Source of the DNA: a virus
Virus record (IMG/VR): IMGVR_UViG_3300048924_000148
Span: 1 to 31,836 of that record
Length of the DNA stretch: 31,836 nucleotides
Strand: one strand, 5' to 3'
Numbering within the stretch: position 1 is the first letter of the stretch; each line of letters starts with the position of its first letter. The notes under the pieces were generated by a model. That model did not search any database, was not told the DNA's origin, and saw only the letters and a list, made by a program, of their open reading frames with translations. The position numbers and the translations under genes were made by a program. Below, piece after piece: positions 1 to 31,836 of the stretch.

Positions 1-188
1 TGATTGAGAAGGGCAAGCTGCCTGTAGTCGAGATGACTGATCCGCAGTCAACGAGTGGGCGCGCAGGGGAATATTGGGTCTACCTGCCAGCATGGAACAA
101 AGGAATGAAGATGGCTTATGACAGCCGCCCTAAAGAGATTCGCGATGGTTGGCTGATGTGGCTCGGCTTAGGGCAACCTTCACGTTAA
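1..188 (+). CDS. cox: Cox, excisionase / transcriptional repressor (C-terminal part)
   Basis: The reading frame is open from base 3 and ends at TAA 186-188; the N-terminus is outside the window. The visible 61 residues include MTDPQS, GRAGEYWVYLPAW, SRPKEIRDGW and LMWLGLG, which match the C-terminal half of P2 Cox almost residue for residue. In P2, Cox is a small winged-helix protein that directs excision with integrase and represses the lysogenic promoter Pc, so it switches the phage to lytic growth. It is the first gene of the early operon here. The recognition helix is in the missing part, so DNA specificity cannot be judged. Confidence 0.93.
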   Translation, partial: IEKGKLPVVEMTDPQSTSGRAGEYWVYLPAWNKGMKMAYDSRPKEIRDGWLMWLGLGQPSR

Positions 189-229
189 ATAGATTCATCT
201 AATTCATTCACATTCAATCGAGAAATTGC

Positions 230-469
230 ATGTCAAAACCAATAAAGCATGGCTGCATTCGTCATATCACTAATGGTATGCGGGTGCTGATCGACTTAAA
301 AAGCGTGGCCGCTATCCGTGAGCGCACTGAAACAGCCGACAAAGTTGAGGTGCATCTTACGTCTGGAGAAGTTTTTGAACTTGATGTTGCCTATGAGGAG
401 ATTGCAGGGCTGTATCTGGAATTTTTAGCAAAAGAACGTGGGGCTATGGCAAACCCCACCAGTATTTGA
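230..469 (+). CDS. Small early-operon protein of unknown function (orf78 position)
   Basis: A 79-residue protein encoded 41 bases after cox, in the slot P2 uses for orf78, between cox and B. I do not recognise a named family. Its centre (about residues 18-55) reads as alternating beta strands, with I/V every second residue followed by a SGEVFELDV stretch, and the C-terminus looks helical. There are no cysteine motifs and no membrane segment. The upstream GAGAAAT is a weak ribosome binding site, and an internal ATG at codon 17 is a possible alternative start. Early-operon position suggests a role in the lytic switch or replication, but that is inference. Confidence 0.7.
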   Translation: MSKPIKHGCIRHITNGMRVLIDLKSVAAIRERTETADKVEVHLTSGEVFELDVAYEEIAGLYLEFLAKERGAMANPTSI

Positions 470-471
470 GC

Positions 472-660
472 TTAGTTAATATCTAAAAAGCTTTTATGCG
501 TGACAGGCATTTTAGATTGAATTGCCTCTCTCAACTGGACTGACAGTTTGTTGATTTCCTCAGCCTTCTCACGATTAGAGATCGCATCAGAGGAAGAATT
601 AACCAATGAAATAGCTGAGTTTAGAATGGCAATTAATTCTTCATTTTGTTGATTAGTCAT
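472..660 (-). CDS. Small helical protein encoded against the early operon
   Basis: I chose the ATG at 660 because TGAGGT lies 7-11 bases upstream on the minus strand, giving 62 residues (MTNQQNEELIAIL...). Upstream in-frame starts would lengthen it but have no comparable binding site. The protein is polar, predicted to be mainly helical, and has no cysteines or membrane segment. It is unusual in running opposite to cox and B, with its stop only 3 bases from the end of the preceding plus-strand gene. In structure it recalls other short phage helical proteins such as DUF2732, but I cannot assign it. It needs its own promoter, so it may be expressed in the lysogen. Confidence 0.55.
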   Translation of the reverse strand: MTNQQNEELIAILNSAISLVNSSSDAISNREKAEEINKLSVQLREAIQSKMPVTHKSFLDIN

Positions 661-757
661 GAAATACCTCATGTGATTGGCTTGTTTTTGGCGATTCGAT
701 CCTATCACAAGGCCATGTGTCGGGCATGGTTAAAACCCGACTCCCTAAGGAGCAATT

Positions 758-928
758 ATGAAAGAGCCTCGCTGTATCGCACAGCTGCTACGTAGAGAAA
801 GCCCTAACCAGATTAACTTCACCATCACTCACGGTCGCGGCCGCAAGGGCATCATCATCCGCACCCGAAAGCCGGGTGTTATCGAGAAGCTTCGCCATCT
901 GGCTAAAAATAGAGGGTTCTGGTTATGA
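758..928 (+). CDS. 56-aa basic protein preceding gpB
   Basis: ATG at 758 is preceded by TAAGGAG at 746-752, a strong ribosome binding site. The stop TGA at 926-928 overlaps the B start as ATGA, so the two are probably translationally coupled. The 56-residue product has AQLLRRESP near the start, then FTITHGRGRKGIIIRTRKPG and a C-terminal NRGFWL. P2 and many relatives carry short basic proteins of this pattern beside B; I believe it falls in the DUF2724-type group, but that label is from memory. Function unknown. The basic, glycine-rich centre could bind nucleic acid. Confidence 0.8.
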   Translation: MKEPRCIAQLLRRESPNQINFTITHGRGRKGIIIRTRKPGVIEKLRHLAKNRGFWL

Positions 929-1425
929 CTGTTATGACACTTGATGTGATCCAGAAACAACCGACAGCGCTTCGCGGTCTGGTCTGCAAGTACCTGGCTC
1001 AACCTCGCTGGCAGGACACTTGCGATTTTTACAATCAGATGATGGAGCGGGAACGACTGACCGTTTGTTTTCACGCTCAGTTAAAGCAGCGTCATTCATT
1101 CATGCGTTTAGAGGAAATGGACGAAGCAGATCGCGAGCGTCTTGTCTGTGCTCTGGATGAACTGAGATTCGCATTCAGTCGGTTTCGCCAGCATGGCTCG
1201 ACTAAGGCGACCTTCATCAGCCGTCTTACGGTTAGTCAAAGACGTTCTCTTTTCCGTCATGCCGGGCTTACGGATCAGGAGTTCAGTATGCCGCACTGGC
1301 GATTGAACGAAGAGGACTGCTACTGGCGCGACAAACTATTCCGCGCTTTGCGAGAGCTGTTTAGCCTTTTTGAGTACGCACCAACTATTTTAACCTCGGT
1401 AAAACCTGAGCAGTATTTACATTAA
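925..1425 (+). CDS. B: Replication protein gpB (helicase loader)
   Basis: This 166-residue protein has the same length as P2 gpB and shares its blocks PRWQDTCD, NQMMERERLTVCFHAQLKQRH, CYWRDKLFRALRELFSLFEYAP and TILTSVKPEQYLH, the last forming an identical C-terminus. In P2, gpB interacts with host DnaB and is needed for lagging-strand synthesis during rolling-circle replication; it is thought to load the helicase. It lies immediately after a small coupled gene and upstream of two further small genes and A, forming the replication operon. Nothing is truncated. Confidence 0.95.
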   Translation: MTVMTLDVIQKQPTALRGLVCKYLAQPRWQDTCDFYNQMMERERLTVCFHAQLKQRHSFMRLEEMDEADRERLVCALDELRFAFSRFRQHGSTKATFISRLTVSQRRSLFRHAGLTDQEFSMPHWRLNEEDCYWRDKLFRALRELFSLFEYAPTILTSVKPEQYLH

Positions 1426-1491
1426 TTAATCTGGATTCGTTTTATTACGCGCCTTACAGCGTGGGGACTCCTTTTGTCTGGAGATTGGAAA

Positions 1492-1710
1492 ATGCAAAAA
1501 CAAAATACAGCGCAGCGGGGTATGTATTCGGTACTTCTGGCGCAGGCAGTAAGCGAAGCACAGCGCGACACAGCGACCCGTTTCTCTTCTCAGTTTGACG
1601 GTCTTATCGCGCACATCAGTAAGTCAGAACTAAACCGCACCGAGATTATCGAGTTTTTAGGTCAGGAGTCGGAAAAGTTACACAACTCGATTTTTGGTAG
1701 AGCAGATTAA
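1492..1710 (+). CDS. Small early protein, DUF2732-like
   Basis: I place the start at ATG 1492 because GGAG lies 8 bases upstream; an in-frame TTG at 1474 lacks such a site. The 72-residue product is helical, with the pattern LLAQAVSEAQRDTATRFSSQFDGL followed by an acidic C-terminal helix. That fits the DUF2732 group of short proteins found between B and A in P2-like phages (the orf80-83 region of P2). Its function is unknown. It belongs to the early operon, with 66 bases separating it from B and 22 from the next gene. Confidence 0.8.
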   Translation: MQKQNTAQRGMYSVLLAQAVSEAQRDTATRFSSQFDGLIAHISKSELNRTEIIEFLGQESEKLHNSIFGRAD

Positions 1711-1732
1711 CCACTTTTAACAGGAAGTAAAA

Positions 1733-2008
1733 ATGAGCATACGCATCGAGATAAATAACCAGTACGTTATTACCAGCGACCGCTATCAATTTATTTTGCA
1801 GGAAAAGAAAACCGCTACATCCGGCAAGAATGAAGGTAAGGACTGGCTGGATGTAGTGGGTTACTACCCGACAATTTCTAAGCTCGTTTCCGGTCTTGTT
1901 TTGCATGACCTTTTAACGGGAGACGCCACTCGTTTCTCGGCGCTTGAAACTCAGATTGAGCGCGTAGCGAAGCAATGCCTGGACGCCTTCACTTCAAATG
2001 GCCGTTGA
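1733..2008 (+). CDS. Small early protein, DUF5405-like (orf82/83 position)
   Basis: A 91-residue protein with AGGAAG 7 bases before its ATG. It opens with IRIEINNQYVITSDRYQF, a beta-rich start typical of the DUF5405-type proteins that precede gene A in P2 relatives, and its C-terminal half looks helical with one cysteine. Its end overlaps the start of A by 11 bases in another frame, so A may depend on translation of this gene: A has no clear ribosome binding site of its own. Function unknown. Confidence 0.83.
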   Translation: MSIRIEINNQYVITSDRYQFILQEKKTATSGKNEGKDWLDVVGYYPTISKLVSGLVLHDLLTGDATRFSALETQIERVAKQCLDAFTSNGR

Positions 2009-4256
2009 ACCTCGGGGGCGTATTGCCCCCTCGCCACCGCCTCCTTTCTCGAAGCACACCGATGATACATTCGTCGGTGCTTATCCCTGGAATGCTCCAC
2101 GCTCTGCAATTGGCCGTGACAGACCCCTTACACGTGGCGAATTCCGTCAGGTGCAAGGTGTTTTAGGTAAAGTTAATCGCCTGCCATACGTCTTAAAAAC
2201 GTTGTTCAACTCTCGGTATGACTTTATCCGTCGTACTAAAAGCCCACTTCATGGTTTCTATTTCCTTAAGAACACCGTCGAGCAAAGGGTGGGACCGCGT
2301 CTTGAGCGGGTCAATCAGCTTAATGGAATGAACGAGACCGCATCGCTACTCTTCATGAGCGAGCGAGAAAGCTATTCGCGTTTACCTGGTATGAGTGACA
2401 AGGCGCTCAAAAAGTTTGCAGCTCGTATCGCTTCGCAGCTCTATGTTGCTTATGAAGAATTAAGCGACGCTTGGGCAGATGCTCACGGCGGTAAAGAGAC
2501 TCTTTTCACCGATGAGGCGCAGGCGCATTTATATGGTCACGTTGCCGGTGCAGCGCGTGCATTCAATATCACCCCTATGTTCTGGAAAAAATACCGCAAA
2601 GGGCAGATCACAATTCGACAGGCATTTTCCGCTATTGCTCGTCTGATTAACGATGAATGGTGGATTAACCAGTTTAAGGCGCAGCGTATGCGCTGGCACG
2701 AGGCATTGCTGATTGCAGCCGGTGAGGTAAATAAAGACCGTTCTCCATACGCCAGCAGAACGGCGATCCGCGACGTGCATTCTCGCCGCCTGGCTAACCT
2801 CGAATACCTCAAATCGTGCGAACTGGAAAACAAAGTGACTGGTGAGCGCATCGATCTCATCAGCAAAGTCATGGGAAGTATTTCAAACCCAGAAATCCGT
2901 CGTATGGAACTGATGAACACGATTGCAGGCATTGAACGCTATGCGGCTGGTCAGGGTGACGTCGGGATGTTTATCACTATCACCACGCCATCGAAGTATC
3001 ACCCGACGCGTCAGGTAGGAAAGGGCGATAAAAAGACAGTGCAACTTAATCACGGCTGGAATGAAACCGCCTTTACGCCGAAGGATGGACAGCGGTATTT
3101 GTGCCGTATCTGGAGCCTGATGCGTACAGCTTTTAAAGATAACGATTTGCAGGTCTACGGGATGCGCGTTGTCGAGCCGCATCATGACGGAACGCCGCAC
3201 TGGCACATGATGCTTTTTTGCAAACTAGAACAACGCAAACACATCACCGAAATCATGCGCCGTTATGCCTTAAAAGAAGATGGCGATGAAAAGGGGGCCG
3301 CAACGCAGCGCTTTGAAGCGAAGCACCTCCATCAAGGTGGCGCAGCCAGTTACATCGCAAAATACATTGCGAAGAATATCGATGGTTACGCGCTCGATGG
3401 TCAGGTCGATCACGACACAGGCAAGCCTCTGACTGATACGGCCGCTGCTGTAACCGCATGGGCGTCAACGTGGCGCATCCCGCAATTCAAATCTATTGGC
3501 CTGCCAACGATGGGCGCATATCGCGAGCTGCGCAAACTGCCTCGCGGCGTAAGCATTGCTGATGAATTCGATGAGCGTGTCGAGGCGGCGAGGGCTGCAG
3601 CTGATGAAGGTGAATTTGACCTGTATATCGCAGCGCAGGGTGGGGCGAATGTTCCACGCGATAGCCAGACAGTCCGTGTGGCTCGTAACGTGACTGACGA
3701 GGTTAACGCCTACGAAGAGGACATAGAGAGAGTCGTGGGCATCTACGCGACGCACTTGGGCTCTGAGCTGGTATACGTTACCCGCACAGCCGAATGGCGC
3801 ATCGTTCCAAAGCTTTTAGCCGTTGAGCCTTTGACTTTAAAAAGCGGCATTGCCGCGCCTCGGAGTCCTGTCAATAACTGTGGAAAGCTCACCGGCGGTG
3901 TCGATCCGGTTATGACCCCTACACCGTCTGAGCAAGCCGCAGCGGTGTTAAATCTGATTGAGAGCAGGGTTATTGCATGGGATGACCCCGAAGTAGTGAC
4001 CGTGCTCAGAAGAGCATTAAATTATGATGCTGAGCTACAGAATCGACAACAAAGAGATAGAGAACCGCTAAAATCGCAGGCAATTGCACCGTCAGGCAGG
4101 CTCACAAGATATGAGCGCATGCTAATAACTCGCATTCGCGTTGACCTTGCACAACATGGCATCAAGCCAAAACGATGGGAACTTGAGGCATTGTCTCGAG
4201 GAGCAGTTGTGATATATGAAGAGCTAAAATTAGCCTATCCAGTTATTGATTGTTAA
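1998..4256 (+). CDS. A: Replication initiation endonuclease gpA (HUH, rolling circle)
   Basis: The 752-residue protein is close to P2 gpA (761) and collinear with it. It nicks one strand at the phage origin and joins covalently to the 5' end to start rolling-circle replication. The Rep motifs are visible: FITITTPSKYH (325-335), the metal-binding HUH motif HWH (401-403) in HHDGTPHWHMMLF, and two active-site tyrosines Y452 and Y456 in SYIAKYIAKN, matching the P2 pair Y450/Y454. Large conserved tracts include EEELSDAW-type and LISKVMGSISNPEIRRMEL segments. P2 gpA acts in cis, and its gene contains the origin; a candidate origin is annotated separately. The C-terminal about 70 residues diverge from P2. 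Translation probably couples to the preceding gene. Confidence 0.96.
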   Translation: MAVEPRGRIAPSPPPPFSKHTDDTFVGAYPWNAPRSAIGRDRPLTRGEFRQVQGVLGKVNRLPYVLKTLFNSRYDFIRRTKSPLHGFYFLKNTVEQRVGPRLERVNQLNGMNETASLLFMSERESYSRLPGMSDKALKKFAARIASQLYVAYEELSDAWADAHGGKETLFTDEAQAHLYGHVAGAARAFNITPMFWKKYRKGQITIRQAFSAIARLINDEWWINQFKAQRMRWHEALLIAAGEVNKDRSPYASRTAIRDVHSRRLANLEYLKSCELENKVTGERIDLISKVMGSISNPEIRRMELMNTIAGIERYAAGQGDVGMFITITTPSKYHPTRQVGKGDKKTVQLNHGWNETAFTPKDGQRYLCRIWSLMRTAFKDNDLQVYGMRVVEPHHDGTPHWHMMLFCKLEQRKHITEIMRRYALKEDGDEKGAATQRFEAKHLHQGGAASYIAKYIAKNIDGYALDGQVDHDTGKPLTDTAAAVTAWASTWRIPQFKSIGLPTMGAYRELRKLPRGVSIADEFDERVEAARAAADEGEFDLYIAAQGGANVPRDSQTVRVARNVTDEVNAYEEDIERVVGIYATHLGSELVYVTRTAEWRIVPKLLAVEPLTLKSGIAAPRSPVNNCGKLTGGVDPVMTPTPSEQAAAVLNLIESRVIAWDDPEVVTVLRRALNYDAELQNRQQRDREPLKSQAIAPSGRLTRYERMLITRIRVDLAQHGIKPKRWELEALSRGAVVIYEELKLAYPVIDC
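3844..3880 (+). other. ori: Candidate rolling-circle replication origin inside gene A
   Basis: Within A, a perfect 6-bp hairpin (GCGGCA, one-base loop, TGCCGC; 3844-3856) is immediately followed by GCCTCGGAGTCCTGTCAATA (3857-3876). P2 replicates from a nick site inside A, and as I recall the nicked sequence lies in this CTCGGAGTCCTGTC stretch, encoding the conserved residues PRSPVNNCGK. The hairpin-plus-nick layout fits double-strand origins of HUH initiators. The exact nicked bond cannot be fixed from sequence alone. Confidence 0.6.
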
Positions 4257-4284
4257 CTTGAATTTTCAGTCCATGATTAGATTT

Positions 4285-4314
4285 ATCCCGACAAAAAAAG
4301 ATTTTTGTCGGGAT
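4285..4314. terminator. Bidirectional terminator between A and old
   Basis: A perfect 13-bp inverted repeat, ATCCCGACAAAAA / TTTTTGTCGGGAT, with a 4-base loop. Its A-tract and T-tract serve both directions. It lies 28 bases after the A stop and 14 bases after the old stop on the other strand, so it probably ends both convergent transcripts. Confidence 0.85.
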
Positions 4315-4328
4315 ATGAGGATGTTATC

Positions 4329-6089
4329 TTAAATCCATTTTATGAAATCTTCCATTTCATGATAGTTTTTGATCGTGTTTCTTACATCTAGGCTATCATC
4401 ACTTAAGCACTCTAAAAGACTATCCCACTCTGTTTGTTTTTTGCCAAACCCATATACTTGCTCGATATCACCTAACCTCCAAATGTAAACTCCCTCATTT
4501 TTTAATTTCTGATGGATATTGTGGATGTGTTGGAGGATATCATCGTGATTGCATAGTTTGATAAAGTCTTTGCTCGAGCTTCCCTTAAGTGAGTCAATTG
4601 ACGTTATAGGAGTATTTAGTGTTAAAGAACCATTATTTATCGACTGATCAATGGCAGTAAGCAAATCATCACACTCGGATTTAAGGGACTCTGTGTGCGT
4701 GGTCGTCAAGAGAATAGACAGAAAATCACAATCAGCTAAGATTCTTGTTTTAATGCCAATTGAATTGATAACATTTGCCATTTTTAAAAGGCTTCCTTTT
4801 CCATCAACTGCAACAATACATGTTTTAGTTGGATTTAGTTCGGTGCCTTTGATTTTTTTGTATAATGCATATAAGACATTGGTTTCAGTTTTTCCTTCAA
4901 CTAATAACACTTCCTCTGAAAATAAGAAATATGATGAGTTAGATAAACTGAACGCTGAGTGTAATTGTGGTGATGACTCTTTGTATAGTTCTTCAATTTT
5001 ATCAGAGATGGTTTTTCTCGCAATTGTACCATTGGAGTCTTTATAAACTTGTATTGCATTTGATGCATGCTTTGCAGAAAGCATACTTGCGGAATGTGTT
5101 GATATGATAACTTGATAGCCATTTTCGCTTAATGTAATGAGCGACTCTCTGACCGAATTAATAGCTGACGGATGTAAGTATAGCTCTGGTTCATCGATAA
5201 ATATTAATGTGTTTGATTTTTTAGTATCTTCGCTGTTTTTTTTAATCTCTGCCAGATATTGGATTAGAGCCATTTGAATTGAACGCTGGGTTCCATGTCC
5301 GAAACGGCTTATATCACGCATCACAGAACTATCTTCACGTGATTCAAAAACTTTCAAAGTGCCAGATTTGAATATGTCATCAAGAGTAGGGGTGGGGAAA
5401 TGAATTTTTACACTTACATCTGGGAAAAACTGATTTACCTTTTCATTAACTCCTGTGTCAATCTTGTTTAATCCATCTAAGCGACTTTCTCCATCGTGGG
5501 AGAGGTACTTACCTATTTCCGAAATGTTTTGAGAGAATTTCTTCTCATGCTCTTTCTTTATTTCTGAAACTATTGCTAATAATATTTTTCCTATGGTAGT
5601 TGAGGTTTTGTATTTTGTTGCATCTTCAACGGCATCAGACATTGCAGGTATGTGTATTGGTTCAGGGAATATGTTGGATATTGCACCATCAATACCTCCA
5701 GGGTTTTTCTTCCAATTTGCACCATCAAATACATCAAGCGTTTTCTTTATTTTTCCTTTATCTGCATCAAATTCTTGCGTTCTTGAAAATGTTAAAGTTT
5801 CATGGATAATAAAGGGGGCGATCTTCTGTTGATTTTCTTCAGATAGTAGAGTCAATGTATCTTCTGTTATACCTTCGATGACCCCCGTAACTGATACAGG
5901 TTGTTGAGGGTCATACATATCATCCTCAGAAATGGTAGCGCCATCCAAGAGCCATTTAATTGCTAGAATAATATTTGATTTACCTGCGTTATTATATCCA
6001 ACTAGTGCAGTAAAAGGTCTTAGGATAGCTGTTGTTGATTTGCAGGATCTAAAATTGTTGATAGATACTGATTTAAGGCGAACAGTCAT
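4329..6089 (-). CDS. old: OLD-family ATPase/TOPRIM nuclease (phage exclusion)
   Basis: I chose ATG 6089 because AGGA lies 8 bases upstream and the 586-residue product then equals P2 Old in length and begins MTVRLKSVSI, as P2 Old does. Domains: an ABC-type ATPase with Walker A GYNNAGKSN (31-39), Walker B TLIFIDEPE (294-302) and H-loop STH (330-332); then a TOPRIM nuclease domain with VEGK (E398) and DCD (D453, D455). In P2, Old excludes phage lambda and kills recBC mutant hosts. It sits between A and cos as in P2, but tin and orf91 are missing. It is AT-rich relative to the structural genes, as expected for a lysogenic-conversion gene with its own promoter. Confidence 0.95.
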   Translation of the reverse strand: MTVRLKSVSINNFRSCKSTTAILRPFTALVGYNNAGKSNIILAIKWLLDGATISEDDMYDPQQPVSVTGVIEGITEDTLTLLSEENQQKIAPFIIHETLTFSRTQEFDADKGKIKKTLDVFDGANWKKNPGGIDGAISNIFPEPIHIPAMSDAVEDATKYKTSTTIGKILLAIVSEIKKEHEKKFSQNISEIGKYLSHDGESRLDGLNKIDTGVNEKVNQFFPDVSVKIHFPTPTLDDIFKSGTLKVFESREDSSVMRDISRFGHGTQRSIQMALIQYLAEIKKNSEDTKKSNTLIFIDEPELYLHPSAINSVRESLITLSENGYQVIISTHSASMLSAKHASNAIQVYKDSNGTIARKTISDKIEELYKESSPQLHSAFSLSNSSYFLFSEEVLLVEGKTETNVLYALYKKIKGTELNPTKTCIVAVDGKGSLLKMANVINSIGIKTRILADCDFLSILLTTTHTESLKSECDDLLTAIDQSINNGSLTLNTPITSIDSLKGSSSKDFIKLCNHDDILQHIHNIHQKLKNEGVYIWRLGDIEQVYGFGKKQTEWDSLLECLSDDSLDVRNTIKNYHEMEDFIKWI

Positions 6090-6291
6090 TTTTATTTCCT
6101 TTTGTTTTATATCCAGAGTGAAAATGGTGTGGCAGTGAGTTTTTTTATTTATGTGTTTTTTACAACTTTGAATGTTTGCATGCAAGGGTGCATGAATTTG
6201 CATCCAAGAAAAGTGTGATCTGAACTCAACATTTGCCATTATTGATATGCTTTTGGCGATACATGCAACTGCATTAAAACCGACTCATTAA

Positions 6292-6324
6292 GCGCGCAGG
6301 CGTGGCGGGGAAAGCATTGCGCGC
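6292..6324. other. cos: cos site (packaging cleavage site)
   Basis: A 19-base core, GGCGTGGCGGGGAAAGCAT (6299-6317), is framed exactly by the inverted repeat GCGCGCA (6292-6298) and TGCGCGC (6318-6324). P2 has 19-base cohesive ends of nearly the same sequence (GGCG.GGCGGGGAAAGCA.). The position between old and Q is that of P2 cos. Terminase P/M would cut here to give the cohesive ends. Confidence 0.9.
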
Positions 6325-6452
6325 TAGATGTGGTGACAGCATTTAATTTAATGCGCCTGTGGGCGTCCTGAGCGCGCTGTCGCTTCGCTGGTCTGTGTCG
6401 GGGTTGGCTTATAAATGCGTTGTGTGTGGGGCGTCTGAGGCGGTCGGTGATG

Positions 6453-6476
6453 ATGCCGCCCGGAAGCGGCATTTTT
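6453..6476 (+). terminator. Terminator-like hairpin between cos and Q
   Basis: A perfect 7-bp stem ATGCCGC/GCGGCAT with a 6-base loop is followed by TTTTT on the plus strand (6472-6476). It is just beyond the Q stop (minus strand). The T-tract suits rightward transcription, although Q, P and old all run leftward. It may stop rightward read-through into the Q-P antisense, or act for Q as a 3' stabilising hairpin. Its direction is uncertain. Confidence 0.5.
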
Positions 6477-6484
6477 GGCGGGTT

Positions 6485-7501
6485 TTATTCAGATTCCAGG
6501 CTGTAATCTTTAAAGCGGATCACTTCCATCCCGAGCCAGTCGTTGATCTCTTTAAATCGCTCCTGCAGCGGCGTCAGCTCGTTACGGACAAACACCCGCG
6601 CCACCTTCTCAACATCCCCCATTGAGCCAATGTTTTCAGGCTTGCCGCCCATCAGCTGGAACGGCACGCGATGCGCGTCGAGCAGGTCAGCGGCGCTCAC
6701 CTTTTTGATATTGAAAAAATCATCCTTTGTGGCGACTTCACTCAGCGGGACAATCTTGATGCCGTCCGGTTTCCCGTTGGGCGCGTAGAAAAACAGATTC
6801 TTAAAATTCCCGAGCCCTTTTGAATTACGCATCGCATCACGCAGCGACTCAACGTCGGTGCTGCTTTGCGCGGCATCGGTGACGTACATGATGTAACCCG
6901 CGTGCGCGCCGTTCTGGTAATACTTGCGACGAAACAGTGTCGCCGACTCATTCAGCCAGGCGGAATTTAGCGCGCTCAGGTATTCCGGCATCCCGTAAAG
7001 CTCCTGATTAATATCAGGCTCAAGCAGATGGAACACCGAGCCGGGCGCAAATTCGTGCGGGTGTGTGAAGCTCGACACATACCAGTAAACGTCATCCTCG
7101 ACGCCACGTCGGGTGTATTTGGCCGGGGAGGTTTCCAGTTTCAGGAGCTGGCCGGTGACGCTCATTCGCTTCTCAAGGTAGCCGTTGGCGAAGACCAGAT
7201 AATCGAGCACAAGGCGGCTAAAATCCTGACGCGACAGCAACGGGTGCGGGATGTAGGTGCTCGTGAGAATGTTACGTTTGACGTAAATTGGTGAGCTGTG
7301 GTGTACGGCGGCGCGCAGGCTTTTCGCCAGCCCCGAGAAATTGACCGGCGGCTCGTACCATTTCCCGTTATTAATACACTCGACATAGTCGAGGATGTCG
7401 CGGCGATCCAGAACCGGGGAGGGCTCACCAAAGGTGAACGCCTCCATTTTTTGAGGTGCGCGGGCGGTCATGGTGTCTGGTTTTTTCTGTCGTTTTTTCA
7501 T
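6485..7501 (-). CDS. Q: Portal protein gpQ
   Basis: A 338-residue protein (P2 gpQ 344) forming the dodecameric portal through which DNA enters the head and to which the tail joins. Recognised P2-type blocks include MEAFTFGEPSPVLDRRDILDY near the start, SPIYVKRNILTSTYIPHP, LARRKYYQNGAHAGYIMYVTD-like and PFQLMGGKPENIGSMGDVEKVARVFVRNEL near the end. It follows P by one base on the minus strand, so P and Q form one leftward late operon, with Q second, as in P2. No truncation is seen. Confidence 0.96.
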   Translation of the reverse strand: MKKRQKKPDTMTARAPQKMEAFTFGEPSPVLDRRDILDYVECINNGKWYEPPVNFSGLAKSLRAAVHHSSPIYVKRNILTSTYIPHPLLSRQDFSRLVLDYLVFANGYLEKRMSVTGQLLKLETSPAKYTRRGVEDDVYWYVSSFTHPHEFAPGSVFHLLEPDINQELYGMPEYLSALNSAWLNESATLFRRKYYQNGAHAGYIMYVTDAAQSSTDVESLRDAMRNSKGLGNFKNLFFYAPNGKPDGIKIVPLSEVATKDDFFNIKKVSAADLLDAHRVPFQLMGGKPENIGSMGDVEKVARVFVRNELTPLQERFKEINDWLGMEVIRFKDYSLESE

Positions 7502-7502
7502 C

Positions 7503-9272
7503 TTAGTTAATATCCAGAATTGAGGTTGAGTGCATCCCGCTCCCGGCGGAAAGCGGTTCGTTTAACAGGGCATGCATGGTCGCCCACGCGATATCGGCGT
7601 GGCTGGCCTCTTCACTGCGGCTCGCTTCATAGGTCGAGCTGCGCCCGCTGCTGGTCATGGTTTTACGGATGGCCATAAACGACTGCGTGATGTCGGTCGC
7701 ACCGGCGTCATATTCCAGACAACCGCGTCGAATGGTGTCTTTTGCTTTCAGCACCATCGCGGTCTTCATTTCAGGCGTGTAGCGGATAGCGCGTGCTGCT
7801 GGGAAGAATGAGCGCACGAGCTGGTAAACACCCTGGCCGATGCCGGTCGCATCGATGCCGATATAGTCGACGGTGTATTTTTCTGTCAGGGAGCGGATGG
7901 CCTCGGCCTGCGCTGCAAAATCCATCCCTTTCCACTGGTGACGTTCAAGGATGCGGAACTTGCCCCCTGCGACCAGTGGCGGAGCCAGTACCGCACAGCC
8001 TGCGCTGTCGCCGGTGTGTGACGGGTCATAGCCAATCCATACCGGGCGCCAGTTAAACGGACGGTCGGCAAATTGTTCGAAGTCCTCCCACTCTTCCATC
8101 GCATCAACCATGCAGCGCTGGAGCTCCTCGAACGGGAATACCGACGCCTTATCGTCGACGAACTCGCACATAAACAGATTGCGGAAATCGTCGGCACTGT
8201 TTTCCTGTTTCAGCTGATCCAGATTGAACAGGGTGCAGCCCCCGGCGAGCGCGTCCTCGATGGTGACAATCTGCCGCCACTGTCCATCCGGGCACAGCAC
8301 GCCACCGGCGAGCGCCTTGTGGCTGATATCGATGTCGACCCGGTCGGCCGCGCTGCTGCGCCCCCGGTTAAACAGCTCGCCAGACCAGAACGGATACGCG
8401 CCGTGCGCCAGTGTGGACGGGGTCGAGAAATAGGTGGTGCGCAGGTGCGACTGTGACGCCATCCCCGAGGCGACCTTGCGCAGCCGCTGGAAATTGGGTA
8501 TCCAGAAAATTTCATCGACATACAGGTCGCCGTTGTGACTCTGTGCGGTGTTTGAGTTGGTCCCGAGGAAAATCAGTTCTGCGCCGTTGTTACCGATGAC
8601 TATCGGGTCGCCTGACAGGTCGACGTCGACCAGCCGCGCAAAGGCGATGATGTACTTACGGAACACATACGCCTGCGTCTTACTCGCCGACAAAAATATC
8701 TGGTTCTGCCCGGTCCTGAGCGCGCGCAGCAGGGACTCGCGAGCAAAGTAGAACGTCGCGCCAATCTGACGCGATTTGAGGATGTGGCGGATACGGTGCT
8801 CAAGCCCGGCCCTGTGCCAGTTGAGCTGATACTCAAAAGACTGGTCGAGGAAAATCTCTTCCAGCTTTTCGATGGCCTCATCGCTGAAATAATTGCGTTT
8901 CGGCTTTTTGCGATCCCCTTTGTTGCGGTTTGCAATGTTGGGGTTTAAATCCACTTCATTTCCGGTCTGGCCGTAGCGGTTGATGCGCGCGAACCGTTCC
9001 ATCTGGCGCGACAGAAAATCAGCGACCTTAAAATCATGCGGTGTCAGGTCGGGCTTGGCATAGAGCTGAATCAGGCGCGCCTCAAGTGTGGTTTCCACGC
9101 GGTTGAGCGGCGCAGTTTCTTCCCATCCGTCGCGTTGCTTCCAGCTCTGCACCGTCGGGCGCTTCACCTGCAGCGTGTCGGCGATTTGTGGCACAGAAAA
9201 GCCCTGCCAGAACAGCAGGCGCGCCTGACGTCGCGGGTCATGCAAAAGGGAGAGGTCGGTCGAGATGGTCAT
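7503..9272 (-). CDS. P: Terminase large subunit gpP
   Basis: Start at ATG 9272, with GAGG just upstream, gives 589 residues (P2 590) beginning MTISTDLSLLHDPRRQARLL; an in-frame TTG at 9302 is less likely. The N-terminus has a helix-turn-helix-like segment (about 27-46, VPQIADTLQVKRPTVQSWK). The ATPase has a variant Walker A KSRQIGAT (166-173) and Walker B LYVDE (250-254). The C-terminal nuclease domain shows GYDPSHTGD (D416) and GIDATG (D474) as candidate metal-binding acids. The enzyme cuts cos and pumps DNA into the prohead with gpM. It is divergent from O across a shared regulatory gap. Confidence 0.96.
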   Translation of the reverse strand: MTISTDLSLLHDPRRQARLLFWQGFSVPQIADTLQVKRPTVQSWKQRDGWEETAPLNRVETTLEARLIQLYAKPDLTPHDFKVADFLSRQMERFARINRYGQTGNEVDLNPNIANRNKGDRKKPKRNYFSDEAIEKLEEIFLDQSFEYQLNWHRAGLEHRIRHILKSRQIGATFYFARESLLRALRTGQNQIFLSASKTQAYVFRKYIIAFARLVDVDLSGDPIVIGNNGAELIFLGTNSNTAQSHNGDLYVDEIFWIPNFQRLRKVASGMASQSHLRTTYFSTPSTLAHGAYPFWSGELFNRGRSSAADRVDIDISHKALAGGVLCPDGQWRQIVTIEDALAGGCTLFNLDQLKQENSADDFRNLFMCEFVDDKASVFPFEELQRCMVDAMEEWEDFEQFADRPFNWRPVWIGYDPSHTGDSAGCAVLAPPLVAGGKFRILERHQWKGMDFAAQAEAIRSLTEKYTVDYIGIDATGIGQGVYQLVRSFFPAARAIRYTPEMKTAMVLKAKDTIRRGCLEYDAGATDITQSFMAIRKTMTSSGRSSTYEASRSEEASHADIAWATMHALLNEPLSAGSGMHSTSILDIN

Positions 9273-9340
9273 GGTTGCCTCGTGTCGGTGAATACGGGGC
9301 AAGGCTAAGGAAATGGCCGGGGATTATCGCTAACCCCCTG

Positions 9341-9362
9341 TTGTGTCAGGGGTTGCACTTCT
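9341..9362. promoter_or_regulatory. Candidate Ogr activator site in the P/O divergent promoter region
   Basis: TGTTGTG (from 9340) lies in the gap between divergent P and O. The same TGTTGT core occurs before FI and V, the other places where P2 has late promoters. P2 late promoters carry TGT-N12-ACA centred about 55 bases before the start site; here the left TGT is clear and the right half (ACT) is degenerate. A start about 55 bases downstream would leave a leader of about 33 bases for O. A separate minus-strand site for P was not clearly found. Confidence 0.5.
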
Positions 9363-9438
9363 GCAAGCGGTGGCTGATGCGGGGCGGAGTCGGGAAACTA
9401 CACCCGAACCGAAAACCCAACATCAGGACACCTGAACA

Positions 9439-10293
9439 ATGGCAAAGAAAGTTTCTAAATGGTTTCGCATCGGCGTTGAGGGCGACACCTGCGATGGCCG
9501 TGTCATCAGCGGGGATGACATTCAGGACATGGCGGACACCTTTGACCCGCGTGTCTATGGCTGTCGCATCAACCTCGAACACCTGCGCGGCATTCTGCCC
9601 GACAGCGTGCTCAAGCGTTATGGCGACGTGACCGAAGTGAAAGCGGAAATCATCAGCGATGACTCTGCCCTGAATGGCAAGAAAGCGCTGTTTGGCAAAA
9701 TCGCGCCGCTTGACGAGCTGGTCGGCATGGTGCGCGCCGGTCAGAAGGTTTACACCTCGATGGAGATCCGCCCGAACTTTGCCAACAGCGGCAAATGTTA
9801 CCTCGTGGGTCTGGCGGTGACCGATGACCCGGCAAGCCTCGGCACCGAATACCTCGAATTCTGCAGCCGGGCGACGCAGAACCCGCTGGCCGGTAAAAAA
9901 GCCCATCCTGACGATCTCTTTTCTGTTGCCACGCTGGCGGAGCTGGAATTCGAGGACGTCCCCGACACCGTGCTCAACAGTCTGACCGACAAGGTTAAGT
10001 CTATTTTCAGCCGCAAACAGGTGAGCGACGACGCACGTCTGGCGGATGTGCATGAAGCTGTCACCACCGTCACTGAGCAGGTGCAGACCAGCCTGAGCGC
10101 CACCGAAAAGCGCCTGGCTGATATGGAAACTGCCTTCTCGCAGTTCCAGCAGGATGTGACCCGCCAGACCGAAGAAAACGCGCAGGCGTTTACCTCTCTG
10201 AAAAGCTCCCTCGATAACACCGAAAGCCAGCGCCAGCCGCGCCGTGAACTCTCAAAGGGCGGAACCGGCGACGAGCTGCTGACCAACTGCTGA
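9439..10293 (+). CDS. O: Capsid scaffold and maturation protease gpO
   Basis: This 284-residue protein has the same size as P2 gpO. The N-terminal serine-protease domain carries D19, H48 and S107 at the positions established as the P2 gpO catalytic triad (GDTCDG, LEHLRG, YTSMEI). The C-terminal half is a long helical, glutamine- and glutamate-rich region (about 185-255) fitting the scaffolding coiled coil, ending in a basic tail. gpO guides assembly of gpN into a T=7 shell, then cleaves itself, gpN and gpL. It is the first gene of the rightward O-N-M-L-X-Y-K-lysB-lysC-R-S operon. Confidence 0.96.
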   Translation: MAKKVSKWFRIGVEGDTCDGRVISGDDIQDMADTFDPRVYGCRINLEHLRGILPDSVLKRYGDVTEVKAEIISDDSALNGKKALFGKIAPLDELVGMVRAGQKVYTSMEIRPNFANSGKCYLVGLAVTDDPASLGTEYLEFCSRATQNPLAGKKAHPDDLFSVATLAELEFEDVPDTVLNSLTDKVKSIFSRKQVSDDARLADVHEAVTTVTEQVQTSLSATEKRLADMETAFSQFQQDVTRQTEENAQAFTSLKSSLDNTESQRQPRRELSKGGTGDELLTNC

Positions 10294-10299
10294 TAACGC

Positions 10300-10318
10300 G
10301 CCGGGCGTGCTGCCCGGC
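10300..10318 (+). other. GC-rich hairpin between O and N
   Basis: A perfect 7-bp stem GCCGGGC/GCCCGGC with a 5-base loop lies in the 56-base O-N gap and is not followed by a T-tract. It is more likely an mRNA processing or stability element than a full terminator. It might shield the abundant N message, since capsid protein is needed in far greater amount than scaffold. Confidence 0.5.
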
Positions 10319-10349
10319 CAGAACCCTATTTTGAATAACAGGACTATCC

Positions 10350-11444
10350 ATGCGTAAAGAGACCCGCTTTAAATTTAATGCCTACCTGTCCCGCGTCGCG
10401 GAACTGAACGGCGTCGAAACCGACGACGTGGCGAAGAAATTCACCGTCGAGCCGTCTGTGACCCAGACCCTGATGAACACCCTGCAGCTGTCGTCCGCGT
10501 TTCTGACCCAGATTAACATCGTGCCGGTGGACGAGCTGAAAGGCGAAAAGGTCGGCGTGGGTGTGAACGGCACCATCGCGAGCACCACCGATACCGCCGG
10601 GGATGATGAGCGTAAGACCGCTGATTTCACCGCGCTCGAATCCAACCAGTACGAGTGCGCGCAGATTAACTTCGACTTCCATATCCGCTACAAACAGCTC
10701 GACCTGTGGGCGAGATTCCAGGACTTCCAGACCCGCATCCGTGACGCGATCATCAAACGCCAGTCGCTCGACTTCATCATGGCCGGTTTCAACGGCATCG
10801 AGCGTGCGGCGACCTCGAACCGCAAGCAGAACCCGCTGCTGCAGGATGTCGCCACCGGCTGGCTGCAGAAGTACCGCAATGAAGCCCCGGCGCGCGTGAT
10901 GTCCAGAATCACCGGCGAAGACGGCACGGTCATTTCCGACGTGATCCGCGTGGGTGAAAACGGCGACTACAAAAACCTCGATGCGCTGGTGATGGACGCC
11001 ACCACCAACCTGATTGACGAGATTTATCAGGATGACCCGGAGCTCGTGGTCATCACCGGTCGCAAGCTGCTGGCTGACAAATATTTCCCGATCGTCAACA
11101 AGACCCAGGAAAACAGCGAGACGCTGGCCGCTGACATCATCATCAGCCAGAAGCGCATCGGCAATCTTCCCGCTGTGCGCGTGCCGTACTTCCCGGCGAA
11201 TGCCCTGATGATCACGCGCCTCGATAACCTGTCGATTTACTTCATGGATGACGCCCACCGCCGCGCCATCATCGAGGAGCCGAAGAAAGATCGCATCGAA
11301 AACTACGAGTCGATGAACGTCGATTACGTGGTTGAAGCCTATGCGGCCGGTGGCCTGATTGAAAATATCACCCTCGGCAAATTTGCGGCACCGGCTGAGC
11401 CTGAAAGCGCTGCTGCACCTGCCGACCAGCACAGCGGAGAGTAA
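10350..11444 (+). CDS. N: Major capsid protein precursor gpN
   Basis: A 364-residue protein (P2 gpN 357) with AGGA 7 bases upstream. It starts MRKETRFKFNAYLSRVAELNGV as P2-type capsid proteins do and has the blocks VGVNGTIASTTDT, RKTADFTALESNQYECAQINFD and MTRLDNLSIYFMDDAHRRAIIEEPKKDRIENYESMNVDYVVE. In P2 the first 31 residues are removed by gpO during maturation. The shell has an HK97 fold. The C-terminal tail after residue 350 is alanine- and proline-rich and accounts for the extra length. Confidence 0.96.
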   Translation: MRKETRFKFNAYLSRVAELNGVETDDVAKKFTVEPSVTQTLMNTLQLSSAFLTQINIVPVDELKGEKVGVGVNGTIASTTDTAGDDERKTADFTALESNQYECAQINFDFHIRYKQLDLWARFQDFQTRIRDAIIKRQSLDFIMAGFNGIERAATSNRKQNPLLQDVATGWLQKYRNEAPARVMSRITGEDGTVISDVIRVGENGDYKNLDALVMDATTNLIDEIYQDDPELVVITGRKLLADKYFPIVNKTQENSETLAADIIISQKRIGNLPAVRVPYFPANALMITRLDNLSIYFMDDAHRRAIIEEPKKDRIENYESMNVDYVVEAYAAGGLIENITLGKFAAPAEPESAAAPADQHSGE

Positions 11445-11447
11445 GCC

Positions 11448-12203
11448 ATGACGAGCCCCGCAGCGCTTCACATGATGCGGGTCTCGGCCTCTGAAACCGC
11501 GCGGCGGGCTGCTGCTCCGCTGCGCAATGCAACTGCCTATGAGCAGATGCTGGTGAAGCTGGCCGCAGACTGTCGCACGTTAAAACAAATCCGGTCCAAC
11601 GAACGCAAGGCCGACAAAAAGCGCGAGCTGCTGCCGTCCTATCTGCCGTGGGTGGCGGGTGTCCTCGCGAACGGTAAAGGCGCGCAGGATGACATTGTCA
11701 TGACCGTCATGCTCTGGCGTCTTGATGCGGATGACATTGCCGGTGCGCTGGACATCGCCCGTTACGCGATGACGTGGGGACTCACGATGCCGGTAGGCGG
11801 TCATCGCCGCACCACGCCGTATCTGCTGGCCGAGGAGGTTGCGCTTGCTGCGCAGCGTCTGCATGACGCTAAACAATCTCCTGAGCTGGCGCTGCTACTC
11901 GATACCCTCGCGCTGACTGAGCGTGCAGATATGCCTGACATCGTGCGCGCGAAGCTGCACAAAATCACCGGATACGTGCTGCGCGATGCAGGCCAGTTGC
12001 CCGAGGCACTGGCGCACCTGCAGCGCGCCATTCAGCTGGAGCGCACCATCGGCGTGAAAAAGGATATCGAACAGCTTGAGCGAGCGCTGAAACCGAAGCC
12101 CGAACCTGCACCAAAAACGAATAAACCGCGCACGCGCAAAGCTACCGCTAAACCGGCGGTACGGCGCGGGCGTCCTCCCAAAGCGGCAAAAGCCGCAGGT
12201 TAA
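11448..12203 (+). CDS. M: Terminase small subunit gpM
   Basis: 251 residues (P2 gpM 247). It begins MTSPAALHMMRVSASETA and contains LLPSYLPWVAGVLANGKGAQDDIVMTVMLWRLDA and MTWGLTMPVGGHRRTTPYLLAEE, hallmarks of the P2 family. The small subunit recognises DNA near cos and directs gpP to cut. The C-terminal about 40 residues are lysine/arginine/proline-rich (KPRTRKATAKPAVRRGRPPKAA), an AT-hook-like GRP segment that may help bind DNA. Only 3 bases separate it from N. A 99-base gap to L follows (see findings). Confidence 0.95.
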   Translation: MTSPAALHMMRVSASETARRAAAPLRNATAYEQMLVKLAADCRTLKQIRSNERKADKKRELLPSYLPWVAGVLANGKGAQDDIVMTVMLWRLDADDIAGALDIARYAMTWGLTMPVGGHRRTTPYLLAEEVALAAQRLHDAKQSPELALLLDTLALTERADMPDIVRAKLHKITGYVLRDAGQLPEALAHLQRAIQLERTIGVKKDIEQLERALKPKPEPAPKTNKPRTRKATAKPAVRRGRPPKAAKAAG

Positions 12204-12302
12204 CCGAACGCTCCCCGAGCCGGGCGGCACGCCGTTCAATGCGGGTATCACTTGCCCTGACTGCGACCGGCGTCCACCGCCCACCTATTACCCGAGGTTG
12301 TC

Positions 12303-12809
12303 ATGACGACACTAATTATTGAGCCCAAAACAGCGCCGCAGGACGTGCCGGGCGTGGTGATACCGCCACCGGGCGAGAGTGAGCCGGTGATTAAAAATAC
12401 CGGTTTTTTTCCTGATGTAGACCCACAGCGCGTGCGCGAAGAAATGCGACTTGAGCAGACCGTTTCCCCTGTGCGTCTGCGCCGGGCGATAAAAACCGCC
12501 ATCGCGGAAACCAATGCGGAGCTGCGCGACTGGCGCGACCTGCAGCTCGACGCCGGTCATGCCACGCTCGCGGATGTTCCTTCCGACGAGCTCGACGGCG
12601 AAAGCGTGCGCTGCTTCCACTACTTTAACGCCGTGTGCTCGATGACGACCGCCACGCTTTATGAGCGTTATCGCAGCGTGGATGCGACTAACAAGGGCGA
12701 CAAAAAGGCCGACAGCATCGACAGCACCATCGATGAGATGTGGCGGGATATGCGCTGGTCAGTGGCGCGTATTCAGGACAAGGCGCGCTGTATCGTGGGG
12801 CAAATCTGA
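12303..12809 (+). CDS. L: Head completion protein gpL
   Basis: A 168-residue protein (P2 gpL 169) preceded by GAGG. It has the typical opening with a proline-rich GVVIPPPGESEPVIKNTGFFPD, then EEMRLEQTVSPVRLRRAIKTAIAETNAELRDW and a C-terminal DSIDSTIDEMWRDMRWSVARIQDKARCIVGQI. gpL closes the filled head at the portal and is also processed by gpO in P2. Its stop TGA overlaps the X start as TGATG, so translation is probably coupled. Confidence 0.95.
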   Translation: MTTLIIEPKTAPQDVPGVVIPPPGESEPVIKNTGFFPDVDPQRVREEMRLEQTVSPVRLRRAIKTAIAETNAELRDWRDLQLDAGHATLADVPSDELDGESVRCFHYFNAVCSMTTATLYERYRSVDATNKGDKKADSIDSTIDEMWRDMRWSVARIQDKARCIVGQI

Positions 12810-13012
12810 TGAAGGTTTACGCGATGCAGGGCGATACCCTCGACGCAATTTGTGCGCGCTATTACGGGCGCACGGAAGGCGTCGTCGAGACGGTGCTGCA
12901 GGCAAATCCGGGGTTGTCTGAGCTGGGCGTCATCCTGCCGCACGGCACGGCGATAGAGCTGCCCGAGACCGACAGCGCACCGAAAACCGAGACGGTGAAT
13001 CTATGGGACTGA
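12809..13012 (+). CDS. X: Tail protein gpX (LysM-like)
   Basis: Starting at ATG 12809 within the TGATG overlap with L gives 67 residues, exactly the P2 gpX length: MKVYAMQGDTLDAICARYYG at the start and VNLWD at the end. The pattern GDTLDAICARYYGRT..VVETVLQANPGL resembles a LysM fold. In P2, X is an essential tail gene placed among the head and lysis genes. Its C-terminal codons overlap the longer of the two possible holin starts. Confidence 0.95.
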   Translation: MKVYAMQGDTLDAICARYYGRTEGVVETVLQANPGLSELGVILPHGTAIELPETDSAPKTETVNLWD

Positions 13013-13224
13013 GCATGGAAAAAATCACGACGTTTGTCGCCTACTGGCTGGCCGTGGTGCTGGCGTATTTCGGGGCGATGTCGCCGGAGAAAATGGCGCT
13101 CTATGTGGGTGGTGGTTGCGCCATCTTTACCGCGCTGACCAATTTCTGGTTTAAGCGCAAAACCTATCGCTACCTGACCTCGCTCGGACTTGATAAGGGG
13201 GCGATACGTGAGCTCAATCATTAA
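13003..13224 (+). CDS. Y: Holin (gpY position)
   Basis: A 73-residue membrane protein; an alternative start at ATG 13015, with GGGA upstream, would give 69. Two hydrophobic segments are visible, TFVAYWLAVVLAYFGAM (about 10-27) and MALYVGGGCAIFTALTNFWF (about 33-52), followed by a basic tail, so it looks like a two-helix holin. P2 gpY has 93 residues, so this is a different holin type in the same slot. It would permeabilise the inner membrane to trigger lysis and release or activate the endolysin. Overlaps X upstream and K downstream. Confidence 0.85.
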   Translation: MGLSMEKITTFVAYWLAVVLAYFGAMSPEKMALYVGGGCAIFTALTNFWFKRKTYRYLTSLGLDKGAIRELNH

Positions 13225-13717
13225 ACGCTGCAGTGTGGCCGCGGTGCTGGCGCTGGCCGCATTGATGCCTGACTTTCGTCTGCTTAACACCTCGCCTGAG
13301 GGGCTGGGGCTACTCGCTGACCTTGAAGGATGTCGCCTGACGCCTTACCAGTGCAGCGCGGGCGTGTGGACGTCAGGCATCGGCCACACTGCCGGTGTCA
13401 TCCCAAAAGGGGAAATTACCGAGCGACAGGCGGCGGCGAACCTTGTCGCGGATGTGCTGAACGTCGAGGAGCATCTCGCCGTTTGCGTGCCGGTTGAAAT
13501 GCCGCCGCGCGTCTATGACGCGCTGGTGAGCTTTTCCTTCAACGTCGGCACCGGCGCGGCGTGTCGTTCGACGCTGGTCTCGTTTATCAAGCGTCATCAG
13601 TGGTGGCAGGCGTGCGACCAGCTCACCCGCTGGGTGTTCGTTAATGGCGTCAGAAACAAAGGGCTTGAGAACCGCCGTGCGCGGGAATGGGCTTACTGTG
13701 TGAAGGGGATGCAATGA
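13208..13717 (+). CDS. K: Endolysin gpK-position, GH24-type lysozyme
   Basis: I chose GTG 13208, with AGGGGG upstream, giving 169 residues and overlapping the holin end. The GH24 catalytic pattern is visible as E40-(8)-C49-(5)-T55 in LEGCRLTPYQCSAGVWTSGIGHT: cysteine replaces the usual aspartate, an E-C-T variant found in many P2-like lysozymes. The N-terminus (residues 8-21) is a short alanine-rich hydrophobic segment that could be a signal-arrest-release anchor or a signal peptide, allowing Sec export without the holin. Other blocks are YDALVSFSFNVGTGAACRSTL and LENRRAREW. It degrades the peptidoglycan glycan strands at lysis. Confidence 0.93.
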   Translation: MSSIIKRCSVAAVLALAALMPDFRLLNTSPEGLGLLADLEGCRLTPYQCSAGVWTSGIGHTAGVIPKGEITERQAAANLVADVLNVEEHLAVCVPVEMPPRVYDALVSFSFNVGTGAACRSTLVSFIKRHQWWQACDQLTRWVFVNGVRNKGLENRRAREWAYCVKGMQ

Positions 13718-14139
13718 AAGCGCTGATTATTTTGCTGGCCGGGTTGCTCGCCGTGGTGCTGTGGCTGCGCCACGATAACGCAAATCTGTCCCGCTCGTTT
13801 GAGCGAGCGAACCGGGTCGCCAGTGAGCAAAAGACGACTATCGGGATGCTGAAAAATCAGCTTTCCGTGTCGCAACGAATCGCCAGAACGAATGAAGCCG
13901 GTCAGGTCAGGCTCGCTGATGAACTGACCGCCGCCGGTGAGCTGGCGGCAAGGCGTGAAGAAACTATAACGAGGCTGATGAATGAAAATGAAGATTTACG
14001 CCGCTGGTATCGCGCTGATTTGCCTGATGTTGTGCGCCGGTTGCACACCCGCACCGCCTGCGCCTCCGCCGGTCATTGTTTACAGCGCTTGCCCGAAGGT
14101 GAGCCTTTGCCCGATGCCGGGAAGCGATCCCTTCACTAA
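13714..14139 (+). CDS. lysB: Inner-membrane spanin (LysB, Rz-like)
   Basis: ATG 13714 overlaps the lysozyme stop as ATGA. The 141-residue product, the same length as P2 LysB, has one N-terminal membrane helix (about 3-18, ALIILLAGLLAVVLWL) and a long periplasmic coiled coil (about 22-100), ending in ITRLMNENEDLRRWYRADLPDVVRRLHTR as in P2. It pairs with the LysC lipoprotein to span the periplasm and fuse or disrupt the outer membrane in the last step of lysis. P2 has lysA between K and lysB; here that gene is absent. Confidence 0.94.
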   Translation: MKALIILLAGLLAVVLWLRHDNANLSRSFERANRVASEQKTTIGMLKNQLSVSQRIARTNEAGQVRLADELTAAGELAARREETITRLMNENEDLRRWYRADLPDVVRRLHTRTACASAGHCLQRLPEGEPLPDAGKRSLH

Positions 14140-14272
14140 CGGCGACCTGAGTGCCGATATTCGCAGGCTTGAGGGCGCGCTGACTGCCTGCGCGCTCAAG
14201 GTCGAAACCGTCAAAGACTGTCAGGATAAACTTGATGAAGAAAGCACAGAGCCTGCGCCAGGCGTTAATTGA
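13982..14272 (+). CDS. lysC: Outer-membrane spanin lipoprotein (LysC, Rz1-like)
   Basis: This 96-residue gene begins inside lysB in another frame and continues beyond it, the nested layout typical of spanin pairs. It has a lipoprotein signal: a basic start, a hydrophobic core IYAAGIALICLMLC and a lipobox ending at C21 (CAGC), followed by a proline-rich TPAPPAPPP and four further cysteines in the mature part. It would be anchored in the outer membrane and bind LysB across the periplasm. A second ATG two codons downstream is an alternative start. Its end overlaps the start of R. Confidence 0.92.
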   Translation: MKMKIYAAGIALICLMLCAGCTPAPPAPPPVIVYSACPKVSLCPMPGSDPFTNGDLSADIRRLEGALTACALKVETVKDCQDKLDEESTEPAPGVN

Positions 14273-14702
14273 TGCCGTACCGCAGCTAAAAACAAATCCC
14301 GAAATGATGCGCATCTTTGCCGATGAGGGGAATATCGATGCGCGGCTCGCGGCCTCACTGTCGCACGAAAAGATTTACACCCTGAATGTGATCGTCTGTG
14401 ATTTTGTCGGCGACCCCGATTTGATTTTCGTGCCGGTGGCCGCGTGGTTGCGTGAGAATCAGCCGGATATCTGCACCACGGATGAGGGACGCAAAAAGGG
14501 CTATCGATTCCAGATGGATTTAAACGACGGTGACAGTGTTGATATCAGTATCAGCCTGCAGCTCACCGAGCGCACGCTCGTCAGGGATGAAAACGGCGCG
14601 CTTCACGTCAGCTATGCGCCTGAGCCGCCTTTGCCCGAACCGGTGACGCGTCCGACCGAGTTGTATATCAATGGCGAGCTGGTGAGCAAATGGGATGAAT
14701 GA
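14235..14702 (+). CDS. R: Tail completion protein gpR
   Basis: ATG 14235, with AGGA 8 bases upstream, gives 155 residues, the P2 gpR length; the in-frame TTG just before is less likely. The pattern SLRQALIDAVPQLKTNPEMMRIFADEGNI...YTLNVIVCDFVGDPD.IFVPVAAWLRENQPD is that of the family. gpR acts with gpS in completing the tail and joining it to the head. It overlaps lysC upstream and S downstream by 8 bases. Confidence 0.95.
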   Translation: MKKAQSLRQALIDAVPQLKTNPEMMRIFADEGNIDARLAASLSHEKIYTLNVIVCDFVGDPDLIFVPVAAWLRENQPDICTTDEGRKKGYRFQMDLNDGDSVDISISLQLTERTLVRDENGALHVSYAPEPPLPEPVTRPTELYINGELVSKWDE

Positions 14703-15165
14703 GTTAAAGCCCTTTGACGACCAACTCGCCGGGCTGATTGCGGCGATGTCACCGGCGGGGCGGCGAAAGCTCGCCGCTGAGATTGCGAAGGAACTACGCA
14801 GATCGCAACAGCAGCGTATCAAGCAGCAAAAAGCACCAGATGGTACGCCGTATCAGGCCAGAAAGCGCCAGCCGCTCAGGTCAAAGTCGGGACGAATCAA
14901 GCATGCGATGTTTCAGAAGTTGCGTACGGCTCGTTATATGAAAGCCAGTGGCCGAAGTGATGCTGCTGTGGTCGAGTTTACCGGTAAGGTGCAGCGTATC
15001 GCGCAGATTCATCAGTATGGTCTTAAAGATCGGCCAAATGCGCATAGTATGGATATGCAATACCCTGAGCGACATTTGCTTGGATTCAGTAATCCAGATA
15101 AACAGCTTATAGAGATGTTGCTACTCAAGAGTCTAACTGCGAGTGATTTTGTAGACGTTAGTTAA
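14695..15165 (+). CDS. S: Tail completion protein gpS
   Basis: A 156-residue protein (P2 gpS 150), overlapping R. It starts MNELKPFDDQLAGLIAAMSPAGRRKLAAEIAKELRRSQQQRI, continues with the basic APDGTPYQARK and has RIAQIHQYGLKDRPN, common in phage virion morphogenesis proteins of this family. It helps finish the tail. It is the last gene of the O operon. Its final 60 codons are noticeably more AT-rich than the start, where the cargo insertion begins. Confidence 0.95.
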   Translation: MNELKPFDDQLAGLIAAMSPAGRRKLAAEIAKELRRSQQQRIKQQKAPDGTPYQARKRQPLRSKSGRIKHAMFQKLRTARYMKASGRSDAAVVEFTGKVQRIAQIHQYGLKDRPNAHSMDMQYPERHLLGFSNPDKQLIEMLLLKSLTASDFVDVS

Positions 15166-15184
15166 TATTACGTTCATTGAAAAA

Positions 15185-15210
15185 GGGAACCATGAGTGTT
15201 TCATGGTCCC
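15185..15210. terminator. Terminator after S / convergent cargo operon
   Basis: GGGAACCATGA and TCATGGTCCC form a stem of about 10 bp with one bulged base and a 5-base loop. T-rich sequence follows on the plus strand (from 15211), and A-rich sequence precedes it (15178-15184). It probably ends the O-S operon and may serve the convergent ATPase-HNH operon, which ends at 15294. Confidence 0.65.
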
Positions 15211-15293
15211 TAATAAAAGTTATTTTTAATGGAAGTATGCAGCTAATGCTGGAAATAATTTTCCCTTTATTTAATATTATTCATAACTGGTTG

Positions 15294-16178
15294 TTATGGG
15301 GATGTTAAGAAGTTCCTATCTATGATTATCGTGTATGCTCTTTGAAAGTTTTCACGGTCCGAAATGATTGAGTTTAGAACCACTCCTCGCCATGAGAATT
15401 TATTTTCATCTTCAAGCTCTTCTTGCAAAAATAACAACACCAACTGCTCGTCAGTTAAGCGATTAATTCTCCGTCTGACTTTGTTTATCCAGTACTTGAA
15501 TTCTTCCCTGATAATTAACCCATTTCTACTCGCTATATCCATTTTATTTATATGCCAATTTACAATGCTTTTAGTGTTGTCATCTATACTAGGGTGGGCT
15601 TGTAGATTCAAAACATAAAAATAGGTGTTTGAAAATAATTCCAATCTAACGAAGTACAGCTCCATCTCTGAACCGTTTTTAAAATGCTCGTCGAAGAAAG
15701 GGTGGAGAAATCGCTCTGTCGGGGAATCTATTCTCTTGTTAAGTTTTTTGAAATTACAATCCCCGCATGAAGGGACTAAATTCCAAACATTGAGTGATAG
15801 CTCGCAAAATGCATCTTTATCAAAGTAATGGTCCAAGGTAGAACAGACACCCTGACCACAGTAAGGGCATTTAATATTTTTATAAAGATCACGCATATCT
15901 GAAATGTATGAGCATTCCTGATAATTTTTGCTTGAATTATAGAGGTTAATTAAAGATTCTCTTACTGTTGAGTAATTAATAGTGCTAACTGAATAATTAT
16001 TAGTGGCTTCGAATTCTAAACTTAATCTCTCGTTATCCAGTATAAATTTTCGCCAGTTATTGGCGTTATTTAGAAATGCTCTTAAATTACCTCGTCTGTT
16101 GCCCTTAACTTTTTCTAATAATGTTTTGATTGTTGTGCCATTGAGTAAGATTGTTTCCGCTGGTGTTTTAATTTTCAT
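15294..16178 (-). CDS. HNH endonuclease, Septu PtuB-like partner of the adjacent ATPase
   Basis: A 294-residue protein with an HNH zinc-type core: C104-P-Y-C107, then TLDHYFDKDAF (D116, H117 catalytic region), N133 in NVWNLVPSC and C138/C141 in SCGDCNFKK. The layout CPYCG..TLDHY..K..F....NLVP.C..CN.KK is typical of HNH nucleases paired with ABC-type ATPases, such as PtuB of Septu. It should cut DNA or RNA when released or activated by the ATPase; the target is unknown. Helical regions flank the core. Its start overlaps the ATPase end by 11 bases, so the two are co-translated. The gene is strongly AT-rich and opposed to all neighbouring late genes, as expected for acquired cargo. Confidence 0.85.
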   Translation of the reverse strand: MKIKTPAETILLNGTTIKTLLEKVKGNRRGNLRAFLNNANNWRKFILDNERLSLEFEATNNYSVSTINYSTVRESLINLYNSSKNYQECSYISDMRDLYKNIKCPYCGQGVCSTLDHYFDKDAFCELSLNVWNLVPSCGDCNFKKLNKRIDSPTERFLHPFFDEHFKNGSEMELYFVRLELFSNTYFYVLNLQAHPSIDDNTKSIVNWHINKMDIASRNGLIIREEFKYWINKVRRRINRLTDEQLVLLFLQEELEDENKFSWRGVVLNSIISDRENFQRAYTIIIDRNFLTSP

Positions 16179-17790
16179 TTATTCTGTCCGCAATTGATAA
16201 GATGATTTCGCGGTTGAATTCGTTGCCCAATGAATTTATTAGCTCTTTTTTGCTTTTGTATTTATTTGCAATTTCGCGTAGTCTTGAGTCAAAAATACTA
16301 CTTTCTTCTTTGGTGTTGAATATATAGTTGCTCATGATTTGTAAGTTGCAAGAATAACTCTCAATTTCTGGGTTGTATAAAATAATTTCATTTGAGCCAT
16401 GAGGCTTTTCAAAAACAGTTACACCGACTCGTGGTATTTCCCGTGCTAAATGTAGTGAGTGGGTTGCTATTATGCATATTGAGTTTGTGTCTAATAAACA
16501 TTGAGTTAAAATTTTCATCGCTTGAGAGATGAAGTTAGGGTGTAAAAAATTTTCTAATTCATCGATGAAGATAAGGCTATTATTCTGGATTGATGTAAGA
16601 ATGCACGAAATTATCAATATGAAATTTTCTTGGCCAGAGCTTAATTTTACCCTTTCACCATTTTTTATTAAAAATGCGCTAGAAACACTCGGCAAAATAT
16701 CTTCATTAAGTTCGTATTGATACTTCGCCATGCTTGATAATTCATTCAGAGATTTGAATGACGAGTAGGTTCCATCTAAACCTACAATTGAGCAATTAAT
16801 ATTTTCCTTAATTATAGAGTCTAATATGCTTAGTGCGTTAAAGGGTAGTTCTTCTGTAACTTCGCGCCTAATCATCTCATTAATCAGGCTTGTTAAATCA
16901 AAGGGCTCAACCCCTTCACTTATGCTATATTTTTTACTACGCAAAGTAGAAAAATACTCGTAATCATCAAAATGAGACTCTGAATTCCTATTGCGTAGTC
17001 TATGAAGTGCTTTGCTTGTGGCAGGGTAGCTATCTTTAACTGTATTAGAAATCATTATTATTTTGTTAATGTTTTCTGATAGTTTTATATTTCCGCCTCT
17101 TAAATAGCACTCTATTATTTGTTCGATGCTGTAACTTTTTCCCGCGCCATTCTTACCAATAAATATATTTATTGGCATTCTCCCTATGATGTCATGGACA
17201 AATTTTAATTTTAATTTTAATTTTTTGTCATTTTCTATACTTGGTAGGTTAATGAAAAGATCATCAAGAGAAGTGCTTTTCACATAGTCTTTATTGTTTT
17301 TTGAAAAAAGAAAATTAACGCCTTTAAAAAATGCGTACCTGCTCCTGTTATGTGATAAAAGATAATCTTTCGCTAAGCCACTAACATTATTGTTAATTCC
17401 TTTTTTTTCGATTACACCTAAATCAAATAATTGGGTTAATAAGTTTTTCGCATATGATTTAGTGTAATTGGCAGCAAGTTTATAATATGATTCATCTGAA
17501 ACTACTTGACTGCATATGGATAGGTTGTTTTTTTTTGATATTTGGGTGCCCAATAACTTATCGTAATTGATTTTGAAGTGTTCCAGTGTTTCATTGTCTA
17601 AAAAAACACGAGTGAAATCATCGTAATAATCAATGTGATATTTGGTGGCAATTGCAAAATCACAAAGATACACTCTGTGATCCTGTTCGCCTTTTAAAAT
17701 TAAAAACCTTCCGGTAATCTTATTTTCATTACTGTCTTGATTGTGTCTGAAACTATCATGAAATAAGTTTAGATTAGTTAGATATAACAC
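16168..17790 (-). CDS. ABC-type (SMC/Rad50-like) ATPase of a two-gene defence-like operon
   Basis: The 540-residue protein starts at GTG 17790 with GGAGG ideally spaced upstream. ATPase motifs: Walker A IGKNGAGKS (211-219), ABC signature LSSGQE (383-388), Walker B NSLIFIDELE (404-412) and H-loop ATHS (442-445). Known PtuA-type ATPases have Walker A near the N-terminus; here about 200 residues precede it, including a possible winged-helix stretch (about 100-145, AKNLLTQLFDLGVIEKKGI). The partner HNH nuclease follows with an 11-base overlap. By analogy to Septu, the ATPase would sense infection or nucleotide change and gate the nuclease. That role is inference. No TOPRIM domain is seen, which distinguishes it from Old. 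Confidence 0.85.
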   Translation of the reverse strand: MLYLTNLNLFHDSFRHNQDSNENKITGRFLILKGEQDHRVYLCDFAIATKYHIDYYDDFTRVFLDNETLEHFKINYDKLLGTQISKKNNLSICSQVVSDESYYKLAANYTKSYAKNLLTQLFDLGVIEKKGINNNVSGLAKDYLLSHNRSRYAFFKGVNFLFSKNNKDYVKSTSLDDLFINLPSIENDKKLKLKLKFVHDIIGRMPINIFIGKNGAGKSYSIEQIIECYLRGGNIKLSENINKIIMISNTVKDSYPATSKALHRLRNRNSESHFDDYEYFSTLRSKKYSISEGVEPFDLTSLINEMIRREVTEELPFNALSILDSIIKENINCSIVGLDGTYSSFKSLNELSSMAKYQYELNEDILPSVSSAFLIKNGERVKLSSGQENFILIISCILTSIQNNSLIFIDELENFLHPNFISQAMKILTQCLLDTNSICIIATHSLHLAREIPRVGVTVFEKPHGSNEIILYNPEIESYSCNLQIMSNYIFNTKEESSIFDSRLREIANKYKSKKELINSLGNEFNREIILSIADRINEN

Positions 17791-18129
17791 AAAACCTCCA
17801 GTTAAATTAAGTGCCTACAATAGATGAGATCAAGAAGAAGTGAAGGGATTATTATAAGAAAAATTAAATCTTCAGGCTTATTCATACCTCATTTTAAGTT
17901 GCCATGGCTTTCAAATGCAACCTCTGCCTGATGAATCATCCTTTAAAAGATTTTGTTTGGGTGGAAAACGTACAGTGGAGCGGTTGCGTGATGTTATAAC
18001 GAGCAACACTGATGGTGCAATATTAAACATTCAAATATTAAATTTTGCTAGAAGTCCTTCAGGAAATTGGGCCACGCCCACAGAGCAAAGATAGTTATTG
18101 TGCTGTATGAGTCGATTTATCTTTAAGCT
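17791..18129. other. Stretch between the cargo operon and gene V with no convincing gene
   Basis: About 340 AT-rich bases hold the divergent leader of the ATPase gene. Its start is at 17790 and GGAGG lies at about 17795-17799. The only plus-strand reading frame of note is 17915-18094 (59 codons, ATG start, no ribosome binding site), which contains GGKRTVERLRDVITSN. It is open upstream for a further 19 codons without a start. It may be a remnant of a gene displaced by the insertion, and is not called as a gene. Confidence 0.5.
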
Positions 18130-18151
18130 GTTGTTTCATCTCTCATCAAAC
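18130..18151 (+). promoter_or_regulatory. Candidate Ogr activator site before V
   Basis: GTTG-N14-AAAC (preceded by T, giving TGTTGT at 18129) resembles the sites before FI and O. The left TGT of the P2 consensus TGT-N12-ACA is intact and the right half is CAA. Centring at -55 would put the start site close to the V start codon, which is tight; see findings. Confidence 0.4.
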
Positions 18152-18162
18152 TTCATCTAATT

Positions 18163-18184
18163 GCCGCTGTTGCTACCCAGCGGC
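18163..18184 (+). other. Hairpin just upstream of V
   Basis: A perfect 7-bp stem GCCGCTG/CAGCGGC with an 8-base loop ends 11 bases before the V start codon, in the place where a ribosome binding site would be expected. No purine-rich binding site is visible between it and the ATG. It could be a terminator for transcripts arriving from upstream (a short T-rich tail follows) or an RNA element affecting V translation. Confidence 0.5.
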
Positions 18185-18195
18185 ATCCTTTCCCC

Positions 18196-18837
18196 ATGAA
18201 TAATCTCACTTCTCTGCAGGATTTCGCACGCGCGATCCGCAACCTTATCCGCACCGGCATCGTGACCGATGTCAACCCCGTCGAGGGTCTTTGTCGTGTC
18301 CAGACCGGCGGGATGGAAACCACGTGGCTAAACTGGCTGACCTCTCGCGCCGGTCGCTCGCGTGTGTGGTGGGCTCCTTCTGTTGGCGAGCAGGTGCTGA
18401 TTCTTGCCATCGGTGGCGAGCTCGACACCGCGTTTGTGCTGCCCTCCATTTTCTCTGATGACAATCCCGCGCCGTCTGCCTCGCCTGATGCGCTTCACAT
18501 AGCCTTTCCCGACGGGGCGGTCATCGAGTACGAACCCGACAGCGGGGCGCTCACCGTGTCCGGTATCAAAACAGCCGACGTCACCGCGTCGGATTCCATT
18601 ACCGCCACCGTGCCGGTGGTGCTGGTCAAAGCTGAAACCCGCATCACCCTCGATACACCCGAGGTGGTCTGTACCAACAAGCTCATCACCGGCTCACTTG
18701 AAGTGCAGAAGGGCGGAACGATGAAGGGCGATATCACGCACAGCGGCGGGAAATTTATCTCTAACGGCGTGCAGGCGGATGACCACGCACATGGCAATGT
18801 GCAGAGCGGCGGGAGCTGGACGAAGGAGACCAAATGA
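18196..18837 (+). CDS. V: Baseplate spike / tail puncturing protein gpV
   Basis: A 213-residue protein (P2 gpV 211). N-terminal OB-like domain with CRVQTGGM and SRAGRSRVWWAPSVGEQVLILAIGGELDTAFVLP, then a beta-helical region with ITLDTPEVVCTNKLITGSLEVQKGGTMKGDI. Near the C-terminus, H197-A-H199 is the HxH motif that binds iron at the spike tip in P2. It forms the trimeric needle that pierces the outer membrane. It is the first gene of the V-W-J-I-H-G operon. No ribosome binding site is evident upstream. Confidence 0.96.
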   Translation: MNNLTSLQDFARAIRNLIRTGIVTDVNPVEGLCRVQTGGMETTWLNWLTSRAGRSRVWWAPSVGEQVLILAIGGELDTAFVLPSIFSDDNPAPSASPDALHIAFPDGAVIEYEPDSGALTVSGIKTADVTASDSITATVPVVLVKAETRITLDTPEVVCTNKLITGSLEVQKGGTMKGDITHSGGKFISNGVQADDHAHGNVQSGGSWTKETK

Positions 18838-19184
18838 CAGTGCGTTATCTGGGCATGAACAGCCAGACCGGGCTCAGTATTTCTGAGGCCGACCATATCA
18901 GGCAGAGCGTGCGCGACATTCTGGTCACGCCGGTTGGCTCGCGGGTGATGCGCCGCGAATACGGCTCGCTACTTTCAGCGCTGATTGACCAGCCGCAGAC
19001 CCCGGCGTTGCGCCTGCAGATTATGGCCGCGTGTTACTCCGCGATCCAGAAGTGGGAGCCGCGCGTCACACTGTCGACCATTACCTTTGAGCGAGGCGAG
19101 GCTGACGGCGCGCTGTATGTCGATATTACCGGCACGCGCTCGACGACGAGCCAGCCCTTTTCACTCACCATTCCACTGAGTTAA
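18834..19184 (+). CDS. W: Baseplate wedge protein gpW (gp25-like)
   Basis: A 116-residue protein (P2 gpW 115), overlapping V as ATGA. It has GLSISEADHIRQSVRDILVTPVGSRVMRREYGSLLSALIDQP, the characteristic gp25/GPW core with the conserved EYGS, present in all contractile injection systems. It forms part of the baseplate wedge and helps start sheath assembly. Confidence 0.96.
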   Translation: MTVRYLGMNSQTGLSISEADHIRQSVRDILVTPVGSRVMRREYGSLLSALIDQPQTPALRLQIMAACYSAIQKWEPRVTLSTITFERGEADGALYVDITGTRSTTSQPFSLTIPLS

Positions 19185-19189
19185 ACGCT

Positions 19190-20098
19190 ATGGCTATTGT
19201 TGACCTGAGCCAGCTCGCCGCGCCCGATGTCGTGGAAGAGCTGGATTTTGAAACCATTCTGAGCGAACGAAAAGCGACGCTTGTCTCGCTTTATCCCGAA
19301 GACCAGCAGGAGGCGGTCGCGCGCACGCTGACGCTTGAATCTGAGCCGATTGTGAAGCTGCTGCAGGAGAACGCTTATCGTGAAGTCATCTGGCGTCAGC
19401 GCGTCAATGAGGCCGCGCGTGCGGTCATGCTGGCCTATGCCGCCGGTGCTGACCTCGACCAGATAGGGGCGAATTCCAGCGTTGAGCGCCTCGTAATTAC
19501 GCCTGCAGACGAGACCACACTGCCGCCGACGCCTGCGGTGATGGAATCGGACACCGACTATCGCCTACGCATTCAGCAAGCCCCCGAGGGACTGAGTACC
19601 GCAGGATCTACCGGGGCATATCAGTTTCACGGCCGCAGCGCCGACGGGCGGGTCGCGGATATTTCCGTTATCAGCCCCGAGCCTGCCTGCGTCACCGTGT
19701 CGGTTTTGTCCCGCGAGAATAACGGCGCAGCGTCCGACGAGCTGCTGGCCGTGGTGCGTGCCGCGCTGAATGATGAGGATGTGCGGCCGGTCGCTGACCG
19801 CGTGACCGTCCAGTCAGCGACCATTGTCGACTACACCATCGACGCGGCGCTTTACCTTTACCCCGGCCCCGAAAGCGAGCCGGTGCTCAGTGCGGCAAAA
19901 GCGAAGCTGCAGACCTATATCAGCGCACAGCACCGGCTCGGGCGGGATATTCGCAAGTCAGCCATCTACGCCGCGCTCCACGTCGAGGGGGTGCAGCGTG
20001 TCGAGCTGGTAGCACCCGTGGCCGATATCGTGCTCGATGATACGCAGGCGTCTTATTGCACCGCGTACAGCGTGACGGTCGGGGGTAACGATGAGTAA
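19190..20098 (+). CDS. J: Baseplate protein gpJ
   Basis: 302 residues, the same as P2 gpJ. It begins with a short MAIVDLSQLAAPDVVEELDFETIL and has the motifs YREVIWRQRVNEAARAVMLAYAAGADLDQIGA and YRLRIQQAPEGLSTAGSTGAYQFHGRSADGRVADISVISPEPACVTV, typical of the Baseplate_J family. It forms wedge arms at the tail periphery with W and I. It overlaps I by 8 bases. Confidence 0.96.
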   Translation: MAIVDLSQLAAPDVVEELDFETILSERKATLVSLYPEDQQEAVARTLTLESEPIVKLLQENAYREVIWRQRVNEAARAVMLAYAAGADLDQIGANSSVERLVITPADETTLPPTPAVMESDTDYRLRIQQAPEGLSTAGSTGAYQFHGRSADGRVADISVISPEPACVTVSVLSRENNGAASDELLAVVRAALNDEDVRPVADRVTVQSATIVDYTIDAALYLYPGPESEPVLSAAKAKLQTYISAQHRLGRDIRKSAIYAALHVEGVQRVELVAPVADIVLDDTQASYCTAYSVTVGGNDE

Positions 20099-20621
20099 TA
20101 ACCGACTGCTGCCGGTCGGCTCGTCACCGCTTGAGGTGGCGGCGGCGCGCGCCTGTGCGGATATCGAAAATACCCCCGTCCCGCTGCGCCGCCTGTGGAA
20201 CGCCGACACCTGCCCGGCGAATTTGCTGCCGTGGCTTGCCTGGGCGTTTTCGGTTGACCGCTGGGATGAAAGCTGGCCGGAAGAAACGAAACGCGAGGTG
20301 ATCCGCGCGGCGTGGTTTATCCATGCGCACAAAGGGACGATTGGTGCGGTGCGACGTGTGGTCGAGCCGCTCGGGTATCTGATTAACGTGACGGAATGGT
20401 GGGAAACGAACGACCCGCCCGGCACATTCCGCCTCGATATCGGCGTGTTAGAGACCGGTATCACCGAGGAAATGTATTACGAAATGGAGCGGCTGGTTGC
20501 CGACGCCAAACCCGCGAGTCGCCATCTTATCGGTCTGAATATTATTCAGGATATTCCGGGTCATCTGTATTACGGCGCGCTGACCTATGACGGCGATATC
20601 ACCACGGTTTACCCCGGATAA
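20091..20621 (+). CDS. I: Tail/baseplate protein gpI
   Basis: 176 residues, the same as P2 gpI. Recognised by LLPVGSSPLEVAAARACADIENTPVPLRRLWNADTCPANLLPWLAWAFSVDRWDESWPE and a C-terminal GALTYDGDITTVYPG. It links the baseplate wedge to the tail fibre (gpH) in the P2-like architecture. It overlaps J and is followed after 11 bases by H. Confidence 0.96.
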   Translation: MSNNRLLPVGSSPLEVAAARACADIENTPVPLRRLWNADTCPANLLPWLAWAFSVDRWDESWPEETKREVIRAAWFIHAHKGTIGAVRRVVEPLGYLINVTEWWETNDPPGTFRLDIGVLETGITEEMYYEMERLVADAKPASRHLIGLNIIQDIPGHLYYGALTYDGDITTVYPG

Positions 20622-20632
20622 GTGAGAGCAAA

Positions 20633-22603
20633 ATGACAGTAAAATATAAAACCGTTATCACCCGAGCCGGTGCGGAGAAACTGGCGGCGGCGAGCGTCCC
20701 GAACGGGAAAAAAGTTAATTTCGTGGCGATGTCCGTCGGGGATGGCGGCGGGAAACTGCCCGAACCGAACGCCAGTCAGACAAAGCTGGTCAATGAGGTC
20801 TGGCGTCATGCGCTGAATAAAATCAGCCAGGACAAAAAGCACAAAAACTATGTCGTCGCGGAGCTGGTGATTCCGCCAGAGACCGGCGGTTTCTGGCTGC
20901 GTGAAATGGGGCTTTACGATGACACCGGCACGCTGATTGCGGTCGGTAATATGGCAGAGAGCTACAAGCCCGAGCTGGCGGAAGGGTCGGGACGCGCGCA
21001 GACCCTGCGAATGGTTATCATGGTGAGCGATATCGACACGGTCGAGCTGTCCATCGATACCACACTGGTGATGGCAACGCAGGATTATGTCGACGATAAG
21101 CTCGCGGAGCATGAGCAATCCCGTCGCCATCCCGACGCCACACTGAAAGAAAAGGGTTTCACGCAGTTAAGCAATGCAACCGACAGCACGTCTGAGACGC
21201 TCGCCGCGACGCCGAAAGCGGTTAAGGCGGCGTATGACCTTGCTGATGGTAAATATACGGCTCAGGACGCCACCACAAAGCAGAAGGGCATTGTCCAGCT
21301 CAGTAGTGCGACCGACAGCACCTCGGAAGCGCTGGCGGCGACCCCAAAGGCGGTAAAGGGCGTTAATGATGACCTGACCAAAGTTAAGGAGAGCCTCGGA
21401 ACGGCGGCAAAAGCAGATGTCGTCACGTCGATGACAGATACGACAGTCGGGCGAGTACCGGTGACGGGCTGGCACGGGCTGGGAGCTGTGGCACCCCGCA
21501 CGCCTGCCGTAGCGAGTAACAATTACGACAATATTCCGACGGATTTACCTTCCGGTTTCTGGACGCACGCTGTCAGCGGTGGACCTTACGCCTATACCTT
21601 TACGCTTTATCAGGATGGTGGGGCGGCAAAGCAAAGTCGTCACCTGATTATTCCATCCGATCCAAAAGGCAAAATCGCGTTTCGATGGGATGGCGCAACG
21701 GGGACGGGTAGCAAGGATTATCAGTATTTTTACACCGATAAAAACAAGCCATCAGCGGCGGATGTTGACGCCGTTTCAGCATCGCAGGGCGGGACATTCC
21801 AGAAAGCCATAGCTGTTAAAGGCAATGGCGCAGCGGTAGCGCTGTGGCCGCTTGCTGCTGGTCAGTCAACTTATCTTCTGGGCAAGGATTACAACGGGGA
21901 TAACGTATTTTATGTGGGGCGGGGAGGCGCAAATTATCATGTTTCGCTTTTTAACTATAAGGGCGGAACTGGATTAGTTTTGGGTGAAGATGGTTCTATT
22001 TCTGTAACCACAGCCAATGGCAGGGCCGTTAATTTGAGTGGCCCCATGAAAGCCACGGGTGAAATGCAAAGCTCAAGCGCTAATAGTTTCCGAATAGCTT
22101 ACGGGAGTTACGGCACATTCTGGCGAAACGATGGCAACAGACTTTATCTGATGATGACAAACTCCGGTGATCAGTTCGGAGGCTATAACAACCTACGTCC
22201 ATTTTACGTCGATATCTCTACCGGCGCAGTCACTATGGGGCATGGTCTTGCCGTGAATGGTGGAATCACTGGTAGCGGGAGATTTGTTCCGTCAGATTAC
22301 GGTAACTTTGATTCACGTTATTACACGAAAGCGCAATCTGATGCGGGTTATATGGCTAAAACCGGAGCCTATACCAAAGCCGAAAGCGACGGGCGCTATC
22401 CGCTAAAAACAGCAACGGTGATCGATGTTCGTCAGGGAAGTCCTGGAACGATTGTACTGAAACGTAATGGCTGGAATTACGTTCCGGGCGGGTGTGCGTT
22501 TACGGGCTGGTATGTTGAAGGGGATGCGCCGGTTGATGACACTATTCAGTACAAGCCGATACAAATAAATATCAACGGTGCATGGCGAACCATTTCGGGG
22601 TAA
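20633..22603 (+). CDS. H: Tail fibre protein gpH
   Basis: A 656-residue protein (P2 gpH 669). Residues 1-160 form the conserved baseplate-attachment domain (MTVKYKTVITRAGAEKLAAA, GGFWLREMGLYDDTGTLIAVGN). Two phage tail-fibre repeats follow: GFTQLSNATDSTSETLAATP (175-194) and GIVQLSSATDSTSEALAATP (219-238). The shaft has YYTKAQSDAGYM-type repeats (about 560-590). The C-terminal part, which binds the host receptor, does not look like P2 and is more AT-rich, suggesting exchange. The chaperone G follows immediately. Confidence 0.93.
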   Translation: MTVKYKTVITRAGAEKLAAASVPNGKKVNFVAMSVGDGGGKLPEPNASQTKLVNEVWRHALNKISQDKKHKNYVVAELVIPPETGGFWLREMGLYDDTGTLIAVGNMAESYKPELAEGSGRAQTLRMVIMVSDIDTVELSIDTTLVMATQDYVDDKLAEHEQSRRHPDATLKEKGFTQLSNATDSTSETLAATPKAVKAAYDLADGKYTAQDATTKQKGIVQLSSATDSTSEALAATPKAVKGVNDDLTKVKESLGTAAKADVVTSMTDTTVGRVPVTGWHGLGAVAPRTPAVASNNYDNIPTDLPSGFWTHAVSGGPYAYTFTLYQDGGAAKQSRHLIIPSDPKGKIAFRWDGATGTGSKDYQYFYTDKNKPSAADVDAVSASQGGTFQKAIAVKGNGAAVALWPLAAGQSTYLLGKDYNGDNVFYVGRGGANYHVSLFNYKGGTGLVLGEDGSISVTTANGRAVNLSGPMKATGEMQSSSANSFRIAYGSYGTFWRNDGNRLYLMMTNSGDQFGGYNNLRPFYVDISTGAVTMGHGLAVNGGITGSGRFVPSDYGNFDSRYYTKAQSDAGYMAKTGAYTKAESDGRYPLKTATVIDVRQGSPGTIVLKRNGWNYVPGGCAFTGWYVEGDAPVDDTIQYKPIQININGAWRTISG

Positions 22604-22605
22604 AT

Positions 22606-23112
22606 ATGGAACTTAAAACACTCACGGCTTACGAGCCTGTCGTCAGAGAAGCTGACAATATTCTTTATCTGCAAGATGAGGACGGAAAAGACTGGTACGC
22701 CAGTCAGTCCCTGTTTTCAGCCACTAAGTTAAAAATTGCTTTTACCGATGACGGGATTATCCGCACGGCGGATTACGATGTTTCTGCGCTGTGGCCGGTC
22801 AATATGGCGGTGGCGGAAGTCACGAAAAAATCCGTGCCTGCAGGTTTCAATATCGATGGCGAATGGATGTATGACGGCAAAAAAATCATCCCCGCGCCGG
22901 TGGATCATGTGGCACGAGCAGAGGCAAAGAAGCAAAGCCTTTTGTCGGAGGTCTCGCAGATTATCTCGCCGCTGCAGGATGCGGCGGAGCTGGGGATTGC
23001 GACAGAGGAAGAATTAGCGCTCCTGACAGCGATGAAAACATACCGCGTCCTGTTAGGCCGGGTAGAACCCGCCAGCGCGCCAGATATTGACTGGCCGGTT
23101 AAACCAGAATGA
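22606..23112 (+). CDS. G: Tail fibre assembly chaperone gpG
   Basis: ATG 22606, with GGGG 5 bases upstream and 2 bases after the H stop, gives 168 residues (MELKTLTAYEP...). The C-terminal half (VDHVARAEAKKQSLLSEVSQIISPLQDAAELGIATEEELALLTAMKTYRVLLGRV) is the Caudo_TAP assembly-protein pattern, ending IDWPVKPE. It helps fold and attach the H fibre; H and G are usually exchanged together. It ends the V operon, followed by a terminator. Confidence 0.94.
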   Translation: MELKTLTAYEPVVREADNILYLQDEDGKDWYASQSLFSATKLKIAFTDDGIIRTADYDVSALWPVNMAVAEVTKKSVPAGFNIDGEWMYDGKKIIPAPVDHVARAEAKKQSLLSEVSQIISPLQDAAELGIATEEELALLTAMKTYRVLLGRVEPASAPDIDWPVKPE

Positions 23113-23116
23113 CCAG

Positions 23117-23140
23117 AGCCCTCCACCCGGAGGGCTTTTT
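23117..23140 (+). terminator. Intrinsic terminator after G
   Basis: A perfect 8-bp GC-rich stem AGCCCTCC/GGAGGGCT with an ACCC loop, followed by T residues, five bases after the G stop. It ends the V-G operon. The P2 Z/fun gene that would follow in P2 is missing here. Confidence 0.92.
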
Positions 23141-23144
23141 GTTT

Positions 23145-23166
23145 GTTGTGTTATCCCTCCTCCAAC
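23145..23166 (+). promoter_or_regulatory. Candidate Ogr activator site before FI
   Basis: A perfect dyad GTTG-N14-CAAC, with TGTTGT at 23144-23149. The inner TGT-N12-CCA fits the P2 late-promoter pattern TGT-N12-ACA in its left half. A start site about 55 bases downstream would fall near 23210, leaving a leader of about 26 bases to FI. The position agrees with the P2 FI promoter. Confidence 0.55.
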
Positions 23167-23235
23167 GCCGTTTCATCGCGCCAGTCGTGTACACAACAGA
23201 AAATAGTTGCACCCTTACACCACGGAGTTTAACGG

Positions 23236-24429
23236 ATGAGCGACTATCATCACGGCGTGCAGGTCATCGAGATTAACGACGGCGTGCGCACCATTTCCAC
23301 CGTCTCAACGGCCATCATCGGCATGGTCTGCACGGCCAGCGATGCTGACGAAAACGCATTCCCGCTCAATGAGCCGGTGCTGATTACCAGCGTGCAAACC
23401 GCTATCGGTAAAGCCGGTAAACAGGGCACGCTTTCACAATCCCTGCAGGCCATTGCCGACCAGTGCAAACCGGTCATTGTCGTCGTGCGCGTGGCTGAAG
23501 GTGTCGACGACCCCGACGACCCCGACGCGGCACAGAAAGAAACGATTTCGAACATCATCGGCACCACGGACGAAAACGGGAAATATACCGGCCTGAAAGC
23601 GCTGCTGACGGCGCAGACCGTCACCGGCGTTAAGCCGCGCATTCTCGGTGTGCCGGGGCTGGATACGCAGGAAGTGGCGACCGCGCTCGCGTCAACCTGT
23701 CAGAGTCTGCGCGCCTTTGGCTATATCAGTGCGTGGGGCTGCAAAACCATTTCTGATGCCATCGACTACCGCGAGAATTTCAGCCAGCGCGAGCTGATGG
23801 TCATCTTCCCTGATTTTCTGGCATGGGACACCACGGCGAACGCCACGACGAACGCCTGGGCGACGGCGCGCGCGCTGGGGCTGCGTGCCAGAATCGACCA
23901 GACGACCGGCTGGCACAAAACCCTGTCGAACGTCGGCGTGAATGGCGTCACCGGCGTTAGTGCCTCGGTGTCGTGGGATTTGCAGGAACCGGCGACCGAC
24001 GCCAACCTGCTTAATCAGGCCGGTGTGACGACTCTGATCCGCAACGACGGCTTTAAGTTCTGGGGCAACCGCACCTGCTCGGATGACCCGCTTTTCCTGT
24101 TTGAGAACTACACCCGCACCGCGCAGGTGCTGGCCGACACGATGGCAGAGGCGCACGCGTGGGCGATGGATAAACCCATTACCCCGACGCTTATTCGCGA
24201 CATCGTGGCCGGTATCAATGCCAAATTCCGCGAGCTGAAAAACAACGGCTATATCGTCGATGGCTCCTGCTGGTACGACCCGGAGTCGAACGACACCGCG
24301 ACCCTGAAGGTAGGGAAACTGTATATCGATTACGACTATACCCCCGTCCCGCCGCTGGAACACCTGACCCTGCGCCAGCGCATCACTGATACCTATCTGG
24401 CGAACCTGTCGGACTCGGTCAACAGCTAA
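23236..24429 (+). CDS. FI: Tail sheath protein gpFI
   Basis: A 397-residue protein (P2 FI 396) with GGAG 8 bases upstream. It opens MSDYHHGVQVIEINDGVRTISTVSTAIIGMVCTA and contains VTGVKPRILGVPGLDTQEVATAL and LIRNDGFKFWGNRTCSDDPLFLFENYTRTAQVL, the sheath-family signature. It forms the contractile outer tube that drives the tail tube through the envelope. First gene of the FI-FII-E-T-U-D operon. Confidence 0.97.
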   Translation: MSDYHHGVQVIEINDGVRTISTVSTAIIGMVCTASDADENAFPLNEPVLITSVQTAIGKAGKQGTLSQSLQAIADQCKPVIVVVRVAEGVDDPDDPDAAQKETISNIIGTTDENGKYTGLKALLTAQTVTGVKPRILGVPGLDTQEVATALASTCQSLRAFGYISAWGCKTISDAIDYRENFSQRELMVIFPDFLAWDTTANATTNAWATARALGLRARIDQTTGWHKTLSNVGVNGVTGVSASVSWDLQEPATDANLLNQAGVTTLIRNDGFKFWGNRTCSDDPLFLFENYTRTAQVLADTMAEAHAWAMDKPITPTLIRDIVAGINAKFRELKNNGYIVDGSCWYDPESNDTATLKVGKLYIDYDYTPVPPLEHLTLRQRITDTYLANLSDSVNS

Positions 24430-24441
24430 GGAGCTGCAAGC

Positions 24442-24960
24442 ATGGCATTACCGCGCAAGCTTAAATATCTGAACATGTTCAACGACGGCCTGAGCTACAT
24501 GGGCGTCGTGGAATCCGTCACCCTGCCGAAGCTGACCCGCAAGCTCGAAAAATATCGCGGCGGCGGGATGCCGGGCTCGGTATCAATTGACCTCGGTCTC
24601 GATGACGACGCGCTGTCGCTTGAGTGGACGCTCGGCGGTCTGCCCGATGTCGACCTGTGGGCGCAGTACGCCTCGCCGGGTGCTGACAGCGTGCCGCTGC
24701 GCTTTACCGGCTCGTATCAGCGCGACGACACCGGCGCGATTTCTGCCGTTGAGGTGGTGATGCGGGGCCGTCACAAAGAGTACGACGGCGGCGAAAACAA
24801 ACAGGGTGAAAGCGGGACGACCAAAATGTCGACCGAGTGCGCCTATTACCAGCTCACGATTGATGGCCGCGAAGTCATCGAGATTGACGTCATCAACATG
24901 GTGCTGAAAGTAGACGGCGTCGACCGTCTGGCTGAGCACCGCAAGGCCATCGGTCTGTAA
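24442..24960 (+). CDS. FII: Major tail tube protein gpFII
   Basis: 172 residues, the same as P2 FII, with AAGGAG upstream. Recognised by MALPRKLKYLNMFNDGLSYMGVVESVTLPKLTRKLEKYRGGGMPGSVSIDLGLDDDALSLEWTLGG and IDVINMVLKVDGVDRLAEHRKAIGL. It builds the inner tail tube. It lies 12 bases after FI; both are produced in high amount. Confidence 0.97.
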   Translation: MALPRKLKYLNMFNDGLSYMGVVESVTLPKLTRKLEKYRGGGMPGSVSIDLGLDDDALSLEWTLGGLPDVDLWAQYASPGADSVPLRFTGSYQRDDTGAISAVEVVMRGRHKEYDGGENKQGESGTTKMSTECAYYQLTIDGREVIEIDVINMVLKVDGVDRLAEHRKAIGL

Positions 24961-25016
24961 CCCCTGACCCGGTCAGCAATGCTGGCCGGTCACTTAACTT
25001 TGAAGAGAGAAACATC

Positions 25017-25325
25017 ATGGAAAATATCAACGAAACCGCCACCACCGAAACCAAAAAACCGAACGTCGTGATCCTCGATACCCCACTGATGCGCGGCGAG
25101 CAGAAAATTGAGCAGATCACCCTGACCAAACCGAACGCGGGAACCCTGCGCGGTGTGTCGCTGGCATCACTGGCAAACTCTGACGTCGATGCCCTGATTA
25201 AGGTGCTGCCGCGCATGACCTATCCTGCGCTGACTGAGCACGAGGTCGCGCGTCTGGATGTGTCCGACCTGATTTCGCTCGCCGGTAAGGTGGTCGGTTT
25301 TTTGTCGCCTGTTTCGGAACACTAG
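25017..25325 (+). CDS. E: Tail assembly protein gpE
   Basis: A 102-residue protein (P2 gpE 91). Residues NVVILDTPLMRGEQKIEQITLTKPNAGTLRGVSLASLANSDVDALIKVLPRMTYPALTEHEVARLDVSDLISLAGKV are the family core. It acts as a chaperone of tape-measure assembly together with its frameshifted form E-E'. The slippery heptamer lies eight codons before the stop. Confidence 0.93.
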   Translation: MENINETATTETKKPNVVILDTPLMRGEQKIEQITLTKPNAGTLRGVSLASLANSDVDALIKVLPRMTYPALTEHEVARLDVSDLISLAGKVVGFLSPVSEH

Positions 25326-25480
25326 AATTTCACGAAAACCTGTCGGTCGATGACCTGATGGCGGATATCGCGGTGGTTTTTCACTGGCCGCCATCAGAGC
25401 TGAATTCCCTGAGCGTGACCGAGCTCTTCACGTGGCGCGAGAAAGCGCTGCAGCGTAGCGGAAACCATCATGAGCAATAA
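25017..25480 (+). CDS. E': Tail assembly fusion gpE+E' made by -1 frameshift
   Basis: The heptamer T TTT TTG at 25298-25304 lies in the correct phase near the end of E. Slipping back one base gives 96 residues of E followed by 58 of E' (VACFGTLEFHENLSVDD...), 154 residues in all, ending at TAA 25478-25480. P2 uses the same T6G frameshift signal to make E+E'. The extension contains the HWPPSELNSLSVTELFTWREKA motif typical of P2 gpE'. It overlaps the start of T by 11 bases. The ratio of the short and long forms matters for tail length assembly in this class. Confidence 0.92.
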
Positions 25481-27911
25481 TGTCAGACTTGAGGTACTGC
25501 TGAACGCGGTCGACCGGGCAAGCCGACCGCTTAAGGCTATCCAGACCGCCAGCAAATCCCTTACCGGCGACATCCGCACTTCACAGAAAAGCCTGCGCGA
25601 GCTTAACGCGCAGGCATCCCGCATTGAGGGATTCAGGAAAGCCAGCGCGCAGCTTGCCGTCACCGGTCAGTCACTGGAAAAGGCAAAGCAGGAGGCGGCG
25701 GCTCTTGCCACGCAGTTTAAAAACACCGAGCGCCCGACGCGCGCGCAGGCACAGGTACTTGAATCCGCGAAGCGTGCAGCCGACGGGCTGCAAACAAAAT
25801 ACAACAGCCTCACCGAATCCATTAAACGCCAGCAACGCGAGCTCGGCGCGGTGGGGATTAATACCCGTAATCTGGCAAATGATGAGCGGGGGCTTAAGTC
25901 GCGCATCAGCGAGACCACTGCGCAGCTCAATCGTCAGCGTGATGCACTGGCGAAGGTCAGCGCACAGCAGGCAAAGCTCAACCGGGTGAAAGAGCGCTAT
26001 CAGGCCGGTAAATCAATGGCCGGTAGTGCGGCGGCCGCAGGTGCTGCCGGGGTCGGTATTGCTACGGCGGGAACGCTGGCAGGTGTAAAACTGATGATGC
26101 CGGGCTTTGATTTTGCGCAGAAAAACTCTGAGCTGCAGGCGGTGCTCGGCGTTGAGAAACAATCGCCCGAAATGCAGGCGCTGCGTAAACAGGCGCGACA
26201 GCTCGGTGACAATACCGCTGCGTCTGCCGATGACGCGGCCAGTGCGCAAATCATCATTGCCAAAAGCGGCGGCGATGCGGCTGCGATTCAGGCGGCGACG
26301 CCGGTCACGCTGAATATGGCGCTGTCGAATCAACGCTCGATGGAAGAGAACGCCGCGCTGCTGACCGGGATGAAATCTGCCTTTCAGCTTTCCAACGACA
26401 AAGTCGCGCACATTGGCGATGTGCTCTCGATGACGATGAACAAAACCGCCGCTGACTTTGACGGGTTAAGCGACGCGCTAACCTATGCCGCGCCGGTGGC
26501 GAAAAATGCCGGGGTGAGTATCGAGGAAACTGCCGCGATGGTGGGCGCGCTGCATGACTCCAAAATCACCGGCTCGATGGCGGGAACGGGGAGCCGTGCC
26601 GTGCTGAGTCGCCTGCAGGCGCCGACCGGTAAAGCCTATGACGCCATCAAAGAGCTCGGGGTGAAAACGTCGGACAGCAAGGGGAACACGCGCCCGATAT
26701 TTTCCATCCTGAAAGAAATGCAGCGCAGTTTTGAGAAGAACAATCTCGGCACCGGTCAGAAAGCCGAATACATGAAAACCATTTTTGGTGAGGAAGCCAG
26801 CTCCTCGGCGGCGGTACTGATGGCCGCCGCGTCGACCGGCAAACTCGACCAGCTCACCGCTGCGTTTAAAGCCTCGGACGGCAAGACCGAGGAGCTGGTT
26901 AAAGTCATGCAGGACAACCTCGGCGGCGACTTTAAAGAGTTCCAGTCGGCGTATGAGGCGGTCGGGACTGACCTGTTTGACCAGCAGGAGGACTCACTGC
27001 GCAGGCTGACGCAAACGGCCACGCAGTATGTGCTCAGGCTCGATGGCTGGATCACGAAAAATAAGGGGCTGGCGACCACTATCGGTGTGGTGGCAGGTGG
27101 TGCGCTGGCGCTGATTGGCGTGATGGGCGGGATTGGCCTTGTCGCCTGGCCGGTGGTGATGGGGATTAATGCCATCATTGCCGCCGCTGGCGTGATGGGC
27201 GTGGTATTCAGCACGGTCGGCAGTGCGATTGTGACGGCCATAGGTGCAATCAGTCTGCCGGTGGTGGCCGTGGTCGCGGCTGTCGTGGCCGGTGCGCTGC
27301 TCATCCGTAAATACTGGGAGCCTATAAGTGCCTTTTTCTCAGGCGTGGTGGAGGGGCTCAAAGCGGCCTTTGCGCCGGTCGGGGAAATGTTTGCCCCGCT
27401 CGCACCGGTATTTGACGCCATTGCCGAAAAACTCGGTGTCGTCTGGAAGTGGTTTAAAGACCTGCTTGCGCCAGTGAAAGCCACGCAGGAGACGCTCGAC
27501 AGCTGCAAGAATGTCGGTGTGGCCTTTGGTAAGGCGCTGGCGGATGCGCTGATGTTACCGCTCAATATCTTTAACAGCATAAGCGGCAAAGTCAGCTGGC
27601 TGCTGGAAAAGCTCGGGGTGGTGAAAAAGGAATCCAGCGACCTTGACCAGACGGCGGCGAAAGCAGACAAGGCTGCGCCGGGTGGCGGGTACATCCCGCA
27701 GACCGCAGGGTATGGTGGTTATCAGGCTTACCGGCCAGTGACAGCCTCTGCCGGGCAGTCCTATATCGACCAGAGCAAAAGCGAGTACAACATCACCCTG
27801 CAGGGTGGGGGCGCACCGGGCAGTGACCTCGACCGCCAGCTGCGCGAGGCCGTCGAAAAACTCGACCGTGAGAAACGGGCGCGCCAGCGCTCCAGCATGA
27901 GACACGATTAA
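25470..27911 (+). CDS. T: Tail tape measure protein gpT
   Basis: A 813-residue protein (P2 gpT 815). The N-terminal about 170 residues are an extended coiled coil (SRPLKAIQTASKSLTGDIRTSQKSL...). A central tape-measure domain with MLMPGFDFAQ-like and SAFQLSNDKVAHIGDVLSMTMNKTAADFDGLSDALTYAAPVAKNAGVSIEETAAMVG follows (about 205-480). The hydrophobic part, about 532-614, holds several alanine/valine-rich helices that may insert in the inner membrane during DNA entry. It sets tail length. It starts inside the E' extension. Confidence 0.96.
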   Translation: MSNNVRLEVLLNAVDRASRPLKAIQTASKSLTGDIRTSQKSLRELNAQASRIEGFRKASAQLAVTGQSLEKAKQEAAALATQFKNTERPTRAQAQVLESAKRAADGLQTKYNSLTESIKRQQRELGAVGINTRNLANDERGLKSRISETTAQLNRQRDALAKVSAQQAKLNRVKERYQAGKSMAGSAAAAGAAGVGIATAGTLAGVKLMMPGFDFAQKNSELQAVLGVEKQSPEMQALRKQARQLGDNTAASADDAASAQIIIAKSGGDAAAIQAATPVTLNMALSNQRSMEENAALLTGMKSAFQLSNDKVAHIGDVLSMTMNKTAADFDGLSDALTYAAPVAKNAGVSIEETAAMVGALHDSKITGSMAGTGSRAVLSRLQAPTGKAYDAIKELGVKTSDSKGNTRPIFSILKEMQRSFEKNNLGTGQKAEYMKTIFGEEASSSAAVLMAAASTGKLDQLTAAFKASDGKTEELVKVMQDNLGGDFKEFQSAYEAVGTDLFDQQEDSLRRLTQTATQYVLRLDGWITKNKGLATTIGVVAGGALALIGVMGGIGLVAWPVVMGINAIIAAAGVMGVVFSTVGSAIVTAIGAISLPVVAVVAAVVAGALLIRKYWEPISAFFSGVVEGLKAAFAPVGEMFAPLAPVFDAIAEKLGVVWKWFKDLLAPVKATQETLDSCKNVGVAFGKALADALMLPLNIFNSISGKVSWLLEKLGVVKKESSDLDQTAAKADKAAPGGGYIPQTAGYGGYQAYRPVTASAGQSYIDQSKSEYNITLQGGGAPGSDLDRQLREAVEKLDREKRARQRSSMRHD

Positions 27912-27923
27912 GGAGGGAAACAC

Positions 27924-28388
27924 ATGCTAATGGTGCTGGGCTTTTTTGTGTTTGAACGGCATACCCTGCCGTATCAGTCTATGCAGTATTCGAAGGATTA
28001 CCGCTGGGCGTCTAATGACCGCATCGGCAAGCCACCGGCGTATCAGTTTCTCGGGGAGGGGGAAACCTCCCGCACCCTGTCGGGCACGCTTTACCCTGAA
28101 ATCACCGGCGGCCGCCTGTCGCTAACGGCGGTCGAACTGATGGCCGATGAGGGCAGGGCGTGGCCGCTGATTGACGGGACGGGCATGATCCTCGGGATGT
28201 ATGTCATCGAGAAAGTGACCCACACCCACACCGAGCTTTTCAGCGATGGCCAGGCGCGCAAAATCGAGTTTAGCCTGTCGCTGAAACGCGTCGATGATTC
28301 TCTCGCGGCCATTTATGGCGACCTGCAAACGCAGGCTGACGGTCTGGTCACGTCAGCCGGTAACTGGCTCGGAGGGCTGGCGGGATGA
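27924..28388 (+). CDS. U: Tail protein gpU
   Basis: A 154-residue protein (P2 gpU 159) with an excellent AAGGAGGG before its ATG. It starts MLMVLGFFVFERHTLPYQSMQYSKDYRWASNDRIGKPPAYQFLGEGE, like P2 gpU, and has EGRAWPLIDGTGMILGMYVIEKV and FSLSLKRVDDSLAAIYGD. It is an essential tail gene, probably joining tube and baseplate hub. The stop overlaps the D start as ATGA. Confidence 0.96.
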   Translation: MLMVLGFFVFERHTLPYQSMQYSKDYRWASNDRIGKPPAYQFLGEGETSRTLSGTLYPEITGGRLSLTAVELMADEGRAWPLIDGTGMILGMYVIEKVTHTHTELFSDGQARKIEFSLSLKRVDDSLAAIYGDLQTQADGLVTSAGNWLGGLAG

Positions 28389-29551
28389 TAACGGGAATGA
28401 ACGTGCAGGCCGGGGCGAAAATTGCCCCGGCGTTTATGCTCACGCTCGATGGCGCAGATATCACGCAGAATTTCAGTGACCGGCTCATCGGCCTGACCAT
28501 GACGGACAATCGCGGATTCGAGGCTGACCAGCTCGATATCGAGCTCGATGATGCCGACGGGCTGGTCGAGCTGCCGCCGCGCGGTGCATCGCTGACGCTG
28601 TGGCTGGGCTGGCAGGGCTTCGCGTTGCTGAACAAGGGAAGTTTTACGGTCGATGAAATCGAGCACCGGGGCGCACCCGATACGCTGACTATCCGGGGGC
28701 GCAGTGCGGATTTTCGCGGGACGCTCAACTCACGCCGCGAGCAATCGTGGCATGACACCACGCTCGGAGTGATTGTGGAGACCATTGCGCAGCGCAACCA
28801 ACTCACGGCCAGCGTCGCTGACAGCCTTAAAGCGATCCCGGTGCCGCATATTGACCAGTCGCAGGAATCCGACGCGGCATTTCTCGCCCGACTGGCGGAG
28901 CGTAACGGCGCATCAGTCTCAGTGAAATACGGCAAATTACTATTCTTGAGAGCCGGTAGCGGGATGACGGCCAGCGGCAAGGCTATCCCACAAATGACCG
29001 TTGAACGCGGTGACGGCGACCGGCATCAGTTCGCCATTGCTGACCGCGAGGCGTACACCGGCGTCACGGCGAAATGGCTGCACACCAGAGACCCGAAACC
29101 GCAAAAGCAAAAGGTGAAGCTGAAACGCAAGCCGAAAGAGCAGCACCTGCGCGCACTGCAGCACCCGAAAGCCGTAAAAGTACCGGCAAAGAGCCAAGCA
29201 AAGAAGGAGCAGGAAGCGCGCGAGGGCGACTATATGGCCGGTGAGTCTGACAACGTTCTGGAGCTCACGACCATTTTTGCGACAAAGGCGCAGGCGATGC
29301 GCGCCGCTCAGGCGAAGTGGGACAAGATACAGCGTGGGGTGGCGGAGTTTTCGATTATGCTCGCCACTGGTAGGGCAGATTTATTTCCTGAAACGCCGGT
29401 GTCGGTGAAAGGCTTTAAGCGCGTCATAGACGAGCAGGCGTGGATAATCAGCCGGGTGGTGCATAGTCTTAACGGGAGTGGCTACACGACAGGCTTAGAG
29501 CTTGAGGTGAAGGTGTCAGACGTTGAGTATGAGAGTGAAGAAACTAAATAG
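28385..29551 (+). CDS. D: Baseplate hub protein gpD (gp27-like)
   Basis: A 388-residue protein (P2 gpD 387). The N-terminal half has PAFMLTLDGADITQNFSDRLIGLTMTDNRGFEADQLDIELDDADG and IRGRSADFRGTLNSRREQSWHDTTLGVIVETIA, the P2 pattern. A lysine-rich segment (about 237-283) separates the two halves. It forms the hub between the tail tube and spike gpV. It overlaps U and is the last gene of the FI operon. Confidence 0.96.
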   Translation: MITGMNVQAGAKIAPAFMLTLDGADITQNFSDRLIGLTMTDNRGFEADQLDIELDDADGLVELPPRGASLTLWLGWQGFALLNKGSFTVDEIEHRGAPDTLTIRGRSADFRGTLNSRREQSWHDTTLGVIVETIAQRNQLTASVADSLKAIPVPHIDQSQESDAAFLARLAERNGASVSVKYGKLLFLRAGSGMTASGKAIPQMTVERGDGDRHQFAIADREAYTGVTAKWLHTRDPKPQKQKVKLKRKPKEQHLRALQHPKAVKVPAKSQAKKEQEAREGDYMAGESDNVLELTTIFATKAQAMRAAQAKWDKIQRGVAEFSIMLATGRADLFPETPVSVKGFKRVIDEQAWIISRVVHSLNGSGYTTGLELEVKVSDVEYESEETK

Positions 29552-29630
29552 ATAAATTAATTTATGTATTTGTTTTATATGGATAAAGTGAGTAAAATTA
29601 ACGCATCGGAATCGTTAAGAGGTGCTCACC

Positions 29631-29852
29631 ATGTTTCACTGTCCAAAATGCCATTACGCTGCCCATGCTCGCACGAGCCGTTATTTCTCTGATACTACAA
29701 AGGAACGGTATCATCAGTGTACAAATATCAACTGCAGCTGCACCTTTGTCACGACCGAAACCCTTTCGCGCTTTATCGTTTCGCCGGGTGAGGTAGTGCC
29801 AGCGCCGCCGCATCCAACAACGTCAGGCCAGCAGCAGATCCATTGGCAATGA
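29631..29852 (+). CDS. ogr: Ogr, zinc-finger activator of late transcription
   Basis: ATG 29631, with GAGGTG upstream, gives 73 residues (P2 Ogr 72) starting MFHCPKCHYAAHARTSRYFSDTTKERYHQC. The zinc ligands are C4, C7, C30 and C35. Ogr binds the TGT-N12-ACA sites upstream of P2 late promoters and contacts the RNA polymerase alpha subunit. Its single C4 finger is the only DNA-binding element. It is separated by 79 bases from D and is the last core gene before the attachment site. Confidence 0.96.
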   Translation: MFHCPKCHYAAHARTSRYFSDTTKERYHQCTNINCSCTFVTTETLSRFIVSPGEVVPAPPHPTTSGQQQIHWQ

Positions 29853-29864
29853 AAATTGAAAAAA

Positions 29865-29877
29865 GCCAAAAATTGGC
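29865..29877 (+). other. Short hairpin after ogr
   Basis: GCCAA-AAA-TTGGC, a perfect 5-bp stem 13 bases after the ogr stop. It is too weak for a confident terminator. It begins a 226-base AT-rich spacer (29853-30078) in which I see no gene apart from the leader of the next one. Confidence 0.35.
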
Positions 29878-30078
29878 GAAACTTCATTTACAAAACTAAT
29901 GTTCTTCATATAATTTTCATAATTCACATCAACTAGTTGATTTTAATGTTGTTTAAGGAAAAGATACAGGTTGGGTAAAGTTCTTAAGATGCATCGATTT
30001 TCTGTATAAAAGCATTCCATTTAATATATAAATAGTTTAATGCTAGAGGTTTCTAAAATTTAATACAGGTGGTAAGTA

Positions 30079-30804
30079 ATGGAAATAATACAGCAGGCAA
30101 TAAAAAAACTTGCTAACTCTATGAGGATGTATGGAGAAGTATGTTTTGATTTTCAAAGGCTTGTGAAAATAGATAAAGAGGAGGCAATAGATAATCTCGA
30201 TCGTGCATTTGAGGCGAAGTTGGAAGCATTTCATAGTCTGTATGATGTAACGAAGAATGATATTGATTATTTTGCTAATGGTGATACGGCTGCTTTAATA
30301 TTAATGCGTAATGCTATTCATCATCGCGACCATCTTCTGTTCAAAAGCTGGAATCAGGTAATGGCGCTAGATGATGGATATAAAAATCATTATGGTGCAG
30401 AGTTTCTTTTGGTGGCATTCGAGATTCTTGGTTCTCCCCCTAGGCAAAAATATTATTATAAGCTCGAAGATTTCTATCTAAGAATTGATGAAAAGTTAGA
30501 CTCACCTTATCTTGTGCAGCGAATGAAAAATGCAAGTCGCGAAAAAATGATTTCCCAATTTGATACTGAATTAAATTTCGCTGAAGTCAAGAGTTATGCG
30601 TCGCAAGAACGTTACCCTGATAATCAAATATATATAAATGTCATTCCAATTTTTGTATCTGCAGTATGCCGCGTGTTTACCGCTTTAAGGGGAAATGGGG
30701 TGGATTTTGTAGGCTTTGATGCTAATGCATATAAAGAGCCTTTTACCAACGAGTTGTCTGTTGATTTTTCGAAGATAATTTATACTCCATTGCGTATAAC
30801 TTAA
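30079..30804 (+). CDS. Unknown cargo protein with an RNxxxH (HEPN-like) motif
   Basis: A 241-residue protein with AGGTGG 8 bases before its ATG. I do not recognise its family. It is strongly helical through about residue 130, then mixed. It contains RNAIHH (R77-N78...H82) in ILMRNAIHHRDHLLFKSW, which matches the RNxxxH active-site motif of HEPN ribonucleases, and the surrounding helices suit that fold. HEPN proteins are common RNA-cleaving effectors in phage defence and toxin-antitoxin systems, so an effector role is plausible, but the short motif alone can occur by chance. It is AT-rich and lies between ogr and the host, a usual place for lysogenic conversion genes. It has its own terminator and no visible partner on the same strand. 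Confidence 0.7.
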   Translation: MEIIQQAIKKLANSMRMYGEVCFDFQRLVKIDKEEAIDNLDRAFEAKLEAFHSLYDVTKNDIDYFANGDTAALILMRNAIHHRDHLLFKSWNQVMALDDGYKNHYGAEFLLVAFEILGSPPRQKYYYKLEDFYLRIDEKLDSPYLVQRMKNASREKMISQFDTELNFAEVKSYASQERYPDNQIYINVIPIFVSAVCRVFTALRGNGVDFVGFDANAYKEPFTNELSVDFSKIIYTPLRIT

Positions 30805-30812
30805 ATTACTGA

Positions 30813-30851
30813 GGCAGGTAGTGATATGTAAATGCTAGCCTGCCATTTTTT
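30813..30851 (+). terminator. Terminator of the RNxxxH gene
   Basis: GGCAGG (30813-30818) pairs with CCTGCC (30839-30844), extended by TAG/CTA across a bulged G. A T-tract follows at 30846-30851. It lies nine bases after the stop codon of the preceding gene. Confidence 0.75.
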
Positions 30852-30934
30852 GATTCCACCAGATTGCATTACTTAAATGTGGGATCTGTAGGGAATGATT
30901 AATTTTTAATAAATTAACAATTCATTGATTAATT

Positions 30935-31423
30935 CTATAAGGATTTTTTTATGATGTTTGATAAAAAAGCCATCAACTCATTGAGTTTACTATAATCAAC
31001 TTTTGACTCAAAATATTGATAATGATTGCCTGACATAAATGCCAAATGCATTTTTTCTGTTTCAATGGCTGTCGTAATTTTTAGTGCTTCATATTTATCT
31101 ATAAATTCAATGCCTTCCTTTTTGGTTAGGAAAAGACATATCTGGTATGCTTTTCTATCACTAGAAGTATAATTCTTAAGCGCAACCTCTAAAATAATGG
31201 AAGGATCATATTGTGAATGGTTGCTATTATTTGAACTGGTGACGCTATTAAATTTCTCAAGAAAATCATCAATTCTCAATAATAACTGCTCTCTACGCCA
31301 CTCGTTCATTGATTTATTTCTATTGTCGCGTGCAATGAACCAATTAACACATGCAGTGACTGCAACACCCAGAAGCGATCCACATACAGCCAAAAGCGCA
31401 ACATTTATAGTAGTCAACTCCAT
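30935..31423 (-). CDS. Membrane-anchored protein of unknown function
   Basis: ATG 31423, with GGAGGG ideally spaced upstream, gives 162 residues. An in-frame start four codons earlier is less likely. One hydrophobic segment (about 5-30, INVALLAVCGSLLGVAVTACVNWFIA) is followed by a charged helical region (RDNRNKSMNEWRREQLLLRIDDFLEKF) and a soluble domain of about 110 residues. I do not recognise the family. It is AT-rich and convergent with the RNxxxH gene. Possible roles are superinfection exclusion at the membrane or an effector with a membrane anchor, but nothing in the sequence decides this. Confidence 0.7.
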   Translation of the reverse strand: MELTTINVALLAVCGSLLGVAVTACVNWFIARDNRNKSMNEWRREQLLLRIDDFLEKFNSVTSSNNSNHSQYDPSIILEVALKNYTSSDRKAYQICLFLTKKEGIEFIDKYEALKITTAIETEKMHLAFMSGNHYQYFESKVDYSKLNELMAFLSNIIKKSL

Positions 31424-31594
31424 AAACCCTCCCATGTCATTAGTTTTTCTAAATTACAGATTAATAAAGGTAAAACAATCTTATAGAGATTACATTTCCT
31501 CAAGTATCATTCATGTGTCAAATTCATACTAAAAATACATAAAGGCTTTAGCATAAAATGTTAAATAACAGATGAGTAAATTTTAATGAAAGGA

Positions 31595-31668
31595 GCCCTT
31601 AAAAAAAGGGCCTCTCATATCGATGTGGTCAACATGTGGACGTGACCTGAAATAAATCCTTTTATTTC
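31595..31668. repeat. Inverted repeats in the presumed attR / prophage-host junction
   Basis: GCCCTT/AAGGGC (31595-31611) and the perfect 9-bp TGAAATAAA/TTTATTTCA (31648-31668, 3-base loop) lie in the gene-free interval between the last cargo gene and yciI. GGTCA...TGACC (31627-31647) lies between them. They could be terminators or integrase/Cox-arm sites; the attachment core cannot be found without attL. The gene-free interval is 31424-31719. Confidence 0.4.
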
Positions 31669-31686
31669 ATTATGTTGAAGCATTTT

Positions 31687-31705
31687 CAAAAGCTCCTGCG
31701 GGAGC
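31687..31705 (-). terminator. Terminator of yciI
   Basis: On the minus strand GCTCC-CGCA-GGAGC is followed by TTTTG, 15 bases after the yciI stop. Its position suits an intrinsic terminator of host yciI. Confidence 0.65.
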
Positions 31706-31719
31706 CTTCCCCCCTCACC

Positions 31720-31836
31720 TCAAAACACTTTCTTGAACGGTCTGACGGTCACTTTCTCATAAACCCCTGCCGCGACGTACGGGTCTGCTTCGGCCCAGGA
31801 CTGTGCAGCTTCCAGCGATTCAAACTCCGCAATGAC
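31720..31836 (-). CDS. yciI: YciI, C-terminal part (host gene)
   Basis: On the minus strand, 38 codons open at the window edge and end at TGA (31720-31722). The residues [38 protein letters not shown] match the C-terminus of enterobacterial YciI with few changes. YciI is a small dimeric YCII-domain protein of uncertain function. Its GC content and codon use return to the host level after the AT-rich cargo. It marks the host side of the insertion. The N-terminal 60 or so residues lie outside the window. Confidence 0.93.

Follow-up and report, generated by a model that had tools for sequence, protein, structure and literature searches.

Genomic setting of the operon

What does a two-gene operon do inside the late-gene cluster of a P2-like prophage, and is it a defense system of the Septu kind or a type of its own? 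The window, which is the whole stretch of DNA analyzed here (a virus record of 31,836 bases), is a P2-like prophage. The late genes follow the order typical of P2-like phages (Q-P-O-N-M-L...R-S, V-W-J-I-H-G, FI-FII...D, ogr), with the gene letters assigned from order and similarity to P2. Among phage records, Enterobacter phage ENT4 comes nearest in the left arm (85% identity over 96% of the query length). The 31,836-base record showed no integrase gene.

The operon is located on the minus strand between the tail completion gene S and the baseplate gene V, at positions 15294-17790 (Table 1). The similarity to relatives ends at 15113 and restarts at 18129, which indicates that about 3 kb is cargo. 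An earlier note on this DNA had described the operon as AT-rich and as bounded by terminator-like hairpins. The first description is confirmed by a GC content of 0.327 (33%) versus 0.577-0.579 (58%) in the flanking late genes. The second applies to one side only. A single hairpin was found in total outside the genes, on the S side, where it occupies the site of the O-operon terminator in the P2 annotation; the V side showed none.

Table 1 Coordinates of the features in the window and of the compared lambda locus.
Feature	Position	Strand	Basis or remark
Tail completion gene S, left flank	14695..15165	+	similarity to relatives with different or no cargo stops at <=15113
Terminator-like hairpin, 10 pairs	15186..15210	.	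between S and the operon 3' end
HNH nuclease, 294 aa, PDC-M01B / PtuB-like / lambda Ea31-like	15294..16178	-	PADLOC, PHROG, fold comparison
ABC-type ATPase, 540 aa, PDC-M01A / PtuA-like / lambda Ea59-like	16168..17790	-	PADLOC, PHROG, fold search
N-terminal domain of the ATPase, residues 1-190	17221..17790	-	common to the whole family at low identity; model of low confidence
Shine-Dalgarno region of the ATPase gene, ACTGGAGGTTTT before GTG	17791..17803	-	sequence
Baseplate gene V, right flank	18196..18837	+	similarity to relatives restarts at 18129
Unannotated gene, 241 aa	30079-30804	+	cargo block after ogr
Unannotated gene, 166 aa	30935-31435	-	cargo block after ogr
Phage lambda ea59-ea31	L013 1918-4379		ATPase-HNH operon of the PDC-M01 / Septu-like type, judged from profiles and gene order

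The contents of the S-V gap differ among P2-like relatives, and the earlier description of a cargo locus is borne out in that the gap is a variable cargo slot. Close P2-like relatives lack the operon and have other genes, or nothing, in the slot. In ENT4, the slot contains a PIN-domain gene (PIN_12; L014 15271-16335, minus strand), possibly an unrecognized moron. P2 has orf30 at this place, P24A7b has an unnamed gene that matches it in size and position, and another relative has a DUF4062 gene. Genes without known function were found in the slots of E. coli, Klebsiella, and Yersinia phages, and nothing of size was found in five other relatives. When four other S-V cargo genes were tested, 0 of 4 matched any PADLOC model. 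Therefore, the slot itself is no proof of defense, and the S-V location speaks weakly for it.

The S-V gap was also compared with two published loci. The fun locus is located between G and FI (PMC9519451), and in the P2 record fun(Z) is found there while orf30 is found between S and V; the identity of the S-V gap with the fun locus was rejected. The A-Q gap has been reported as a defense hotspot in P2-like prophages (PMC9122126). It is a different site, and in the window it holds a relative of the P2 Old exclusion protein instead (4329-6239, minus strand; PADLOC Old, 707 bits; 35% GC). If the defense reading of the operon is right, the S-V gap of P2-like prophages is one more cargo slot to mine, in addition to the two P2 hotspots already described (A-Q, carrying old/tin, and the fun locus).

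Assignment of the ATPase and the HNH nuclease

The two minus-strand genes overlap by 11 nt, and their coordinates agree with the ATPase and HNH pair proposed earlier. Both reading frames are full length. The ATPase gene starts with GTG and has a strong Shine-Dalgarno sequence (GGAGG-TTTT-GTG, with the GGAGG 4 nt ahead of the GTG), as expected from the claim that the operon has its own start with a strong ribosome binding site. All the ATPase motifs listed in the earlier note were located, namely Walker A GKNGAGKS at residues 212-219, the signature LSSGQE at 383-388, Walker B LIFIDELE at 406-413, and the H-loop THS at 443-445. The HNH motif consists of C104-x2-C107, D116-H117, N133, and C138-x2-C141-N142. 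Within the family alignments, the key motif residues of both proteins are invariant or near-invariant.

A profile search against the defense models of PADLOC, as had been suggested, was led by the candidate system PDC-M01 for both proteins. The best match of the ATPase was PDC-M01A (PDLC04238, E 9e-47; PDLC04239, E 2e-39), and the best Septu model, PtuA1 (PDLC00282, E 3.7e-24), ranked under it. The best match of the HNH protein was PDC-M01B (PDLC04270, E 5.1e-32), and no PtuB model was among the 25 best PADLOC matches. In PHROG, the ATPase matched phrog_8066 (E 7e-32), the family of lambda Ea59, and the HNH protein matched phrog_10378 (E 4.5e-20), the family of lambda Ea31; many other PHROG HNH families matched the HNH protein weakly. 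With E < 1e-30 to profile families for each of the two proteins, the assignment is more than chance. The ATPase gave no match to the NCBIfam PtuA equivalog NF041760, and the HNH protein gave none to TIGR02646, the family name given to PtuB by the PDB depositors.

On these profiles, the locus is best filed under PDC-M01, and the operon is a divergent member of an already catalogued candidate anti-phage family. The best profile match for both proteins, the gene order, the lengths, the extension before Walker A, and the layout of the HNH motif are shared with PDC-M01. The N-terminal 190-200 residues or so before Walker A are a shared trait observed here, not a rule of PADLOC. The window version differs in being a very divergent branch, sharing <=24% identity with the rest of the tree (456 columns). 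PDC-M01 is a candidate derived computationally, and the literature searched gave no experimental validation of it. A study of Bacillus cereus genomes found that part of the PDC-M01 calls coincided with calls of Septu (41 pairs; PMC11811056).

Predicted folds and the N-terminal domain

The HNH model was built with viral-contig relatives as the alignment and was moderately good (mean pLDDT 72, pTM 0.72). In the fold comparison, PtuB chains of Septu and retron I-A made up all of its ten leading PDB matches (Z 8.2-9.7 over 184-191 residues), and the first match after PtuB had a Z of 5.7 over 64 residues. The likeness to PtuB extends past the HNH motif to residues 1-275. Foldseek against the same PtuB gave weak E-values (0.07 to 0.4), and the HNH family profile matched PtuB chains weakly (E 6e-4 to 1e-2). 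The structure prediction of the ATPase, also suggested earlier, was informative for the head (good at about residues 205-230 and 385-490) and of low confidence for residues 1-190; the model was poor overall (mean pLDDT 57). PtuA chains took ranks 1-36 in Foldseek (best E 7e-10), and the fold comparison gave Z 13.4-14.2 for PtuA versus 11.5-12.5 for generic ATPases. The composition, the gene order, and the predicted fold agree with the earlier proposal that the operon resembles Septu (PtuA/PtuB), and that it would work like Septu is well supported by the models.

The comparison with Septu type I shows an ATPase and HNH pair, the PtuA head fold, the PtuB fold, and the PtuA1 match in common. However, E. 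coli PtuA lacks a large N-terminal domain, and its head is near the start of the protein. The Walker A lysine of EcB88 PtuA is at position 43 (PMC13096335), while Walker A starts at residue 212 in the window ATPase. The effectors PtuA/PtuB of retron I-A (Ec78/Eco7, Ec83) were the top structural matches for both chains. In contrast to these retrons, the window locus has no reverse transcriptase gene and no known ncRNA family, as no additional S-V gene could encode a reverse transcriptase and no Rfam match was found in the locus; NF041760 was also unmatched. The retron effector reading was considered and set aside.

The long extension was said in the earlier note to be unlike the usual PtuA and to mark, possibly, a distinct subtype. 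Against solved PtuA the extension is genuine, with residue ~173 of the ATPase model aligned to residue 1 of 8ee4 (E. coli PtuA). The subtype does not follow from it. In relatives whose Walker A motif is clear, lambda Ea59 included, it starts at 195-228, and the N-terminal regions of the relatives align weakly with the window protein (12-16% identity) around D44, L118, D123, and R151. An extension is also present in family proteins that match PADLOC PtuA1 PDLC00282 at about 600-790 bits over the full length. By these alignments, the N-terminal extension is a trait of the whole PDC-M01 / lambda Ea59 family and not peculiar to this locus, and it is therefore no ground for a new subtype. No convincing sequence match to the N-terminal domain was found in Pfam or PDB. 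The domain may sense infection or bind the partner protein.

Relatives of the operon and phage lambda ea59-ea31

The pairing of the two genes was examined in plasmid, phage, and viral-contig loci. All the ATPase relatives at E < 1e-40 to the family profile had an HNH gene directly downstream, with a gap of about -26 to +15 nt, so the pairing is indeed present in other genomes. Among the weaker ATPase matches (E 1e-16 to 1e-30), 2 of 7 separate loci were paired with an HNH gene. This indicates that strict pairing goes with membership in the PDC-M01 / Ea59 family. The closest relative found was in E. coli ST2350, with 37% (ATPase) and 42% (HNH) identity. It is located in an island with kwaA/kwaB (Kiwa), and its ATPase gene is broken. 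The operon type was also found on plasmids close to restriction-modification and toxin-antitoxin genes, and members of the family are common among phage and prophage contigs. Pattern scans with the window proteins and the ST2350 HNH alignment returned no close relatives in viral contigs or genome contigs. In a tree of 37 rows, the window ATPase grouped with L006, L007, and L015, which are relatives from plasmids and viruses (97/95), although the placement is unsure, and its branch was very long (5.07). Judged from this tree, the window operon is a very divergent branch of the PDC-M01 / Ea59 family.

In phage lambda, ea59 and ea31 are adjacent, overlap, and have the same order as the window operon, and Walker A of Ea59 is at residue 195. 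Ea59 and Ea31 matched phrog_8066 and phrog_10378 at 876 and 507 bits. In PADLOC, the lambda pair scored 667 bits for PDC-M01A, 611 bits for PtuA1 PDLC00282, and 375 bits for PDC-M01B. These scores indicate that lambda carries the PDC-M01 operon type and that the Septu models of PADLOC already partly cover this type. The profiles and the gene order place lambda ea59-ea31 in the operon type of the window. The two share the families, the gene order, and the gene overlap; however, the overall identity to the window proteins is about 18% (ATPase) and 21% (HNH), and the lambda pair adjoins int whereas the window pair is in a P2-like tail cluster. In the literature, ea59 is listed as an "ATP-dependent endonuclease", and neither ea59 nor ea31 is essential in lambda (PMC10695390). 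In the papers found on Ea59, the gene is regarded as dispensable for lambda, and none of them describes it as a defense gene. The connection to lambda ea59-ea31 is the most useful by-product of this analysis. If it is true, the purpose of these non-essential genes becomes testable as that of a Septu-like defense operon.

Proposed function and alternative explanations

The operon is quite likely a moron of the P2-like prophage that encodes an anti-phage system of two proteins, Septu-like and of the PDC-M01 / Ea59-Ea31 type, and it probably shields the host cell from competing phages as Septu does. The P2 Old relative in the A-Q hotspot of the same prophage supports the defense reading. By analogy to Septu, the ATPase would dimerize or oligomerize via the ABC head and hold the HNH protein, and the complex would stay quiet with ATP bound and no infection. 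A phage-derived cue, such as a nucleotide drop, a phage protein, or an altered nucleic acid, would free or activate the HNH nuclease, and the N-terminal domain would perhaps read this cue. The nuclease would then cut an essential nucleic acid, either phage DNA or, as in E. coli Septu and retron-Eco7, a host tRNA, and phage growth would be halted, possibly at the cost of the cell. Septu defense needs the Walker A/B and HNH residues of PtuA/PtuB (PMC13096335). Septu EcB88 cleaves tRNA-Tyr (PMC13096335), retron-Eco7 PtuAB depletes tRNA-Tyr (PMC11555353), another E. coli Septu PtuAB is reported to act on nicked DNA (PMC11555353), and the target of retron-Eco4 is apparently not tRNA (PMC13096335, PMC11555353). 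The targets of PtuAB vary by system. We tentatively consider, as a rather doubtful extension, that PDC-M01 / Ea59-Ea31 is a separate ATPase-HNH immunity branch, in which a family-specific N-terminal domain senses phage and licenses the HNH nuclease, the cue or the substrate of the window version being unlike that of Septu.

The pair might serve the cycle of the phage itself, for example by ATP-dependent DNA cutting in replication, recombination, or superinfection control, and not act against unrelated phages. The listing of lambda ea59 as an endonuclease and the frequency of the family in phage and prophage contigs fit such a role. However, the lambda genes are dispensable, close P2-like relatives do without the operon, and the operon type occurs on plasmids near restriction-modification and toxin-antitoxin genes and in the E. 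coli island beside Kiwa, which leaves a role in the phage's own cycle unlikely.

Homing endonucleases are commonly HNH nucleases, and the weak matches to many PHROG HNH families would suit a selfish homing-type nuclease with an ATPase helper. This explanation was set aside as highly improbable: the PtuB-like fold covers residues 1-275, the nuclease is strictly paired with an ABC ATPase, and the site shows no intron or disrupted gene, with the S and V frames at full length. It is just as improbable that the operon is a decayed or silent remnant. The broken ATPase gene of the ST2350 relative hints at decay, but in the window both frames are complete and the motifs and ribosome binding sites are intact, and the remnant reading was set aside as well.

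Other cargo in the prophage

A third AT-rich cargo block (29860-31600, 33% GC) is located after ogr and contains two unannotated genes (Table 1), for which no significant match was found in Pfam, PHROG, or PADLOC. The record end (31720-31836, minus strand) resembles the C-terminus of the host protein YciI, and the right end of the record probably takes in host chromosome.
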